Part shown: positions 1 to 64,000 of the stretch, in pieces
Layout of the letters: the number at the start of each line of letters is the position of its first letter
How positions within the stretch are numbered: the first letter of the stretch is position 1
Origin: Aurantiacibacter xanthus
Lineage (GTDB): Bacteria > Pseudomonadota > Alphaproteobacteria > Sphingomonadales > Sphingomonadaceae
Reading direction: 5' to 3'
DNA: 64,000 nt
Assembly (NCBI RefSeq): GCF_003584015.1
Contig: NZ_QXFM01000139.1
Coordinates: forward strand, 12,936 to 76,935
The notes under the pieces: generated by a model
Database searches by the model: none
Told to the model about the DNA's origin: nothing
The model's input: the letters and a program-made list of their open reading frames with translations, nothing else
Program-made: the position numbers and the translations under genes

Positions 1-77
1 GGCTGGGGGTGGGGGCTCGACGCTGGCGTGGAACCCCCATCCCAACCCTTCCCCCAAGGGGAAGGGCGTTGCGAGTC
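1..77. repeat. Dispersed intergenic hairpin repeat, copy 1
   Basis: This GC-rich element lies immediately downstream of the galM stop and starts at the window edge, so it may extend further. Its reverse complement recurs at 32428-32503 with only two substitutions and one single-base indel by eye. It contains a hairpin of C-run and G-run arms around positions 47-66 and could act as a transcription terminator for the operon reading into it. Similar C-rich/G-rich intergenic repeats are frequent in sphingomonad genomes, so this is probably a REP-like family. Confidence 0.75.
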
Positions 78-81
78 GCAC

Positions 82-1236
82 TCAGGGCTGGCCCGGCGCA
101 TCCTCGGCCATGGTGTGAACGCGATAGATCATCGCGTGGCGATAGGGATGCTCGGGATCGACCCGCGCGCTGCCGAAGGCGGGCCGGTTCGGCGTGTCGG
201 GGAACAGCTGCGGTTCGAGCGCGATGCCATCGCCCATGCGATAGACCTTGCCGCCCTTGCCGCTCACCGTGCCATCGAGGAAGTTGCCGGTGTAGAACTG
301 CACGCCCGGCTCGGTCGACAGCACGTCGAGCACCCGGCCCGAGGCGGGATCGGCCAACCGCGCGACCAGTCCGGGGCTGGCGGTGCGGCCCTTGTCGATC
401 ACCCAGTTGTGGTCATAGCCGCGCCCAAGCACGATCTGCTCGTTGCTGCCGTCGCGCAGGCCATCTGCGACCACGCGTGGCTCGCGGAAATCGAACGCAG
501 TGCCCGCCACCGGCGCAAGTTCGCCCGTGGGGATCAGCCGTTCATCGACAGGGGTGTAGCGGCTGCCGGGGATCATCAGCCAGTGCTGCATCGCATCGAC
601 AGTGGAATCGCGCCCGGCAAGGTTGAACAGCGCATGGTTGGTCATGTTGACGATAGTCGGCCGGTCGCTCTGCGCCTCGAACACGATGCCGAGATCGCCG
701 CCATCGTCGAGTGTGTAGGTGACCGTCACATCCAGCTTGCCCGGATAGCCCTGATCGCCATCCTCGCTGGTCAGCGCCATGACCAGCCGCGCCACCGGCC
801 CGGATTCGACCGAGACGATCCGCCACACCCGCTTGTCGAAGCCCACCGCACCGCCGTGGAGCGAGTTGGTCTTGTCGTTCTGGACCAGCTGATAACGCCG
901 GCCATCCAGCGAGAAGGCGCCATCGGCGATGCGGTTGGCATAGCGGCCGACGGTGACGCCGAAATAGTTGGGGTGAGTCTGATATTTGGCGATGTCGTCA
1001 TAGCCCAGCGTGATATCGGCGGGGTTGCCATCGCGGTCGGGCGCGGTGAGCGACTGGAGCGTGGCGCCAAAGGTCAGCACCCGTGCCGAAACGCCATTCG
1101 CATTGGACAGGACGACCGCCTCGACCGAGCTGCCATCGGGCATGGTCCCGGCCGGTTCGCGCACCGCGTCGGCGGCCATGGCGGGGCTCACCGCCAGCAC
1201 GCACGCGACCGCAAATGTTCCCAAAACTCGTTTCAT
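82..1236 (-). CDS. galM: Aldose 1-epimerase (mutarotase), secreted
   Basis: Interconverts alpha and beta anomers of aldoses such as xylose, arabinose or galactose so that the isomerase or dehydrogenase receives its preferred anomer. The 384-residue product starts with a typical signal peptide (MKRVLGTFAVACVLAV... cleaved after AMA), so it should act in the periplasm. Family motifs are visible: the NYFGVTVGRYANRI block, NSLHGG, and MTNHALFNL with its conserved histidine. The start at 1236 was chosen because an AGAGGG Shine-Dalgarno lies just upstream and the signal peptide begins there; the open frame runs further but without sense. It is the last gene of the minus-strand operon GH43 - xylB - xylA - galM, about 100 bp after xylA. 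Confidence 0.92.
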   Translation of the reverse strand: MKRVLGTFAVACVLAVSPAMAADAVREPAGTMPDGSSVEAVVLSNANGVSARVLTFGATLQSLTAPDRDGNPADITLGYDDIAKYQTHPNYFGVTVGRYANRIADGAFSLDGRRYQLVQNDKTNSLHGGAVGFDKRVWRIVSVESGPVARLVMALTSEDGDQGYPGKLDVTVTYTLDDGGDLGIVFEAQSDRPTIVNMTNHALFNLAGRDSTVDAMQHWLMIPGSRYTPVDERLIPTGELAPVAGTAFDFREPRVVADGLRDGSNEQIVLGRGYDHNWVIDKGRTASPGLVARLADPASGRVLDVLSTEPGVQFYTGNFLDGTVSGKGGKVYRMGDGIALEPQLFPDTPNRPAFGSARVDPEHPYRHAMIYRVHTMAEDAPGQP

Positions 1237-1336
1237 CTGCCCTCTCCCACAAAGGTCGAGCCTGCGCTCGCCTGTTCTCTCATTATGTACGCGGAGCGGC
1301 TGACTGGCAGTCCGCTCCGCGCGATAGTATTGCCGT

Positions 1337-2659
1337 TCAGACCAGCCGGTTGACCAGGTTTTCGAGCCGCTCCTGCTTGCCCGACCGGTGGCGCGGCGCA
1401 AGGTTCTGCGCCACGGCGAGATCGGCGATGTCGGCCAGCGAAGTGCCCTCGGCATGGACCTTGCGGCCCAGATCGCCGTCCCACCCGGCATAACGCTCCT
1501 TACGGAACGCATCGATCCGGCCATCCTCGATGATGCGCTCAGCAGCCAGCAGGCCCGCCGCGATCACGTCGACGCCGCCGATATGGCCGTGCAACAAATC
1601 CTCGGCATCGACCGACTGGCGGCGCACCTTGGCATCGAAGTTGAAGCCGCCGGTGGTGAAGCCGCCCGCCCGGATGATCTCAACCATCGCCAGCGTGACT
1701 TCCTCGATCGAGTTCGGAAACTGGTCGGTGTCCCAGCCGTTCTGGTGGTCGCCGCGGTTGGCGTCGATCGAACCAAAAATGCCGAGCGCATTGGCCATGG
1801 CGATTTCATGCTCGAAGGTGTGGCCCGACAGCGTGGCGTGGTTGGCCTCGATGTTCACGCAGACCTCGTTTTCGAGGCCATAGCGCTTGAGGAAACCATA
1901 GACCGTGGCGGTGTCGAAATCGTACTGGTGCTTGGTCGGCTCATGCGGCTTGGGCTCGATCAGGATCGTGCCGGTGAACCCGATCTTGTGCTTGTGCTCG
2001 ACCACGAGGTTGAGAAAGCGTCCGAAGTTATCGAGCTCGCGCGAAAGGTTGGTGTTGAGCAGCGTTTCGTAGCCCTCGCGGCCGCCCCACAGCACATAGT
2101 TCGCGCCGCCCAGCCGGTGCGTCGCGTCAAGCGCAGAGCGCACCTGCAAGGCCGCCCAAGCGTAGACTTCGGGGTCGGGGCTGGTCGCCGCGCCCGCCGC
2201 ATAGCGCGGGTCGGAGAACAGGTTGGCCGTGCCCCACAGCAGCTTGCGACCGGTCTCGCCCTGAAGCTGTTCGAGATGGTCGACTGCCATGCCGAAATTG
2301 CGCTGATACTGCGCCACGTCAGCGGCGGGCTCCATCACGTCGACATCGTGGAAGCAGTAGAACGGCAGGTCGAGCTTGCGCACGAAATCGAGCGCGGTGG
2401 CGCGCTTCAAGGCGGCGGCTTCGGTGCCGCCCGGGTGGCTCATCCAGGGGCGGTCGAAAGTGCCGCCGCCGAACACGTCGGAGCCCGGCCAGCAGAAGGT
2501 GTGCCACATGCACACGGCAAAGCGCAGGTGCTCCTCCATGGTCTTGCCCAGCACCACGCGGTTCTTGTCGTAGTAGCGGTAGGCGAGTTCGTTGGCGGTC
2601 TCCTCGCCCTCGAAGGCGATGATGGGGAACTCGGCGAAATATTCGGGTGCGGCAGACAT
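1337..2659 (-). CDS. xylA: Xylose isomerase
   Basis: Converts D-xylose to D-xylulose in the cytoplasm, the first step of the isomerase route. The 440-residue length fits class II enzymes. Recognisable family blocks are the N-terminal [36 protein letters not shown], the metal-binding [17 protein letters not shown], and [17 protein letters not shown]. No signal peptide is present. Its ATG overlaps the TGA of the xylulokinase gene by one base (TGATG), so the two are translationally coupled. Regulation is expected from the xyl-box at 5279-5292. The genome also encodes an oxidative xylose route at 35-42 kb, so this enzyme is one of two entries for the same sugar. Confidence 0.97.
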
Positions 2660-4110
2660 CAGAGGCCTTTCTTCGGAGTAATACGGGGGTAAGCGAGGCG
2701 GAACGCAGCCTTCCGCGGGGCGAGCTGGTCGATCAGCGCGGCCTCGGGCTCGATCCGGTGAGAAACGGGCGGTTGGGCGAAAATCGCGCTTGGGTCGCCG
2801 CCATCGACGGCCATCTGCGCCAGCCGGGCAGCGCCCAGCGCCGGGCCGACTTCGCCGCCCTTGAGATAGACGAGCGGCACTTCGAACGCCGCCGAGATGA
2901 TGCGACCCCAGTAGCTTGAGCGCGCGCCGCCGCCGATCACCGCCAGCTCGCTGACTTTGGTGCCCGCATCGCGCAGGGCATCGAGCCCGTCGGCCAGCGC
3001 GAAGGCCACGCCCTCCAGCACCGCCTGCGCGAGCCGTCCGGCATCGGTATCGTTGTGGAGCCCGAGGAACGCGCCGCGCACATGGGCATCGTTGTGCGGG
3101 GTGCGCTCGCCCGAGAGGTAGGGCAGGAACAGCTCACTGCCGCTGCCCGACCCGGTATCCTCGGCCCGTGCAAACAGCTCTGCCGCGCCAGAAGCCCCGG
3201 TGAGCCGCGCCACCCAGTCGATGCACGAGGCAGCGGAGAGGTGAACGCTCATCTGGTGCCACACTCCGGGCAGGCAGTGGCAGAAGGCATGGACAGCGCG
3301 CGCCGGGTTGGGCCGGAAGCTCTCGGTGGCAACGAAGATCACTCCCGATGTGCCGAGCGACAACAGCGCATCGCACTCGCCCACCACGCCCACGCCGACA
3401 GCGCCGGCGGCATTGTCGCCGCCGCCCGCCACCACGGGCACCGCGGGCATACCCCAGAGTTCGGCAATCTCGGGGAGCAGCGTGCCAGTGGCCTCGCTGC
3501 CCTCGAACAACGCGGGCATCTGCGCCTTGGTCAGGCCGGTGGCGGCGAGGATCTCGTCGTTCCAGCACCGGTTCGCCACATCGACCCACAAGGTGCCCGC
3601 GGCATCGGAGAGGTCGCTGGCCTTGTCGCCCGTCATTCGCAGGCGGACATAGTCCTTGGGCAGGAGCACGCTGGCGACCTGCGCGAACAGCTCAGGCTCG
3701 TGCTTGCGCACCCATGCGAGCTTGGGCGCGGTGAAGCCGGGCATGGCGATGTTGCCCGCAATTGCGCGCAGCGCGGGAACCGCTGCTTCCAGCTCGGCGC
3801 ATTCCTCGTGGGCACGCACGTCGTTCCACAGGATCGCCGGACGCAGCACCTTGTCGTCCGCGCCGAGCAGGGTCGCACCGTGCATCTGCCCGGCCAGCCC
3901 CACCCCGCGCACCACGCGGCGCACCGCCGGATCGATCGCCTGCACCGCCGCCGTGGTCGCCCGCCACCACGCTTCGGGGTCCTGCTCCGACCAACCGGGC
4001 CGGGGCCGCTGCACACTGAGCGCAGCGGTCCCTTGCGCGGCGACCGAACCCGTCTCGTCAAGCGCGACGGCCTTGACCCCGGAGGTGCCGATATCGATCC
4101 CGAGGAACAT
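2659..4110 (-). CDS. xylB: Xylulokinase
   Basis: Phosphorylates D-xylulose to xylulose 5-phosphate for the pentose phosphate pathway. The 483-residue product begins [19 protein letters not shown], the phosphate-1 loop of FGGY kinases, and contains [23 protein letters not shown], the [16 protein letters not shown] phosphate-2 region, [20 protein letters not shown] and the adenosine motif [14 protein letters not shown]. The longer open frame to 4245 was rejected because the FGGY signature sits exactly at the ATG at 4110 and because that ATG overlaps the stop of the upstream GH43 gene (TGATG). It lies between a GH43 enzyme and xylA in one coupled operon. Confidence 0.96.
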
Positions 4111-5234
4111 CAGCGGCGGAACGGGTTGATGGTCGGGATCGAGCCGTCCTCGTTGAACTTCAGCTCGGTGACCTTGACGCTGCGCAGGTGGTTCTGGTCG
4201 CTCAACTGCGTGTCGTGATAGAACAGCCACCACTTGCCATCCCACTCGACAATCGAGTGATGCGAGGTCCAGCCCTGCACCGGTTCGAGGATATGGCCCT
4301 TATAGGTGAACGGGCCATAGGGCGTGTCGCCGATGGCATAGTTCACATAGTGCGTGTCGCCGGTCGAATAGGTGAAGTAATATTTGCCGCCGCGCTTGAA
4401 GACCCAGGCCGCCTCGAAGAAGCGCCGGTCATGATCGCCGCCGAGAATCGGGTTGCCCTGCTCGTCGACAATCAGCGCCTCGCGCACCGGCTCGGCAAAG
4501 CTCTTCATGTCCTCGCCCATGCGCGCCACGCGCGGCATGATCGCGGGCTGGTCGTCCTGAAGCAGATCGGTATCGGAACCGTTCGGATCGTAGGTGCCGT
4601 TCTTCCAGCGCTGCAGCTGGCCGCCCCAGATCCCGCCGAAGTACATGTAGCTGGTGCCGTCGGTGTCGGTGAACACCGCCGGGTCCATCGAGTAGCTGCC
4701 CTCGATATAGTTCGGCTCGGGCGTGAACGGCCCCATCGGGTTGTCCGAGGTGGCGACACCGATGCGGAACGCGCCAAGGCCGTTCTTGTCCTTCGTTTTG
4801 TCGCGCGCGGGGAAATAGAGGTAGTAGGTGCCGTTCTTGTAGGCCGCATCGGGCGCCCACATCTGCTGCGAGGCCCACGGGACATCCGCCACGTCGAGCG
4901 CCACCGGACCAATGGTCACCGGACCGCCGATGCTGTCCATGCTGAGTACGCGATAATCGCGCATCGCATACTGGTTGCCGAGGTCGTCGTTCGGAATGCC
5001 GGCATCGATGTCATGGCTGGCATAGACGTAGATCTTGCCGTCGAACACATGCGCCGAGGGGTCGGCGGTGTAGATTTCGGTGACCAGCGGCTGGGCCAGA
5101 TAGGGTTTTCCATCGGGCGACAGCGCTTCATCGCCCGTGGCGACGGCGTCCGCGTCTTCGGCCTGCGTGCATCCGGCCAGGCCCACCCCCAGCGCGAGAC
5201 TCAGCGCCGCGCACGATACCAATCCAATCCGCAT
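4110..5234 (-). CDS. GH43 glycosidase, lipoprotein (arabinofuranosidase/xylosidase type)
   Basis: A 374-residue five-bladed beta-propeller enzyme that should remove terminal arabinosyl or xylosyl units. The N terminus is a lipoprotein signal with the lipobox LAGC, so the enzyme is probably membrane-anchored and faces the periplasm or outside. The three GH43 acidic residues can be placed in YTADPSAHVFDGKIYVYASHD (general base), YSMDPAVFTDTDG (pKa modulator) and RFFEAAWVFKRGGKYYF (general acid). The start at 5234 has an AGAGGAGAA ribosome site. It is the promoter-proximal gene of the xylose operon, 45 bp downstream of a xyl-box, which suggests co-induction with xylA and xylB. The exact specificity cannot be read from sequence. 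Confidence 0.88.
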   Translation of the reverse strand: MRIGLVSCAALSLALGVGLAGCTQAEDADAVATGDEALSPDGKPYLAQPLVTEIYTADPSAHVFDGKIYVYASHDIDAGIPNDDLGNQYAMRDYRVLSMDSIGGPVTIGPVALDVADVPWASQQMWAPDAAYKNGTYYLYFPARDKTKDKNGLGAFRIGVATSDNPMGPFTPEPNYIEGSYSMDPAVFTDTDGTSYMYFGGIWGGQLQRWKNGTYDPNGSDTDLLQDDQPAIMPRVARMGEDMKSFAEPVREALIVDEQGNPILGGDHDRRFFEAAWVFKRGGKYYFTYSTGDTHYVNYAIGDTPYGPFTYKGHILEPVQGWTSHHSIVEWDGKWWLFYHDTQLSDQNHLRSVKVTELKFNEDGSIPTINPFRR

Positions 5235-5278
5235 CCTAGTTCTCCTCTTTGCTGGCCAATCTTTAGCCTTGCTTCGTT

Positions 5279-5292
5279 TGATAGCGCTACCA
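5279..5292 (-). promoter_or_regulatory. xyl-box operator upstream of the GH43-xylBA-galM operon
   Basis: TGATAGCGCTACCA as read on the plus strand, a 14-bp near-palindrome centred on GC. It matches four other sites in this window and resembles the xyl-box known from Xanthomonas xylan genes, a LacI-family operator. It lies 45 bp upstream of the GH43 ATG and downstream of the beta-helix gene stop. The most likely binder is the LacI protein encoded at 31332-32408. Confidence 0.75.
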
Positions 5293-5328
5293 AAAGATTC
5301 AGCAAGCCATCTTGTGACCTTTTTCTCG

Positions 5329-7434
5329 TCAGCGCGCTGACAGGGTGCAGGCATCGGTGCGGGTACCGGCCTGTGCCATCACCTCGCGCGCGCCCTCGGG
5401 CCATTGCTGTCCTTCAACCGCCACGTTGCGCGCGGCGACATTGTTGACGTAGGCGCTCCAGTCGCCTTGCAACCGGCCCGAGTTGTACCAGTTCTCGGTC
5501 GCCTCGTTGTCGGTGGCGGTGCGCCGCGGCTTGATCGAATCCTGCGAATTGAGGTTGAGCCAGACCCCGCCCACGCGGTCGATCACGTTCTCGCGCACGC
5601 GCACCTCGCGCGAACCTTCGTCGAGATAGATCGCGATGCCGCCGGTGCCCGCCACATCGTGGACATAGTTGCGGGCGATGAGCGCGCCGGGATCGGCCGA
5701 CAGGTGGTAAATCGCGCCGCCATCGGGGAACCACTGCTTCACGTTGCTCACATCGTTGCCGACGATCACCGTATCGCGCAGGATCGTGGGCGTGTCGTAA
5801 ACGAGATTTTCCGGATCGTCGTAGTACGAGCGGTGCCAGCGGAAATATTCGGCGCTCCCGCCCGGATCGTTGATGCCCCAGCCCCAGCCTACATCGATCC
5901 CGTCATAGGGCGTATCGGAGATGGTGTTGTGCATGATCACCGCGCCGCTGGCATAGGTGACAAGGATCGCCGCCTGCTCCTTGTAATCGTGCGAGACGCC
6001 CGTGATGCAGTTGTCGGTCACGATAATGTCGCGCAGGCCCATGCGGCTGTCGGAGGGGTGGTGCGCATCGCGGGTGATCCCGCCTGCCATGATGGCGCCG
6101 CCCGCCAGATCCTCGAAGCGATTGCCGCGCACCTCGATCGCCTGCGCGGCCAGCCCCACGCCGCTGGCATGGGCCTCGGGATTGTTGCCGATACCGAGCG
6201 CGATCTGGCCCAGTTGCGAGAAGTGGTTGCCGGAGAAGACCACCCGTACCGCCGCCGAAACCTGCACCGCTGCGGGTTGCTGACGCCAATGGTTGCGCAT
6301 CCGCTCGAAGGCGGGGCAGCCCCAGCTGCAATCGCGGATCGGGTCATCGGGGTAGTCGGCCAGATCGCCAGCAATATAGGCCCCGCTCTGCTGGCTGGCA
6401 TAGCCTTCTGCACCTGACGGTTGCAGCCAGCTTGTGTTGCGGAAGGCGAGGCCGGAAAACTCCAGATCGCGCACCGGCTCTTCCAGCGTGCCGCCGATCG
6501 AGAGCAGGCGTTCGAGCACCGGCATCTCGACGCTGGCGGCGGCCATGTCATCGCCCGGTTCGGCGCGATAGTAGAGCCAGCCTTCTTCGGGATCGGCATA
6601 CCACTGTCCTGCCTCGCGCATGAAGGCGCGCGAATTGACGAGGAACAGCCGCGCCACTTCCTGCGAGATCGGCCGTGCCAGCGTGTCATAGCCGATCAGG
6701 TTGTTGCGCCAGCCCGGTTGCTGCATCTCGATCCGGTCGCCCGAAATGCGCGCCACCATCGCGTGACGGTGCGTGAACCAGCTCATCCCCTCGATCTCGA
6801 TCCGGTCCTGCTGCGGCAGCTGCGCAAGAGTGCGCCAGGCCGGGTCGAGCAGTTCCAGCCCCCAGGGCGCAAACCGCACCGCGCTGCGCGGAATTTCGAT
6901 CCGGGCGCGCTGTGCCAGCGTGCCGTTGACGCTGAGCTGGCGCGCATCGGTGCCCGGTGCAATCTTCGCGCGCCAGATGTTGCGGGGCGCGTCGAACAGC
7001 GTCCAGCCGTCCACCTCCACCGCGCCCGACAGCACCGGGAACGCGCCCGCCTCGCCCACCCAGCGCACCACATGGCCGTTGCGCCCGCCATCCTCGGCGG
7101 TGAAGCGCAGCGGCTCGGCGAGGCGATAGGTGCCGGCCGCAAGGCTCACCGTCACATCGGTGGAGCTGTTCAGCGCCCGCACCAGTTGCTGCGCGCGGGT
7201 GAGGCTGGCGACGGGACGGGCCAGCGATCCGTCGCCCGCATCGTCACCCTCGGGCGCCACGTGAAGCACCACCGGCTCCCCCTCCGGGCGAATCGGAATC
7301 ACGATCGACAGGTGCGCATCGGGATCGCGCGGCGCAGGCGCATAGACGGGCAGGTCCGGCCAGTCGCCACCCGCTTGCGCCTGCGCCACCGCCGGACCGG
7401 CCACCATCACCAACAGCGCCGCAACTCGGTACAT
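5329..7434 (-). CDS. Secreted right-handed beta-helix carbohydrate enzyme, GH141-like
   Basis: A 701-residue exported protein (signal MYRVAALLVMVAGPAVAQAQA). The block HVAPEGDDAGDGSLARPVASLTRAQQLV, then AAGTYRLAEPLRFTAEDGG and FPVLSGAVEVDGW, is the typical opening of right-handed parallel beta-helix glycosidases and lyases. Later stretches such as IVTDNCITGVS, MHNTISDTPYDGIDVGWGWG and NYVHDVAGTGGIAIYLDEGS are helix coils. The overall pattern is closest, from memory, to GH141 (fucosidase/xylanase) or GH120-like proteins; a polysaccharide lyase is also possible. The start at 7434 has GGGAGGAGG just upstream. It is divergent from the GH51 gene and shares the promoter region with a TTGTAGGANTA motif. 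Function is inferred only at the level of glycan cleavage. Confidence 0.6.
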   Translation of the reverse strand: MYRVAALLVMVAGPAVAQAQAGGDWPDLPVYAPAPRDPDAHLSIVIPIRPEGEPVVLHVAPEGDDAGDGSLARPVASLTRAQQLVRALNSSTDVTVSLAAGTYRLAEPLRFTAEDGGRNGHVVRWVGEAGAFPVLSGAVEVDGWTLFDAPRNIWRAKIAPGTDARQLSVNGTLAQRARIEIPRSAVRFAPWGLELLDPAWRTLAQLPQQDRIEIEGMSWFTHRHAMVARISGDRIEMQQPGWRNNLIGYDTLARPISQEVARLFLVNSRAFMREAGQWYADPEEGWLYYRAEPGDDMAAASVEMPVLERLLSIGGTLEEPVRDLEFSGLAFRNTSWLQPSGAEGYASQQSGAYIAGDLADYPDDPIRDCSWGCPAFERMRNHWRQQPAAVQVSAAVRVVFSGNHFSQLGQIALGIGNNPEAHASGVGLAAQAIEVRGNRFEDLAGGAIMAGGITRDAHHPSDSRMGLRDIIVTDNCITGVSHDYKEQAAILVTYASGAVIMHNTISDTPYDGIDVGWGWGINDPGGSAEYFRWHRSYYDDPENLVYDTPTILRDTVIVGNDVSNVKQWFPDGGAIYHLSADPGALIARNYVHDVAGTGGIAIYLDEGSREVRVRENVIDRVGGVWLNLNSQDSIKPRRTATDNEATENWYNSGRLQGDWSAYVNNVAARNVAVEGQQWPEGAREVMAQAGTRTDACTLSAR

Positions 7435-7502
7435 TTCGCCTCCTCCCTCGCCGCCTGTCAGTTTGCTTCGCAGATGGCTTGACGAGGCCATCATGCCTCT
7501 AC

Positions 7503-7513
7503 TACTCCTACAA
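7503..7513 (-). promoter_or_regulatory. Box-2 motif (TTGTAGGANTA), copy a
   Basis: TACTCCTACAA on the plus strand, that is TTGTAGGAGTA on the minus strand. It lies between the divergent beta-helix and GH51 genes. Three further copies occur at 18951, 19068 and 40448. The pattern approaches TNGTNNNACNA, the half-site pattern known for FadR-type GntR regulators, and a FadR-type gene lies at 11586-12392. Confidence 0.5.
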
Positions 7514-7637
7514 ATGCAAGGGGGCTTCCCCGCCGGTACGCCAGTGCCATCAGCAAAAGAACCGGTGCGCCAGCGCCACAATCACAAAACCCGGCGCGGA
7601 AACGCCAACATAAAAATAGCCAAGCAAGGGGATTGCC

Positions 7638-9194
7638 ATGAACACCTTCAGCCGCCTGTCTGCACTCGCGCTCCTGCTGTCTGCCAGCGCCATGCCACTC
7701 GCCGCGCAGGACACTGCGAACGCTACCATCCATGCCGACCAGCCCGGACCGGTGGTGCAGCCCGAAGTGTTCGGCCAGTTCATGGAGCACCTCGGCACCG
7801 GCATCTATGGCGGGGTCTGGGTCGGCGAGGATTCGTCGATCCCCAATGACGCCGGATACCGCACCGACGTGCTCGAGGCGCTGCGCGCGATCAAGGTGCC
7901 GATGGTGCGCTGGCCGGGCGGCTGCTTTGCCGACGAATACCACTGGCGCGACGGCATCGGCCCGCGCGAGGATCGCCCCGTGAAGATCAACACCAACTGG
8001 GGCGGCGTGAACGAGGACAACAGCTTCGGCACGCACGAATTCATGGGCTTTGCCCAGCGGCTGGGCGCGCGCACCTATGTCTCGGCCAATGTCGGCAGCG
8101 GCACCCCGGCGGAAACCTCGCAGTGGGTCGAATATATGACCGCCGCCGCGGGCACCACGATGCTCGCCCGCGAACGCGAGGCCAACGGGCACCGCGATGC
8201 CTACAAGGTCGATTACCTCGGCATCGGCAACGAGCTGTGGGGCTGCGGCGGTAACATGCGCGCCGAATATGCCTCCGACCTCACCAACCGCTTCGCCGCC
8301 TTCGCCAAGACCGGCAACGGCCCGATGCTGAAGATCGCCGCCGGCCCCTCGGACGCCGATTACGAGTGGACCGACACGATGATGCGGATTTCTGGCAAGT
8401 ACATCGATGGCCTCGCCCTGCACTACTACACCCGCCCGCGCATGGAAAAGTGGGAAGACAAGGGCCCCGCGCTTAGCTTCCCCGAGGCCGAATGGGCCTC
8501 CACCCTCGCCAACACGCTGAACATGGACGAATATATCACCCGCCACTCGGCGATCATGGACGTGCACGACCCGGAACGCCGCGTGATGCTGGCGGTCGAC
8601 GAATGGGGCACCTGGTACGATCCGGCCCCCGGCTCCAACCCCGGCTTCCTGCAACAGCAGAACAGCCTGCGCGATGCCATGGTCGCGGCGCTCAACATCA
8701 ACATCTTCACCAAGCATGCCGAGCGGGTGCGGATGGCCGCCATCGCGCAGATGGTGAACGTGCTGCAGGCCATGCTGCTGACCGACGGCGAGCGCATGGT
8801 GAAAACCCCGACCTATCACGTGTTCGATCTCTACGTGCCGTGGCAGGGGGCGACCAGCCTGCCGGTCGAACTCGACACGCCGGAATATCGCAACGGCGAC
8901 ATCGCGATCCCCGCGATCAGCGTCTCGGCGGTGCGCGACACGGCGGGCGCGGTGCATGTAGCGCTGGTGAACGTCGATCCCAATCAGGCGCATCCGGTCA
9001 GCATCCGGCTTGACGGGGTTAACGCGCGCTCGGCTTCAGGACGGGTCGTCACCGCAAGCGCGATGGACGCACACAACACCTTCGACCGGCCAGATGTCGT
9101 TGCCCCGCAGGATTTCTCGGGCGCGCGGGTGTCGGGCGGCACGCTGACCGCCACGCTCCCCGCCAAATCGGTGGTCGTGCTGCAACTGCGCTGA
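7638..9194 (+). CDS. abfA: Alpha-N-arabinofuranosidase, GH51, secreted
   Basis: Removes arabinofuranosyl side chains from arabinoxylan or arabinan fragments. The 518-residue product has a signal peptide ending AAQD, unlike many cytoplasmic GH51 enzymes, so it should work in the periplasm. Family signatures: GQFMEHLGTGIYGGVW near the N terminus, RWPGGCFADEYHWRDGIGP, the acid/base glutamate in GIGNELWGCGG (about residue 199) and the nucleophile in AVDEWGTWYD (about residue 322). A C-terminal beta-sandwich follows. The ATG at 7638 has an AAGGGG ribosome site. GH95 follows after nine bases, so the two form an operon, with a box-2 site about 125 bp upstream. Confidence 0.95.
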   Translation: MNTFSRLSALALLLSASAMPLAAQDTANATIHADQPGPVVQPEVFGQFMEHLGTGIYGGVWVGEDSSIPNDAGYRTDVLEALRAIKVPMVRWPGGCFADEYHWRDGIGPREDRPVKINTNWGGVNEDNSFGTHEFMGFAQRLGARTYVSANVGSGTPAETSQWVEYMTAAAGTTMLAREREANGHRDAYKVDYLGIGNELWGCGGNMRAEYASDLTNRFAAFAKTGNGPMLKIAAGPSDADYEWTDTMMRISGKYIDGLALHYYTRPRMEKWEDKGPALSFPEAEWASTLANTLNMDEYITRHSAIMDVHDPERRVMLAVDEWGTWYDPAPGSNPGFLQQQNSLRDAMVAALNINIFTKHAERVRMAAIAQMVNVLQAMLLTDGERMVKTPTYHVFDLYVPWQGATSLPVELDTPEYRNGDIAIPAISVSAVRDTAGAVHVALVNVDPNQAHPVSIRLDGVNARSASGRVVTASAMDAHNTFDRPDVVAPQDFSGARVSGGTLTATLPAKSVVVLQLR

Positions 9195-9203
9195 GGCTGC
9201 GCA

Positions 9204-11561
9204 GTGCATGCTTTCCCGCTATCGCGGCGCTCGCTCCTCGTGGGCGGCGCCGCGCTGGCCGTCGCTCCGGCGATGGTGCGTGCGAGTGGCCCTGCGGACG
9301 TGGCGGGCGCGCCGTCGCAGCTGTGGTATCGGCAACCGGCCAGCACCTGGGTCGAGGCGCTGCCGGTGGGCAATGGCCGCCTCGGCGCGATGGTCTATGG
9401 CGGGATCGCGCGCGAACGGCTGCAACTCAACGAGGATACCCTGTGGACCGGCGGCCCATATGACCCGGTCAATCCCGAGGCGCGGGGCGCGCTGGACGAG
9501 GTGCGCCGCCTGATCGCGCAGCAGCGCTATGCCGAGGCGGAAGCGCTGGCCGACGCCAAGCTGATCGGCAGGCCCGCCACCCAGATGGCCTACCAGACCT
9601 TCGGCGAGCTGGAGATCAGCTTCCCCGAGCTGGAGGGCGTAGCGCCAGACGGATACCGCCGCTCGCTCGACCTCGACAGCGCGCTCGCCCGCACCGAGGC
9701 CACCATCGGCGGGATTGCTCACCTCCGCGAGGTCTTCGTATCGCCGCAGGCGCAGGTGATCGCGTTCCGCATGCGCGGGGCGGCGCTCTTTGCCGCCGAT
9801 ATCGAACTCACGAGCCAGCAACCGACCAGTGCGGTGACAGCCGAGGGGGCAAGCCTGCTGCTCACCGGGCGCAACGCAGGCCGTGCCGGGATCGCCCCGG
9901 CGCTGCGGCTGGCCGGACGCGCCTTGGTGCAAAGCGATGGCCATATCGCCGCCGACGGTGCGCGCCTGCGCGTGACCGAGGCCCACGAAATCGTCGTCTA
10001 TGTCGCGCTGGCGACCAGCTTCCGCCGCTTCGACGACACCAGCGGCGATCCGCAAGCCGAAGTCGCCGCTGCCATAGAAGGAGCCGCCCGGCTCGGCTAC
10101 GACACCCTGCGCGATCAGGCCGTATCCGCGCACCGCGAGCTGTTCCGCCGCGTATCGCTCGACCTTGGCACCACGCCGCGCGCTGAGCTGCCCACCGACC
10201 AGCGCGTCGCCGCCGATGACCTCACCGCCGACCCGGCGCTGGCAAAGCTCTACTTCGACTATGGCCGCTATCTGCTGATCGCCTCGTCACGGCCCGGCTC
10301 GCAGCCCGCCAACCTCCAAGGCATCTGGAACGGTGACAACGATCCGCCGTGGCAGTCGAAATACACGGTCAACATCAACACCGAGATGAACTACTGGGCC
10401 GCCGAGCCCACGGCGCTGGCCGAATGCACCGAGCCGCCGCTGCGCATGATCGAGGAGCTGGCGATCACCGGCGCACGCACAGCGCGCGAAATGTACGGCG
10501 CGCGCGGCTGGGTCTGCCACCACAACACCGACCTGTGGCGCGCCACCGCCCCGATCGACGGCGCGCAATGGGGCCTGTGGCCCCTGGGCGGCGCTTGGCT
10601 GTGCACGCACCTGTGGGACCGGTGGGACTATGGCCGCGACCGCGCGTTCCTCGCCCGCGCCTACCCGCTGATGCGTGGCGCGGCGCAGTTCTTCCTCGAT
10701 ACCCTGCAGGTGGACCCGGCCACGGGTACGCTGGTCACCAGCCCCTCGATCTCGCCCGAGAACCGTCACGGCGAAGGCGCGGCCGTGGCGGCAGGCCCGG
10801 CGATGGACCGCCAGATCCTGCGCGACCTGTTCCGCCAGACCGCCGGGGCGGCCCGCCTGCTCGGCCTCGACCCGGACTTTGCCGCCGAACTGCAAACCGC
10901 GCGCAGCCGCCTCGCGCCCGACCGGATCGGCGCGCAGGGCCAGTTGCAGGAATGGCTGGCGGATTGGGACGCCGCTGCGCCCGAGCCCGATCATCGCCAT
11001 GTGTCGCACCTCTATGCGCTGTTCCCCGGCAGCGAGATCGACCTTGCCGCCACCCCCGAACTCGCCGCTGCCGCGCGCCGCTCGCTCGATCTGCGCGGCG
11101 ACCGTTCGACCGGCTGGGCGACCGCCTGGCGGATCAACCTGCGCGCGCGCCTGCGTCAGCCGGAGCAGGCCCACGCCGCGCTGGCGTTCCTGCTCGGACC
11201 GGGGCGAGCCTACCCCAATCTGTTCGACGCCCACCCGCCGTTTCAGATCGACGGCAACTTCGGCGGCACCCGCGCCATTGCCGAAATGCTGCTGCAAAGC
11301 GAGGGCGACCGGCTGTTGTTGCTGCCCGCCCTCCCCGCGCAATGGCCCGCAGGTTCGGTGCGCGGGCTGCGCGCGCGCGGCAATCTCGAAGTGGCGCTGG
11401 CATGGCGCGACGGTCGTCTGGTGCAGGCCGAGCTTTCCTCCCCCATCGGCGGGCAATGGCAGGTCGGCTGCGGTGCCGGGGCCGCGCTGTCACAGCCGCT
11501 GCGAGAGATCAGGCTGGAAGCGGGCCAATCGCTACGGCTCGCGGGCGCGGACTTTGCCTGA
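9204..11561 (+). CDS. GH95 glycosidase (alpha-L-fucosidase/alpha-L-galactosidase family), Tat signal
   Basis: A 785-residue enzyme starting at GTG with GAGG a few bases upstream. The N terminus [16 protein letters not shown] is a twin-arginine type export signal. GH95 features are clear: [18 protein letters not shown] near the start, the paired asparagines of NINTEMNYW (about residues 390 and 392), the [10 protein letters not shown] general-acid segment (about residue 519) and FQIDGNFGG (about residue 679) near the C terminus. GH95 members hydrolyse alpha-1,2-L-fucosides or alpha-L-galactosides. Because some arabinoxylans carry L-galactose, and everything around is hemicellulose-directed, alpha-L-galactosidase is a reasonable alternative, but this is inference. 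It is in an operon with GH51. Confidence 0.9.
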
Positions 11562-11585
11562 TCGGGCAGATCGGGCGCGCGGCAG

Positions 11586-12392
11586 CTAAAGGCCGGTTAA
11601 CCCCGCCGATTGCGAATCCACCCCGTCGGTTCCCCGTGCCGCCATCACCACATTGGTATCCTCAAGCGCCAGTTCGACCAGCACCCGCATCGCCGCGGCA
11701 GCGGCCTCGGCATCGCCGGCGGCCACGGCATCGAGCACGCGGGCATGGTCGGGGATCGGATCGCGCGGCAGCTTGTGCGTGCGCTGCTTGTAGGTCGTCG
11801 TGAGCGACACCGCCGAGCCGATCGACGCGCTGATCGCGATCAGGGCATCGTTCATCGTCGCCTGCAACAGGGCATCGTGAAACTCGCGGTCTGCCACGCG
11901 GCCCTCTTCGGTGGCCAGCGAATGGCGACGCATCAGGCCGAGCGCTTCGCGCATCTGGCGAAGCTGGGCAGAGGTGCGGCGCTGCGCGGCAAAGGCCGCT
12001 GCCGCCGGTTCGATCACCAGCCGCAGCTCGAACAGGCTGCGCACAAGGCGCGCATCGGGCTCACCGGCGAAGGCCCAGGCCAGCACTTCGGGGTCGAGCA
12101 GGTTCCAGCGCTCACGCGGGAGCACCTTGGTGCCCGTCTTCGGGCGGCTTTCGACCAGCCCCTTGGCGGCCAGCACCTGCATTGCCTCGCGATAGGCGCC
12201 GCGCGAAACCTCCAGTTCCTCCGCCGCGGCCACTTCGCCGGGCAAGACGTCTCCGGGGGCGTACTTTCCGGCCAGGATGGCGATGCCGACCTTGTTGGCA
12301 ACTGCACCGCGCAAACGCCTGCCGGGGCCGCGCACCCCGCGCCCTTCACGCGGGTCGCTATCGCCCGCGCGGTCCTGCTGCCCTTTGCCCAT
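11586..12392 (-). CDS. GntR-family transcriptional regulator, FadR subfamily (FCD domain)
   Basis: A DNA-binding regulator that probably senses a sugar acid or a sugar-derived metabolite. The N-terminal winged helix reads GDVLPGEVAAAEELEVSRGAYREAMQVLAAKGLVESRPKTG in pieces and is followed by an all-helical FCD effector domain with REFHDALL and the late DHARVLDAVAAGD histidine segment. The start at 12392 (MGKGQQ) is preferred because GGAGG lies ten bases upstream; an ATG at 12401 in the same frame sits too close to it. The gene follows the halogenase gene by 78 bp on the same strand. It is the best candidate for binding the box-2 motif TTGTAGGANTA found in four places in this locus. Confidence 0.9.
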   Translation of the reverse strand: MGKGQQDRAGDSDPREGRGVRGPGRRLRGAVANKVGIAILAGKYAPGDVLPGEVAAAEELEVSRGAYREAMQVLAAKGLVESRPKTGTKVLPRERWNLLDPEVLAWAFAGEPDARLVRSLFELRLVIEPAAAAFAAQRRTSAQLRQMREALGLMRRHSLATEEGRVADREFHDALLQATMNDALIAISASIGSAVSLTTTYKQRTHKLPRDPIPDHARVLDAVAAGDAEAAAAAMRVLVELALEDTNVVMAARGTDGVDSQSAGLTGL

Positions 12393-12470
12393 TACGTCCA
12401 TGCCTCCGCTCAAGGCCAAGGTGAGCATCAAGTCAACAGCCGGTCAACCCTGCCCGCAAGCCGGCAGACC

Positions 12471-14009
12471 TCAGACCGGCATCATCGCGTGCTCGCGAAT
12501 ACGGTCCAGCAGGTCGCGATGACGCGGCAGCCCCTGCATCAAGCGCTCGGTCTGCTGGCGATTTTCGCGCATCGCCCGGATCGCCTGATCGCGCTCGCGC
12601 TGCGCTTCTCCGGGCGGCAGATCGGTGTGCCAGCCCATGCCGTACAGCACATACTGGTAGCTCGCCGAGGGGAACACCTCCTCGGCCCGGTCGAACTCGT
12701 CGTGCAGCCAGGGCGGCTGATACTTCCACAGCTCCATCAGGCCCAGCAGCCGGTCGGGGATCGTTTCGGGTCGCAGATTGTCGCGCCAGAACTCGGTATC
12801 GGTGCGCTTGGTCAGCGCATAGTGAAGCTTGAGGAAATCGATGATCCGGCCCCAGCGATAGAGGGTCGTCTCGTCATAGCGGCGCGCGATCACGTCCATC
12901 ACCGCGCGGTTCGGCGGCATCTGTTCCGCGATCATCTTGGCCGAAAGCTCGATCAGCACGATCGCCGAAGCCTCCAGCGGCTCAAGAAAGCCCGCCGCGA
13001 GGCCGACTGCGACCACATTGCGCTTCCAGAACGTTTCGCGGTGGCCCGAGCGGATCGGAATCTTGCGCACGGTCAGACCATCGGCGGCCGGCCCGATATA
13101 GGCGCGCAGCTCGCGCTCGGCTTCGTCAGCGCTGATGTGGCTGCTGGAAAAGACATGGCCGACACCGCGCCGCGTCGGCAGCCCGATGTCCCAGATCCAG
13201 CCTGCCGACTGGGCGGTGGAAATGGTGTGGCTGGCGATGGGATCGTCCGGGTCGGCATAGGGCACCTGCACCGCCAGCGCGGTGTCGCAGAACAGCACCT
13301 CGTTGCAGCTGCGGAACGGAACATCCATCGCGCCTTCGATCAGCAGCGCCTTGAAGCCGGTGCAATCGACGAACAGGTCGCCGACGATGTCGCCCGCCTG
13401 TTGGGTGCGCACCATCGTTACATCGCCGCTCTCGTCGGTTACGACCTCGGTGACATCGGCAAGCACATGGCGCACGCCGAGCTTTTCGCAGCAATGCCGC
13501 TGCATGAACTGGGAGAATTTGCCCGCATCGAGATGATAGGCATAGTTCGCCAGGCTCTCGAATTCGGGGGTGGCGATGGTCTTGGGCGCAAGGCCCGCAT
13601 CGCAGATCCGGCCTTGCGGCGTGACCGCATCGCAGAAGGTGGTGGCGCGCTCTGTCTGCCAGTGCGGGACAAGGCTGAGCCGGGCAAAACCCTGCGGCAG
13701 CATGAGCGGGTGGTAGTAGCCCTCATCGGGCTCGCCGGTGGTCCAGCGATTGAACCGTGCGCCCTGCTTGAACGCGCCATCGCATTCGCGCAGGAAATCG
13801 GTTTCCGAGACGCCGATCCCGCGCAAGGTGTTGCGCAGAGTGGGCCAGGTTCCCTCGCCCACACCGATGATCGGCACATTGGGCGATTCGACCAGAGTGA
13901 CGGTGAAGCCGTGCGACATCCGGGCCTGATGGCGGGCCGCGATGACCCCTGCCGTCAGCCAGCCGGCCGTGCCTCCGCCAACGATGACAATATGCTCAAC
14001 CTGTCCCAT
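12471..14009 (-). CDS. Flavin-dependent tryptophan halogenase-family protein
   Basis: A 512-residue FAD-binding protein. It begins with the dinucleotide fold GGGTAGW at residues 11-17, keeps the lysine of the halogenase active site in AFKQGARFNRW (Lys81), and has WIWDIG near residue 270, a relaxed form of the halogenase WxWxIP motif. In characterised relatives FADH2 and oxygen produce hypohalous acid that halogenates tryptophan. In sphingomonads, Caulobacter and Alteromonas many such genes sit instead beside TonB receptors and SapC in carbohydrate loci, as here, and their substrate is unknown. It follows the TonB receptor gene on the same strand after a stem-loop at 14034-14060. No signal peptide is seen. 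Confidence 0.85.
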   Translation of the reverse strand: MGQVEHIVIVGGGTAGWLTAGVIAARHQARMSHGFTVTLVESPNVPIIGVGEGTWPTLRNTLRGIGVSETDFLRECDGAFKQGARFNRWTTGEPDEGYYHPLMLPQGFARLSLVPHWQTERATTFCDAVTPQGRICDAGLAPKTIATPEFESLANYAYHLDAGKFSQFMQRHCCEKLGVRHVLADVTEVVTDESGDVTMVRTQQAGDIVGDLFVDCTGFKALLIEGAMDVPFRSCNEVLFCDTALAVQVPYADPDDPIASHTISTAQSAGWIWDIGLPTRRGVGHVFSSSHISADEAERELRAYIGPAADGLTVRKIPIRSGHRETFWKRNVVAVGLAAGFLEPLEASAIVLIELSAKMIAEQMPPNRAVMDVIARRYDETTLYRWGRIIDFLKLHYALTKRTDTEFWRDNLRPETIPDRLLGLMELWKYQPPWLHDEFDRAEEVFPSASYQYVLYGMGWHTDLPPGEAQRERDQAIRAMRENRQQTERLMQGLPRHRDLLDRIREHAMMPV

Positions 14010-14033
14010 CTCGCCATTTCATCGTGAAAAGAG

Positions 14034-14060
14034 GCGGGGCGCAATCGAAATGCGCCCCGC
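14034..14060 (-). terminator. Stem-loop between TonB receptor and halogenase genes
   Basis: A perfect 10-bp inverted repeat (GCGGGGCGCA / TGCGCCCCGC) with a seven-base loop. Read on the minus strand it follows the TonB receptor stop and is followed by CTCTTTT, so it looks like an intrinsic terminator or attenuator. It would lower transcription of the halogenase relative to the receptor. Confidence 0.6.
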
Positions 14061-14075
14061 ACCAGTGGGAGACTA

Positions 14076-16988
14076 TCAGTAACGGAAGCGCACCCCCAGC
14101 GAGTAGCGCCGACCGTAGTCGAACACGTCGAGCAGCTGGTTCGAATACCGACCATGCGTGCTCTGCTGGTTACCGTTCACGTTCAGCACCTCGGCGAAGA
14201 CGCTGAAGGCATCGTTGATGTCGTAGCTCGAGGTCAGATCGATCTGGAAGCTCTCGTCAACGAAGGTCGGCTCGGAGCCGAAGGCGCCGGTGTTCTGGTT
14301 CTGACCGAACCCGGCCAGATACTCGTCACGCCAGTTGAGCGCGGCGCGGATCTGGAAACCGTTCTTGTCATAGAAGCCGACGAAGTTGGCCGAGTTGGCA
14401 AGCCCCGTCACCGCAAAGCCGGTCTGCGAGATATCGCTATCGTCGTAGGGCCGGTTGGTGTCGACGAAGGTGGCATTGGCCTGGAAGCCGAAGCCGCTGT
14501 CGCCGAACACGTGCTGCAGCGCGACTTCGACGCCCTTCACCGTCGCCTCGGGCCCGTTGATCTGCTGGGTGACCGAGAACACCGCCGGCTGGCCGGTGGT
14601 CGGGTCGATCACGCCGTTGATCCCCTGCCGCGTCACGCCGCCAACGATGAAGTTGGACACGTTCTTGAGGAAGGCGTTCACAGCAAAATAGGAGTTCCGC
14701 TGATAATACCATTCCACCGCCAGGTCGAAGTTGTCGGCCAGGTACGGCTTGAGCGCCGGGTTGCCGCCCGATGCGCTGAGCGCACCCACACGCTGCCCGG
14801 TGCCGACGTTGAGCTGCGGATAAAGCAGGCCAAGGCTCGGCCGGGTGATGGTGCGCGAGGCGCTGAAGCGGGCCTGCAACTCGGGAGTGATCTCCAGACG
14901 GGTATCGAGGCTCGGCAGCAGGTAGTTGTAGGTCGCCGTCCCGGTCAGCGGTTGCGGATCGGAGAGCACGATGGTCAGCAGGGTCGGATCGGCCGTGCTG
15001 GTCGTGATCGAGAGCGGCACCCGGCCGTTACCGTTGGCAGCAATCTTGGTGTGCTCGTTGCGCATACCCGCCGATACGTGGAACGGCATGCCGCCGATCT
15101 CGGTATCGAAGCTGGTCCGGAAGTACAGCGCCCAAGTCTGCTCCTGAATATCGCGAATCGATCCCGAATCCAGCGCCTCGGTGAACTGGCCGGTAAAGGC
15201 CGTGCCGCAACATTCGGTATTATACCCAGGGATAGTGGTGGTCTGCGGATTGCCGAGGCCGCTCAGATAGGCCTGATATGCCTCCGGGCTGAACAGGAAG
15301 ATCGACGGAGGCAGATTGCCTTCGAAGCCCGGAATAAAGTCGTTGAGACTGATCGACCCTTCGTAAAGCGAGCCCGGCAGCGGATTGATGCCGGAACCCT
15401 GACCCGACGGGCCACCATATCCGGCATAGGCCTGCCAGAAGTTATTGGCGAAGGTGTTGTAGTTCGCGAAGTTGAACTTGTCCTCATAGTACTGGCCGCC
15501 GAACTGGACCGTGAGGTTGTCCTGCTCCCACTTGCCGCCAGCACGCACCTGCCACAGTTCGTCGCGGTTGCGCTGGGTCTGGTTGACCGTCACGTGCGAG
15601 CCGATCAGGCTGGTATCGGCCCAGCTGCCCGCAACTCCGGCAGGGCCGAAGTTCGTGATCGACGGGAAGGCCCCGCTGCTGTCGCCAGTGACCTGGAAAC
15701 GGACCGGCGCACCGAGCGCGCCGCCATAGCCGATGTCGGCATTGAGGCTGCCAATCACACCGCCCGGATTGAGCTTGCTCAGCGCATAGGCACCGTCCAG
15801 TTCGAAGCTGAGGTTGTCGCTCGCTTCCAGCTCGATGTTGAGGCCGGTCTGGTTGGTTTCGAGGATCTGGCGGTTCAGCGCCGAGGTGAAGTCGGTCGGC
15901 GTGCCAGCCTGCACGAAGTCGACTACCGTGCCATTCTCGTCGAGCGTGACATCGCGCAGCGAACCCTGGTTGAACCACATGCCGAAGGCATAGTTGTTCG
16001 AGGTCACTTCCTGCCGCGAGTAGTTGTTGTCGAGCGTGACCATCGAGCCTTCGGACGGCTTCCACTGCAACGCCAGACGCGCATCGATGCGCTCGTCTTC
16101 CACGCGCTGCTGCTCGGCACCGTACTGCTGCGGGAACCAGCCCGGGATGCTCCGCAGGTCGGAAGCCGGGATCGGCGGCGTGTCCGGATCGCTGTCCTCG
16201 ACGCGCGGATTACAGCTCGTGGCCGTGCTGCCAGCGAGCTGACACGGCGCAAAGGTGTTGCCCGGCCAGCCGCTCACATAGACGCGGTTGGTGTCGGTCT
16301 TGCGCTGCGTATAGATGAAGTCGGCCAGCACGCCGAACGTGTCGCCGAAGGTGTTGCTGACCAGCAGGCCTGCAGTCGGCGCGATCTCGCCCGAACGGTC
16401 CTGAATCGACCCCGAAGCCGTCACCGCGGCGCGGAAGCCGGGACGGTCGAACGGATTGGGGAACTGAATGTCGACCGTCGCACCGATCGACGAGGACGAC
16501 AGCGAAACGTCAGGCGTCTTCATCACGGCGAGAGCGCCGATGAAGTCCACGCCCACGGTCGAGAAGTCGATCTGGCGGCCGCCCGTGGCCGTCGAAATGC
16601 GGCGGCCATCGTACAGCGTGGTGTTGAAGTCGCCGCCGAAGCCGCGAACGGTGATGCCGGTGGCTTCGCCGCGCGCACCGCTGCGCTGGATCGACACACC
16701 CGGCAGGCGCTGCAGCGAAGCAGCCACGTTCGAATCGGGGAACTTGCCGATGTCTTCCGAGGAAATCACGTCGACCACGCCCGACGCGTCGCGCTTTTCA
16801 TCAAGGTTGCGCTGAAGCGAGCCACGCAGGCCCGTCACGACGATGGTGTCGCTCGCTCCGTCACGGCTGTCCTGAGCAAGCGCGGGAGCCGCGCACATCA
16901 GGGCCAGGGCACTCGTCGCGCATCCAAGCACGATCTTGTTACCGCTACCATTTTTACGGAAACGAGGACCAATAGCGATCACTTTCAT
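14076..16988 (-). CDS. TonB-dependent outer-membrane receptor (Xanthomonas/Caulobacter type)
   Basis: A 970-residue outer-membrane transporter that should import xylo- or arabino-oligosaccharides using TonB energy. It has a signal peptide ending APALAQD, a plug domain starting TIVVTGLRGSLQRNLDEKR with DASGVVDVISSEDIGKFPDSN and LQRLPGVSIQRS, and a beta-barrel that ends in GVRFRY, the aromatic C terminus needed for barrel insertion. The layout matches the Xanthomonas/Caulobacter TonB subfamily, which is linked to plant carbohydrates. It is divergent from sapC and precedes the halogenase gene. The substrate is inferred only from the neighbours. No clear TonB box was pinned down. Confidence 0.93.
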   Translation of the reverse strand: MKVIAIGPRFRKNGSGNKIVLGCATSALALMCAAPALAQDSRDGASDTIVVTGLRGSLQRNLDEKRDASGVVDVISSEDIGKFPDSNVAASLQRLPGVSIQRSGARGEATGITVRGFGGDFNTTLYDGRRISTATGGRQIDFSTVGVDFIGALAVMKTPDVSLSSSSIGATVDIQFPNPFDRPGFRAAVTASGSIQDRSGEIAPTAGLLVSNTFGDTFGVLADFIYTQRKTDTNRVYVSGWPGNTFAPCQLAGSTATSCNPRVEDSDPDTPPIPASDLRSIPGWFPQQYGAEQQRVEDERIDARLALQWKPSEGSMVTLDNNYSRQEVTSNNYAFGMWFNQGSLRDVTLDENGTVVDFVQAGTPTDFTSALNRQILETNQTGLNIELEASDNLSFELDGAYALSKLNPGGVIGSLNADIGYGGALGAPVRFQVTGDSSGAFPSITNFGPAGVAGSWADTSLIGSHVTVNQTQRNRDELWQVRAGGKWEQDNLTVQFGGQYYEDKFNFANYNTFANNFWQAYAGYGGPSGQGSGINPLPGSLYEGSISLNDFIPGFEGNLPPSIFLFSPEAYQAYLSGLGNPQTTTIPGYNTECCGTAFTGQFTEALDSGSIRDIQEQTWALYFRTSFDTEIGGMPFHVSAGMRNEHTKIAANGNGRVPLSITTSTADPTLLTIVLSDPQPLTGTATYNYLLPSLDTRLEITPELQARFSASRTITRPSLGLLYPQLNVGTGQRVGALSASGGNPALKPYLADNFDLAVEWYYQRNSYFAVNAFLKNVSNFIVGGVTRQGINGVIDPTTGQPAVFSVTQQINGPEATVKGVEVALQHVFGDSGFGFQANATFVDTNRPYDDSDISQTGFAVTGLANSANFVGFYDKNGFQIRAALNWRDEYLAGFGQNQNTGAFGSEPTFVDESFQIDLTSSYDINDAFSVFAEVLNVNGNQQSTHGRYSNQLLDVFDYGRRYSLGVRFRY

Positions 16989-17241
16989 TTCAAATCATCC
17001 CCTCATAACGTCGCTCTACGGCGTTTCTGAAACCTGGCCAGCCCTGAGCTTATGCTCGCGGCCTATCGCATCTAGGTCGGATAACCATATAACCATTATT
17101 GGCAAATGCAACATTTGTCGGAGTTAATTTTCCTGCTACTTGTGCATTGCGCGACGAAAGTGCGATTTCCGTGCAACACTACCCCTCGCCGGACACGAAG
17201 AAAAGTCGGCGCACGGCAGGGTAAAGAGGAGAATTGGGACG
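16989..17241. promoter_or_regulatory. Divergent promoter region of TonB receptor and sapC
   Basis: A 253-bp region that must hold promoters for both directions. It contains two tandem copies of ATAACCAT at 17081-17096 in a locally AT-rich stretch (about 17080-17140). Neither the xyl-box nor the box-2 motif is present, so control of receptor uptake may differ from that of the enzymes. Promoter boxes could not be assigned with confidence. Confidence 0.5.
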
Positions 17242-17922
17242 GTGGGTGATCTGGTATTCCTGGAAGCACAAGGCCACGCTGGTCTGCGCGTAAACACGGC
17301 GAATGCATCTGGCCGACACTTCGTCCAGCTGGTGGTGAGCGAATTCCCCCAGGCCGCTTGCGAATACCCGATTCTGTTCACCAAGCACCCGGAGACCGGA
17401 GCCTTTTATCCGGGCGCGGTGATGGGGCTGGAAGCGGGCCGAAATCTCTATGCGCACGAGGGTGCGCTGCCCGGATACCGCCCCGCCGATCTGGTGCGGC
17501 AGGGCTTCTATGTGGTGGACGATCGCATCGCCATCGATCCCGAGGATCCCGTCTTCTCCGGCGGCGACCAGCCCCTGTTCGACGACCGCGGCGAGCCCAC
17601 TCACACGCTGCGCCTGATCCAGCAGGCCATGCAACAGCTCGCGCAGGGTTTGCAGGAGACCAGCGCCGTGCTCGACCGATTCGTCGAACACCGCCTGCTC
17701 GAACCGATCGATATTGCGCTCGACTTCGATGATGGCTCGCACCTGCGCCTCGACGGGCTCTATTCGGTCAGTCTCGATGCGCTGCACGCGCTCGACGATG
17801 ATGCGGCGCTGGCGCTGTTCCGGCACGGCGATCTGCAACTCGCCTACCTGCAGTCGGCCTCGGTCCGCCACATCAGGAACCTCGCGCGTCGGCGCAACGA
17901 GCAACTCTTCGCCGCCGCCTGA
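17242..17922 (+). CDS. SapC family protein
   Basis: A 226-residue protein of the SapC family, named after a Campylobacter S-layer associated gene; its molecular function is not established. The region ACEYPILFTKHPETGAFYPGAVMGLEAGRNLY and the preceding FVQLVVSEFPQAA match the family pattern. The GTG at 17242 was chosen because AGGAG lies ten bases upstream and because the family normally begins close to this residue; the ATG at 17140 would add a stretch that does not look coding. Its TGA overlaps the ATG of the JmjC-like gene (TGATG). In related genomes SapC sits with TonB receptors and halogenase-like genes, as in this window. Confidence 0.85.
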   Translation: MGDLVFLEAQGHAGLRVNTANASGRHFVQLVVSEFPQAACEYPILFTKHPETGAFYPGAVMGLEAGRNLYAHEGALPGYRPADLVRQGFYVVDDRIAIDPEDPVFSGGDQPLFDDRGEPTHTLRLIQQAMQQLAQGLQETSAVLDRFVEHRLLEPIDIALDFDDGSHLRLDGLYSVSLDALHALDDDAALALFRHGDLQLAYLQSASVRHIRNLARRRNEQLFAAA

Positions 17923-18929
17923 TGCCCGCTCCGGCGAGCCTTCCCGGCCGCGAATCGCTGGCCAGCCCGGAGGCCTTTCGGGCCGAGGTGATGCAGCAAT
18001 GCCAGCCGCGCCTGCTCCCCGGAGCGGTGCGCGACTGGCCGCTGCTAACCGAAGGCGGCGAAGGCGTGCTCGCCCAATTGCGCCGCCACGACAGCGGGCG
18101 CACCGCCGAGATGTTTGTCGGCCGTGCCGAGATCGGGCAGCGCTATTACTACGACGACGACCTCACGCAGTTCAATTTCGCCCGCGAGACGGTGACGCTC
18201 GCCCAGGCGCTCGACCGCATGGAGGCGACGGCCGGTGTGGAAGGGGCCGATACGCTCTATCTCGGCTCGCTCCCGGCGGAGAATCACTTCCCCGCAATGG
18301 TGAGCCAGGTGCGCACCCCATTTGTGCCGCCGACAGTGCTGCCGCGTTTCTGGATCGGCCACGGCTCGCAGGTGGCCTGCCATTATGACGCGCTGGACAA
18401 TGTCGCTTGCGTCGCCATGGGGCGGCGGCGCTTCACGCTTTACCCGCCCGAGGCGATTGCCGACCTCTATGTCGGGCCGATCGACTTCACGATGGCCGGG
18501 CAACCCGTTGGCCTTGCCGTCGATTCGCAGCGGGGCGATCCGCGCTATCCGCGCTTCGAGGCGATCCGCGACCGGGCGCTGGTGTTCGAGCTGGAACCGG
18601 GCGACGCGCTCTATGTGCCCAAGCTGTGGTGGCACAAGGTGGAAGCGCTCGATTCGCTGAACGTGCTGGTCAACTTCTGGTGGGACGGTTTTTCGCCAGC
18701 GGCAGACCCGCCCTATGCCGCGCTGCTGCTGTCGATGATTGCCATTGCCGAACGTCCGGCGGGCGAGCGCGCCGCGTGGAAGGCCTATTTCGACCATTAC
18801 GTGTTTCGCCCGGAGGGCCATCCGCTGGCATTCCTCCCCGAGGAGAAGCGCGGCCTGCTGGGATCTCTGGCCGAGGGCGCCTATCAACGCATCCGCATGG
18901 CGGCGATGCGGATGCTGCGCGGGCAGTAA
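17922..18929 (+). CDS. Cupin-like / JmjC-domain oxygenase-like protein
   Basis: A 335-residue protein with the fold of JmjC hydroxylases. Visible features are FWIGHGSQVACHYDALDNVACVAMGRRRF in pieces, where His and Asp of HYD would be the first two iron ligands, then the basic arm before TLYPP, the block ELEPGDALYVPKLWWHKVEAL with a distal histidine, and NVLVNFWWD. These suggest an Fe(II)/2-oxoglutarate dioxygenase, but the substrate is unknown. It is translationally coupled to sapC. Pairing of SapC, this cupin, a halogenase-like flavoprotein and a TonB receptor is a recurring but unexplained neighbourhood in carbohydrate-using proteobacteria. Confidence 0.8.
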   Translation: MPAPASLPGRESLASPEAFRAEVMQQCQPRLLPGAVRDWPLLTEGGEGVLAQLRRHDSGRTAEMFVGRAEIGQRYYYDDDLTQFNFARETVTLAQALDRMEATAGVEGADTLYLGSLPAENHFPAMVSQVRTPFVPPTVLPRFWIGHGSQVACHYDALDNVACVAMGRRRFTLYPPEAIADLYVGPIDFTMAGQPVGLAVDSQRGDPRYPRFEAIRDRALVFELEPGDALYVPKLWWHKVEALDSLNVLVNFWWDGFSPAADPPYAALLLSMIAIAERPAGERAAWKAYFDHYVFRPEGHPLAFLPEEKRGLLGSLAEGAYQRIRMAAMRMLRGQ

Positions 18930-18950
18930 CGCAGGCGACGACCGCCCTCT

Positions 18951-18961
18951 TACTCCTACAA
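18951..18961 (-). promoter_or_regulatory. Box-2 motif, copy b
   Basis: TACTCCTACAA on the plus strand, identical in eleven bases to the copy at 7503-7513. It lies 22 bp after the JmjC-like gene stop and about 210 bp upstream of the esterase ATG. A second, less perfect copy lies about 117 bp further on, which is an arrangement compatible with cooperative binding or looping. Confidence 0.5.
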
Positions 18962-19067
18962 TAAAAAACCGATTTTCCGTTGGATATCAGCCTTCCACGC
19001 TGAAGACACGTGTTTTCGGCCTGTTGCAGACTGCCCTGCCAGCAATTCTGTGTTGCCCTCTCAACAA

Positions 19068-19078
19068 ATGTAGGATTA
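19068..19078 (+). promoter_or_regulatory. Box-2 motif, copy c
   Basis: ATGTAGGATTA, one mismatch from TTGTAGGANTA at the first base. It is only five bases before the xyl-box at 19084-19097, so both sites would be bound within one promoter. Confidence 0.4.
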
Positions 19079-19083
19079 ATAAT

Positions 19084-19097
19084 AGATAGCGCTACCA
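19084..19097 (+). promoter_or_regulatory. xyl-box operator upstream of the esterase-GH43-GH9 cluster
   Basis: AGATAGCGCTACCA, differing only in the first base from the copies at 5279, 29114 and 37368. It lies 63 bp upstream of the esterase ATG at 19161 and is adjacent to a box-2 site. Confidence 0.7.
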
Positions 19098-19160
19098 ACG
19101 ATTGTGAGGCCACCGAGATGGCCCATGCGATGCCACGAGGCGCAGAGAGAGGAAATTGCC

Positions 19161-20072
19161 ATGAACTACCGCTCAATCCTGCTTGCCGCCGCCCTTGCCA
19201 CCGCCAGCTTTTCCGCCTCGGCGCAGGACGATGTGATGCGCCCGATTGCGACACCGGCGCAGCCCACCGCGATTGCTCTCAACACCGGCCCGCTGCCCGG
19301 CGCGACGGTCAGCGAATCGTGGCACCAGCAATATGGCAGCCAGTTCGCGCGCAACGTCACCGAGGCCACGCTCACCCCCTTCCTGCCCGATCCCGCCAAG
19401 GCCACCGGCACTGCCGTGGTGGTGACGCCGGGCGGCGGCTTCCGCTCGCTGTCGATGGAAAACGAAGGCTGGGACGTCGCCCGCGCGCTGGCCGAACGGG
19501 GCGTCGCCGCCTTCGTGCTCAAGTACCGGCTCAACCAGACCCCCGCCGATCTCGAAGAATTCGCCCGCCCCGCACCGATGCCGACCGGCAGGCAAGCCCC
19601 CGGCCGCGCCTCGCCGGCCGAGATGGCGCGCTCGATCGCACCGATGATCGCTGACGCAGAGGCCGCCTTCGCGCTGATTCGCTCGCGCGCGGCGGAATGG
19701 CATGTCGACCCCGACCGCATCGGCATGCTCGGCTTCTCGGCCGGCGCCATGCTGACCATGGCCACCGAAGCCGCCGGAGAAAAGGCCAACCCGGCATTCC
19801 TCGGTGACATCTATGGCCCGATGGCGGCCACCGAAGTCGCGCCCGACGCGCCGCCGCTGTTCGTGGCCATCGCCGCCGACGACCCGGTGATCGCTGCCGC
19901 CGACTTCGGCCTCGTCAGGAGCTGGCAGGAAGCGGGCCGCCCGGTCGAATTCCATTACTACGAGCAGGGCGGCCACGGCTTCGGGATGTACCCGAAGACC
20001 ACCACCAGCACCGGCTGGTTCGAGGCCTTCGCCAGCTGGCTCACCATGCATGGCTTCATGGCCGCGCAATAG
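19161..20072 (+). CDS. Secreted alpha/beta-hydrolase esterase (acetylxylan or feruloyl esterase type)
   Basis: A 303-residue exported hydrolase (signal peptide ending SASAQDD) that probably removes acetyl groups or other acids from xylan. The nucleophile is Ser193 in the elbow GFSAG; the oxyanion-hole segment is TPGGGFRSLS; the late histidine lies in GGHGFGMYP and an acidic residue in IAADDPV. The chain resembles the family annotated as endo-xylanase/dienelactone hydrolase-like esterases in xylan loci. The start at 19161 has AGAGAGGAAA just upstream. It opens a cluster with a jelly-roll protein, GH43 and GH9, behind a promoter with a xyl-box and box-2 sites. Confidence 0.85.
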   Translation: MNYRSILLAAALATASFSASAQDDVMRPIATPAQPTAIALNTGPLPGATVSESWHQQYGSQFARNVTEATLTPFLPDPAKATGTAVVVTPGGGFRSLSMENEGWDVARALAERGVAAFVLKYRLNQTPADLEEFARPAPMPTGRQAPGRASPAEMARSIAPMIADAEAAFALIRSRAAEWHVDPDRIGMLGFSAGAMLTMATEAAGEKANPAFLGDIYGPMAATEVAPDAPPLFVAIAADDPVIAAADFGLVRSWQEAGRPVEFHYYEQGGHGFGMYPKTTTSTGWFEAFASWLTMHGFMAAQ

Positions 20073-20102
20073 CCCGCCCAGCAACGATCCAAGGATATTG
20101 TG

Positions 20103-20789
20103 ATGATCACGAAATGGACCGCCGCCAGCATTGTGACTACCGCGCTGGCGCTGTGGGCGGTGAACGCCGATGCGCGCGAACCCGGCCAGTATCCGCCGCT
20201 GAGCGACTACTTCAGCGCCGCCACGGCAGCTCCGACCACGCCCGATGCCGATGGCTTCATCACCCGCTGGCTGCTGCTCGAACCGATCAGCAAGCCCAAC
20301 CCGACCAACACCGTGTTTACCCGCAGCTATGTGCGCGAGGAACTGACGCCCGCGACCTATCCCGGCGATTTCACCGCAGTGCCGCGCGACGGACAGCGCG
20401 TGAACGGCCTGCGCTGGCATGCGCTCGATTCGCGTCTGTGGGACGTAAAGCTGTTCAACTTCGCCCAGGCGCTCGACAAGCCGAAGTATGGCGTCCTTTT
20501 CTGGGCGGTCACGGTGATCGACGTGCCCGAGGAGATGGACGGGGTGCGCCTCGCCGTGGGCTCCAACTCGGCCTCGCGCTGGTGGTTCAACGGTGAGGAA
20601 GTGGCGGGGCTCTATGACGACCGGCGCATGGTGATGGACGATGTCCTGTCCGACCGGCTGACCCTGAAGGCGGGGCGCAACGTCATTCGCGGCGCGATCA
20701 TCAACGGCCCCGGCCTGAGCGACTTCTGCCTGCGCTTCCTCGATGCGGACGGCCAGCCGATCCGCAATCTTGCCATCGACATCAAGTGA
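20103..20789 (+). CDS. Exported jelly-roll (galactose-binding-like) protein, function unknown
   Basis: A 228-residue protein with an N-terminal signal peptide (ends NADAREPG). The C-terminal half, GVRLAVGSNSASRWWFNGEEV followed by DRLTLKAGRNVIRGAIINGPG, has the look of the small beta-sandwich seen in sugar-binding or accessory domains of glycosidases and acetylxylan esterases. No catalytic motif is visible. It lies 30 bp after the esterase gene and its stop overlaps a possible GTG of the following GH43 frame, so it belongs to the same transcript. It may bind substrate for the esterase, but this is a guess from context. A GTG one codon upstream is an alternative start. Confidence 0.7.
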   Translation: MITKWTAASIVTTALALWAVNADAREPGQYPPLSDYFSAATAAPTTPDADGFITRWLLLEPISKPNPTNTVFTRSYVREELTPATYPGDFTAVPRDGQRVNGLRWHALDSRLWDVKLFNFAQALDKPKYGVLFWAVTVIDVPEEMDGVRLAVGSNSASRWWFNGEEVAGLYDDRRMVMDDVLSDRLTLKAGRNVIRGAIINGPGLSDFCLRFLDADGQPIRNLAIDIK

Positions 20790-20797
20790 GGCCCGCC

Positions 20798-22255
20798 ATG
20801 CTCAAGCACACCTTGCTCGCCAGACTTCCGCTTGCCCCCGTGGCCGCCTCGCTGCTGGCCTTCGCTGCCCCAGCCTCCGCGCAGCTCGCCGGCGACGTGT
20901 TTATTCACGATCCCTCCACGCTCACCTATTCGGACGGCAGGTGGTACACCTTCGGCACCCGTGGCGGCGGCCTGAGTTCGGAAGACGGCTGGACTTGGGA
21001 AGACGGCGCGGTGCGCCCCGGTGGCGGAGTCGCGCCCGACACCATCAAGATCGGCGACCGTTATTATGTGTCCTGGGCCGTGGGCGGTGGCGGCATGTCG
21101 GGCGGCCATGCCAGCGACGTGAAGATGATGTGGACGAAATCGCTCGATCCCAATTCGCCCGACTTCGCATTCCACGAGATCGGCACCGTCGCCTCCAGCG
21201 ACGGCTACGAGAACCACGACGCCATCGACCCCGCCTTCCTCTATCAGGACGGGCGCCTGTGGCTGAGCTACGGCACCTATTTCGGCTCGATCCGCATCAT
21301 CGAACTCGATCCCGCCACCGGCCTGCGCGTCGCGGGCAACGAGCCGGTCGAGATCGCCATCGACATGGAGGCGACCGCGCTGATGTACCGCGACGGCTGG
21401 TACTATCTCCTCGGCACCCACGGCACCTGCTGCGACGGGCCGAACTCGACCTACAACATCCGCGTCGGGCGCTCGCGTTCGCCGACCGGGCCTTATCTCG
21501 ACAACATGGGCCAGCCGCTGCTGCGCGGGGGCGGCAAGCTGGTGGCCGCGTCGCATGACCGGATGATCGGCGCTGGGCACTTCGGCCTGATCGACCTCGG
21601 CGACGACATCCAGAAGTTCTCGCTCCACTACGAGGCCGATATGGAGCGCTCGGGCCGCAGCGTGCTGGCGATTGAGCCGCTGCTGTGGCGCGACGGCTGG
21701 CCTGTGGCGGGCGAGAATGTCCGCCCCGGCACCTATCAGATTCAGTCGCAGCGCAGCGGCAACACGCTGCAATTGCAGACCGACTTCGTGCGCATCCCCT
21801 TCGATGCCCGCCGCAGCTTTATGGCGGGGCCGGACGATCCGATTGTCACGGTGCCCGCCCAGACGCTGCCTGATGTCGAAGCCGGATGGCCGGACGGGCC
21901 GGTGCGGGTGGACCTGTCGGCCTATATGGTGCGGCCCAACCAGCACTGGACGATCACGCCCGCGCCCGAGGCAGGCGGCTGGTTCGGCGCGCCGTTCTAC
22001 CGCATTACGGTCGAGGGCACCGGGCGCGCGCTGGCCGCCACCGACGACCGCGAGATCGCTGCCGTGCCCGCCGATGCGAGCGATGACAGCCAGCTGTGGC
22101 GGATCGACCAGCTGATCGACGGCACCTACCGCATCACGCCCAAACGCTATGCCGATGAGGGGCTGGCGATGGTCGCCATCGGCACCAGCACCCCATCGCT
22201 CGTGCCGTTCGACGCGGGCAGCGATGCCGGGCGCTGGCAGTTCAAGCTGCCCTAG
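20798..22255 (+). CDS. GH43 arabinanase/xylosidase with C-terminal ricin-type domain
   Basis: A 485-residue exported enzyme (signal ending ASAQLAG). The GH43 acid triad lies in FIHDPSTLTYSDGRWYTFGT (base), HDAIDPAFLYQDGRLWLSYG (modulator) and IDMEATALMYRDGWYYLLG (acid), the pattern of endo-arabinanase-like members. From about residue 370 the chain changes to a beta-trefoil-like segment (NQHWTITPAPE..., SQLWRIDQLIDGTYRITPK), which suggests a CBM13/ricin-type carbohydrate-binding module. ATG at 20798 is favoured by GAGG seven bases upstream over the GTG overlapping the previous stop. Position in the esterase cluster suggests a role in arabinoxylan debranching. Confidence 0.87.
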   Translation: MLKHTLLARLPLAPVAASLLAFAAPASAQLAGDVFIHDPSTLTYSDGRWYTFGTRGGGLSSEDGWTWEDGAVRPGGGVAPDTIKIGDRYYVSWAVGGGGMSGGHASDVKMMWTKSLDPNSPDFAFHEIGTVASSDGYENHDAIDPAFLYQDGRLWLSYGTYFGSIRIIELDPATGLRVAGNEPVEIAIDMEATALMYRDGWYYLLGTHGTCCDGPNSTYNIRVGRSRSPTGPYLDNMGQPLLRGGGKLVAASHDRMIGAGHFGLIDLGDDIQKFSLHYEADMERSGRSVLAIEPLLWRDGWPVAGENVRPGTYQIQSQRSGNTLQLQTDFVRIPFDARRSFMAGPDDPIVTVPAQTLPDVEAGWPDGPVRVDLSAYMVRPNQHWTITPAPEAGGWFGAPFYRITVEGTGRALAATDDREIAAVPADASDDSQLWRIDQLIDGTYRITPKRYADEGLAMVAIGTSTPSLVPFDAGSDAGRWQFKLP

Positions 22256-22295
22256 CAGCATTCACCAGAGCGCATTGGCGCAACGGAGCAAAGAG

Positions 22296-24818
22296 ATGAC
22301 CGGATACAGGGGCCTGCTGCTGGCAGGAGCCGCCATGTTTATGGCGGCGGCAGGGCCAGCGCTGCACGCACAGGAAAGCGACCGAGCCACGCTCGAACTG
22401 AACAACGCTGAGTACTTTGCCGCCGACGGGGCCGAGGTGCTGGTGTTCTCGAACTGGTACGACGGGCTGTTCGCCGATTCCAAGATCAGCGGGGTCGAGA
22501 TCATCCAGCACGGCGAGCGCCTTGCCACCAACGGCGATGTGCGCCTCTCGGCAACGCCAGGCCAATGGGATCCGATCGGGCGTATGGTCGAGCGTGTGGT
22601 CGACCGCGCCTCGGGCAAGGTCACGGTGACGCTCGAATATCCGGACTATGGCTTCACCTACCGGATCGAGGCCCAGCGCGCGGGCCAGAGCATTACCCTT
22701 ACCGTGGTGCTCGATCAGCCGCTGCCCGAGGCACTGGCGGGCAAGGCCGGGCTGAACCTTGAGTTCCTGCCCTCCAGCTATTTCCGGCAGAGCTACTTTG
22801 CCGACGGGGTGCCGGGTGCCTTCCCCCGCTCCCCGGCGGGCGAGATGGTCACAACGCCGGAACGCAACGCCGCCAGCGGGCGCGACTTCGGCCCCGGTGC
22901 CGAGCCGCTGCCGATGGCCCGCGCGCGCGATCTGGTGCTCGCACCCGAAGACCCCGCCGCGAGGGTCCGGATCGCGGCGCGCGAGGGCGAACTGGCGCTC
23001 TACGACGGGCGCAATCAGGCGCAGAACGGTTGGTTCGTGGTGCGCGGGCTGATCCCCACCGGGCGCACCGGGCGGGTGGTCGAATGGACGCTCACCCCCG
23101 GTGTCACGCCGGGCTGGCGGCGCGCGCCGGTGATCGGCCATTCGCAGCTCGGCTATGTGCCGCAGCAGGCCAAGCGTGCTGTGATCGAACTCGATCGCGC
23201 CGACACCGGCGGTGGCGAGGCGCAACTGCTGCGCATCGCGCCCGATGGCTCAGAAAGCGTAGTGCTGACAGGCACGCCCGAGAACTGGGGCGACTATCTG
23301 CGCTATTCCTATGCCGTGTTCGATTTCAGCGATGTGCGCGAACCGGGCCTCTATGCGCTCGCCTATCGCGGCCAGCGCACCGCCCCGTTCCGCATCGCCA
23401 CGGACGTTTACGCGCAGGCATGGCATCCGGGGATGGACGTCTACATGCCGGTGCAGATGGACCATATGCTGGTGAACGAGGCCTACCGCGTCTGGCACGG
23501 CGATTCGCATCGCGACGATGCGCGGCAGGCCCCGCTCAATCACGAGCATATCGACCTCTACCGGCAGGGCCCCACCACCGACACGCGCTTCGCGCCGGGC
23601 GAGCATATCCCCGGCCTCAACGTCGGCGGCTGGCTCGACGCGGGCGACTTCGATATCCGCACCCCGACGCAATATGCCGTGGTGCGCGAGCTGGCCCATA
23701 TCTGGGACGAGTTCCGCCCCACCCGCGACCAGACGCTGGTCGATCACCAGTTACGCCGGGTCGAGATGCATGTGCCCGATGGCCAGCCCGACATTCAGCA
23801 GCAGATCGCCCACGGGGTGCTCTATCTCGCCTCGATGTACGACGCGGTCGGCCATGCCATTCACGGCGTGGTCGAGCCCGACGTGGCGCAATATACCCAC
23901 CTCGGCGATGCCGCCTCCAAGACCGATGGCCTGCTATACGATCCCTCGCTGGCCTTCGGCGAGCGCACCGCCACCCACAGCGGCACGCCCGACGACCGCT
24001 GGGCCTTCACCTCGCGCGCCTCGGCGCTCGACTATGGCTCGGCCGCCGCGCTGGCGGCGGGCGCGCGGGCATTGAAGGGCTATGACGATGCGCTGTCTGC
24101 CAAGGCGCTGGCGCTGGCCGAGCAGGTCTGGGCGGAAGAGCAGTCGCGCCCGCCCTTCACCTTCAGCCATGGCAACACCACCGGCGGCTGGCTGGTGGGC
24201 GAGCAATTCGATGCCGCCGCCGAATTGCTGATCACGACGGGCAAACCGGAGTATGCGCAAAGCCTCGCCGCCCTGTGGCCACAGGTGAAGCCGCGCGCCA
24301 TGTTCTCGCTGCGCACGGCGCTGGCCGCGATGCCGCACATGCCCGCCTCTTTCCGCGCCGAGGTCGAGGCGGTTGCGCGCGAAGTGGCCACGCGGAGCGA
24401 GCCGTTCACCGGGGCCAACCCCTACGGTGTGCCCATCACCACGGGCGGCTGGGCGGGCAACGGCTCGATTATCGAGATGGGCCTCACCGCCTATGCGATC
24501 CACACGGCCTTCCCCGAGCTGACCGACGCAAGCGAGGTGTTCCGCGCGCTCGACTATCTCCACGGCACGCACCCGGCTTCCAACCTGTCGTTCGTGTCCG
24601 GGGTCGGCGCGCACTCGAAGGAGGTCGCCTATGGCAGCAACCGGGCCGATTTCTCGTTCATTCCCGGCGGCGTGGTGCCCGGTGTGCTGATCATCAAGCC
24701 GGACTATCCCGAGAATCAGGAGAACTGGCCGTTCTTCTGGGGCGAGAACGAATATGTGGTCAACATGACGCCGAGCTACGTCGCCCTCGTTCACGCGGCC
24801 AACGCGCTGGCGCAATGA
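22296..24818 (+). CDS. GH9 glycoside hydrolase with N-terminal Ig-like domain
   Basis: An 840-residue exported enzyme (signal ending ALHAQES). About 280 residues of beta-rich sequence precede the cellulase Ig-like linker region (GHSQLGYVPQQAKRAVIELD ... PGLYALAYRGQRTAPFRI). The (alpha/alpha)6 catalytic domain shows GGWLDAGDFDIRTP near residue 445, whose aspartates are the catalytic base pair, and the acid in FWGENEYVVN near residue 815. GH9 covers endoglucanases and exo-beta-glucosidases; the domain order resembles the periplasmic glucosidase type. It is 40 bp after GH43 in the esterase cluster. The longer upstream frame was rejected because the signal peptide and ribosome site (GGAGCAAAGAG) define 22296. 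Confidence 0.88.
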   Translation: MTGYRGLLLAGAAMFMAAAGPALHAQESDRATLELNNAEYFAADGAEVLVFSNWYDGLFADSKISGVEIIQHGERLATNGDVRLSATPGQWDPIGRMVERVVDRASGKVTVTLEYPDYGFTYRIEAQRAGQSITLTVVLDQPLPEALAGKAGLNLEFLPSSYFRQSYFADGVPGAFPRSPAGEMVTTPERNAASGRDFGPGAEPLPMARARDLVLAPEDPAARVRIAAREGELALYDGRNQAQNGWFVVRGLIPTGRTGRVVEWTLTPGVTPGWRRAPVIGHSQLGYVPQQAKRAVIELDRADTGGGEAQLLRIAPDGSESVVLTGTPENWGDYLRYSYAVFDFSDVREPGLYALAYRGQRTAPFRIATDVYAQAWHPGMDVYMPVQMDHMLVNEAYRVWHGDSHRDDARQAPLNHEHIDLYRQGPTTDTRFAPGEHIPGLNVGGWLDAGDFDIRTPTQYAVVRELAHIWDEFRPTRDQTLVDHQLRRVEMHVPDGQPDIQQQIAHGVLYLASMYDAVGHAIHGVVEPDVAQYTHLGDAASKTDGLLYDPSLAFGERTATHSGTPDDRWAFTSRASALDYGSAAALAAGARALKGYDDALSAKALALAEQVWAEEQSRPPFTFSHGNTTGGWLVGEQFDAAAELLITTGKPEYAQSLAALWPQVKPRAMFSLRTALAAMPHMPASFRAEVEAVAREVATRSEPFTGANPYGVPITTGGWAGNGSIIEMGLTAYAIHTAFPELTDASEVFRALDYLHGTHPASNLSFVSGVGAHSKEVAYGSNRADFSFIPGGVVPGVLIIKPDYPENQENWPFFWGENEYVVNMTPSYVALVHAANALAQ

Positions 24819-24913
24819 GCTGTTGCCGGAAACGCCAGCCACGCTAACCTTTCCGACAGGCACCTGGGTCCGGCTTCACATCTGCTATTGCCGCATAAAC
24901 CAAGTTAGGTCAT

Positions 24914-24927
24914 AGGTAGCGCTACCA
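24914..24927 (+). promoter_or_regulatory. xyl-box operator, perfect palindrome, upstream of the sugar symporter
   Basis: AGGTAGCGCTACCA contains the perfect 12-bp palindrome GGTAGCGCTACC, the strongest copy of the five xyl-boxes in the window. It ends 38 bp before the symporter ATG at 24966. Confidence 0.8.
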
Positions 24928-24965
24928 TAACGCGGGCAGACAGCCGCATGGGAGGGATCGAGGAT

Positions 24966-26366
24966 ATGGAAACGACAAGGCAAGGCGTCAACATGGCGCT
25001 TATCAGCGCGATCGTCGCGGTGGCGACGATCGGCGGGCTGCTGTTCGGTTATGACAGCGGCGCGGTCAACGGCACGCAAGGCGGGCTGACCGCCGAGTTC
25101 GGGCTCAGCGATGCCGAGCTGGGCTTTACCGTCGGCGTGCTGCTGATCGGTTGCGCGGTGGGCGCGTTCTTCGCGGGCCGACTGGCCGATGCCATCGGAC
25201 GGCGTACCGTGATGATCATGGCCGCCGCGCTGTTCGTGGTCGGCGCGCTGATTCAGGGTGTCACCGAAACGCACGCGGTGTTCGTGCTGGCGCGCTTTGC
25301 CGGTGGTCTTGCCGTGGGTGCGGCCTCGGTGCTCTCGCCGCTCTACATCTCCGAGGTGGCCCCCGCCAATATCCGCGGGCGGCTGACCACGGTGCAGCAG
25401 GTGATGATCATTTCGGGCCTCACCGGGGCTTTCGTGGTCAACTACTTCCTCGCCCAGGCGGCGGGCAGCTCGCTGGGCGAGATCGGCGGCACGCTGGCAT
25501 GGCGCTGGATGTACCTCGCGCAGGCAGCGCCGGCGGTGATCTTCCTCATCTCGTTGCTGTTCATCCCCGAAAGCCCGCGTTACCTCGTTTCGAAGAAGCG
25601 CGATGAAGAGGCGCACAAGGTGCTCACCCGGCTGTTCGGCAGCGAGGAAGCGACGCGCAAGGTCGCCGACATCCGCCGCACGTTCTCCGACGATCACCGC
25701 CCGCGCCTGCGCGACGTGACCGCACCGGGCACCGTGTTCCGTCCCATTGTCTGGGCCGGGATCATGCTGGCGACGTTCCAGCAGTTCGTCGGCATCAACA
25801 TCATCTTCTACTATGGCGAGACGCTGTGGAAGCTGGCCGGGATCTCCGAAGAGGTGGCGCTGGAGCGCAACATCCTGTCCGGCGTGGTCTCGATTGCCGC
25901 CGTGATCGCGGCATTGCTGGTGATCGACAAGATCGGGCGCAAGCCGCTGCTCATCATCGGCTCCACCGGCATGACCGTCACGCTGGCCGCGCTGACCTGG
26001 GCTTTCAGCGGCGCGGCCACCGATGCGGCGGGCAACCTCGCGCTTGGCCCCACCGCCGGGTGGACGGCGCTGGTCGCGGCGAACCTCTACGTGGTGTTCT
26101 TCAATTTCAGTTGGGGCCCGGTGATGTGGGTGATGCTGGGCGAGATGTTCCCCAACCAGATGCGCGGCTCGGCGCTGGCCGTCGCCGGTCTGGCGCAGTG
26201 GGGCGCGAACTACCTCGTGGTCCAGAGCTTCCCCTCGATGGCGAGCGGGCTGGGCCTTGCCACCGTCTATGCGCTTTACACCGTGGCGGCGCTGATCAGC
26301 ATCTTCCTGGTGAAGAAGCTCATCACCGAAACCAAGGGCAAGGAGCTGGAGGACATGGTCGGCTGA
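24966..26366 (+). CDS. MFS sugar/H+ symporter (sugar porter family, xylose transporter type)
   Basis: Imports a monosaccharide, most likely D-xylose, across the inner membrane with protons. The protein of 466 residues has twelve predicted membrane segments and sugar porter signatures: FGYDSGAVNGTQGGL in helix 1, GRLADAIGRRTVMI between helices 2 and 3, PESPRYLVSKKR before the central loop, QQFVGINIIFYYGE in helix 7 and KIGRKPLL between helices 8 and 9. The ATG at 24966 is preferred over that at 24948 because GGGAGGG and GAGG lie between them. It is a single gene behind the best xyl-box in the window and ends at a strong terminator shared with GH3. Confidence 0.92.
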   Translation: METTRQGVNMALISAIVAVATIGGLLFGYDSGAVNGTQGGLTAEFGLSDAELGFTVGVLLIGCAVGAFFAGRLADAIGRRTVMIMAAALFVVGALIQGVTETHAVFVLARFAGGLAVGAASVLSPLYISEVAPANIRGRLTTVQQVMIISGLTGAFVVNYFLAQAAGSSLGEIGGTLAWRWMYLAQAAPAVIFLISLLFIPESPRYLVSKKRDEEAHKVLTRLFGSEEATRKVADIRRTFSDDHRPRLRDVTAPGTVFRPIVWAGIMLATFQQFVGINIIFYYGETLWKLAGISEEVALERNILSGVVSIAAVIAALLVIDKIGRKPLLIIGSTGMTVTLAALTWAFSGAATDAAGNLALGPTAGWTALVAANLYVVFFNFSWGPVMWVMLGEMFPNQMRGSALAVAGLAQWGANYLVVQSFPSMASGLGLATVYALYTVAALISIFLVKKLITETKGKELEDMVG

Positions 26367-26395
26367 TCCTCAGCCCACCATTGGCCGCACATACA

Positions 26396-26433
26396 AAAAG
26401 GGCCGTGGCAGCGCAGGTTGCCACGGCCCTTTT
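26396..26433. terminator. Bidirectional intrinsic terminator
   Basis: A perfect 15-bp inverted repeat, AAAAGGGCCGTGGCA and TGCCACGGCCCTTTT, with an eight-base loop. It lies between the converging symporter and GH3 genes. The A run and T run on either side make it a terminator in both directions. Confidence 0.92.
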
Positions 26434-26457
26434 CGTAGGCGTGCGTGTGGGAAAGGG

Positions 26458-28845
26458 TCAGACGACTTCGAAGCGGGCGCTCTGCAAGCGGTCGGAGGCC
26501 GGACCTACGTGGACCTCGACCGGCCCCGGCTCGTTCACCTCTTCCATGTCGATATTCCAGAACGCCAGCGCCTCCGGCGTGAGCGTGAAGCGCACTTCGC
26601 GGCTTTCGCCCGGTGCCAGCGTGACCCGCTCGAATCCCTTGAGTTCGAGCACCGGCCGCGTCACCGAAACATCGCTGCGCGTGATGTAGAGTTGCACCAC
26701 CTCGTCGCCCGCCCGCGCGCCGGTGTTGCGCACCGTGCAGCGGACCTCGACCGGCCTGTCGCTGGCCACCCGGCTGGCGGAAAGCTGCGGCGGCGAGATG
26801 GCGAAGCTGGTGTAGCTGAGGCCGTGCCCGAAGGCGAACAGCGGGGTCATCTCGTCGAACAAATAGCCGCGCCGGCCGCTTGGCTTGTGGTTGTAGAAGC
26901 GCGGCACCTGCCCTGCCGAACGCGCCACCGACACCGGCAACCGCGCGCCGGGATTGATCCGGCCGAGCAGCGCCTCGGCCACGGCGGTGCCGCCCTCCTG
27001 CCCCGGATACCAGCATTCGAGCACGGCATCGGCCTTTGCGACCGCATTGGGCCAGCTTGGCGGGCGCCCGTTATAGGCGGCGATAATCAGCGGCTTGCCG
27101 AGCGCTGCAAGCGCATCGACCAGCGCATTCTGTTCGCCCACCAGATCGATGTCGATCCGGTCGCCAAGGTGATTGGCGGCAAAGCCTTCGCGGCTGGTCT
27201 GCTCGGTGTCGCCGATGGCGAGAATGATCGTGTCGCAGCCGCGCGCGAGGTCCACCGCCTGCTCGATCAGGCGCAGGTTTTCGTCGCGGTCGGCCAGCTC
27301 GATCAGGTCGGCGGAGCGGTCTTCGCTGCGGGTAATGAACACGCCCTGCGCGGTGACGAACTCGGCCCCCGGCGCAACCGCGCGCAGGCCCTCGATCAGG
27401 CTGATCGCCTGCTTGGGCACGCTCGAATAGCCGCCCAGCCGGGCAATGGCATGGTTCGGCCCGATCACCGCCACCCGGCCCATCGTCGCTTCATCCAGCG
27501 GCAGGGCCTGATTGCGATTGGTCAGCAGACACAGGCTTTTGCGCGCGGCTTCCAGCGCCAGAGCCCGGGCAGCGGCATCGCCGGTGATGCGGCGGGCATG
27601 GGCGGCATCGCCATAAGGATTCTCGAACAGGCCCGCGCGGAATTTGAAGGCCAGCATCCGCGCACAGGCCCGGTCGATCAGCGCCTCGGGCACCTTGCCC
27701 TCGGCCACCTGCCCGGCGAGCGTGGCATAGGCATCGCCTTCGGGCAGTTCGCTGTCGACCCCGGCCAGCAGCGCCAGATGCGCCGCTTCGCCCAGATCGG
27801 CAGCCACATGGTGCAGCGTCGCCAATTCGTGGACCCCGCCATAGTCCGACACGATCAGCCCGTCGAAACCCCATTCGCCGCGCAGCACCTCGCCCAGCAG
27901 CCAGACATTCGCATGGCTCGGCACGCCGTCGATCTCGTTATAGCTCGGCATCACCGCGCCGATCGACGTCCGCCGCACCACCTCGCGGAAGGGCGGAAAG
28001 AAGTTCTCGCGCAGTTCGCGCTCGCTGACCTGCGCTGGGCTGACATTGTTGCCGCCCTCGGGCTGGCCGTGGCCGGTCATATGCTTGAGCGTCGCGAAGA
28101 CCTTGCCATCGGCCAGCCGTTCGAACTTGCCCGGCCCCTGCAAGCCTTCGACCGCCGCCACGCCAAGCTCGCCGCACAGATAGGGGTCTTCGCCCCAGGT
28201 CTCCTCGATCCGGCCCCAGCGCGGATCGCGCGCGATATCGACCACCGGGCTCAGCACCAGCGGCACCCCGCGCGCGCGGGTCTCGGCGGCGATGGTGGAC
28301 TGAATGCGGCGCATCAGATCGGTGTCGAACGTCCCGGCAAGCGCGATGGCCTGCGGGAACATGGTCGCCTCGGTCGCCATGTAGCCGTGCAGCGATTCCT
28401 CGTGCACCAGCACCGGGATGCCGAGCCGCGTATCCTCCAGCGCCCAGCGTTGCAGCGCATTGATGAATGCGACCGTCTGTTCGAGCGTGCGCCAGTTGGC
28501 TGCCGTACCCCCGACAGCCCCACCCACGCCGGGCACGCCGCGCCGGTCGCTCGGGCGGGTGAGATGGCCGATGTTGTCGGGAAAGGCGGCACTGGCCTTG
28601 GCAGGTGCGAAGTCCAGCCCCTCGCTCATGTCGGCCTTGCCGACCCACACTGCGCGGATCTGGGCGATCTTCTCCGCCAGCGTCATCCGCGCCAGCAGAT
28701 CGGCGACACGCGCGGCGACAGGCGCCTGCGCATCCTTGTACAGCGGGGCGCGCCCTTGCGCGAAAACGGCAGGTGCCCCGGCCAGCGCCAATGCCGACAG
28801 GCTGCCACCACAGGCCAACCGCAGAGCGGCTCTCCGATTCATCAT
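26458..28845 (-). CDS. GH3 beta-glucosidase/beta-xylosidase, exported
   Basis: A 795-residue exo-glycosidase with N-terminal RRAALRLACGGSLSALALAG, a twin-arginine-like signal. The N-terminal (beta/alpha)8 domain carries the substrate-binding block VHEESLHGY, the KHMTGHGQPEGG segment, and the nucleophile aspartate in GLIVSDYGGVHEL (about residue 331). The second domain and the C-terminal fibronectin-III-like domain (VQLYITRSDVSVTRPVLELKGF in pieces) are complete. Neighbours suggest beta-xylosidase acting on xylo-oligosaccharides; beta-glucosidase cannot be excluded. The start at 28845 is set by the signal sequence; the ribosome site is weak. No operator copy lies directly before it on the minus strand, but the region to GH67 is shared. 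Confidence 0.9.
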   Translation of the reverse strand: MMNRRAALRLACGGSLSALALAGAPAVFAQGRAPLYKDAQAPVAARVADLLARMTLAEKIAQIRAVWVGKADMSEGLDFAPAKASAAFPDNIGHLTRPSDRRGVPGVGGAVGGTAANWRTLEQTVAFINALQRWALEDTRLGIPVLVHEESLHGYMATEATMFPQAIALAGTFDTDLMRRIQSTIAAETRARGVPLVLSPVVDIARDPRWGRIEETWGEDPYLCGELGVAAVEGLQGPGKFERLADGKVFATLKHMTGHGQPEGGNNVSPAQVSERELRENFFPPFREVVRRTSIGAVMPSYNEIDGVPSHANVWLLGEVLRGEWGFDGLIVSDYGGVHELATLHHVAADLGEAAHLALLAGVDSELPEGDAYATLAGQVAEGKVPEALIDRACARMLAFKFRAGLFENPYGDAAHARRITGDAAARALALEAARKSLCLLTNRNQALPLDEATMGRVAVIGPNHAIARLGGYSSVPKQAISLIEGLRAVAPGAEFVTAQGVFITRSEDRSADLIELADRDENLRLIEQAVDLARGCDTIILAIGDTEQTSREGFAANHLGDRIDIDLVGEQNALVDALAALGKPLIIAAYNGRPPSWPNAVAKADAVLECWYPGQEGGTAVAEALLGRINPGARLPVSVARSAGQVPRFYNHKPSGRRGYLFDEMTPLFAFGHGLSYTSFAISPPQLSASRVASDRPVEVRCTVRNTGARAGDEVVQLYITRSDVSVTRPVLELKGFERVTLAPGESREVRFTLTPEALAFWNIDMEEVNEPGPVEVHVGPASDRLQSARFEVV

Positions 28846-29113
28846 CCGGCAGTCCAACCCTGTTGCGAAACCAATGGGCGCGCGACGTTCCCTCTGAGGG
28901 AGAGGACCAGAGGGAAGTCGCGCGCCTCGGCCCCGACCACGGCGGCATCGGCCGTGCCGCGACGGGGGCACAGGTTAATGCGAGGCATCGCCCCGGCAGA
29001 GGTGTTGCAGGCGACCCGCTGCACCAAACCACCGGACAGACATATTGGGGAGGAGCCCAAGCCCGCCATCAACCATCCAATCTCCGAGCTGCGCTTGACA
29101 GGCAGCGTTCTTA

Positions 29114-29127
29114 TGATAGCGCTACCA
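29114..29127 (+). promoter_or_regulatory. xyl-box operator overlapping the GH67 start region
   Basis: TGATAGCGCTACCA, identical to the plus-strand reading at 5279 and 37368. It ends 14 bases before the likely GH67 ATG at 29142, and 13 bp downstream of a TTGACA hexamer at 29095-29100, so repressor binding would block the promoter itself. Confidence 0.75.
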
Positions 29128-29141
29128 TGATGGAGAGGATC

Positions 29142-31238
29142 ATGCTTGTCAATCATCAATCTTGGGCCCTGCGGAGTCTCCTCGGTCTTGCGCTGGTCGT
29201 CGCGCTGCTGTCGGACGCGCAGGTGCGGGCGGAGGACGGATACGATCTCTGGCTGCGACACGAGCCGGTCGGCGGCGCAGCAGGGTCAGAGCTGAACGGC
29301 ATCACGGTTGCCGGCCCCGACAGCTTTGCCGATGCGGGGGCCGAGGCGATGGTGTCGGTGGCCCTGGCCGAACTGCGCAGCGGTCTTGCCGAACTGGCTG
29401 GCGGCGAGAGCCCGCCCGCCGCGCCGCTGTCGATCCGCCTCTCCTGCACAGACGCCGACATCGCCCGTGGCGGTGCCTTTGCGCTCGATGGTGACAGCAC
29501 CGGCCTGACCCTGCGTGCGGGCGAGGCGAGTGGCTGCCTCTATGGCGCCTTCGCGCTGCTCCGCCTGCTCGATACGGGCGAACGGCTCACCAAGATACAT
29601 CACGCAGAGGCCCCCGCCATGCCGCTGCGCCTGCTCAACCACTGGGACAACCCCGATGGCACGGTCGAGCGCGGCTATGCCGGCAGTTCGATTTTCGACT
29701 GGTGGCACCTGCCCGACCATCTCGACCGGCGCATGATCGACTATGCCCGCGCCAATGCCAGCGTGGGCATCAACGGCGTGGTGGTGAACAACGTCAACGC
29801 CAGCGCCATGATGCTGGAGCCGCGCTATATCGCCCGGCTCGCGCGGCTGGCCGACGCCTGGCGGCCCTATGGCATCCGCGTCTATCTCACCGCCCGCTTT
29901 TCCGCCCCGCGCGACATCGGCGGGCTCGACACCGCCGACCCGATCGACCCTGCCGTTGCCCGGTGGTGGCAGAACAAGGCCGACGAGATCTATGCCGCCA
30001 TTCCCGACTTTGGCGGCTTTCTGGTCAAGGCCAACAGCGAAGGCCAGCCCGGCCCCGGCGACTATGGCCGCACCCATGCCGAGGGCGCGAACATGCTGGC
30101 GAGCGCCATCGGCGCGCGCGGCACGGTGTTCTGGCGCGCCTTCGTCTATGCCGCCGAGGACGAGACCGACCGCGCCAGCCAGGCCTATCGCGAGTTCGCC
30201 CCGCTCGACGGCGCCTTTGCCGACAACGTGATCGTGCAGGTGAAGAACGGCCCGATCGACTTCCAGCCGCGCGAGCCGTTCCACCCGCTGTTCGGCGCGA
30301 TGCGCCACACCAGGGTCGCGCTCGAAGCGCAGATTACCAAGGAATATCTCGGCTTTGCCACCCATGTCGCCTACCTTGCGCCGCTGTGGAAGGAGGTGCT
30401 CGACGCCGAGACCGGGCATGGTGGCACCGTGGCGAGCAGCATCGCGCCCGCAGGCATGGCCGGGGTCGCCAACATCGGCACAGCGCGCAACTGGAGCGGC
30501 AGCCACTTCGATCAGGCCAACTGGTATGCCTTCGGCCGCCTCGCCTGGAACCCGCAGCTTTCCAGCGAAGAGATCGCCCGCGAGTGGCTGATGCAGACCT
30601 TCTCGCGCGACCCCGCTTTCGTCAGCGATGTCTCGGCCATGATGCTGAACAGCCGCGAGCTGGTGGTCGACTACATGACCCCGCTCGGCCTTGCGCACCT
30701 GATGGCCACCGGACACCACTACGGCCCCGGCCCATGGGTCTGCGACCTTGCCCGCCCCGAGTGGAACCCATGCTACTACCACCGCGCCGACAAGGACGGC
30801 ATCGGCTTCGACCGGACCGCCAGCGGCACCGATGCGCTGGCCGACTATGCCCCCTCGGTGGCAGCGCAGTGGGCAGAGCCCGAAACCACCGACCCGCGCC
30901 TGCTGCTGTGGTTCCACCATGTGCCGTGGGACTGGGCCTTGCCCGATGGCAAGCGCCTGTGGCCGACACTGGTCGAGCATTACGACACCGGGGTCGCAGG
31001 CGTGGCCGAGATGCAGGCGATGTGGGCCGCGCAGGCAGGCAAGGTCGACCCGCGCCGCCACGGGGATGTGACCGATTTCCTCGCCATACAGGCAAAGGAA
31101 GCACGCTGGTGGCGCGACGCCAGCATCGCCTACTGGCAATCGCTCAATGGCCTGCCCCTGCCTGCAGGCAGTGCCCCGCCCGAGCACGATCTCGCCGATT
31201 ATCGCGCGCGCGATTTCCCCGAGGCCCCCAGCGATTGA
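29142..31238 (+). CDS. aguA: Alpha-glucuronidase, GH67
   Basis: Removes (4-O-methyl-)glucuronic acid from the end of glucuronoxylo-oligosaccharides. The 698-residue product has a signal peptide ending QVRAEDG. Family blocks include HWDNPDGTVERGYAGSSIFDW, KANSEGQPGPGDYGR with the general acid Glu near 298, NGPIDFQPREPFHPLF with Asp near 371 and TKEYLG with Glu near 399; the offsets match those of characterised GH67 enzymes. The ATG at 29142 has GGAGAGG directly upstream; earlier in-frame ATGs at 29127 and 29130 touch the xyl-box and lack a ribosome site. The LacI regulator gene follows by 93 bp, so regulator and enzyme may be co-transcribed. Confidence 0.95.
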   Translation: MLVNHQSWALRSLLGLALVVALLSDAQVRAEDGYDLWLRHEPVGGAAGSELNGITVAGPDSFADAGAEAMVSVALAELRSGLAELAGGESPPAAPLSIRLSCTDADIARGGAFALDGDSTGLTLRAGEASGCLYGAFALLRLLDTGERLTKIHHAEAPAMPLRLLNHWDNPDGTVERGYAGSSIFDWWHLPDHLDRRMIDYARANASVGINGVVVNNVNASAMMLEPRYIARLARLADAWRPYGIRVYLTARFSAPRDIGGLDTADPIDPAVARWWQNKADEIYAAIPDFGGFLVKANSEGQPGPGDYGRTHAEGANMLASAIGARGTVFWRAFVYAAEDETDRASQAYREFAPLDGAFADNVIVQVKNGPIDFQPREPFHPLFGAMRHTRVALEAQITKEYLGFATHVAYLAPLWKEVLDAETGHGGTVASSIAPAGMAGVANIGTARNWSGSHFDQANWYAFGRLAWNPQLSSEEIAREWLMQTFSRDPAFVSDVSAMMLNSRELVVDYMTPLGLAHLMATGHHYGPGPWVCDLARPEWNPCYYHRADKDGIGFDRTASGTDALADYAPSVAAQWAEPETTDPRLLLWFHHVPWDWALPDGKRLWPTLVEHYDTGVAGVAEMQAMWAAQAGKVDPRRHGDVTDFLAIQAKEARWWRDASIAYWQSLNGLPLPAGSAPPEHDLADYRARDFPEAPSD

Positions 31239-31331
31239 AGCCTTGGTAAAAAACCGAATGTTGCCAATTCACTTGCCCGCTCCGGCCCCGCGCGCCAAGG
31301 AACCCGGCAGCACTAGGAAACGGGTAAAACC

Positions 31332-32408
31332 ATGAGCGCGAGCAGACCGAGACGCCGGCAGTCCGGCCAGCCGACCATCAGCGATGTGGCGCGCGAGGCC
31401 AACTGCTCACCCATGACCGTCAGCCGCGTCATCAACGACGAGGCGGGCGTGCGCAGCGCCACACGCGAGGCGGTGCTGAAGGCGATCAAGAAGCTCGACT
31501 ATCGCCCCAACCGCGCCGCGCGCAGCCTCGCGGCGGGCGAACAACAGCGGATCGCACTGCTCTACGACAACCCCTCGACCGCCTATCTGGCCGAGTTCCT
31601 GATGGGCGCGCTGGAAGAGGCCAACCGCAGCGGCTTGCAGGTGGTGGTGCAATCGGTGGCGGATACCGACGGCGAAACCGGGCGCGATATCATTTCGCGC
31701 CTGATTTCCAGCGGCTTTCGCGGCTTCATCCTTCCGCCGCCGCTGTCGGACGATCAGTCGATCCTCGATCTCATCCTCGACCATGGCGCGATCGCCATCG
31801 CGGTGGGGCCGGGTGCGGCGAGCGGCAACGGCGCCTCGGTGCTGATCGACGAGTTTCAGGCCGCCTACGACATGACCAGCCACATCATCGGCCTCGGCCA
31901 CCGCCGGATCGGGTTCATTGTCGGCAACCCGCAGCAGGTCGCCTCGTCGCTGCGGCTCGACGGCTTTCGCAAGGCGATGGAAGACGCCGGGCTCGAAATC
32001 GACGACCGGCTGGTCGCCCAAGGCCGGTTTACCTATCGTTCGGGCATGGATGCAGCGGAGAAGCTGCTGTCGGTCGACCCCCGCCCCACGGCCATTTTCG
32101 CGTCGAACGACGACATGGCCGCAGCGACCGTCGCCATGGCCCATCGCCGCCATCTTGAGGTGCCGACCGACCTCACCGTCTGCGGCTTCGACGACACCGA
32201 TCTGGCCCGCTCGGTCTGGCCCGAGCTGACCACGATCCGCCAGCCGATCCGCGAGATGACGGCTTGGGCGGTGCGCACCGCAGCGACGATGCTGCGCGGC
32301 AAGCGCGGGGCGAGCAGCGCCAGCACCGAAGCGCATATCATGCCCTACGAACTGGTGCGCCGCGACAGCGACACCGCGCCGAGCCTGTTGCAGCGACGGC
32401 CCGGTTAA
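31332..32408 (+). CDS. xylR: LacI-family transcriptional repressor, probable xylan/xylose regulator
   Basis: A 358-residue regulator. The N terminus has the LacI helix-turn-helix TISDVAREANCSPMTVSRVI and the hinge helix NRAARSLA, followed by a periplasmic-binding-protein-like effector domain (RIALLYDNPSTAYLAEFLMGA, GHRRIGFIVGNPQQ, FASNDDMAAATVAMAHRR, CGFDDTDLARSVWPELT). AGGAAA lies before the ATG. It follows the alpha-glucuronidase gene. LacI proteins bind palindromes with a central CG or GC step, and the five xyl-boxes in this window are of that kind; this is the only LacI gene seen here. Naming it xylR rests on context, not on direct evidence. Confidence 0.9.
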   Translation: MSASRPRRRQSGQPTISDVAREANCSPMTVSRVINDEAGVRSATREAVLKAIKKLDYRPNRAARSLAAGEQQRIALLYDNPSTAYLAEFLMGALEEANRSGLQVVVQSVADTDGETGRDIISRLISSGFRGFILPPPLSDDQSILDLILDHGAIAIAVGPGAASGNGASVLIDEFQAAYDMTSHIIGLGHRRIGFIVGNPQQVASSLRLDGFRKAMEDAGLEIDDRLVAQGRFTYRSGMDAAEKLLSVDPRPTAIFASNDDMAAATVAMAHRRHLEVPTDLTVCGFDDTDLARSVWPELTTIRQPIREMTAWAVRTAATMLRGKRGASSASTEAHIMPYELVRRDSDTAPSLLQRRPG

Positions 32409-32427
32409 AGCGGGATGACACTGCATT

Positions 32428-32503
32428 GACTCGCAAAGCCCTTCCCCTTGGGGAAGGGTTGGGATGGGGGTTCCAGGCCAGCGTCGAGCCCCCACCCCCA
32501 GCC
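32428..32503. repeat. Dispersed intergenic hairpin repeat, copy 2
   Basis: Reverse complement of positions 1-77, almost identical. It holds a hairpin with nine-base arms at 32439-32458 (CCCTTCCCC / GGGGAAGGG), and a second hairpin of the same style follows at 32502-32521. It lies between the converging LacI and acetylesterase genes and may serve as a terminator for both. Confidence 0.78.
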
Positions 32504-32521
32504 CCTCCCCAGGGGGAGGGG
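32439..32521. terminator. Double hairpin between converging lacI and acetylesterase genes
   Basis: Two strong GC hairpins, one with nine-base arms and a two-base loop at 32439-32458 and one with nine-base arms at 32502-32521. Neither is followed by a clear T run, so termination is plausible but the structure may instead be a REP-like element protecting mRNA ends. Confidence 0.45.
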
Positions 32522-32547
32522 AGCAGGTTGATCAGGGTATCTGGCGC

Positions 32548-34476
32548 TTACTCCACCGCCAGTTCAAAGCCCGGAATGGCGATCTTGCGCCCATCGTGGA
32601 CATTGACCACCGGCGCATCGGCCCATGCATGGCGCACCCGCGTTACCTGCTGGCCGCCGACCGGCAGATAGACGCTATCGCCTTCGGCCCGGCCCGGCGC
32701 ATAGACGCAGCTATCCTCGCTCGCAGCGCACAGCTCGAAGCCGAGCGCGGCCCCGCTCCAGCTGGTGAGGCCGCCTTCTACGCCGGAGAAGCGCACCGCC
32801 ACCTCGGCAGGCTTGTCGGCACTCGCGGGCACGATCCGCGCCGAGACCGGCATCGGCAGCGGCGATCCCGCCGCCGCCAGGGCCAGCCGCTCACCCAGCA
32901 GCACCTTGTTGGCAGGATGGATGTCGCTCCATTCGCCCAGATCGATGGCCGTCACCAGCGCGGCGTTGTCGTCAGCGACCGCCATCTCGCGCTCGATCTC
33001 GCGCAGGTCGGCCCAGCTGCTCGGGCCGGGCTCGGAGGTCGGCTCGCCATAGCCCGCCAGTTGCACCACCAGCATCTGCAATTGCGAGCCGAACTGGCGC
33101 CGCCAGCCTGCCGCCAGTTCGCGCAGGCGGTCGTCATAGCCGGCCTGCCCCGTGTCGCTCTCACCCTGATACCAGGCCGCGCCCTTCAGCGAGAGCGCAC
33201 CCAGCGGCGCGATCATCCGGTTGTGCATCACCCCGATGCCCGCGTTCGCATCCCACGGCGCGCGCGGGGGCATTTCGGTGACGGGGCTGGTCGCATAGGA
33301 CCAGCCTTCGGCCAGCGACAGCCGCTGCCCCCCGGTCACGGTGAACGAGAGCCGGTCTGCCGAACTCTGCATCCCGGCCTGATCCCAGCTGTTCGAGGCG
33401 GCGAAGACCAGTTCGTTGGTGCCGGCCTTCAGGTAACTGGCAGGGACGGCATATTCGCGCTCCCATTCCCAGCCGTGATTGAAGCCGAGCGGCTTGCCGT
33501 TGATCCAGGTGGCATCGAGATCGTCGATAATGCCGATATTGACCGTGCCGCCCGCCGCTGCCTGCTCGGGGGTCAGCTCGATGGTGCGGCGGAACCAGAC
33601 ATTGCCGATTGCCGCGGGCGCGCCTTCGCCCCAACTCGTCCACGGTGCGATCCGGGGCACGGGGTTCCAGTCGAGGCTGTCCGGCTCGGCCCATGGCTTC
33701 GAGCCGCCCGCAGCAGCGGCGTACCAGTCCTGCCAGCGCGACGCGAAGGCGGCGGCGGCGGCGACCGGATCGGCGGCGAAATCGGTCAGCATCGCCATGT
33801 CGGCCTCGCCATAGAGCGCCTTGCCGGATTCCGGCGTCAGCCAGGCGCGGATCTGCGAACCGCCCCAGCTGGCATGGATCGCCCCCACCGGCACGTCGTG
33901 CGAGGCCCGCAAGGCGCGCAGCATGTAATAGCAGGCGGCGGAGAACCTGCCGGTGGTCTCAGGGGAGGCGGCCTGCCATGGCACCGGACCATCGAAGTCG
34001 CGCGCAGGCACGGCAGCAGTCGCCAGCGGCACGGTCAGCATCCGCAGCAACGGATCGTTGCTGGTGCGGATGTTGTTGCCGCCGTTCAGCCCTGCCGAAA
34101 CGGTGAAGGCCATGTTCGACTGGCCCGAACAGAGATAGACATCGCCCGTCACCAGCCCGCCCACGGTGGTCGCCCCATCGGCATCGGTGACTTCCAGCTC
34201 GATCGGATCGGCGCTGGCCGGGCGCGCGGGGAAACTGAGCACGAAGGCCCCCGAGCCATCGGCGCTGGTGCTGGCGCGGTCGGTGCCGAGCACGCCGGTG
34301 ATGCGGGCATTCGGCTCGGAATAGCCCTGCACCTGCACGACCATGTCGCGCTGGATCACCGCACCCTCGCCCCACACCGGAGCAAGGCTCGGTTTGGCGA
34401 AAGCGGGGGCCCCAGCGCCGAGAAATGCGGTGGCGGCGAGCGGGGCGAGCAGCCAGCGGCTCCGCCGCGCGCTCAT
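32548..34476 (-). CDS. SGNH acetylesterase, sialate O-acetylesterase-like (acetylxylan esterase candidate)
   Basis: A 642-residue exported esterase (signal ending APAFAKPS). The SASA-type SGNH fold shows the nucleophile block GDVYLCSGQSNMAF, the ACYYMLRALRAS and IHASWGGSQIRAWL segments and KGAAWYQGESDTG, whose conserved residues form the oxyanion hole. A beta-sandwich domain (about residues 240-350) is inserted, as in many family members. In xylan loci such proteins remove acetyl from xylose. It is the last gene of the minus-strand run xylX - xylose dehydrogenase - lactonase; its ATG overlaps the lactonase TGA (ATGA), so an extracytoplasmic esterase is translated with cytoplasmic catabolic enzymes. 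Confidence 0.87.
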   Translation of the reverse strand: MSARRSRWLLAPLAATAFLGAGAPAFAKPSLAPVWGEGAVIQRDMVVQVQGYSEPNARITGVLGTDRASTSADGSGAFVLSFPARPASADPIELEVTDADGATTVGGLVTGDVYLCSGQSNMAFTVSAGLNGGNNIRTSNDPLLRMLTVPLATAAVPARDFDGPVPWQAASPETTGRFSAACYYMLRALRASHDVPVGAIHASWGGSQIRAWLTPESGKALYGEADMAMLTDFAADPVAAAAAFASRWQDWYAAAAGGSKPWAEPDSLDWNPVPRIAPWTSWGEGAPAAIGNVWFRRTIELTPEQAAAGGTVNIGIIDDLDATWINGKPLGFNHGWEWEREYAVPASYLKAGTNELVFAASNSWDQAGMQSSADRLSFTVTGGQRLSLAEGWSYATSPVTEMPPRAPWDANAGIGVMHNRMIAPLGALSLKGAAWYQGESDTGQAGYDDRLRELAAGWRRQFGSQLQMLVVQLAGYGEPTSEPGPSSWADLREIEREMAVADDNAALVTAIDLGEWSDIHPANKVLLGERLALAAAGSPLPMPVSARIVPASADKPAEVAVRFSGVEGGLTSWSGAALGFELCAASEDSCVYAPGRAEGDSVYLPVGGQQVTRVRHAWADAPVVNVHDGRKIAIPGFELAVE

Positions 34477-35351
34477 GCCAGCTTCACCAGGGCCTGCGCG
34501 AAACCCGCAACCGGCGCTTCGAACGACAGCAGATGGCCCGCCACCGGCCAGTCGTCCCGCTCTTCGGGAGCGAGGTTCTTCGTGGCGGTTGTGACGAACG
34601 CAGTTGTCATATCCTCTCCTCCGAATGCCATCTTGGTAATATCGCGCACGGGCATGGCCCAGAAATCGAGCAGCCGCCCGTCAGGATCGAACCGGGCGAT
34701 GCCGCCGCCGTTATAGAGCCCGCTCCACAGGCAGCCTTCGCTGTCGACCACCGGCCCATCGGGATAGGCGTGGGGAAACAGCGCGCCGACATCGACGAAG
34801 GGCCGCACGTCACCCAGCCCCGAGGGACCAAGCTCGGCCACCGTGATGGTCTGGGCCAGCGTATTGGTGAAGTAGATCCGGTCGCCAGCCGGGCTCACCG
34901 CCGGGCCGTTGGTGATGGTAATTCCCGCCGGGCCCATTGCGCGCACTTCGCCCCGGTCGAACAGATAGAACCGGCCCGACGCAGCACTCTCGCCATCGTC
35001 CATCGAACCGAACCACACGCGGCCCCACGGATCGGTGCAGGCATCATTGAGTCGATTGTGCGACGGTTCTTCCGGCAAACGGGTCAGCAATTCGAAGCTG
35101 CGGCTGGCCGGATCGAAGGTGTACAGCCCGTCGGCCAGTCCGCACAGCAGCAACCCGCCTTCGGCAGGCAGCGCCCAGCCGATCTGACCCGGCGCTTCGG
35201 CATGCCAGTGCTCACCACTGGCCGGATCGCAGTGCCAGAGCTGGTGTCGCTTGATATCGACGAACCACAGGGCCGCGCGCGTATGGTCCCAAACCACGCC
35301 CTCGCCGAGCAGAGCCCCGGTTTCGAGCAAGACCTCGACGGGCGGCGTCAT
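34473..35351 (-). CDS. xylC: SMP-30/gluconolactonase-family sugar lactonase (xylono- or arabinolactonase)
   Basis: Hydrolyses a sugar lactone made by the adjacent dehydrogenase to the aldonic acid. The 292-residue beta-propeller shows the metal ligands of the family in LLGEGVVWD (Glu), ITNGPAVSPAG (Asn) and PDGPVVDSEG (Asp), plus RLNDACTDPWGRVWFGSM. The ATG at 35351 overlaps the stop of the dehydrogenase gene (ATGA); an ATG two codons upstream at 35357 is equally possible. Its place beside a xylose dehydrogenase, XylX and XylD points to xylonolactonase, although arabinolactonases belong to the same family. No signal peptide, so cytoplasmic. Confidence 0.88.
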   Translation of the reverse strand: MTPPVEVLLETGALLGEGVVWDHTRAALWFVDIKRHQLWHCDPASGEHWHAEAPGQIGWALPAEGGLLLCGLADGLYTFDPASRSFELLTRLPEEPSHNRLNDACTDPWGRVWFGSMDDGESAASGRFYLFDRGEVRAMGPAGITITNGPAVSPAGDRIYFTNTLAQTITVAELGPSGLGDVRPFVDVGALFPHAYPDGPVVDSEGCLWSGLYNGGGIARFDPDGRLLDFWAMPVRDITKMAFGGEDMTTAFVTTATKNLAPEERDDWPVAGHLLSFEAPVAGFAQALVKLA

Positions 35352-36133
35352 CTCCATCCGGCGTCGACCCAATAGTTATGCGCAGTGCAGAAGCGCGCGT
35401 CGTCCGAGGCGAGGAACAGCGCCATGGCGGCAATATCGCGCGGCTGGAGGCGGCCGTTCAGGCACTGCTGCGCCATGATCTCGGCCTCGCCTTCGGGGGT
35501 GTACCACTGCATCTGGCGCGGGGTCTGCACATTGCCGGGGACGATGGTGTTGACCCGGATATTGTCGCGCCCCAGCTCGCGCGCGAGGCTGCGGGTGAGC
35601 CCTTCGATCGCAGCCTTGGCGGTCTGGTAAAGCGTGAGATCGTCCAGACCCAGATGCCAGCTGATCGAACCGAGGTTGATGATGCTGCCCCCGCCCGCCG
35701 CGCGCATTGTCGGAACCACGGCCTTGGCGGCGAAGAACTGGTGCTTGAGGTTCACCGCCATCCGCTCGTCCCAGTATTCGGACGTGATTTCGCCGACCTT
35801 GTGGCGATCATCGTTGGCGGCATTGTTGACGAGCACGTCGCACCCGTCCAGCCGCTCGATCAGAGTGGCGATCCTGGCGCCGTAGTCGGTCACATCGGTG
35901 ATATCGCAAGGCATGAAGATCGGCGGTGTGGCGGCATCGCTCAGCCGCTCGACCAGCGCCTCGCTCGGCTTCTCCTGCAAATCGACGAAGGCGACCGCTG
36001 CGCCTTGTCTGACGAAGCCCTCCACAATGCCTGCCCCAATGCCCGATCCGCCGCCACTGACGATCACCTTGCGGCCTGTCAGCGAGGGATAGATTGCGCC
36101 CGATCCCGTTGCGGCGCGCTCGCCTGAACTCAT
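35348..36133 (-). CDS. D-xylose 1-dehydrogenase (NAD-dependent SDR)
   Basis: Oxidises D-xylose to xylonolactone, first step of the Weimberg pathway. The 261-residue short-chain dehydrogenase has the cofactor motif SGGGSGIGAGIVEGFVRQGA, CDITDV, NNAANDDRH, the catalytic serine in NLGSISWHLGLDD and the YQTAK pair, and ends NYWVDAGWR. These segments agree closely with the Caulobacter xylose dehydrogenase, which is also called XylB; no symbol is given to avoid confusion with xylulokinase. The ATG at 36133 has GAGGAG upstream; the longer frame to 36220 looks non-coding. It is the second gene of the xylX operon and overlaps the lactonase gene. Confidence 0.93.
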   Translation of the reverse strand: MSSGERAATGSGAIYPSLTGRKVIVSGGGSGIGAGIVEGFVRQGAAVAFVDLQEKPSEALVERLSDAATPPIFMPCDITDVTDYGARIATLIERLDGCDVLVNNAANDDRHKVGEITSEYWDERMAVNLKHQFFAAKAVVPTMRAAGGGSIINLGSISWHLGLDDLTLYQTAKAAIEGLTRSLARELGRDNIRVNTIVPGNVQTPRQMQWYTPEGEAEIMAQQCLNGRLQPRDIAAMALFLASDDARFCTAHNYWVDAGWR

Positions 36134-36221
36134 CTGGACGTCTTCTCCTCTATCTGTTTGCCCGCCGTGAAGGCGGCCTGCTGACATCAATGCCGGTGCC
36201 TCAAGGCTTGCCTGCACCACG

Positions 36222-37343
36222 TCAGATTTTCTCGATCAGGCCGCGCCCGGCCAGATTGCGGACGAACTCGCCGATCCCCATCGTCCAGGCCGGAGCGTCG
36301 CGCGAGGTGGTCACCTCGTTCACCAGCCGCCCCAGCCGGGGCGAGGAAATCGTGACCTTGTCGCCGATCTTGTGCGTAAAGCCCGCCCCCGGCGCATCGC
36401 GATCCTGCACCGGCGCGAACAGCGTGCCGCAGAACAGCACAAAACCATCGGGATAGTGATGCTCGGACAGACACTGCGCCACCAGATCGAGCGGGTCGCG
36501 GCTGATCTGGCGCATGTCGTTGCTGCCTTCGAGGACATAGCCCTCAGGCCCGTCGATCCTCAGATCGACAATCGCGCTGCGCACATCGTCGATGCCGAAA
36601 GTGGCGTCGAACAGGCGGATGAACGGGCCGATCGAACACGAGGCCGTGTTGTCCTTCGCCTTCGACAGCAGCAGCGCGCTGCGGCCTTCGAAATCGCGCA
36701 GGTTCACATCGTTGCCAAGCGTGGCGCCGACCACTGCGCCCGCGCTGTCGCACACCAGCACCACTTCGGGTTCGGGGTTGTTCCAGCTCGAATCCGAACG
36801 CACTCCGATCAGCGCGCCCGCGCCGACGGTGGAAAGCACCGGCGATTTCGAGAAAATCTCCGCATCCGGTCCGATCGCAACTTCCAGATACTGCGACCAC
36901 ATCGCCTGCCCGATCAACAGTTCCTTGAGGCGCATGGCCTCGTCGCTGCCGGGCACCACTTCGCGAATCGCGCCGACCTGATCTTCGAGCATGGCGCGAA
37001 TTTCCGCCGCCTTGGCCGAATCGCCGCGCGCCCGCTCCTCGATCACCCGCTCGATAGCGGAGATCGCGAAGGTCACGCCGCTCGCCTTGATCGCCTGCAG
37101 GTCGACCGGCGACAGCAGCGTCCAGCCCTGCGGCAAGCCTCCACTCACCGGGCCGAGCGCCACGCCGCCCGCGAATTCCCGCCGCGCAACCGCGCCAGAC
37201 ACGGTTGCGCACTGTTCGGTCAGATCGAACAGCTCGCCGTCACGAATGGTGATAACCACTGGTCCCTCGGGCGACAAAGCGCGTCCGATAAAGGTTCCCT
37301 GCCGGTAATCTTCCGGCAACATGCATTCCAGATTTTCGGCCAT
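36222..37343 (-). CDS. xylX: 2-keto-3-deoxy-xylonate dehydratase (FAH-fold, Weimberg pathway)
   Basis: Dehydrates 2-keto-3-deoxy-D-xylonate to 2-oxoglutarate semialdehyde. The 373-residue protein contains the fumarylacetoacetate hydrolase-type core: SPVDLQAIKASGVTFAIS, SQYLEVAIGPDAEIFSKSP, SWNNPEPEVVLVCDS, LGNDVNLRDFEGRSALLLS and KDNTASCSIGPFIRLFD, all blocks that I recognise from Caulobacter XylX. The frame continues upstream to 39086, but that part is the antisense of the GH43 gene; the ATG at 37343 fits the family length. It is the first gene of the minus-strand operon and is divergent from GH43, with a xyl-box between them. The next enzyme, semialdehyde dehydrogenase, is not in the window. 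Confidence 0.92.
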   Translation of the reverse strand: MAENLECMLPEDYRQGTFIGRALSPEGPVVITIRDGELFDLTEQCATVSGAVARREFAGGVALGPVSGGLPQGWTLLSPVDLQAIKASGVTFAISAIERVIEERARGDSAKAAEIRAMLEDQVGAIREVVPGSDEAMRLKELLIGQAMWSQYLEVAIGPDAEIFSKSPVLSTVGAGALIGVRSDSSWNNPEPEVVLVCDSAGAVVGATLGNDVNLRDFEGRSALLLSKAKDNTASCSIGPFIRLFDATFGIDDVRSAIVDLRIDGPEGYVLEGSNDMRQISRDPLDLVAQCLSEHHYPDGFVLFCGTLFAPVQDRDAPGAGFTHKIGDKVTISSPRLGRLVNEVTTSRDAPAWTMGIGEFVRNLAGRGLIEKI

Positions 37344-37367
37344 TGCCGTTGCTCTTGCCCTCGCCCT

Positions 37368-37381
37368 TGATAGCGCTACCA
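37368..37381. promoter_or_regulatory. xyl-box operator between divergent xylX and GH43 genes
   Basis: TGATAGCGCTACCA, identical to the sites at 5279 and 29114. It lies 25 bp upstream of the xylX ATG and 55 bp upstream of the GH43 ATG, so one site can repress both directions. Confidence 0.78.
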
Positions 37382-37436
37382 TACGCAGCCACAGGCGGTA
37401 CGGCAAGTGCTGCATCACATCTTGGGAGAATTTCAC

Positions 37437-39089
37437 ATGCTTGAAAGATCGAAGGCCCTTTTGCTGGCGATGACCGCTCTGATCGCGGCCCCCGCCGCCG
37501 CCGGGCCAACCGCGTCCTTCGACTTCGTCGCCTATGAGGGAGAGGCGAAGCCGAGCGATGGGCAGACCTATGCCAACCCGATCCTGCCCGGTTTTCACCC
37601 CGATCCCTCGATCGTGAAGGTGGGCGCGGATTTCTATCTCGTCACCTCGACCTTCGGCTGGTTTCCGGGTCTGCCGGTGTTTCACAGCCGCGATCTCGTG
37701 AACTGGGAGCAGATCGGCAATGCCATCGACCGCCCCGGCATGGTCGACCTGTCGCGCGTCTCGCTGACCGGCGACGGCCTCTATGCCCCGGCGATCACCT
37801 GGCACGATGGCACCTTTTACCTCCTCAACACCTGCGTGCGCTGCGACGGCAACTTCCTGATCACCGCGACCGTCCCGGCCGGGCCGTGGTCCGACCCGGT
37901 GCCGCTCGATTTCGACGGGATCGACCCCTCGCTGTTCGTGGATGAGGACGGGCGCGGCTGGATCACCTACAACGACGCTCCCGAAGGCGAGCCGCGCTAC
38001 GACGGCCACCGCGCGATCTGGATCCGGCAGTTCGACCTCCAGACGCTCAAGCTGGTCGGCGAGCCGCAGGTGCTGGTGGACGGCGGGGTGGACCCTGCCG
38101 CCAACCCGGTCTGGGCCGAGGGGCCGCATATCTACAAGGTCGATGGCTGGTATTACCTGCTGGCGGCCGAGGGCGGCACGGCCGACCAGCATTCGCAGAC
38201 CATCTATCGCAGCCGCACGATCACCGGGCCCTATGCCCCCGGTCCGATCAACCCGATCCTGACCCAGCGCGACCTGCCGCGCGACCGGCCCGACCGCGTC
38301 GAGGCGACCGGGCATGCCGATTTCGTCCAGCTTGACGACGGCAGCTGGTGGGGCGTGTTCCTCGGCACCCGCCCGTTCGCGGATCAGGATACGCTGATGG
38401 GCCGCGAGACCTTCCTCCTGCCCGTGACCTGGCGCGATGGCTGGCCGCTGTTCCTCGATCATGGCGAGGCCGTGCCACTGACGGCAGGGCGCCCCGCGCT
38501 GGCACCCGCCCCCACGCCCGATACATCGAGCTGGCGCGATGAGTTCACTTCGGCGCGGCTGGGGCCGCAGTGGTTGCGGATGCGTGGCAATGCCCCGGTG
38601 CAGAATGTCTCGCTGAGCGATGGCGCGCTGCACCTCGTTGCCGGGCCGCAAGCCATCTCGCAGAAGGCGATGCCCGCCTTCGTCGGCCAGCGGCTGCAAC
38701 AGCATCGGGCGAGCATGACCACTACGCTCAGTTTCGCGCCGCAAAAGGAGGGGGACTTCGCCGGGCTGGCGGCTGTCGCCAGCGAGGAGGCCTTCGCGTC
38801 GTTCGGGCTGCTGGGCACCGCCGAAGGGCCGGTCCTCGCGGTGCTCCGCCGCGATGGGGAGAACGCCCCGGTCAACGGCACGGTGGTGACCAGCACGCCC
38901 TGGCGCGGCGACGCGGCCGATCTGCGGATCGAGATCGACCGCGACAAGGCGCGCTTCAGCTACCGCACCGGCTCTCGCGGAGGCTGGCAGGTGCTGGCCG
39001 ACGGGGTGGACATCGGCCAGCTCGCCTCGGTGCGCACCAACCTGTTCACCGGGCTGGTGCTCGGCCCCTACGCCTATTCGGCGCAATAA
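37437..39089 (+). CDS. GH43 beta-xylosidase/arabinofuranosidase with C-terminal beta-sandwich
   Basis: A 550-residue exported exo-enzyme (signal ending APAAAGP) that should release xylose or arabinose from short oligosaccharides. The GH43 triad is in [17 protein letters not shown] (base), [16 protein letters not shown] (modulator) and [18 protein letters not shown] (acid). From about residue 350 a concanavalin-like C-terminal domain follows ([19 protein letters not shown] ... [14 protein letters not shown]), the two-domain layout of classical GH43 beta-xylosidases. GGGAG lies before the ATG at 37437. It is divergent from xylX across a shared xyl-box, so cleavage and oxidative xylose use should be co-induced. 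Confidence 0.93.
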
Positions 39090-39102
39090 AAGGCCGCCCC
39101 GG

Positions 39103-40413
39103 TCACTCGGTCGGGGCGCCCATCACCACGGGCTTCGATCCCCACAGCGCATAGTAGATGATATAAATCTCGCAGGCGACGGTCAGCCAGAAGCTGTTCT
39201 GCAAACCGTAGGCGTCTGCGAGCCACCCCTGAACGACCACCAGCGCGCCGCCCGCAATGGCGGTGATCAGCAGGCCCGAGGCCTCCTCGGTCAGCGGACC
39301 CAGCCCCTTGATGCCCATGGCAAAGATGGCGGGGAACATGATCGAATGGCCCAGCCCCACCAGAATGAGGCACCACATGGCGATGGGGCCATGCAGGGTG
39401 GCCGCGCCAATCATCACCACCAGCGCGAACAGGGCAAAGCAGGCCAAAGTCTTGTCGGCAGGGAAGCGGCGCATCAGGAAGGCCCCGCCGAACCGTCCGA
39501 CCATCATTCCGCCCCACAGCAGCACCAGATAATTTGCCGCCCGCGCCGGCGTGATCCCGGCGATGTCGGGCAGAATCACGAAGTTGATGAACAGGTTGGC
39601 GACGCCGATTTCGGCGATCAGGTAGATGAAGATCGCCGGTACGCCGAGCACGAGGTTGCGGTGCCGCCACAGCGAGTGGTTCTTGCGCTCCTCCTTGGCC
39701 ACCCGGCTGGTCGCCGAGCCCATGGCCGGAAGGTTCGAACGCCAGATCACCGCCGCGAGGATCACCAGCACCACCGCCACCAGAATATAGGGAAGCTGCG
39801 TCGCCTGCGCATCGGCCAGCCGCTCGGCCTCGGTCAGCACCGTGCCTTCGAGCGAGGTCCCGCCCATGGTGCGGCTGAGGATCAGGTAGCCGCCAAAATA
39901 GGGCGCGAAGAACGTACCCATCGAATTGAACGCCTGCACCAGCGTGAGGCGCGATTCGGAGCTTTCGGCAGGACCGATCACCGCCACATAGGGGTTGGCC
40001 GCGACCTGCAACAGCGTAATCCCGCTCGCCACCACGAACAGCGCGAACAGCGTAACACCGTAAGAGGGAAGCCGCGCGGCGGGCACCATCAGCAGCGCGC
40101 CCACGGCCATCACCGACAGCCCGATGATGATCGCCTTCTTGTAGCCGGTTCGCTCGATCACGAAGGCGCTCGGCATGCCCATCAGGCCATAGGCGATGAA
40201 CCAGACGCTCTCGATCAGCGTGGTCTGGGTATAGCTCAGCTCGAACACGCTGCGCAGATGCGGCAGCAGCGTGTTGTTGATGACGGTGATGAACCCCCAC
40301 ATGAAAAACAGCGAAGCGAGCAGCGCCAGCGCCGGTCGGTAGTTGAACGGCGCCCTCCCCTCATCCGGCCCCTCAGTCGGCACGGCCACATGGCCCGACG
40401 GCATTTGCGCCAT
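39103..40413 (-). CDS. MFS sugar transporter, FucP/GluP (FHS) family
   Basis: A 436-residue proton-coupled monosaccharide importer of the fucose/glucose-galactose type. It shows [19 protein letters not shown] in helix 1, [20 protein letters not shown] around helices 2-3, [18 protein letters not shown] in helix 4 and [20 protein letters not shown] in helix 5, all hallmark FHS segments, and roughly twelve membrane spans. It is distinct from the sugar porter at 24966. It is divergent from the xylonate dehydratase gene, and a box-2 site lies between them. The substrate could be L-arabinose, galactose or fucose released by GH51, GH27 or GH95, or xylose; sequence alone does not decide. Confidence 0.9.
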
Positions 40414-40447
40414 AATTTGAAATCCTCCACCCTTGCGTTCTATCTAT

Positions 40448-40458
40448 TTGTAGGACTA
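40448..40458 (+). promoter_or_regulatory. Box-2 motif, copy d, between divergent FucP-type transporter and xylD
   Basis: TTGTAGGACTA, which fits TNGTNNNACNA completely, the pattern reported for FadR-subfamily GntR operators. It lies 35 bp from the transporter ATG and 64 bp from the xylD GTG, and could control both. It is the best copy of this motif. Confidence 0.6.
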
Positions 40459-40521
40459 TTGAGCGGTGACGACACCGTCAAGCGGCAGCTTGCCGCCAGG
40501 GCGGATACGAAAGGGAATATT

Positions 40522-42306
40522 GTGAGCAAGAAGCTGCGCAGCCGGGCATGGTTCGACAATCCTGAGAACATCGACATGACCGCGCTCTATCTGGAGCGCT
40601 ATCTCAACTTCGGGCTGAGTCTCGAAGAGTTGCGGAGCGGCAAGCCGATCATCGGCATCGCCCAGACCGGCAGTGATCTCAGCCCCTGCAACCGCCATCA
40701 CCTCGTGCTGGCGGAACGCATCCGCGAAGGGATTCGCGAGGCGGGCGGGATTGCGCTCGAATTTCCCGTCCACCCGATTCAGGAGACCGGCAAGCGCCCC
40801 ACCGCGGGGCTTGACCGCAACCTTGCCTATCTCGCGCTGGTCGAACTGCTCTATGGCTATCCGATCGACGGGGTGGTGCTGACCACCGGCTGCGACAAGA
40901 CCACGCCCGCCTGCCTGATGGCGGCGGCCACGGTGGATATTCCCGCCATCGCGCTGTCGGTCGGCCCGATGCTCAACGGCTGGCACAAGGGCGAGCGGAC
41001 CGGATCGGGCACCATCGTGTGGAAGGCGCGCGAGCTGCTCGCCGAAGGCACGATCAACGATGAGGAATTCATCCGTCTCGTCGCCAGCAGCGCGCCTTCG
41101 ACCGGCTATTGCAACACCATGGGCACGGCCACCACGATGAACTCGCTGGCCGAGGCGCTGGGCATGATGCTGCCCGGCTCGGCCACGATTCCCGCCCCCT
41201 ACCGCGACCGGCAGGAAGCGGCCTATCATACTGGCAAGCGCATCGTCGAAATGGTGGCGGAGGACCTGAAGCCCTCCGACATCATGACCCGCAACAGCTT
41301 CCTCAATGCCATCGCGGTGAGTTCGGCCATCGGCGGCTCGACCAACGCGCCGATCCACCTTGCGGCCCTCGCCCGCCATCTCGGTGTCGAGCTGGAGCTG
41401 AAGGACTGGCAGGAGCATGGCCACGCCGTGCCGCTGCTGGTCAACCTGCAACCGGCAGGCTCCTATCTGGGCGAGGACTTCCACCGCGCGGGCGGCGTGC
41501 CTGCCGTAATCGGCGAGCTGATCCGGCAGGGCCTGATCCGCGAAGATGCAATGACGGTGAACGGGCGCACGCTGGGCGACAACTGCCGCGACGCCGAATC
41601 GGAAGATCACGACGTGATCCATCCTTATGCCGAGCCGCTGGTCGAAAGCGCCGGCTTCCTCGTGCTGAGCGGCAACCTGTTCGACGCCGCGATCATGAAG
41701 ACCAGCGTGATCGGCGAGGAATTCCGCACCCGCTACCTCTCGAACCCCGACGATCCCGACGCCTTCGAAGGCCCGGTCGTCGTGTTCGACGGGCCGGAAG
41801 ACTATCACGACCGGATCGACGATCCCGCGCTCGGCATCACCGAGCGGCACCTGATGATCATGCGCGGTGCGGGGCCGGTCGGCTATCCGGGCGCGGCCGA
41901 AGTGGTGAACATGCGCGCGCCCTCGTACCTGCTCACGCAGGGCGTCCACGCGCTGCCGTGCATCGGTGACGGTCGCCAGTCGGGCACCTCGGCCAGCCCC
42001 TCGATCCTCAACGCTTCGCCCGAAGCTGCCGTGGGCGGTCCGCTCGCGCTGGTGCAGACCGGCGACCGCCTGCGGATCGACCTCAGGCAGGGCAAGGTCG
42101 ACCTGCTGATCGACGACGCCGAACTGGCCCGTCGGCGCGAGGAACTGGAAGCCAGTGGCGGCTTCCCCTTCCCCGCCTCGCAGACGCCCTGGCAGGAAAT
42201 TCAGCGCTCAATGGTCGGACAAATGAACACCGGCGCGATCCTCGAAGGCAGCGAGAAATATCAGCGGATCGCCACCACCAGAGGTCTGCCGCGCAACAAC
42301 CACTAA
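40522..42306 (+). CDS. xylD: D-xylonate dehydratase (IlvD/Edd family)
   Basis: Dehydrates D-xylonate to 2-keto-3-deoxy-xylonate, the step between the lactonase and XylX. The 594-residue protein has the three iron-sulfur cysteines of the family: Cys56 in [10 protein letters not shown], Cys124 in [11 protein letters not shown] and Cys197 in [11 protein letters not shown]. Blocks such as [30 protein letters not shown] and [19 protein letters not shown] agree with Caulobacter XylD. The GTG at 40522 was chosen because AAGGGAAT lies just upstream and the family begins [21 protein letters not shown] there; the frame to 39346 is antisense of the transporter gene. GH27 follows by 29 bp. Confidence 0.94.
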
Positions 42307-42335
42307 GCTCCGCCAACAGGAGCAGGGAGAGGATA

Positions 42336-44264
42336 ATGCAACGGAGAATACGGCATGCCAGCACCAGCGCGATTTTGGCGCTGGCAACCATCGGTGCGCC
42401 GGCAATGGCGCAGGCCGATGAACTCGCCCCGACCGGGCGCTGGACCGCCTACGAAGGCGGCAACGCCGAACTGCCGCCGATGGGCTGGAACAGCTGGAAC
42501 GCCTTTTACCACGAAGTCGACGAGGAGAAGGTGCTCGCCAGCGCGCAGGTGATCGTCGACAGCGGGCTGGCGCAGGCGGGCTACCGCTCGATCAATATCG
42601 ACGATGGCTGGTGGCTCAAGCGCGATACGGCTGACGGGCGCATGGTGATCCGGGCCGACAAGTTTCCCTCGGCCGCGCTCGCCGATGGCACCACCAGCTT
42701 CCGTCCGCTGACCGACCGACTGCACGCGATGGGCCTCAAGGCCGGGATCTATTCCGACATCGGGCGCAATTCGTGCGGACAGACCTTCGGCCATGGCAAT
42801 CCCAACAACCCCCAGGGCAGCGTCGCCGAGCGCGAGGTGGGCCTTTATGGCCATGTCGATCAGGACATAGCGCTCTATTTCGGCGACTGGGGCTTCGACT
42901 ACATCAAGGTCGACGGCTGCGGCATTCGCGGCATGGGCGCCGACAATCCCAACGTGCAGAACGGCACCTACCGCGCGCTGGACCCGCTGATCGACTTCGA
43001 TTCCATCGCGCGGACCGACGTGCCGGCGGTGAAGTCGCTGTTCGCCGAGGTGGGTGAGGCACTCCTGCGACATAACCCCGATGGCGACTTCACCTACTCG
43101 CTGTGCATCTGGGGCGCGGCTGACGTGCGCTCGTGGTTCGGCAGCTACGGCAACCTCTCGCGCACCAGCGAGGACATCGCCCCGTACTGGGGCCGCCTGC
43201 TGCACAATTTCGACAGCGCCGCGCGCCGTGCGCTCTATGCCCAGCCCGGCAACTGGAACGATCCCGACATGCTGTTCGTCGGCACCGGCGATTTCGATGC
43301 CGAACACATGACCGAGGCACGCTCGCACATGGCGCTGTGGGCGATGCTGTCCGCCCCGCTTATCATCGGGTTCGACCTGCGGCAGGCCAACGAGGAGCAG
43401 CTCGCGCTGCTTGGCCACCCCGGTCTGGTCGCGATCAATCAGGACGCGGCGGGCAATCAGGCCGTACTCGCCTACGATACCGACGAGGTGCAGACGCTGG
43501 TCAAGCTGCTGTCCGACGGGAGCAAGGCGGTCGCGCTGTTCAACCGCACCGGCACCCCGAAAGCGGTCACGCTGACCGCCGCGCAGCTCAAGCTGGTGGC
43601 CGATACGCCGATTGCGCTGCGCAACCTGTGGACCGACAAGCAAAGCACCTTCACGGGCGAAGCGGAGTTCACGCTCGCTCCGCACGAAACGCTGGTGTTC
43701 ATCGCCGACGGTCGCCGCGAGCTGGAGGAGGGGCTGTACCTCTCGGAAATGCCCGGCCGCATCCATGTCGCGCGCGACGGCGTGGAGGTTCCGCAGTTCG
43801 ACCCGCAGATCCACCGCGCGATCACCCCCTGGCAGAACACCCGCTCGATCGGCGAGCGTCCGCGCTACACCGGCTGGGGCGGCGCCCGTGCCGACAGCGC
43901 CCCTTACGGCGAGGGCCTGCGCATCGCGGGGCAGCCTTTCGAGACCGGGATCGGCGTACTCTCCGGCTCACGGCTGGAACTGCGCGCCGAGGGCTTCGAT
44001 CGTTTCTCGGCACTGGTCGGCATCGACGATTCCGCCACGGGAACGGCAGGTCCGGTCCGGTTCGAACTCTATGGCGATGGGGCATTGCTCGCCCGGAGCG
44101 ACTGGCTGGGGGCAGGCATGGCACCCGCTCCGCTCGCCGCCGATCTCGGCGGCGCAAAGCTGGTCGAACTGGTGGTGCGGAGAAGCGAGGCTGACGACAA
44201 GCCCGTGCCCGTCACCTGGGCCGAGGCGGCGCTTGTGCGCGCTGCCGCCAGCGCTGGCTCCTGA
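42336..44264 (+). CDS. GH27 alpha-galactosidase/beta-L-arabinopyranosidase with C-terminal NPCBM-like domain
   Basis: A 642-residue exported enzyme (signal ending AMAQADE). GH27 signatures: ELPPMGWNSWNAF, SINIDDGWWLKRD, LKAGIYSDIG, the nucleophile in FDYIKVDGCG (about residue 192) and the acid/base in PGNWNDPDMLFVG (about residue 308). Following the beta-sandwich, residues from about 480 (GARADSAPYGEGLRI ... FETGIGVLSGSRLELRAEGFDRFSALVGID) form an NPCBM-type carbohydrate-binding domain. Family members hydrolyse alpha-galactosides or beta-L-arabinopyranosides; both occur on hemicelluloses. It is in one transcription unit with xylD, an unusual pairing of a debranching enzyme and a sugar-acid dehydratase. 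Confidence 0.92.
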   Translation: MQRRIRHASTSAILALATIGAPAMAQADELAPTGRWTAYEGGNAELPPMGWNSWNAFYHEVDEEKVLASAQVIVDSGLAQAGYRSINIDDGWWLKRDTADGRMVIRADKFPSAALADGTTSFRPLTDRLHAMGLKAGIYSDIGRNSCGQTFGHGNPNNPQGSVAEREVGLYGHVDQDIALYFGDWGFDYIKVDGCGIRGMGADNPNVQNGTYRALDPLIDFDSIARTDVPAVKSLFAEVGEALLRHNPDGDFTYSLCIWGAADVRSWFGSYGNLSRTSEDIAPYWGRLLHNFDSAARRALYAQPGNWNDPDMLFVGTGDFDAEHMTEARSHMALWAMLSAPLIIGFDLRQANEEQLALLGHPGLVAINQDAAGNQAVLAYDTDEVQTLVKLLSDGSKAVALFNRTGTPKAVTLTAAQLKLVADTPIALRNLWTDKQSTFTGEAEFTLAPHETLVFIADGRRELEEGLYLSEMPGRIHVARDGVEVPQFDPQIHRAITPWQNTRSIGERPRYTGWGGARADSAPYGEGLRIAGQPFETGIGVLSGSRLELRAEGFDRFSALVGIDDSATGTAGPVRFELYGDGALLARSDWLGAGMAPAPLAADLGGAKLVELVVRRSEADDKPVPVTWAEAALVRAAASAGS

Positions 44265-44909
44265 TCGCTGCCGTCGCCAGCGCGGCCATGCCTCGGTGGC
44301 GATCGACCGCAACACAGGCACTGACCGAAGGCACCTTCGGGCGAGGAACAGCGGCACGGTCCGATTGGCACCGGTCCGTTGTTTCTCGCATCGTGGCCAG
44401 GATAATCGCGCCGGCACAGCATATCCGGTCTGCCCGCGCGTTTGGGCCGCCGGAACTGGCCTCCCTCGGCGATAGGCGGATCGCGAGGGGATGCGCGAGA
44501 ACGGCATGCGTATGCTGCATTCTCTGGCCTGCACCAACGCCCGCGGACGAAAGGCGCTCTACCTGGGCTGGCACGCAGTCGGCATAAGCGAATGACCCCG
44601 CGATGAGACGCAGCGCGACATCCATCACCCGTCATCGCCACGAAGGCGAGCTTCGCAGGGTAGCGATCAATGGATACGGGTCAGAAATGTCCGCCATCGA
44701 AGCAAGCAAACGCAAGCCCGAACCTGCCTAAGATAAAGCTGAAATTGCCATAATTGCTGTTGCCAACTGTTTTCTCCGATTATTGGTTGCGACCTATCTG
44801 GTCGGGAGTTATTCTGAAGCCTGCAAGATCTCCTGCGCCGCGAGACAGGTTGATCTACAAATCTGCATCCTTGTCGCTGACGAGATGCCAGCTGCCGGGA
44901 AGAATGCGG
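44265..44909. other. Intergenic region without recognisable genes
   Basis: About 645 bp between GH27 and the methyltransferase gene. Open frames here lack ribosome sites and protein-like sequence. No tRNA cloverleaf, repeat copy, xyl-box or box-2 motif was seen. It marks the boundary between the xylan locus and the following genes. The part just before 44910 presumably holds the methyltransferase promoter. Confidence 0.5.
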
Positions 44910-46241
44910 ATGAAGCGACCGAAGCGATTGGTTAAGCACCTCAATCGAATGGCTGGCACAAGGGGCACTCTCGATACCAATGCGCTCAATCGCTTTTCCG
45001 GCTGGGCAGTCGCGCGTGGCGAAAAGGACGTAGTCATCGAAGCCTGGATCGATGGCAAGTCCGTCGCTTCGGCCAAGCCCGGAGTCGAGCGTCCCGATGT
45101 CGAACGCGCTCTGCCAGAATACAAGCGCGCCCGTCACAGCGGCTTTACTATCGAAGTCCCGCTAAACGCGATCCCGGATGATCGGGTGGTCGATGCCAAG
45201 ATCACCGCACGACCGGACGCATCGTGGGCACCGAGAGTGTGGCTCGGAACCGCCAGCCTCGCTGGCGCCGGGCTTATCGCAAAACTGGCCTCCGCTCCGA
45301 AAACAGGCATCGTCGGGCCATTCCCCGCCCCGGTGATAGACGTTGTCGCAGCTTTCCAGCCAGCAGCCGTGGACGACCTTCTCTCGCCGTCCGGGCAGCG
45401 GCAATTCATTGCCGCCCTGCGCGATATTCTCCTTGTTCCGGCGCTGCGCGAAACGCCCGCAATTGCCGACTATATCCGCTATCTCAGCGCAATCGCCGCA
45501 CACTTTGTCTTCGTCGACCGCTTCTTCCCTACGCCCAATCCGCGAGCGCGCGCCGGTTCGGCAGACTTCCACGGCAAGCCCAACTCGGTCGGCGAGATCA
45601 CCGCGATCGCTCACCAGCTCTACGTACTCAAGTCCTATGGCGTGGAAGGTGACTTTGCCGAGTTCGGCTGCTTCAAGGGCTTCAGTTCCTCGATGCTCAG
45701 CTTTGCCTGCCAGCAGCTCGGGCTGAAGATGCACATTTTCGATTCGTTCGAAGGTCTGCCCGAAGCCAAGCACAGCGGTTATACGGCAGGTGACTATGCT
45801 GGTAGCCTGGAAGAAGTAACCGAGAATATCCGACGCCTGGGCGTAGTCGAGCAGGTCACCTGCCACAAAGGGTTCTACGCAGACACCTTCCGTGATTATC
45901 GCCCGCCGCAGCTCATGTGTCTGTGGATGGACGTTGACCTGGAAGTCTCGGCCAAGGATCTGATGGTTGTGGCCGACCGTCTCGAACCGCGGGCCAGCCT
46001 CTTCAGCCATGAGTGCGTGGCAGACATGTTCGTGGATGGCGAGATCATCAACGAGCCCAACCCATCCAACCCCATTCCCCCCGTTCTCGACCGGTTCGAA
46101 GAGCTCGGTCGCCCGCTGACCGGGCATCATGTCCATGGCCACACCGGTGCCTTCTGGCCCCGCTCAGGCGGCATCCCGGTCGTGCACCACGAGCCGTTGA
46201 CGTGGCTGTTGCGGATACTTCGCCAGGAAGTGCTCAAGTAG
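44910..46241 (+). CDS. TylF/MycF-type sugar O-methyltransferase with N-terminal extension
   Basis: A 443-residue protein whose C-terminal half (about residues 215-430) resembles macrocin-O-methyltransferase TylF. The S-adenosylmethionine site is seen in GDFAEFGCFKGFSSSMLSF, LKMHIFDSFEGLPE follows, and the metal-binding acidic stretch is CLWMDVDLEVSAKDL, with SHECVAD behind it. The N-terminal ~200 residues (NRFSGWAVARGEKDVVIEAWIDGKSV in pieces) form a beta-rich domain of unknown role. The ATG at 44910 has GGGAAG seven bases upstream; the upstream frame to 44754 seems non-coding. It is followed at 54 bp by a PhyH-like gene. A role in methylating a surface sugar is inference. Confidence 0.8.
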   Translation: MKRPKRLVKHLNRMAGTRGTLDTNALNRFSGWAVARGEKDVVIEAWIDGKSVASAKPGVERPDVERALPEYKRARHSGFTIEVPLNAIPDDRVVDAKITARPDASWAPRVWLGTASLAGAGLIAKLASAPKTGIVGPFPAPVIDVVAAFQPAAVDDLLSPSGQRQFIAALRDILLVPALRETPAIADYIRYLSAIAAHFVFVDRFFPTPNPRARAGSADFHGKPNSVGEITAIAHQLYVLKSYGVEGDFAEFGCFKGFSSSMLSFACQQLGLKMHIFDSFEGLPEAKHSGYTAGDYAGSLEEVTENIRRLGVVEQVTCHKGFYADTFRDYRPPQLMCLWMDVDLEVSAKDLMVVADRLEPRASLFSHECVADMFVDGEIINEPNPSNPIPPVLDRFEELGRPLTGHHVHGHTGAFWPRSGGIPVVHHEPLTWLLRILRQEVLK

Positions 46242-46294
46242 GAGCGGGCCAGCGCCCGCCCAACCGTGGCAGCAAGAACAAAGGTAATTATCGC

Positions 46295-47260
46295 GTGTCA
46301 GATACAGCAGGGCTTTCCGCAGCCAGGACCGCAACCATCTTTCCCGGTGTGCCGCTGATCGAGTCCCCGATATTCGACAGCGAGGAGCTGTCCGGCTTCA
46401 CCGAGCATGAAAAGCAGATCGCCCGCCAGCTGAACACCGATGGTTTCGCCGTGCTCGACTTCCCTGACCCTGAAATCGACGCCAGGATCGAGCGGATCAA
46501 GCGCAACCTCGGCCCCGGATTCGACATTCCGCTCGACGACCCGGCGGCGGACAAGACGAAAGGCGAGCGCAGGATTCAGGACGCATGGAAGACCGACAAG
46601 GATGTCCATGCCATCGCCTCCAATCCGGCGATGCTCGATCTGCTATCCAAGCTGTATGGCCGCCGTGCCTTTCCGTTCCAGACGCTCAACTTCCCGGTCG
46701 GAACGCAGCAGTCCGCTCATGCCGATTCGGTGCATTTCTCCAGCCTGCCCGAGCGTTTCATGTGCGGCGTCTGGCTGGCGATGGAGGATATTTCCGCTAC
46801 AGCCGGCCCGCTGTTCTACGTGCGCGGATCGCATCGCTGGCCGATCGTCTCGAACGCGATGATCGGCCGCCGCGGCTATGGCAGCGTATCGCACTCGGCC
46901 CAGGCGCCCTATGCCGAGGCATGGGCAGCCATGTGCGAAACGTATGATAAGGTGGAAGAGCCTTTCCTCGCCCGCAAAGGTCAGGCGCTCATCTGGTGCG
47001 CCAACCTCCTGCACGGCGGCAGCCGCCAGACCGACCCGAAGCTCACCCGCTGGTCGCAGGTCACGCATTACTTCTTCGACGACTGCATCTACTATACCCC
47101 CGCCTTCTCGGACGAGACGCTGGGGCAACTGGCCCTGCGCAATCTCGTCTCGATTGAGGACCAGTCGCCAAAGCCGAACACCTACCTTGGCGAACCGGTT
47201 GCGGCGGCTAAGCCCGCCAAGCGCGGCCGTTTGAGCAAGCTGTTCGGCAAACGCGGCTAA
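46295..47260 (+). CDS. Phytanoyl-CoA dioxygenase (PhyH)-like protein
   Basis: A 321-residue Fe(II)/2-oxoglutarate-dependent dioxygenase-like protein. The double-stranded beta-helix shows the HxD pair in QSAHADSVHFSSLP, GPLFYVRGSHRWPI, and the distal histidine in LLHGGSRQTD, with the arginine-containing TRWSQVTHYFF following. GTG at 46295 with AAAGGT upstream was chosen because the earlier frame overlaps the methyltransferase gene. The C terminus is basic (PAKRGRLSKLFGKRG). Bacterial PhyH proteins hydroxylate small molecules, lipids or sugar nucleotides. Pairing with a TylF-type methyltransferase suggests two-step decoration of one molecule, but the substrate is unknown. Confidence 0.82.
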   Translation: MSDTAGLSAARTATIFPGVPLIESPIFDSEELSGFTEHEKQIARQLNTDGFAVLDFPDPEIDARIERIKRNLGPGFDIPLDDPAADKTKGERRIQDAWKTDKDVHAIASNPAMLDLLSKLYGRRAFPFQTLNFPVGTQQSAHADSVHFSSLPERFMCGVWLAMEDISATAGPLFYVRGSHRWPIVSNAMIGRRGYGSVSHSAQAPYAEAWAAMCETYDKVEEPFLARKGQALIWCANLLHGGSRQTDPKLTRWSQVTHYFFDDCIYYTPAFSDETLGQLALRNLVSIEDQSPKPNTYLGEPVAAAKPAKRGRLSKLFGKRG

Positions 47261-47766
47261 GCCGGTAGCGGCTGCGGACCCGAAGGCCCGCCCGCACACC
47301 CTTCCCCAACACGGCGCGCCCTCGCGCGCCCCTGTGGGTGCCAGATCGCGCCCATTCCCGCACCAGTCAGCTTTTCTGAACGCCGAGGGCGATGGCCTTC
47401 GCGTGCAGCAGATCGCACGCGCCGCCGCCTGAGCGGCCCGGCGCGAAGCGCGCAGAAGGCCAAGCATTTGGCCGATCGACAAAGCCCCCCACAAGCCTGT
47501 GGCCATAGAACTACGTCATTAAACTTAGCCGACAACCCCTTGGTCTCGCTTTAAATTTTCTAACCCATTTTATAATATTATGTAAAAATAAGTATCAATC
47601 CTTATTCTTAAATCCTGATTATAAAATTTATCACCTCAGGACGAATATTTGTATCGAAACAGACAGATCGAAAACCTGTCTATTGAAACACGGAATGTCA
47701 GTTCTTTGTCTATTCAATAAGAAAAACGCGAGCCCAAGGCAAAGATATACCGATATCGAGGTCATC
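47261..47766. promoter_or_regulatory. Long upstream region of the giant exoprotein gene
   Basis: About 506 bp. The first half is GC-rich without a gene. From about 47520 to 47680 it becomes strongly AT-rich, in sharp contrast with the window, which fits a promoter of a surface protein and possible foreign origin. TGTCTATTGAA at 47677-47687 and TGTCTATTCAA at 47707-47717 form an 11-bp direct repeat with one mismatch and 30-bp period. An in-frame ATG at 47683 exists, but it precedes residues that do not look like an export signal. Confidence 0.55.
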
Positions 47767-50700
47767 ATGTCGAACAACCGCACCCGCAAAAAGATCGCCC
47801 TCCACGCCGGCGCCAGCCTCTCGGCTCTGGTCACCGTCCTGGTGGCTCCTGCGGCACTCGCCAATCCGCAAAACGGGCAGGTGATACGCGGCGAGGCCTC
47901 CATCTTCGGCGAGGGCACCAAGGCGGTCACCATCGACCAGCACTCCGATCGCGCGGTGATCAACTGGGACGACTTCTCGATCGGCTCCGACGAGGCGGTG
48001 ACCTTCCTGCAACCGGGCGCACGTTCGGTCGCGGTCAACCGGATCACCGGGCAGAACCCATCGCAGCTCATGGGCTCGCTGACGGCGAACGGTCAGGTCG
48101 TGCTCATCAACCGCAATGGCATTGCCTTCGGGCAGAATGCGCGCGTGGATGCGGCCGGGCTCGTCGCCTCCACCGCCGATATCGACGACGATGCCTTCAT
48201 GGCAGGTGGCAACACGCTGCGCTTCGATTCCGCCGAACCGACGATGGCCGATATTGTCGTCAACGGCAGCATCTCGGTGAAGGACGCCGGGCTCGCGGCC
48301 TTCGTGGCTCCGCATGTCCGCAACGACGGCGTAATCATGGCGCGGATGGGCCGCGTGGCGCTGGGCGCGGGCACCGGCTTCTCTCTCGATCTCTATGGGG
48401 ACGGGCTGATCAAATTTGCACCGGGCGACGAGATCAGCGCCGACATCGCGGGCGACAGCGTGCAGGCGCTGGTCGAGAACAGCGGCCAGATCATCGCCGA
48501 AGGCGGCCGGGTGCTGCTGACGGCGGCTGCGGCGCGCGATGTGGTGCGCAATTCGGTCAACGTTTCGGGGCTGGTGAGCGCGGCCAGCGCCACACGCGAT
48601 GGCGGCACCATCCTGCTGACCGGGCCGGGCCGGATCGAGACCTCCGGCGAAGGCCTGCTCGACGTGTCGAGCGATGCGGCCAGGGGCGGCACGGTCAAGC
48701 TGCTGGGCGAGACGGTCGCGCTGCTGGACAAGGCCCGCATCGACGCCACCGGCCTCACCGGCGGCGGCGAGGTACTGATGGGCGGCAACTATCTGGGGCA
48801 AGGCCCGGAAAGCAACGCCGATTTCAACCTGATGGCGCCCGATGCGATCATCAACGCCTCGGCCACCGGCAATGGCAAGGGCGGTCGGGTGATCCTGTGG
48901 TCGAACAAGTACACCAATGCCTGGGGCACGATCCTGGCGACTGGCGGCAACGCTGGCGGCGATGGCGGCTTTGTCGAAACGTCGAGCAAGGACGTTCTCA
49001 ACATGGTGGGCACGGTCGATGCAGGCGCACCTGCAGGCGCGGCCGGCACCTGGCTGCTCGACCCGGGGGATGTCACCATTGTCAACGGCTCGACATCCGG
49101 CACACAGTTTTACTCTTACACATCCAACTACGAACCAAGCACAGATTCCGCAATACCGGTAGTCAATATAGAATACTCTCTTAACAGAAACAATGTTACT
49201 ATAAAAACTGGAAGCGGCGATTATGATATAAATGTAAAATATCCCATTTCATGGAACAGCTCATACAGCCTGACATTGATAGCCGGACGCCATATAATCA
49301 CATATGAATCTATATCTAACAGCGGAAATGGAGGGATTTATTTATATGCAGCACAAAACGCAATCGGCACCATTTTAATAAGATCAAATATAAGTACCTA
49401 TGGTGGTGATATCAATATGAGAGCCGGAAATGATCTATACGGATCAACGACGGGCTACCGCGCAAACGTAATCGTAAACGCAGACAATACCAGCAACGGA
49501 GTATATTCGCGCGGCGGCGACATTATTATCGCCAATAGCTCAGTCGGCGCCGGACCAGAGCAAGACCCCAGTTGGGTGCGCGGCACTGATATCCGCGGAA
49601 CCGTCGATGCCGGCACAGGCGACATCGCGATTTACGGATATTATGGCTACGTCCAAAGCCCGCGCAGCTATGACGTCGCTCTGCCGATCGAAAATGCAAC
49701 CATCAAAGGCCGCAATATAACCATTTACGGGAAATCCAGAGCTTACGGAACAGAGGTCAATGAGGGCGTTCGTTTTTATAGAAACGTCAATATTTCCGCC
49801 AGCGGCTATTTAAATATCACAGGAATATCCAATAATGGTATAGGCATATCAACCTGGAGAGACGGAACAACAAATCTTATCCTCTACGCAGCAGGGGATA
49901 TAACACTTAATGGAATAACTTCCGCCTCCAGCATGCAAGCCATCGACCTTACGCGATACTATGGATCGGTGGGTCAGGTCAGAATTGGTTATGACGGCAG
50001 CAACGTCTCAGCCGGGCGAATCACTATCGAGGGTACGGCACCCAGCGGATTGCTCGATCTTCGTTCACAGGTCGATATCAGAACGACCGGCAGATATGTC
50101 ACTATCTCCGACAACGGTTCATATCTGTCGGGCATTTACCTCTCTCCCAACACGATCAACCCATCTTACGGCTATACCAAGATCACGCTTGGCGGCACGC
50201 AAACCGGCGCAATCACAATGACGGGCGCGGCAAGCTGGTCAGCCAGCGATTCGATCAACTGGATTGAAAGAGGCGGGTTTTACGTGAACTCTCGCCTCAC
50301 CAACACGGCAAGCGGAGGCGATATAAACGTATTCGGTGCCACCGGAGCCTCTGGTGATTCCATTCTCAACGACCGGCTTTATGCCCAGTACGGCTCGATC
50401 AATATCTACAGCGGCTTTAATACAGCCGGTTCTTCGTACAGCGGCTATACCGGAAAAGTCTCGTTCAGCGGGTACCAGCAACAAGCAAGAGACGATATTA
50501 TCGTACGCGCCCGGGGCGGCATTGCCATAAACAGTGGTGCAACGTTCTACACGTCAACGGGCGATATCAGGTTATCGACCGAGAATTCCGGGAGTTTTTA
50601 CTACAACGCCAGCTCTTCGGCGCTGTCAGCCGCGGGACGCTGGATCGTCTACAGCACCAGCCCCAACAACACCACTTTCGGCAACCTTGTGAGCGGGAAT

Positions 50701-53700
50701 GACGCAGTCTGGAACCAGAGCACCTACTCGACTCTGATCAGCGAACTGAGCAGCAAGAGCATCACCGGCAAGCGCTTCGCATTCTCGACATTGCCGGACT
50801 CGAGCGGCGGCTATTACGTCGAGACCTTTGATGCCCCGGACAAGACCTACGGCACCAGTCTTCCATCTTCGACCAGTTCTTCGACCTACAAGATTTACGG
50901 CAGTTCGCTCGGCACCAATCCCGGCGCCAATTCGGCCTATGTGCTCGCCGATATGCCTGGCGTGTTCACCGTGACAACCAACTCTCCGGGCTATGCCACC
51001 AAGGCTAATGTCGGCACTCATGTCATCTCGGGAACGGGGCCCAGCACGTTCAATGGCCAGAGTGTCACTTACCGGAACTACGGCCGTGTGGCGGTCGTTC
51101 CGCGCGCGGTCACGCTCACAGGCAGCCAGGTCTACGACGGCACAAGGACCGTGCGCGGCCAATCGCTGTCAGTGACCAATCTCGTGAGCGGCGATACGGT
51201 GACCGTGAGCGGTTCGGCGGGCAACGCGGTGTCCAGCAAAAACATCGGCACGCGTTCCCTCAGCAGCCTGTCCGGCCTCTCGCTTTCGAACAGCAACTAC
51301 ACGCTGTCCGGCGGCAGCGGCTCGATCACGATCACCAGGGCCACCATCACGGCCTCGCTGGCCGGGACCGTGGAGAAGGTCTACAACGCCAACCGCAATG
51401 CCACGCTGGCAGCCGGAAACTACAGCCTCTCCGGCATCGCCAATGGCGACATTGTCTCGCTCAACAACCCGAGCAGCGGCACCTACAACACCAAGGATGT
51501 CGGCAGCGACAAGGCCGTCAGCGTATCCGGCTTGTCGATCTCGGGCACCGATGCGGGCAACTACCAGCTGGCCTCGAGTTCGATCACCGGCAATGTGGGA
51601 ACTATCACGCAGGCGACCCTCACCGCCTCGCTGACGGACGCAGTGACCAGGACCTACGACGCCACCACCGATGCCACGCTGGCGGCGAAGAACTATGACC
51701 TCGCCGGGATCGTCAGTGGCGACACCGTCACGCTCAACAATCCCACCACCGGCACCTACGACACCAAGAACGTCGGCACCGGCAAGACCATCAGCGTCAC
51801 AGGGCTGGCGATCTCGGGCGCCGATGCCGGCAACTACCAGCTGGCCGCCGATACCATCACCGGCACCATCGGCGAGATCACCAAGGCAACCCTCACCGCC
51901 TCGCTGACCGGCGCTGTAACCCGAACCTACGACGCCTCGACCGATGCCGCGCTGGCCGCAGGCAACTACTCCGTCAGCGGAATCCTGAGCGACGACATCG
52001 TCACCCTCAACAACCCCACGGCGGGCAGCTTCGACACCAAAAACGTCGGCACTGGCAAGACCATCACTGTCTCTGGCCTCACTCTGGCCGACACCGATGC
52101 GGGCAACTACCAGCTGGCTGCGACCAGCATCACCGGTGACATCGGCGCGATCACCCAAGCCCAGCTCGCGGTCACCAACGTGACCGCCGCCAACAAGGTC
52201 TACGACGCCACGCTCACCGCCTCGTTGAGCGGCGGGACGGTGGCAGCGCTCGGCACCGATCTGGTGTCGCTGGTGACCACCGGCGCAACCGGCGCGTTTG
52301 CGAGCAAGGACGTCGGCACCGGTAAGGCGGTGACCGCTACAGGATATACGCTCACAGGCACCGATGCTGACAACTATGCCATCGTCCAGCCCATCGGCCT
52401 GACCGCCGACATCACGCGCGCATCGCTCGCCGTGACCGACGTGATCGTCGCCAACAAAATCTACGACACCACCCGCAACGCCACGCTCAGCGGCGGTGCG
52501 GTTGCGGCTCTGGGCACTGACGCCATAACGCTGGTGAACACCGAGGCCGTCGGCCTGTTCGACACCAAAAACGTCGGCACCGACAAGACGGTCACGGCTA
52601 CCGGCTACACGCTGACCGGCACCGATGCGGGCAACTACACCATCGTTCAGCCCACCGGCCTCACCGCCAGCATCACACCCGCACAGCTCGCCGTGACCGA
52701 CGTGACCGCTGCCAACAAGGTCTACGACGCCACGCTCACCGCCACGCTGAGCGGCGGCACGGTGACCGCGCTCGGCACCGATACGGTGTCGCTGGTGACC
52801 ACCGGCGCGACCGGCGCGTTTGCGACCAAGGATGTCGGCACCGGCAAGGCAGTGACCGCCACCGGCTATACGCTCACCGGCACAGATGCCGCCAATTATG
52901 CGCTGGTCCAGCCTACGGGGCTAAGCGCCGACATCACCCGTGCCCTGCTCGCGGTCACCGGCGTGACCGCCGCCAACAGGACCTATGACGCCACCCGCAC
53001 TGCCACGCTCAATGGCGGCGCGGTATCCGCTCTCGGCACCGACCTCGTCACGCTGGTCAGCGCTGGCGCCACGGGCCTGTTCGACACCAGGAACGTCGGC
53101 ACCGACAAGACGGTCACGGCCACCGGCTACACGCTGACCGGCACCGATGCCGATAATTACACCATCGTCCAGCCCACCGGCCTCACCGCCAGCATTGCGC
53201 AAGCCCAGCTCGCGGTGACCGGCGTGACCGCCGCCAGCAAGGTTTACGACGCCACCCTTACCGCCACTCTGAGCGGCGGCACGGTAGCAGCGCTCGGCAC
53301 CGATACGGTGTCGCTGGTGACCACCGGCGCGACCGGCGCGTTTGCGACCAAGGACGTCGGCACCGGCAAGGCAGTAACCGCCACGGGCTATACGCTCACA
53401 GGCACCGATGCGGCGAACTACGCCATCATCCAACCCACCGGCCTTGTCGCCGACATCACGCGCGCGCAGCTTACGGTGACCGGCGTGGAAGTCGCCAGCA
53501 GGGTCTACGATACGACCCGCAATGCCACGCTTAGCGGCGGCAAGGTCACCGGGTTCGATGCCGATGATGTGGCGCTCGTGATCGACAATGCGTCAGCCCT
53601 TTTCAACAGCAAGGATGTGGGTGTCGACAAGGCGGTGACCGCCATCGACTATGCCCTTAGCGGCGCCGATGCGGGTAACTACACCATCGTCCAGCCCATT

Positions 53701-56700
53701 GGCCTCACCGCCAGCATCACACCCGCACAGCTCGCCGTGACCGGGGTAACTGCGGCAAACAAGGTCTACGACACCACCCGCAGCGCCACGCTCAGCGGCG
53801 GCTCGATATCCGCGCTCGGTACCGACGTCGTCACGCTCGTCACCACCGGTGCGGCAGGGCTGTTCGATACCCGCCTGGCCGGCGCCAACAAATCGGTGGT
53901 CGCCACCGGCTATACGCTCACCGGCAACGATGCCCACAACTATGCCATCGTCCAGCCCACCGGGCTCACCGCCAACATCACCCGCGCCCAGCTCACGGTG
54001 ACCGGGGTAACTGCGGCAAACAAGGTCTACGACGCGACCCGCAGCGCCACGCTCAGCGGCGGTGAGGTGACGGCACTTGGGTCCGACACGGTCTCGCTGG
54101 TCAGAAGCGATGCTGCAGGTCTGTTCAACTCGCGCCACGTCGGCATTGGCAAGGCGATCACCGTCACCGGCTATGCCCTCACCGGTGCAGACGCTGCCAA
54201 CTACACCGTCGTCCAGCCCACCAGCCTCACCGCCAGCATTACTCCGGCGCCGATCAACGTAACCGGTGTGACCGTGGCCAGCAGGGTCTATGATACCACC
54301 CGCAATGCCACCCTCAGCGGCGGCGCGGTGGCGGGCTTCGATGCCGACGATGTCTCGCTTGTGATCGACAATGCCTCCGCCCTGTTTGCCACCAAGGATG
54401 TCGGCTCCGACAAGGCGGTGACTGCGACGGGTTACACACTCGCGGGTGTCGATGCAGGCAACTACTCCATCGTCCTCCCGACCGACCTTACCGCCAGCAT
54501 CACCCAGGCCCAGCTTGCGGTGACCGGCGTAAACGCCGCGAACAAGGTCTATGACACGACCCGCAATGCCACGCTCAGCGGTGGTTCGGTATCCGCGCTC
54601 GGCACAGATCTGGTCACGCTCGTCAGCAGCGGCGCGGTGGGTCTGTTCGACAGCCGGACTGTCGGGACCAACAAGGCCGTGACCGCCACCGGCTATACGC
54701 TCAGCGGCAACGATGCCCACAACTATGCCATCGTCCAGCCTACCGGCCTCTCCGCCAATATCACCCGCGCCCAGCTGACCGTGACCGGGATAACCGCCGC
54801 AGACAAGGTCTACGATGCCTCCCGTACCGCTGCGCTGAGCGGCGGCACCGTGACAGCGCTGGGCACCGACCTCGTCACGCTTGTCAGCAGCGGCGCGGCG
54901 GGCCTGTTCGACACTCGCCATGCCGGTGCGAACAAGGCGGTTGCGGTCACCGGCTACACGCTGACGGGCGCCGATGCGGGCAACTACGCTATCGTCCAGC
55001 CCACTGGCCTCACCGCCAGCATCACACCCGCACAGCTCAGTGTGACCGGCGTATCCGTTGCCAGCAGGGCCTATAACGCCACGCGCAACGCCGCCTTGAG
55101 CGGCGGCACCGTGGCTGCCCTTGGCGCCGATACGGTAACGCTGGTCACCACCGATGCGGTAGGCGAGTTCGATACCCGCCATGTCGGCACCGACAAGGCA
55201 GTTGCTGCCACCGGCTATGCCCTCACCGGCGCCGATGCGGGTAACTACACCATCGTCCAGCCCACCGGCCTCACCGCCAGCATTTCGCAGGCCACCATCA
55301 CCGCCTCGCTGACCGGTACGGCATCGAAGGTCTACGATGCCAACCGTGGCGCCGCGCTGGCCGCAGGCAACTACGGCCTGAGCGGCGTCTTTGCCGGCGA
55401 CACGGTAACGCTCAACAACCCCGCTGCCGCAACATATGACAGCAAGGATGTCGGCACCGGCAAGACCGTCAGCGTGACGGGCCTGGCACTGGGCGGCACG
55501 CACGGGGGCAACTATGTGCTGGCATCGAACAGCATCTCCGGCAACATCGGTACGATCACGCGCGCGCAGCTTGCCGTGACCTCGGTCACGGCGGCCAACA
55601 AGGTCTACGACGCCACCCGCACCGCCACACTCAGCGGCGGCACGGTGACGGCGTTCGGCACCGACAGCGTGTCGCTGGTCACCACCGGCGCTGCGGGCCT
55701 GTTCGATAGCCGCCATGCCGGCGCCAACAAGGTGGTTGCGGCCACCGGCTATAGCCTCACGGGTGCCGATGCGGGCAACTACACCATCGTGCAACCGACT
55801 GGCCTCACTGCCAGCATCACACCGGCCCAGCTCCTCGTCACCGGGGTGACCGCTGCAAACAAGGTCTACGATGCCACCCGCTCTGCCACGTTGAGTGGCG
55901 GGACGGTAACGCAGCTCGGCACCGACGCGGTCACGCTGGTGTCCACCGGCGCGGCGGGCCTGTTCGACAGCCGCCATGTCGGCAATGGGAAGACCGTGAC
56001 CGCCACCGGCTATACGCTCACCGGCGCCGATGCTGGCAATTACACCATCGTCCAGCCCACCGGCCTCACCGCCAGCATTTCGCAGGCGACCATCACCGCC
56101 TCGCTGACCGGCACCGCATCGAAGGTCTATGATGCCAACCGTGGTGCCGCACTGGCAGCAGGCAATTACAGCCTGAGCGGCGTCTTTGCAGGCGACACGG
56201 TGGCGCTCAACAATCCTGCCGAGGGCACCTACGACAGCAAGGATGTCGGCACCGGCAAGACCATCAGCGTCTCCGGGCTCGCAATTGCGGGCACGGATGC
56301 CGGCAACTATGTGCTGGCTTCGGGCAGCATCACCGGCAACATCGGAACGATCACGCGGGCATCGCTTGCCGTGACCGATGTGGTGGTCGCCAGCAAGGTC
56401 TACGATGCGACGCGCAGCGCCGCCCTCAGCGGTGGCTCCGTGGCCGCACTCGGCACCGACAATGTGACGCTGGTGTCCACCGGCGCGGCTGGATTGTTCG
56501 ACACCCGGCACGTCGGCACGAACAAGACCGTGACTGCCACCGGCTATACCCTCACCGGTGCCGATGCGGGCAACTACACCATCGTCCAGCCCACCGGCCT
56601 CACCGCCAGCATTTCGCAGGCGACCATAACCGCCTCGCTGACCGGAACGGCAGCAAAGGTCTATGATGCCAGTCGCAATGCCACACTGGCAGCAGCCAAC

Positions 56701-58224
56701 TACGGCCTGAGCGGCGTCTTTGCCGGCGACACGGTAACGCTGAACAATCCCGCAGCAGGCGTGTTCGACACCAAGAACGTCGGCACCGGCAAGACCGTCA
56801 GCGTCTCCGGGCTGTCCATCTCCGGCACCGATAGCGGCAACTATGTGCTGGCCTCGGCCAACATCACCGGCGCTATCGGCACGATCACACCCGCGCAGCT
56901 TGTCGTCACCGGCATCAGCGCGTTCGACAAGGTCTACGACGCCACCCGCACTGCCCAGCTCGGCGGTGGCACAGTGACCGGCCTCGGCTCCGACGACGTC
57001 GCGCTGGTAGCGACCGATGCCGAAGGGCTGTTCGATACCCGCAATGTCGGCAGCGACAAGCTTGTCACCGCGACCGGCTACACCCTCGCGGGGGGCGATG
57101 CGGGCAACTATGCCATCGTCCAGCCAAGCCCGGTCACCGCCAGCATCACGCCTGCCACGCTGACCGTTGCAGGCAGCTTCACCGCCCGCGACAAGGTCTA
57201 TGATGCAACGACAGCTGTTGCCATCGACACCACCGGCCTCACGCTGTCGGGCGTTCTCGCCAGCGACAACGTCGAACTCGACATTGTCGATGCCACGGGC
57301 AGCTTCGCCGACAAGAATGTCGGAACGGACAAGACCGTGTCGCTCAGCATCGAGGGCTCGCTCGCGGGGGCCGATGCAGGCAACTATGTCATCGCGGCCG
57401 GCGCGCCCACCGGCCTTGCCGACATCACGCCCTTTGCGCTCGATGTCGTGCTGGCAGGGATCGGCAAGGTCTATGATGGCAATACTGATGCCAACGCCGT
57501 GGTCGAGGGCGACAATCGCTTCGCCGGCGATGACCTGCGCTTCGCCGTCACGGCCAGCTATGCCGACAAGAACGTCGGCACGAACAAGGCTGTGACCGTA
57601 AGCGAGATCGCCCTGACCGGCGCCGATGCGGCCAACTACACGGTTGGCTCGCGCGGCGGCAGCGCCAGCTCGGATATCACGCGGCTCGATAGCGTCGCCT
57701 GGACCGGCGCAGGCGACGGGGTGAACTGGTTTGACCCCGCCAACTGGGCCGGACGCGCGATCCCCGATCTCGCCAACGTCGCCAATGTGATCCTGCCCGC
57801 CGGGGTCATGGTCACCTTCGACACCGCCGCAGCCATTAGTGACGCAGAAACCGATCCGGTCGCACTCGACACGCTCATCGGCACGCTGGATACGGATACG
57901 GTCTTCAGCGCCACCGATAGCGGCCTCACCCTTGTGTCGGGCGAACTCGCAATCGGCGAGCAACTTTCCCTCGACCGGCTGGAGCAGACCGGCGGCACGA
58001 TCGGCGGTGAGGGAACCCTGACCGTTCAGGACAGCGCCCCCCGCACCGACCTGCCGACCGAAGTCGAACAGACGACGACCTTCCTCCAGGTCGCCAACGT
58101 GGTGAAGGGAATTCTCCAGCCCATGAACCGCGATGTCCGGCCCGACGAGATCCGGGCCCTGAGCGAGATCGATCAGCCTTGGCTGCGCGTGCAGGTGGAT
58201 GAAGACGAAGAAGAGGCCGAATAA
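47767..58224 (+). CDS. Giant two-partner-secretion type exoprotein/adhesin with YDG/MBG repeats
   Basis: A ~3485-residue surface or secreted protein. After a signal sequence (SNNRTRKKIALHAGASLSAL ... ALAN) comes a filamentous-haemagglutinin-type TPS domain: GTKAVTIDQHSDRAVINWDDF, FLQPGARSVAVNRITG and INRNGIAFGQ, a variant of the NPNGI motif. Residues ~437-950 are beta-rich and encoded by AT-rich DNA. From ~1110 to ~3305 there are 25 repeats of 80-90 residues with KVYDATR / DTKNVGTGK / DAGNY signatures (YDG/MBG domains). The C terminus is unique and ends in an acidic tail. The ATG at 47767 has GAGG six bases upstream. No TpsB-type transporter gene is in the window. Likely roles are adhesion or biofilm formation. 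Confidence 0.9.
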   Translation: MSNNRTRKKIALHAGASLSALVTVLVAPAALANPQNGQVIRGEASIFGEGTKAVTIDQHSDRAVINWDDFSIGSDEAVTFLQPGARSVAVNRITGQNPSQLMGSLTANGQVVLINRNGIAFGQNARVDAAGLVASTADIDDDAFMAGGNTLRFDSAEPTMADIVVNGSISVKDAGLAAFVAPHVRNDGVIMARMGRVALGAGTGFSLDLYGDGLIKFAPGDEISADIAGDSVQALVENSGQIIAEGGRVLLTAAAARDVVRNSVNVSGLVSAASATRDGGTILLTGPGRIETSGEGLLDVSSDAARGGTVKLLGETVALLDKARIDATGLTGGGEVLMGGNYLGQGPESNADFNLMAPDAIINASATGNGKGGRVILWSNKYTNAWGTILATGGNAGGDGGFVETSSKDVLNMVGTVDAGAPAGAAGTWLLDPGDVTIVNGSTSGTQFYSYTSNYEPSTDSAIPVVNIEYSLNRNNVTIKTGSGDYDINVKYPISWNSSYSLTLIAGRHIITYESISNSGNGGIYLYAAQNAIGTILIRSNISTYGGDINMRAGNDLYGSTTGYRANVIVNADNTSNGVYSRGGDIIIANSSVGAGPEQDPSWVRGTDIRGTVDAGTGDIAIYGYYGYVQSPRSYDVALPIENATIKGRNITIYGKSRAYGTEVNEGVRFYRNVNISASGYLNITGISNNGIGISTWRDGTTNLILYAAGDITLNGITSASSMQAIDLTRYYGSVGQVRIGYDGSNVSAGRITIEGTAPSGLLDLRSQVDIRTTGRYVTISDNGSYLSGIYLSPNTINPSYGYTKITLGGTQTGAITMTGAASWSASDSINWIERGGFYVNSRLTNTASGGDINVFGATGASGDSILNDRLYAQYGSINIYSGFNTAGSSYSGYTGKVSFSGYQQQARDDIIVRARGGIAINSGATFYTSTGDIRLSTENSGSFYYNASSSALSAAGRWIVYSTSPNNTTFGNLVSGNDAVWNQSTYSTLISELSSKSITGKRFAFSTLPDSSGGYYVETFDAPDKTYGTSLPSSTSSSTYKIYGSSLGTNPGANSAYVLADMPGVFTVTTNSPGYATKANVGTHVISGTGPSTFNGQSVTYRNYGRVAVVPRAVTLTGSQVYDGTRTVRGQSLSVTNLVSGDTVTVSGSAGNAVSSKNIGTRSLSSLSGLSLSNSNYTLSGGSGSITITRATITASLAGTVEKVYNANRNATLAAGNYSLSGIANGDIVSLNNPSSGTYNTKDVGSDKAVSVSGLSISGTDAGNYQLASSSITGNVGTITQATLTASLTDAVTRTYDATTDATLAAKNYDLAGIVSGDTVTLNNPTTGTYDTKNVGTGKTISVTGLAISGADAGNYQLAADTITGTIGEITKATLTASLTGAVTRTYDASTDAALAAGNYSVSGILSDDIVTLNNPTAGSFDTKNVGTGKTITVSGLTLADTDAGNYQLAATSITGDIGAITQAQLAVTNVTAANKVYDATLTASLSGGTVAALGTDLVSLVTTGATGAFASKDVGTGKAVTATGYTLTGTDADNYAIVQPIGLTADITRASLAVTDVIVANKIYDTTRNATLSGGAVAALGTDAITLVNTEAVGLFDTKNVGTDKTVTATGYTLTGTDAGNYTIVQPTGLTASITPAQLAVTDVTAANKVYDATLTATLSGGTVTALGTDTVSLVTTGATGAFATKDVGTGKAVTATGYTLTGTDAANYALVQPTGLSADITRALLAVTGVTAANRTYDATRTATLNGGAVSALGTDLVTLVSAGATGLFDTRNVGTDKTVTATGYTLTGTDADNYTIVQPTGLTASIAQAQLAVTGVTAASKVYDATLTATLSGGTVAALGTDTVSLVTTGATGAFATKDVGTGKAVTATGYTLTGTDAANYAIIQPTGLVADITRAQLTVTGVEVASRVYDTTRNATLSGGKVTGFDADDVALVIDNASALFNSKDVGVDKAVTAIDYALSGADAGNYTIVQPIGLTASITPAQLAVTGVTAANKVYDTTRSATLSGGSISALGTDVVTLVTTGAAGLFDTRLAGANKSVVATGYTLTGNDAHNYAIVQPTGLTANITRAQLTVTGVTAANKVYDATRSATLSGGEVTALGSDTVSLVRSDAAGLFNSRHVGIGKAITVTGYALTGADAANYTVVQPTSLTASITPAPINVTGVTVASRVYDTTRNATLSGGAVAGFDADDVSLVIDNASALFATKDVGSDKAVTATGYTLAGVDAGNYSIVLPTDLTASITQAQLAVTGVNAANKVYDTTRNATLSGGSVSALGTDLVTLVSSGAVGLFDSRTVGTNKAVTATGYTLSGNDAHNYAIVQPTGLSANITRAQLTVTGITAADKVYDASRTAALSGGTVTALGTDLVTLVSSGAAGLFDTRHAGANKAVAVTGYTLTGADAGNYAIVQPTGLTASITPAQLSVTGVSVASRAYNATRNAALSGGTVAALGADTVTLVTTDAVGEFDTRHVGTDKAVAATGYALTGADAGNYTIVQPTGLTASISQATITASLTGTASKVYDANRGAALAAGNYGLSGVFAGDTVTLNNPAAATYDSKDVGTGKTVSVTGLALGGTHGGNYVLASNSISGNIGTITRAQLAVTSVTAANKVYDATRTATLSGGTVTAFGTDSVSLVTTGAAGLFDSRHAGANKVVAATGYSLTGADAGNYTIVQPTGLTASITPAQLLVTGVTAANKVYDATRSATLSGGTVTQLGTDAVTLVSTGAAGLFDSRHVGNGKTVTATGYTLTGADAGNYTIVQPTGLTASISQATITASLTGTASKVYDANRGAALAAGNYSLSGVFAGDTVALNNPAEGTYDSKDVGTGKTISVSGLAIAGTDAGNYVLASGSITGNIGTITRASLAVTDVVVASKVYDATRSAALSGGSVAALGTDNVTLVSTGAAGLFDTRHVGTNKTVTATGYTLTGADAGNYTIVQPTGLTASISQATITASLTGTAAKVYDASRNATLAAANYGLSGVFAGDTVTLNNPAAGVFDTKNVGTGKTVSVSGLSISGTDSGNYVLASANITGAIGTITPAQLVVTGISAFDKVYDATRTAQLGGGTVTGLGSDDVALVATDAEGLFDTRNVGSDKLVTATGYTLAGGDAGNYAIVQPSPVTASITPATLTVAGSFTARDKVYDATTAVAIDTTGLTLSGVLASDNVELDIVDATGSFADKNVGTDKTVSLSIEGSLAGADAGNYVIAAGAPTGLADITPFALDVVLAGIGKVYDGNTDANAVVEGDNRFAGDDLRFAVTASYADKNVGTNKAVTVSEIALTGADAANYTVGSRGGSASSDITRLDSVAWTGAGDGVNWFDPANWAGRAIPDLANVANVILPAGVMVTFDTAAAISDAETDPVALDTLIGTLDTDTVFSATDSGLTLVSGELAIGEQLSLDRLEQTGGTIGGEGTLTVQDSAPRTDLPTEVEQTTTFLQVANVVKGILQPMNRDVRPDEIRALSEIDQPWLRVQVDEDEEEAE
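49100..50600 (+). other. AT-rich central segment of the exoprotein gene
   Basis: Within one uninterrupted reading frame, base and codon use change abruptly: codons such as ATA, AGA, TTA and AAT become common between about 49130 and 49900, then composition rises slowly back to the GC-rich norm by about 50600. The encoded sequence (GGIYLYAAQNAIGTILIRSN, GGDINMRAGNDLYGS) is still beta-helix-like. This points to a mosaic gene in which the central domain was acquired from a lower-GC source. Boundaries are approximate because they were judged by eye. Confidence 0.7.
51100..57680 (+). repeat. Array of 25 coding YDG/MBG repeats
   Basis: Twenty-five consecutive units of roughly 240-270 bp were counted by their KVYDA-type motif. 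Two subtypes are clear. Type A units begin ATITASLTGTASKVYDANR and carry NNPAAGTYDSKDVGTGK. Type B units begin AQLAVTGVTAANKVYDATR and carry a LSGGTVxALGTDxVTLV segment and NYTIVQPTGLTASI. Units 2-4, 17, 20 and 22 are type A; most others are type B, and the first, 24th and 25th are divergent. Protein sequences of some units are almost identical while their DNA differs at many third positions, with shared identical blocks of about 40-70 bp. Confidence 0.85.
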
Positions 58225-58279
58225 GCAGGCCAAAGCCGGTTGGCCGCAGGATCGCCGCGCCAACCGGCTGTCGTCGCGT

Positions 58280-58399
58280 TTACGCTGCTCCGCCCAGCAA
58301 CGACCAGACCAACAACAACGAGGTCACGAAGAACCCCAGGCCGCCAGCGGCAAGGGCATCGCGATGAACATACCACCATGGGTCACTATCCGAGTTCAT
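58280..58399 (-). CDS. Small single-span membrane protein at the end of the RND operon
   Basis: A 39-residue peptide: an N-terminal polar part MNSDSDPWWYVHRDALAA followed by one hydrophobic segment rich in Gly, Phe, Leu and Val (GGLGFFVTSLLLVWSLLG) and a stop. The ATG at 58399 overlaps the end of the outer-membrane factor gene and has GGAG seven bases upstream. Codon use is normal for the organism. It could be a small accessory subunit of the efflux pump, as small single-span proteins are known to bind some RND pumps, but this is inference from position. Confidence 0.6.
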   Translation of the reverse strand: MNSDSDPWWYVHRDALAAGGLGFFVTSLLLVWSLLGGAA

Positions 58400-59822
58400 C
58401 GGTGCTCTCCGCAGCGCCTGACCACCCGCCGCCCAGCGCGCGGAACACCGCGATCTGCTGGCGCGAGACATCCGCATCCTGATCGGCCAGGTCGGCCCGC
58501 GCCTCGGCAAGCGTGCGTTCGGCATCGAGCGTCTCCAGCGAATTGATCAGCCCCTCGCGATTCTGCGCCCGTACGATACGCGCGGCATGCTCGGCGGCCT
58601 CAACGGCCTCGACCAGAATGCGCCGCCGTTCGAGCGAACGCGCATAGCCCGACAGGGCCGTCTCTGCCTCTTGCAGGGCATTGAGCACCGTACCATCGAA
58701 GGCGGCCAGCGATCCGGCGGCATCGGCCTCGGCAGCGTCGATGCGGGCGTGGACCGGCTCGCGATTGGGAAAGGCCCAGTCGATCAGCGGGCCGAGCAGG
58801 AAATTCAGCGGACCGCCGGTGAACAGGTCCCCCACATTGGCCGCGCGCGATCCGACCGATCCGCCCAGCGTGATGCGCGGGTAGAGATCGGCGCGGGCGA
58901 CACCGATCCGGGCACCATCGGCCAGCGCCCGCTGCTCGGCCGCGCGCACGTCGGGGCGGCGGGCGAGAAGCTGCGTTCCGTCGCCCACGGGTAGCGGCAC
59001 GGTAATCTCCAGCGGCACGTTGCGATCACCAATCCCCGAGGGTAGCGCAGCAGGCGCACGGCCCGTCAGCGTGGCGAGTGCGAACAGCGCCGCGCGGCGC
59101 TGCGCCTCGATGGCGGGAATGGTGGCGGCGCGCTGCTTAAGCAGGCTCTCGATCCGCGCCACGGCCAGCCCGTCGGTATAGCCGGCCTGATGCCGCACCC
59201 GCGTCAGCCGCAAGCTGTCCTCGAGCAGATCGACGATAGATTGCGCCACCCGCAGCCGTGCAGCAGCGCTGGCGGCATCGGCATAGGCGCGGGTGGTATC
59301 GGCCACCACCATCACCCGCACCCCTTCCGCATCGGCCCGCGCCGCCGCGACATCGCCGCGCGCTGCCGCCACCCCGCTGCTCACCCGGCCGAACAGGTCG
59401 ACCTCGTAGGCAACCTCGGCGCCAATCGAGAACTGGCCGCCGTCGCGGTCCTGCCCCGGCGGGGTCTGGGCCTCCGCGGTGCGGCCATATCCGCCTGAGG
59501 CGTTCAGCCCCACTTGCGGCAGCCGGTCCGACTGCGCCCCGCGCAAGGCAGCCCGCGCCCGCGCGATCCGGGCGACCGACTGGCGGATGTCGGTATTCGC
59601 GGCCAGAGCATCGGCGACCAGTCCGTCAAGCACCGGATCGCGATAGAGCTGCCACCAGTTCTCGGGCAGCGGCGCCGGGCTGACGACCTCGGCCTCGGCG
59701 GAAAGAAAGGGGCCGGTTTCCACATCGGGGGTAGGGGTTAAGGCGATGCGGTCCGGCCCCGCCGCGCAGGCCGCCAGGGCCAGCGCGGAAACGGCGGAAA
59801 CGAGGAGATTGCGGAAGGTCAT
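58386..59822 (-). CDS. RND efflux outer-membrane factor lipoprotein (NodT/OprM family)
   Basis: A 478-residue outer-membrane channel of a tripartite efflux pump. The N terminus is a lipoprotein signal with lipobox ALAAC. Two repeated TolC-type halves are visible: NWWQLYRDPVLDGLVADALAANTDIRQSVARIARARA in the first and RRPDVRAAEQRALADGARIGVARADLYPRITLGGSVG in the second, followed by a coiled-coil-like region with LNALQEAETALSGYARSLERR. ATG at 59822 was chosen from the lipobox. It lies 11 bp after the pump gene on the same strand. The exported substrate is not known from sequence. Confidence 0.93.
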   Translation of the reverse strand: MTFRNLLVSAVSALALAACAAGPDRIALTPTPDVETGPFLSAEAEVVSPAPLPENWWQLYRDPVLDGLVADALAANTDIRQSVARIARARAALRGAQSDRLPQVGLNASGGYGRTAEAQTPPGQDRDGGQFSIGAEVAYEVDLFGRVSSGVAAARGDVAAARADAEGVRVMVVADTTRAYADAASAAARLRVAQSIVDLLEDSLRLTRVRHQAGYTDGLAVARIESLLKQRAATIPAIEAQRRAALFALATLTGRAPAALPSGIGDRNVPLEITVPLPVGDGTQLLARRPDVRAAEQRALADGARIGVARADLYPRITLGGSVGSRAANVGDLFTGGPLNFLLGPLIDWAFPNREPVHARIDAAEADAAGSLAAFDGTVLNALQEAETALSGYARSLERRRILVEAVEAAEHAARIVRAQNREGLINSLETLDAERTLAEARADLADQDADVSRQQIAVFRALGGGWSGAAESTDELG

Positions 59823-59833
59823 GAGCGATGCTC

Positions 59834-62800
59834 CTATTCGGCCGGCTGCACGGCGGGCGCTGCGCCGCGAGCACGGCGGGGGCCGCGCAGCGATGCAAGC
59901 CGGTCGCCAAGCGCGCGGCAGACAACGTAGAAAGTCGGCGTGAAGACGAGCCCGAACCCGGTCACGCCGAGCATGCCGAAGCACACCGCCGTACCCAGCG
60001 CCTGCCGCAGCTCGGCCCCCGCTCCGCTCGCGATCACCAGTGGCACGGAGCCGAGGATGAAGGCAAAGCTGGTCATCAGGATCGGGCGCAGGCGGGTGCG
60101 CGCGGCCTCGATGGCGGCATCGATCGGCGACAACCCGTGCAATGCCTCACCCTGCCGGGCAAACTCGACGATCAGGATCGCGTTCTTCGCCGACAGCGCG
60201 ATCAGCACGACAAGGCCGATCTGGGTCAGGACATTGTTGTCCATCCCCATCACGTTCACCCCGATCATCGCCGCCAGCAGGCACATCGGCACGATCAGGA
60301 TGATCGCCAGCGGCATGATCAGGCTCTCGTACTGCGCCGCCAGCACCAGGAAGACGAGCAGCACCGCGAGGCCAAAGACATAAATCGCAGTGTTGCCGGT
60401 GTTCGCCTGCTGGAAGGCGATGTCGGTCCATTCGGTCGAATAGCCCTGCGGCACCGTTTCGGACGCGACCTTCTCCATCGTCACCAGCGACTGGCCGGTC
60501 GAGCTGGTCGGCGCGGTGTCACCGTCGATGGCCACGGCAGGCGCAAGGTTGTAGCGGCTGACGCGGTAGGGGCCGGTGGTGTCGGTTACGGTCGCCAGCG
60601 AGCCAAGCGGAACCATCGCCCCGCTGTTCGAGCGGGTATAGAGGTTGCCGATATCGCTGACATCGTCGCGGTAGCCCGCATCGGCCTGCGCGGTGACACG
60701 GTAGGTCCGCCCCAGCAGGTTGAAGTCGTTGATGAAGGCGCTGCCGAGATAGACCGAGAGCGTATCGAAAATGTCGCTCGGGGCGACGCCGAGCAGCTGC
60801 GCCTTGTCGCGGTCGATATCGGCCTTCACGCGCGGCGTGCCGGTGTCGAAGAAGGTGTAGACCCCGGCCAGCCCTTCCTGCTGGTTGGCCTCCGCGATCA
60901 CGGCATAGGCCACCTCCTGCAGCTTGCGATAACCCGCGCCCGAATTGTCCTTCAGCATCATGCGGAAACCGCCTGCCGAGCCGATGCCCTGAATGACCGG
61001 AGGCTTCACCAGCATCAGCCGCGCCTCGGTGATGTCGGCGGTGGCCGCCTGCGCCCTGGCGATCAGTTCGTCGACCGAACGGCCATTGCCCTGACGCTCC
61101 TCGAAGTCATCGAGCACCCAGTAAGCGGCGGCAGAGCTGGCGGACTGGGTCTGGGTCGTGCCGTCGAAGCCCGACAGCATGATCCCGCCCCTGACGCCCT
61201 CGATGGGCAGCACCCGTTCGGCAACCTTCTTCATCACCGCGTCGGTCCGCGTGGTGGACGAGCCCGGAGGCAGCTGGATGACCGAGACGAAATAGCCCTG
61301 GTCCTGCTGCGGGATGAAGCCGGTCGGCGTGGCGGCCAGCGTGAGGCCGGTTAGCCCGATCAGCACACCGTAGGCGAGCATCATCCGCCGCGGCATCGCA
61401 ACCAGCCGCCCGGTCAGGCGCGCATAGCTTTCGCTGAAGCGCTCGAAGCCTGTATTGAACTTCTCGCCCGCGCGATCGATCGCCTTGCGCCAGCGCGGCG
61501 CATCTTCAGGCAGGTGCTGGTGAGGCTTGAGCAGCAGCGCCGACAGCGCCGGCGACAGGGTGAGCGACACGAACAGCGAGATGATGGTCGCCGCCGAGAT
61601 GGTGACCGCGAACTGCTTGTAGAACTCGCCGGAAAGGCCGCCCATGAACAGCGTCGGCACGAACACCGCGCAGAGCACGAGCACGATGGCGATCAGCGCC
61701 GTGCCCACCTCGTCCATCGAACGCCGCGCGGCTTCGAGCGGGCTGAGGCCAGCCTCAAGGTTACGCTCGACATTCTCGACCACGACGATGGCGTCGTCGA
61801 CGACGATACCAATGGCCAGAACCAGCCCGAACAGCGACAGGTTGTTGAGCGAATAACCGAGCATTGCCAGCACAGCAAAGGTGCCGACCAGCGAGATCGG
61901 GATAGCGAGGACCGGAATGATCGAAGCGCGCGCCTTCTGCAGGAACACGACGATCACCAGCACCACCAGCACCACCGCTTCCAGCAGCGTGTGCAGCACG
62001 GCGTCGATACTCTTGGCGATAAATTCGGTCGGGTTGTAAACGATGCGGTATTCGAGGCCCTGCGGAAAATCCGCCGACAGCTCCGCCATCACCGCCTTCA
62101 CGCCCTCCGCCGCATCAAGCGCGTTGGAGCCGGGCTTCTGATAAATCGGCAGGATCACCGAATCGGTGTCGTTGAGATAGGACGAGGTCGCATAGTCGGC
62201 CGCGCCGATCTCCACCCGCGCCACGTCGCTGACGCGGATCTGGCGTCCCTGTTCGTCGGTACGGATCACCACCTCGCCGAACTGCTCAGGGCTGGTGAAG
62301 CGCCCCTGCGTCTCGACATTGAGCTGGAAAGCAGAATCGGGGCTCGGCTGCTGGCCGAGTGTGCCGGCAGCAACCTGCACGTTCTGCGCCCGCAGCGCGC
62401 CGACGATGTCGCCGCCCGTCAGGCCCAGCGCAGCCGCGCGGCCCGGATCGATCCACACCCGCATCGCCAGTTCGCGCTGGCCGAACAGCTGCACATCGCC
62501 CACCCCTTCAAGCCGCGCGATCCGGTCCTTGATCCGGGTCTGGGCATAGTTCGAGATATATTCGCGGTCGAGCGAAGCATCGGGCGAGATCAGATTGACC
62601 ACCATCAGGAAGTCGGGCGTGGTCTTGCGGGTAACGATGCCGAGCCGCCGCACCTCTTCGGGCAGGCGCGCTTCGGCAATCGCCACGCGGTTCTGCACCA
62701 GCACCTGCGCCTCGTCGAGGTCGGTCCCCTGGGCGAAGGTGACGGTGATCGTCATCCGCCCGTCACCGGTGGACTCGCTCGATTGGTAAAGCATGCCATC

Positions 62801-63022
62801 GACGCCGTTGATCTCCTGCTCGATCGGATTGGCGACGGTGTCGGCCACCGTCTCGGCCGAGGCGCCGGGATAGCTTGCGGTGACGGTGACAGTCGGCGGG
62901 ACGATGTCCGGGTACTGGCTGATCGGCAGGAAGAAGTAGGAAATCGCGCCGACCAGCGTGACCAGCACCGCAAGGACGCTGGCAAAGATCGGCCGATCGA
63001 TGAAGAAACGGGAAAGTGTCAT
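59834..63022 (-). CDS. RND efflux pump inner-membrane transporter (HAE1/AcrB type)
   Basis: A 1062-residue proton-driven exporter. It starts MTLSRFFIDRPIFASVLAVL, typical of AcrB-type proteins, has the paired aspartates of the proton relay in LAIGIVVDDAIVVVENVER, GLSGEFYKQFAVTISAATIIS after it, the porter-domain segments GVGDVQLFGQRELAMRVWIDP and PPGSSTTRTDAVMKKV, and a C-terminal membrane domain with VVLIALSAKNAILIVEFA. Length and twelve-span layout are complete. The start at 63022 is set by these residues. It lies between the adaptor and outer-membrane factor genes. Confidence 0.96.
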   Translation of the reverse strand: MTLSRFFIDRPIFASVLAVLVTLVGAISYFFLPISQYPDIVPPTVTVTASYPGASAETVADTVANPIEQEINGVDGMLYQSSESTGDGRMTITVTFAQGTDLDEAQVLVQNRVAIAEARLPEEVRRLGIVTRKTTPDFLMVVNLISPDASLDREYISNYAQTRIKDRIARLEGVGDVQLFGQRELAMRVWIDPGRAAALGLTGGDIVGALRAQNVQVAAGTLGQQPSPDSAFQLNVETQGRFTSPEQFGEVVIRTDEQGRQIRVSDVARVEIGAADYATSSYLNDTDSVILPIYQKPGSNALDAAEGVKAVMAELSADFPQGLEYRIVYNPTEFIAKSIDAVLHTLLEAVVLVVLVIVVFLQKARASIIPVLAIPISLVGTFAVLAMLGYSLNNLSLFGLVLAIGIVVDDAIVVVENVERNLEAGLSPLEAARRSMDEVGTALIAIVLVLCAVFVPTLFMGGLSGEFYKQFAVTISAATIISLFVSLTLSPALSALLLKPHQHLPEDAPRWRKAIDRAGEKFNTGFERFSESYARLTGRLVAMPRRMMLAYGVLIGLTGLTLAATPTGFIPQQDQGYFVSVIQLPPGSSTTRTDAVMKKVAERVLPIEGVRGGIMLSGFDGTTQTQSASSAAAYWVLDDFEERQGNGRSVDELIARAQAATADITEARLMLVKPPVIQGIGSAGGFRMMLKDNSGAGYRKLQEVAYAVIAEANQQEGLAGVYTFFDTGTPRVKADIDRDKAQLLGVAPSDIFDTLSVYLGSAFINDFNLLGRTYRVTAQADAGYRDDVSDIGNLYTRSNSGAMVPLGSLATVTDTTGPYRVSRYNLAPAVAIDGDTAPTSSTGQSLVTMEKVASETVPQGYSTEWTDIAFQQANTGNTAIYVFGLAVLLVFLVLAAQYESLIMPLAIILIVPMCLLAAMIGVNVMGMDNNVLTQIGLVVLIALSAKNAILIVEFARQGEALHGLSPIDAAIEAARTRLRPILMTSFAFILGSVPLVIASGAGAELRQALGTAVCFGMLGVTGFGLVFTPTFYVVCRALGDRLASLRGPRRARGAAPAVQPAE

Positions 63023-63083
63023 GGACGCACTCCGGGCGTGAATTGGGGCGTGTATCGGGGCCGAGGCCAGCCGTGCGCGCGGC

Positions 63084-64000
63084 TTAGCGGGCCAGACTGG
63101 CGGAGGCGGCAGGCGGCAGGGAAGGCCCTTCCCGCGCCGCGTCATCGGCCGCTGCGGGCGGCGCGATACGGCCGGTCTGGACGGAGACCTGCTGCCCCGG
63201 CATCGCCATCTGGAGCCCTTCGATGATGACCCGGTCCGAAGGCTTGAGGCCCCCGCTAATCACCCGCAACTGCCCCACCAGCGGCCCCAGTTCGACCGCG
63301 CGCGCAGCAACGGTTCCGTCCTTCTCCACCACCATCAGCAACTTGCGCGTCTGGTCGGTGGCAATGGCGGTGTCGGGCACCAACAGCGCCTCGTGCCTAG
63401 CGCCGGTGGCCAGCCGCATCCGTCCGAACAGGCCCGGTGCAAGGAAGCCTTCGCCGTTGCGGACCACGGCGCGGGCGCGGATCGTGCCCGACTGGCTGTC
63501 GAGCCCGTTGTCGGTGAAGTCGAGCGTGCCGTGCCAGCGGTAGTCGGCCTCGTCCTGCAGGCGGATTTCGACCGGCGTGCCCTCGTCGAGCCCTTCGCGG
63601 CGTGCCTTCAGGAACAGCGCTTCCGAGCCGGTGAACTCGAAATAGACCGGGTCGACCGCGTTGATCGTGGTGAGCAGCGTTGCCGCGCTGCCGCCGCCGC
63701 CCGAGACGAGATTGCCCGCGTCGATCCGGCGGTCGGAGATCCGCCCCGAGATCGGTGCACGCACGGTCGTGAAGCCGACATCAAGCGAACGCGAGGACAC
63801 CCGCGCCTGTGCTGCAGCCAGCATGGCGGCATTGTTGCGGACCTCGGCCTGCAAACGGTCGATCTCGGTGGGGGCGATGGCATCGTCGCTGACCAGGCGC
63901 TGCGCCCGCGCCAGATTGTCGCGCGCCAGCGCCAATGCGCTGTCGGCGCGGGCGACCTCGGCCTGAGCCTCGGCAAGCGCGGCGCGATAGGGGCGCGAAT
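63084..64000 (-). CDS. RND efflux periplasmic adaptor (membrane fusion protein), 5' end beyond the window
   Basis: The C-terminal ~305 residues of an HlyD/AcrA-type adaptor that links pump and outer-membrane factor. Visible parts are the coiled-coil hairpin (AEAQAEVARADSALALARDN ... DRLQAEVRNNAAMLAAAQA), the lipoyl half FTTVRAPISGRISDRRIDAGNLV, the beta-barrel segment RAVVRNGEGFLAPGLFGRMRL and the membrane-proximal domain VSGGLKPSDRVIIEGLQMAMPGQ-like region. The start codon and signal lie beyond position 64000. The stop at 63084 is 61 bp before the pump start. Confidence 0.93.
   Translation of the reverse strand, partial: SRPYRAALAEAQAEVARADSALALARDNLARAQRLVSDDAIAPTEIDRLQAEVRNNAAMLAAAQARVSSRSLDVGFTTVRAPISGRISDRRIDAGNLVSGGGGSAATLLTTINAVDPVYFEFTGSEALFLKARREGLDEGTPVEIRLQDEADYRWHGTLDFTDNGLDSQSGTIRARAVVRNGEGFLAPGLFGRMRLATGARHEALLVPDTAIATDQTRKLLMVVEKDGTVAARAVELGPLVGQLRVISGGLKPSDRVIIEGLQMAMPGQQVSVQTGRIAPPAAADDAAREGPSLPPAASASLAR

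Follow-up and report, generated by a model that had tools for sequence, protein, structure and literature searches.

The window analysed here is a stretch of 64,000 nucleotides from Aurantiacibacter xanthus, in which positions 12471-18929 hold four genes arranged as two divergent pairs. The reverse strand encodes a flavin-dependent halogenase-like protein of 512 aa, HAL_A (12471..14009; PF04820 at 398.7 bits against a curated cut-off of 21), and a TonB-dependent receptor of 970 aa (14076..16988; TIGR01782 at 555 bits against a cut-off of 310) with both plug and barrel domains. The forward strand encodes SapC (~227 aa, ~17239..17919, start codon uncertain; PF07277 at 170.7 bits against a cut-off of 28.9) and a 335 aa FIH/JmjC-like Cupin_8 protein, a candidate 2-oxoglutarate (2OG) oxygenase (17922..18929; PF13621 at 184.7 bits). 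As the halogenase and receptor genes are co-directional and the SapC-cupin pair diverges from them, both enzymes stand at the outer ends of the cassette. These profile matches bear out the original prediction that the four proteins are encoded side by side, and its placement of them in a xylan locus is upheld by the gene content there: GH43 twice, a GH51-type arabinofuranosidase, GH95, GH9, GH3, GH67 and a sugar porter.

The gap between the receptor and halogenase genes contains a terminator- or attenuator-like hairpin with a T-rich tail (14034..14060, reverse strand), and a perfect stem of at least 7 is found at this position in 47 of 79 window-type loci compared with 16 of 462 coding segments. 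The divergent promoter region between the two pairs spans 16989..17238, with no strand assigned. A palindrome core, TAGCGCTA, occurs in 43 of 75 related intergenic regions and is absent from the window's own divergent intergenic region.

Inspected by eye, HAL_A, the cupin and SapC are without signal peptides and the receptor begins with an N-terminal signal sequence. HAL_A has the Lys81 and FAD motif (GGGTAG) ascribed to it earlier, and across its group Gly11, Gly13, Gly16, Lys81 and Glu346 are present in 101/101 members. The first reading was to be abandoned if most orthologues had lost this lysine, and on that point it is not refuted. In place of the WxWxIP motif HAL_A reads WIWDIGLP, and EPLEASA replaces EPLESTS. 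The proline position of the former motif is Gly in 94 of the 101 group members and Pro in just two (L001 and L148), which by motif belong to the other group, HAL_B, where Pro is found in 74 of 82. Seven of the 82 HAL_B proteins have lost the catalytic Lys, all of them low-scoring copies; five belong to tandem arrays that lack SapC, and the other two (L165, L179) have a SapC gene at a distance of 4.5-4.8 kb but show no receptor.

The nearest structures to HAL_A are 2pyx, 9ltb and 9lu2, and those nearest to the HAL_B protein of a sister cassette (L128) are 9luq, 6y1w and 6frl. HAL_A lacks the substrate loop of tryptophan halogenases: residues 136-163 of 5lv9 and 154-175 of 6nsd are almost without counterpart, HAL_A residues 143-151 spanning 135-164 of 5lv9. 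The Tyr-Tyr pattern of 5lv9 and 6nsd is present in 0 of 183 halogenases (0/101 in the HAL_A group, 0/82 in HAL_B). A free-tryptophan halogenase of the RebH/PrnA/Th-Hal kind was rejected on the missing long loop, as judged against 5lv9 and 6nsd, and identity with QhpG on a score of 32.8 bits against the NCBIfam NF049967 cut-off of 240. For the putative reaction of HAL_A, hydroxylation and halogenation appear equally possible. The indole-brominating BrvH and Xcc4156 belong to the same superfamily and have short substrate loops; for published HAL_B-type structures, with their short loops and open site, a peptide substrate has been proposed, and that report describes the native substrate of this type as not known as of 2020 (PMC7336383). 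HAL_A differs from BrvH and Xcc4156 in its nearest structures and in the two altered motifs. The main texts of PMC5945002 and PMC7336383 do not mention TonB.

SapC yields a well-folded model (227 residues, pLDDT 96.8), for which no relative was found among solved structures. The HxD noted earlier in the cupin is located at 154/156 with a distal His238, and these ligands (His154, Asp156, His238), together with Asn160 and Arg169, are invariant in 107/107 cupins. Sequence matches to the JmjC protein hydroxylases FIH, JMJD5 and JMJD7 fall mostly within residues ~140-260, which contain HxD...H. The cupin differs from FIH in carrying Arg169, in 107/107, at what we take to be the position of FIH's 2OG-binding Lys; an arginine could serve in place of the lysine in this candidate oxygenase. 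The receptor model aligns with PirA, BtuB and Fiu at Z scores of 37-38 (rmsd 2.6-3.6 over 519-572 residues).

The four-gene unit far exceeds chance. In a search with the halogenase, all four genes are kept in 76 of 80 related loci, which are close relatives, being the best 80 of 274 at 68-92% identity; the remaining four (L008, L041, L055, L075) are interrupted by contig ends. Among the complete loci, 73 fall within ~7 kb, and the three from Steroidobacter and Peristeroidobacter have another gene order over ~8.5 kb. In a sample of 249 Pseudomonadota genomes there are 43 strong Cupin_8 genes (>180 bits, a threshold set where the scores show a break), of which 33 have a halogenase gene within 3 kb, against 0.43 expected, and 27 have SapC within that distance; none of the 12 weak Cupin_8 genes shows such proximity. 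Halogenases of the superfamily are present in 39 of the 249 genomes, many beside sugar receptors. Of 11 annotated plasmid regions with a halogenase, SapC is missing beside it in four and the cupin in nine. We found no paper describing the four-gene unit in the literature searched.

The cassette is linked to one receptor clade, defined by scores >850 bits. Clade receptors occur in 24 of 249 genomes, and halogenase and SapC are also present in 24/24 of these (Fisher p 1.5e-23 and 4.9e-12, respectively, with kinship ignored). The cassette parts co-evolve: receptor, SapC, cupin, HAL_A and HAL_B show correlated distances, with r of 0.69-0.88, a level reached in 0 of 2000 permutations. Of 50 cassettes compared, 17 come from multi-cassette genomes, and each of their parts has its nearest relative in a different genome; for 7 of these 17, all parts point to a single partner cassette (for example L145-L171, L146-L173 and L166-L172). 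The tie has exceptions. For five clade receptors (L244-L248) the surrounding 16.5-17 kb is free of halogenase, SapC and cupin genes; in four of their genomes receptor-halogenase-SapC cassettes are present at other places, and the fifth (G273) contains a HAL_A-SapC pair next to a contig end. The window receptor carries the clade markers Trp338 and Arg947, and since these five retain both, the residues mark the clade and not the presence of the enzymes. Many HAL_B genes adjoin receptors of another type, with neither SapC nor cupin present (group ---B, 22 receptors), and two receptors beside SapC and HAL_A (L158, L188) are poor matches at 352 and 313 bits, indicating that SapC-HAL_A can serve another receptor type.

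The module tracks the receptor and not the sugar, its neighbours pointing to xylan, agar/galactan, GH31/GH95, beta-glucosidase or hexosaminidase. Receptor-halogenase-SapC also adjoins agarase, alpha/beta-galactosidase and galactonate genes in bacteria from algae, mussels and lakes, and GH31/GH95 genes; GH1, GH20, GH36 or GH42 are among the families listed for the scanned neighbours of cupin-containing cassettes, and GH20 (hexosaminidase) matches two of 105 scanned proteins flanking operon-type cassettes. Action on ferulate or lignin phenolics attached to xylan, as first suggested, consequently fails as a general role, although it is possible in the xylan subset. A broader version has the halogenase and cupin modifying or detoxifying glycan-borne aromatics (ferulate, coumarate or other phenolics) after uptake. 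Electron-rich phenols are good halogenase substrates, and PF00756 includes feruloyl and acetylxylan esterases; the window-type cassette stands in (arabino/glucurono)xylan loci, 52 of 110 loci contain a cluster with a PF00756-matching representative, and SapC and the cupin of L069 are separated by two PF00756 proteins. Phenolic esters are not expected in the agarase, galactosidase, galactonate and GH20 contexts, however, and this reading would leave both the single-clade association and SapC unaccounted for, so we consider action on imported cargo unlikely.

Two known systems offer precedents for an enzyme encoded beside its receptor or protein substrate. In the CciT-CciO, Fiu-YbiX and PiuA-PiuC pairs a TonB receptor gene adjoins the gene of an intracellular 2OG oxygenase with wide synteny (PMC11870441, PMC12004943), as receptor and cupin share one cassette in 76 of our 80 loci. 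Those are iron receptors with one oxygenase, and the parts of these papers that describe them report no halogenase or SapC; our cassette has carbohydrate receptors and an FIH-like Cupin_8 enzyme. The account of CciT states that its function specifically requires CciO, that it reaches the outer membrane without CciO and that its authors also considered siderophore chemistry (PMC11870441). QhpG, a halogenase-related flavoprotein sharing an operon with its substrate, is described as dihydroxylating a protein-borne Trp of QhpC in the cytoplasm before periplasmic export (PMC7876137); our cassette differs in the low QhpG score of HAL_A and in having no radical SAM enzyme or protease.

These observations suggest, without proving it, that the target of the receptor's partners is the receptor itself, which they would complete chemically, and not the sugar. 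We propose, tentatively and at somewhat less than even confidence, that the four genes form one functional unit for cytoplasmic modification of one receptor clade, in which SapC is the adaptor and the oxygenases alter the precursor before export. The sugar (here xylose/xylan) would induce both divergent arms, giving abundant receptor precursor and, as an effect of the intervening hairpin, a smaller, catalytic amount of halogenase. Cytoplasmic SapC would bind the unfolded precursor, or enzyme and precursor both, and present it; the open-site flavin enzyme HAL_A would oxidise or halogenate an aromatic side chain, the cupin would hydroxylate another residue, and Sec would then export the modified receptor for insertion into the outer membrane. 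The putative receptor modification, one of the options first raised, has indirect support from the clade tie across sugars, the kept catalytic residues, the lack of signal peptides by eye and the QhpG and CciT-CciO precedents.

The enzymes might instead make a cell-retained halogenated or hydroxylated aromatic that acts as receptor co-ligand or signal. BrvH, of the HAL_B type, brominates free indole in vitro (PMC5945002), and CciO is discussed in its source as a possible maker of a tethered siderophore (PMC11870441). Against this, several genomes have at least six halogenase genes and a receptor lies in 52 of 60 halogenase regions (none by receptor profile in the other eight), a pattern more suggestive of a separate enzyme set for each receptor than of a single product, and the flank families listed are mostly carbohydrate genes with no biosynthetic cluster; we regard this as quite improbable. 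A reading in which SapC undergoes the modification, as a carrier or peptide-like partner that the receptor merely exports or binds, would follow a QhpC-like logic of a small substrate encoded with its enzymes and would fit the adjacency of SapC and cupin in most cupin-bearing cassettes. However, 64 SapC sequences have no invariant or near-invariant Trp or Tyr column, which also weakens the earlier suggestion of aromatic modification of SapC, the model is well folded, and SapC stands without halogenase, cupin or receptor in 40 of 47 regions from the window's family, making this very doubtful. FAD and Fe/2OG proteins can sense oxygen, and both enzymes are apparently cytoplasmic and encoded with the receptor, but turnover-free oxygen or redox sensing to regulate receptor synthesis is most improbable given the strict retention of Lys81, Glu346 and the cupin metal site, with lysine loss confined to those low-scoring HAL_B copies.

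Returning to receptor maturation, Trp338 is the best single candidate for the modified residue. It is the only Trp/Tyr column at ≥90% in 54 SapC-linked receptors yet rare (8%) in 39 others, and strand order in the model puts it where a strand ends on the extracellular side; in that position, stacking against sugar would also account for its conservation. It is a lead and not an established site, because it persists in receptors with no cassette close by and is replaced by Tyr in one cassette receptor (L253, which is accompanied by SapC, cupin and HAL_B); residue 338 is Phe in L188, and in L158 a Trp lies two residues earlier. The specific scheme, with Trp338 at the extracellular rim as the residue halogenated or hydroxylated by the halogenase, a second residue as the cupin's hydroxylation site and SapC delivering the precursor, is rather unlikely as a whole.

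The substrate question is now narrowed to one receptor clade. If receptors are matured in this way, we know of no earlier system dedicated to modifying the side chains of TonB receptors. Orphan brominating halogenases would gain a physiological role, and so would SapC, for which the model is confident and no solved relative was found. Nutrient uptake would acquire a post-translational layer, as perhaps would the way in which phages or bacteriocins recognise the receptor surface.

The cassette occupies 12471-18929. On the minus strand, a TIGR01782 TonB receptor of 970 residues (14076-16988) has downstream of it a flavin halogenase-like protein of 512 residues (12471-14009; PF04820), of the type that we call HAL_A. 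On the plus strand, SapC (about 17239-17919; PF07277) diverges from this pair and is directly followed by a cupin of 335 residues (17922-18929; PF13621/JmjC_2). Judged by eye, the receptor starts with a signal sequence and the other three proteins do not. The genes around the cassette encode two GH43 enzymes, an arabinofuranosidase of the GH51 type, GH95, GH9, GH3 and GH67 enzymes and a sugar porter, and the label of xylan locus in the original prediction is therefore correct. The window halogenase also matches phage halogenase family phrog_2928 in PHROGs (308.8 bits), so relatives of it are carried by phages; SapC and the cupin have only weak matches there, with E above 0.03.

The recurrence of this gene combination, also part of the original prediction, is borne out by a protein search of genome contigs with the window halogenase, which gave 274 relatives: all four genes are present in 76 of the best 80 loci that were kept, and the four incomplete ones are all truncated by contig ends. 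Apart from the annotated plasmid regions described below, genes in the fetched regions are frame matches rather than curated genes. Exactly the window layout is found in 71 of the 76 loci. L071 has the window layout plus one extra receptor, the receptor of L085 is turned, and three loci of Steroidobacter and Peristeroidobacter (L069, L074 and L082) carry receptor, halogenase, SapC and cupin in that order on a single strand, with two PF00756 esterases between SapC and cupin in L069 (12247-14546).

A wider sample of 249 evenly drawn Pseudomonadota genomes (completeness filter 90) gave a similar association. SapC occurs in 92 of these in a complete genome tally; 39 have a halogenase at E 1e-30, and 24 have a Cupin_8 that scores above 180 bits and is here called strong. 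Fisher tests of co-occurrence, which ignore shared ancestry, compare 38 of the 39 halogenase genomes with SapC to 54 of the 210 others; a halogenase is present in 23 of the 24 strong-cupin genomes. For 33 of 43 strong cupins a halogenase is found no more than 3 kb away, where random placement expects 0.43, and for 27 of the 43 the same is true of SapC among the matches listed; none of 12 weak cupins has a halogenase that close. At most six halogenase and three receptor candidates were scored per genome, and copy numbers are therefore lower bounds. In the openly accessible literature, we found no published description of the four-gene unit: the accessible portion of PMC11337851 does not describe it, and in those of PMC1790865, PMC4911050, PMC8269204 and PMC2996990 none of the halogenase, SapC or TonB neighbours looked for were found.

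The conserved unit is tied to one receptor clade. Scored with a profile of the window's receptor, the receptors adjacent to SapC reach 313-1698 bits, the low scorers being L158 (352), L188 (313) and the broken L124 (344), and those beside HAL_B, the other halogenase type, alone reach 258-397 bits. A second profile, built from 44 SapC-linked receptors and L198, picks up at least 37 receptors above 850 bits, spread over 24 of the 249 genomes. Each of these 24 genomes also carries a halogenase and SapC, and a strong cupin is present in 21. For five of the 37 receptors (L244-L248), the fetched stretch of 16.5-17 kb contains neither halogenase nor SapC nor cupin. Receptor-halogenase-SapC cassettes lie elsewhere in four of the genomes concerned; the fifth, G273, has a single SapC gene, paired with HAL_A at the end of a contig.

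Two receptor positions stand out, Trp338 and Arg947, present in 96% of 54 SapC-linked receptors versus 3% of 39 others, a comparison that uses the window and only 20 window-type loci, drops the broken or cut receptors of L008, L055 and L124, and counts one of the 39 twice (L086 and L201 are the same gene). Alignment A3 leaves out the off-clade, SapC-linked L158 and L188 and takes in L198, which has a halogenase and no SapC; L158 and L188 are nevertheless counted in these frequencies and in the column comparison, where Trp338 is the sole clade-specific Trp or Tyr column. In the receptor model one strand spans 315-338 and Arg947 lies in the loop that precedes the final strand, an order that would place both residues on the extracellular side. 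Trp338 is a candidate site, a lead rather than a proven halogenation site: clade receptors without a nearby cassette keep both residues, and position 338 is Tyr in L253 and Phe in L188. Asp695, Gln480 and Pro408, found in 93% of receptors with the cupin and 20% of those without (44 versus 10 sequences), may be tied to the cupin. They are weak leads, since the ten cupin-less receptors are mutually related and ancestry explains the pattern equally well.

Both enzymes appear intact across their relatives. The HAL_A group comprises 101 distinct halogenases, of which 81 are close relatives of the window's and two, L001 and L148, are included by bit cut alone and carry HAL_B motifs. All 101 retain Lys81 and Glu346; the catalytic lysine noted in the original prediction is thus not lost in most orthologues. 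In the cupin, the metal ligands His154, Asp156 and His238, together with Asn160 and Arg169, are kept in 107 of 107. HAL_A proteins have the motif WIWDIGLP where classical halogenases have WxWxIP and, unlike these, have Ala after Glu346 in 90 of 101. Intact Lys81 and Glu346, the missing long substrate loop of 5lv9 and 6nsd, and the absence from all 183 halogenases of the Tyr-Tyr pattern common to those two point to a halogenase-like and open site, at which either halogenation or hydroxylation may occur. In HAL_B the catalytic Lys is kept in 75 of 82, and the seven losses are all in low-scoring copies, five of them in tandem arrays without SapC; in L165 and L179 the Lys-less copy is 4.5-4.8 kb away from a SapC gene, and no receptor was seen there. 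Tandem halogenase arrays with a degenerate copy lacking the catalytic Lys occur in L134, L141, L159, L170 and L183, and such copies are possibly non-catalytic partner subunits.

The two halogenase types separate by Pfam score, at about 400 bits for HAL_A and about 600 bits for HAL_B, using our own cut, which misplaces two with HAL_B motifs (L001/L086 and L148). The nearest entries to HAL_A are 2pyx, 9ltb and 9lu2, and to the HAL_B of L128 they are 9luq, Xcc4156 (6y1w) and BrvH (6frl). In the fetched regions, HAL_A occurs as receptor-HAL_A/SapC-cupin and receptor-HAL_A-SapC, HAL_B as receptor-SapC-cupin-HAL_B and as receptor-HAL_B, the latter with a cupin or lacking one, and both types together as receptor-HAL_A-SapC-cupin-HAL_B. 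A receptor is present in 52 of 60 halogenase-anchored regions, hand-picked from gene clusters of the 249-genome sample. The genome of the window (G000, contig C112) has a second, divergent receptor-HAL_B pair at 5631-10547 of L086, with no SapC or cupin beside it in the fetched stretch. Among 11 annotated plasmid regions, a selection from 92 records with a relative, the halogenase is adjoined by a receptor in 10 and by SapC in 7, and the cupin lies within the cassette in 2. Cassettes of this kind on plasmids come from marine, lake and plant-associated bacteria (L194-L197, L199, L200 and L209). Sphingobium sp. RAC03 is one strain that carries the window-type cassette.

Pairwise distances of receptor and SapC correlate over 50 loci (r 0.84), and all pairs of cassette parts give r 0.69-0.88, each reached by none of 2000 permutations. 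For 17 cassettes from multi-cassette genomes, the nearest relative of each part is in another genome, and for 7 of them one and the same partner cassette is nearest for every part. These patterns fit cassettes inherited as units; alone, they do not prove physical contact between the parts.

Between the receptor and halogenase genes lies a strong hairpin with a T-rich tail (14034-14060). A perfect stem of at least 7 is found there in 47 of 79 window-type loci versus 16 of 462 coding segments, a control that differs in composition from intergenics, suggesting that the halogenase may be made in smaller amount. The sequence TAGCGCTA, the core of a palindrome that we take to be LacI-type, is present between receptor and SapC in 43 of 75 related intergenics; the stricter RTAGCGCTAY occurs in 27 of 77 and not once in 221,839 bases of receptor coding sequence. 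The core TAGCGCTA is not present in the window's own receptor-SapC intergenic. The palindrome GRTAGCGCTAYC occurs exactly at five other places in the window (5280, 19085, 24915, 29115 and 37369) and six times with one mismatch, versus 0.34 expected. Each exact copy sits close to the 5' end of a gene (GH43, alpha/beta-hydrolase, sugar porter, GH67 and one further gene), and together the copies possibly mark a LacI/XylR-type regulon across the locus.

SapC has a confident AlphaFold model (pLDDT 96.8). Foldseek gave no match to solved structures at E 0.001 or better, a second comparison gave none of 993 with Z of 2 or more, viral models gave none at E 0.001, and a profile search of solved sequences gave a best E of 0.29, to a chimera. 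The apparent lack of a solved or viral relative means that nothing matched and does not make the fold a new one. Of 150 SapC genes among the matches listed, only 30 have a halogenase no more than 3 kb away, and 40 of 47 regions fetched for the window's SapC family (L087, L088 and 38 among L089-L132) contain SapC with no halogenase, cupin or receptor; this speaks against a strict unit, and SapC therefore also lives outside the cassette. Among the frequent neighbour clusters of stand-alone SapC, some have representatives that match a DEAD-box helicase, a response regulator, an FAD-linked oxidase or N-formylglutamate amidohydrolase, and others match nothing; no clear or steady functional partner was found among them.

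What the halogenase and cupin act on can be approached through the sugars handled nearby. Window-type loci carry GH3, GH43, GH51, Melibiase_2, GH9 and esterase genes. Receptor-HAL_A-SapC without cupin adjoins an agarase and a beta-galactosidase in one region, GH31/GH95 in another, and also galactose or galactonate genes. Operon-type cassettes have GH3, GH1, GH20, GH36, GH42, GH67 and LacI regulators as neighbours (105 flanking frames scanned). The module follows the receptor, not one sugar. Chemistry on the cargo comes second to modification of the receptor, and given this variety of sugars we regard it as unlikely. Action on ferulate or other lignin-derived phenolics, raised in the original prediction, is rejected as a general role on account of the module's presence in agar and galactan loci. 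The original prediction had also named the receptor and SapC as possible targets. Since the module sits in varied sugar loci and no Trp or Tyr of SapC is invariant in sequence comparison, the receptor is the most economical common substrate.

Intracellular oxygenases linked to a protein or receptor partner have precedents. QhpG, a halogenase-related flavoprotein, adds two hydroxyl groups to a Trp of QhpC while this protein is still in the cytoplasm and awaiting export (PMC7876137). The Caulobacter receptor CciT depends on the intracellular 2OG oxygenase CciO, a requirement that three other receptors do not share (PMC11870441); the pair is syntenic and the role of CciO is given as unknown (PMC12004943), and the two reports differ as to whether cells lacking the oxygenase contain less receptor. 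For BrvH and Xcc4156 a peptide has been proposed as the substrate (PMC7336383), and BrvH brominates indole, not tryptophan (PMC5945002). Taken together, this conserved unit is best explained by a cytoplasmic modification of the receptor, a reading that we put forward tentatively and at somewhat less than even odds.
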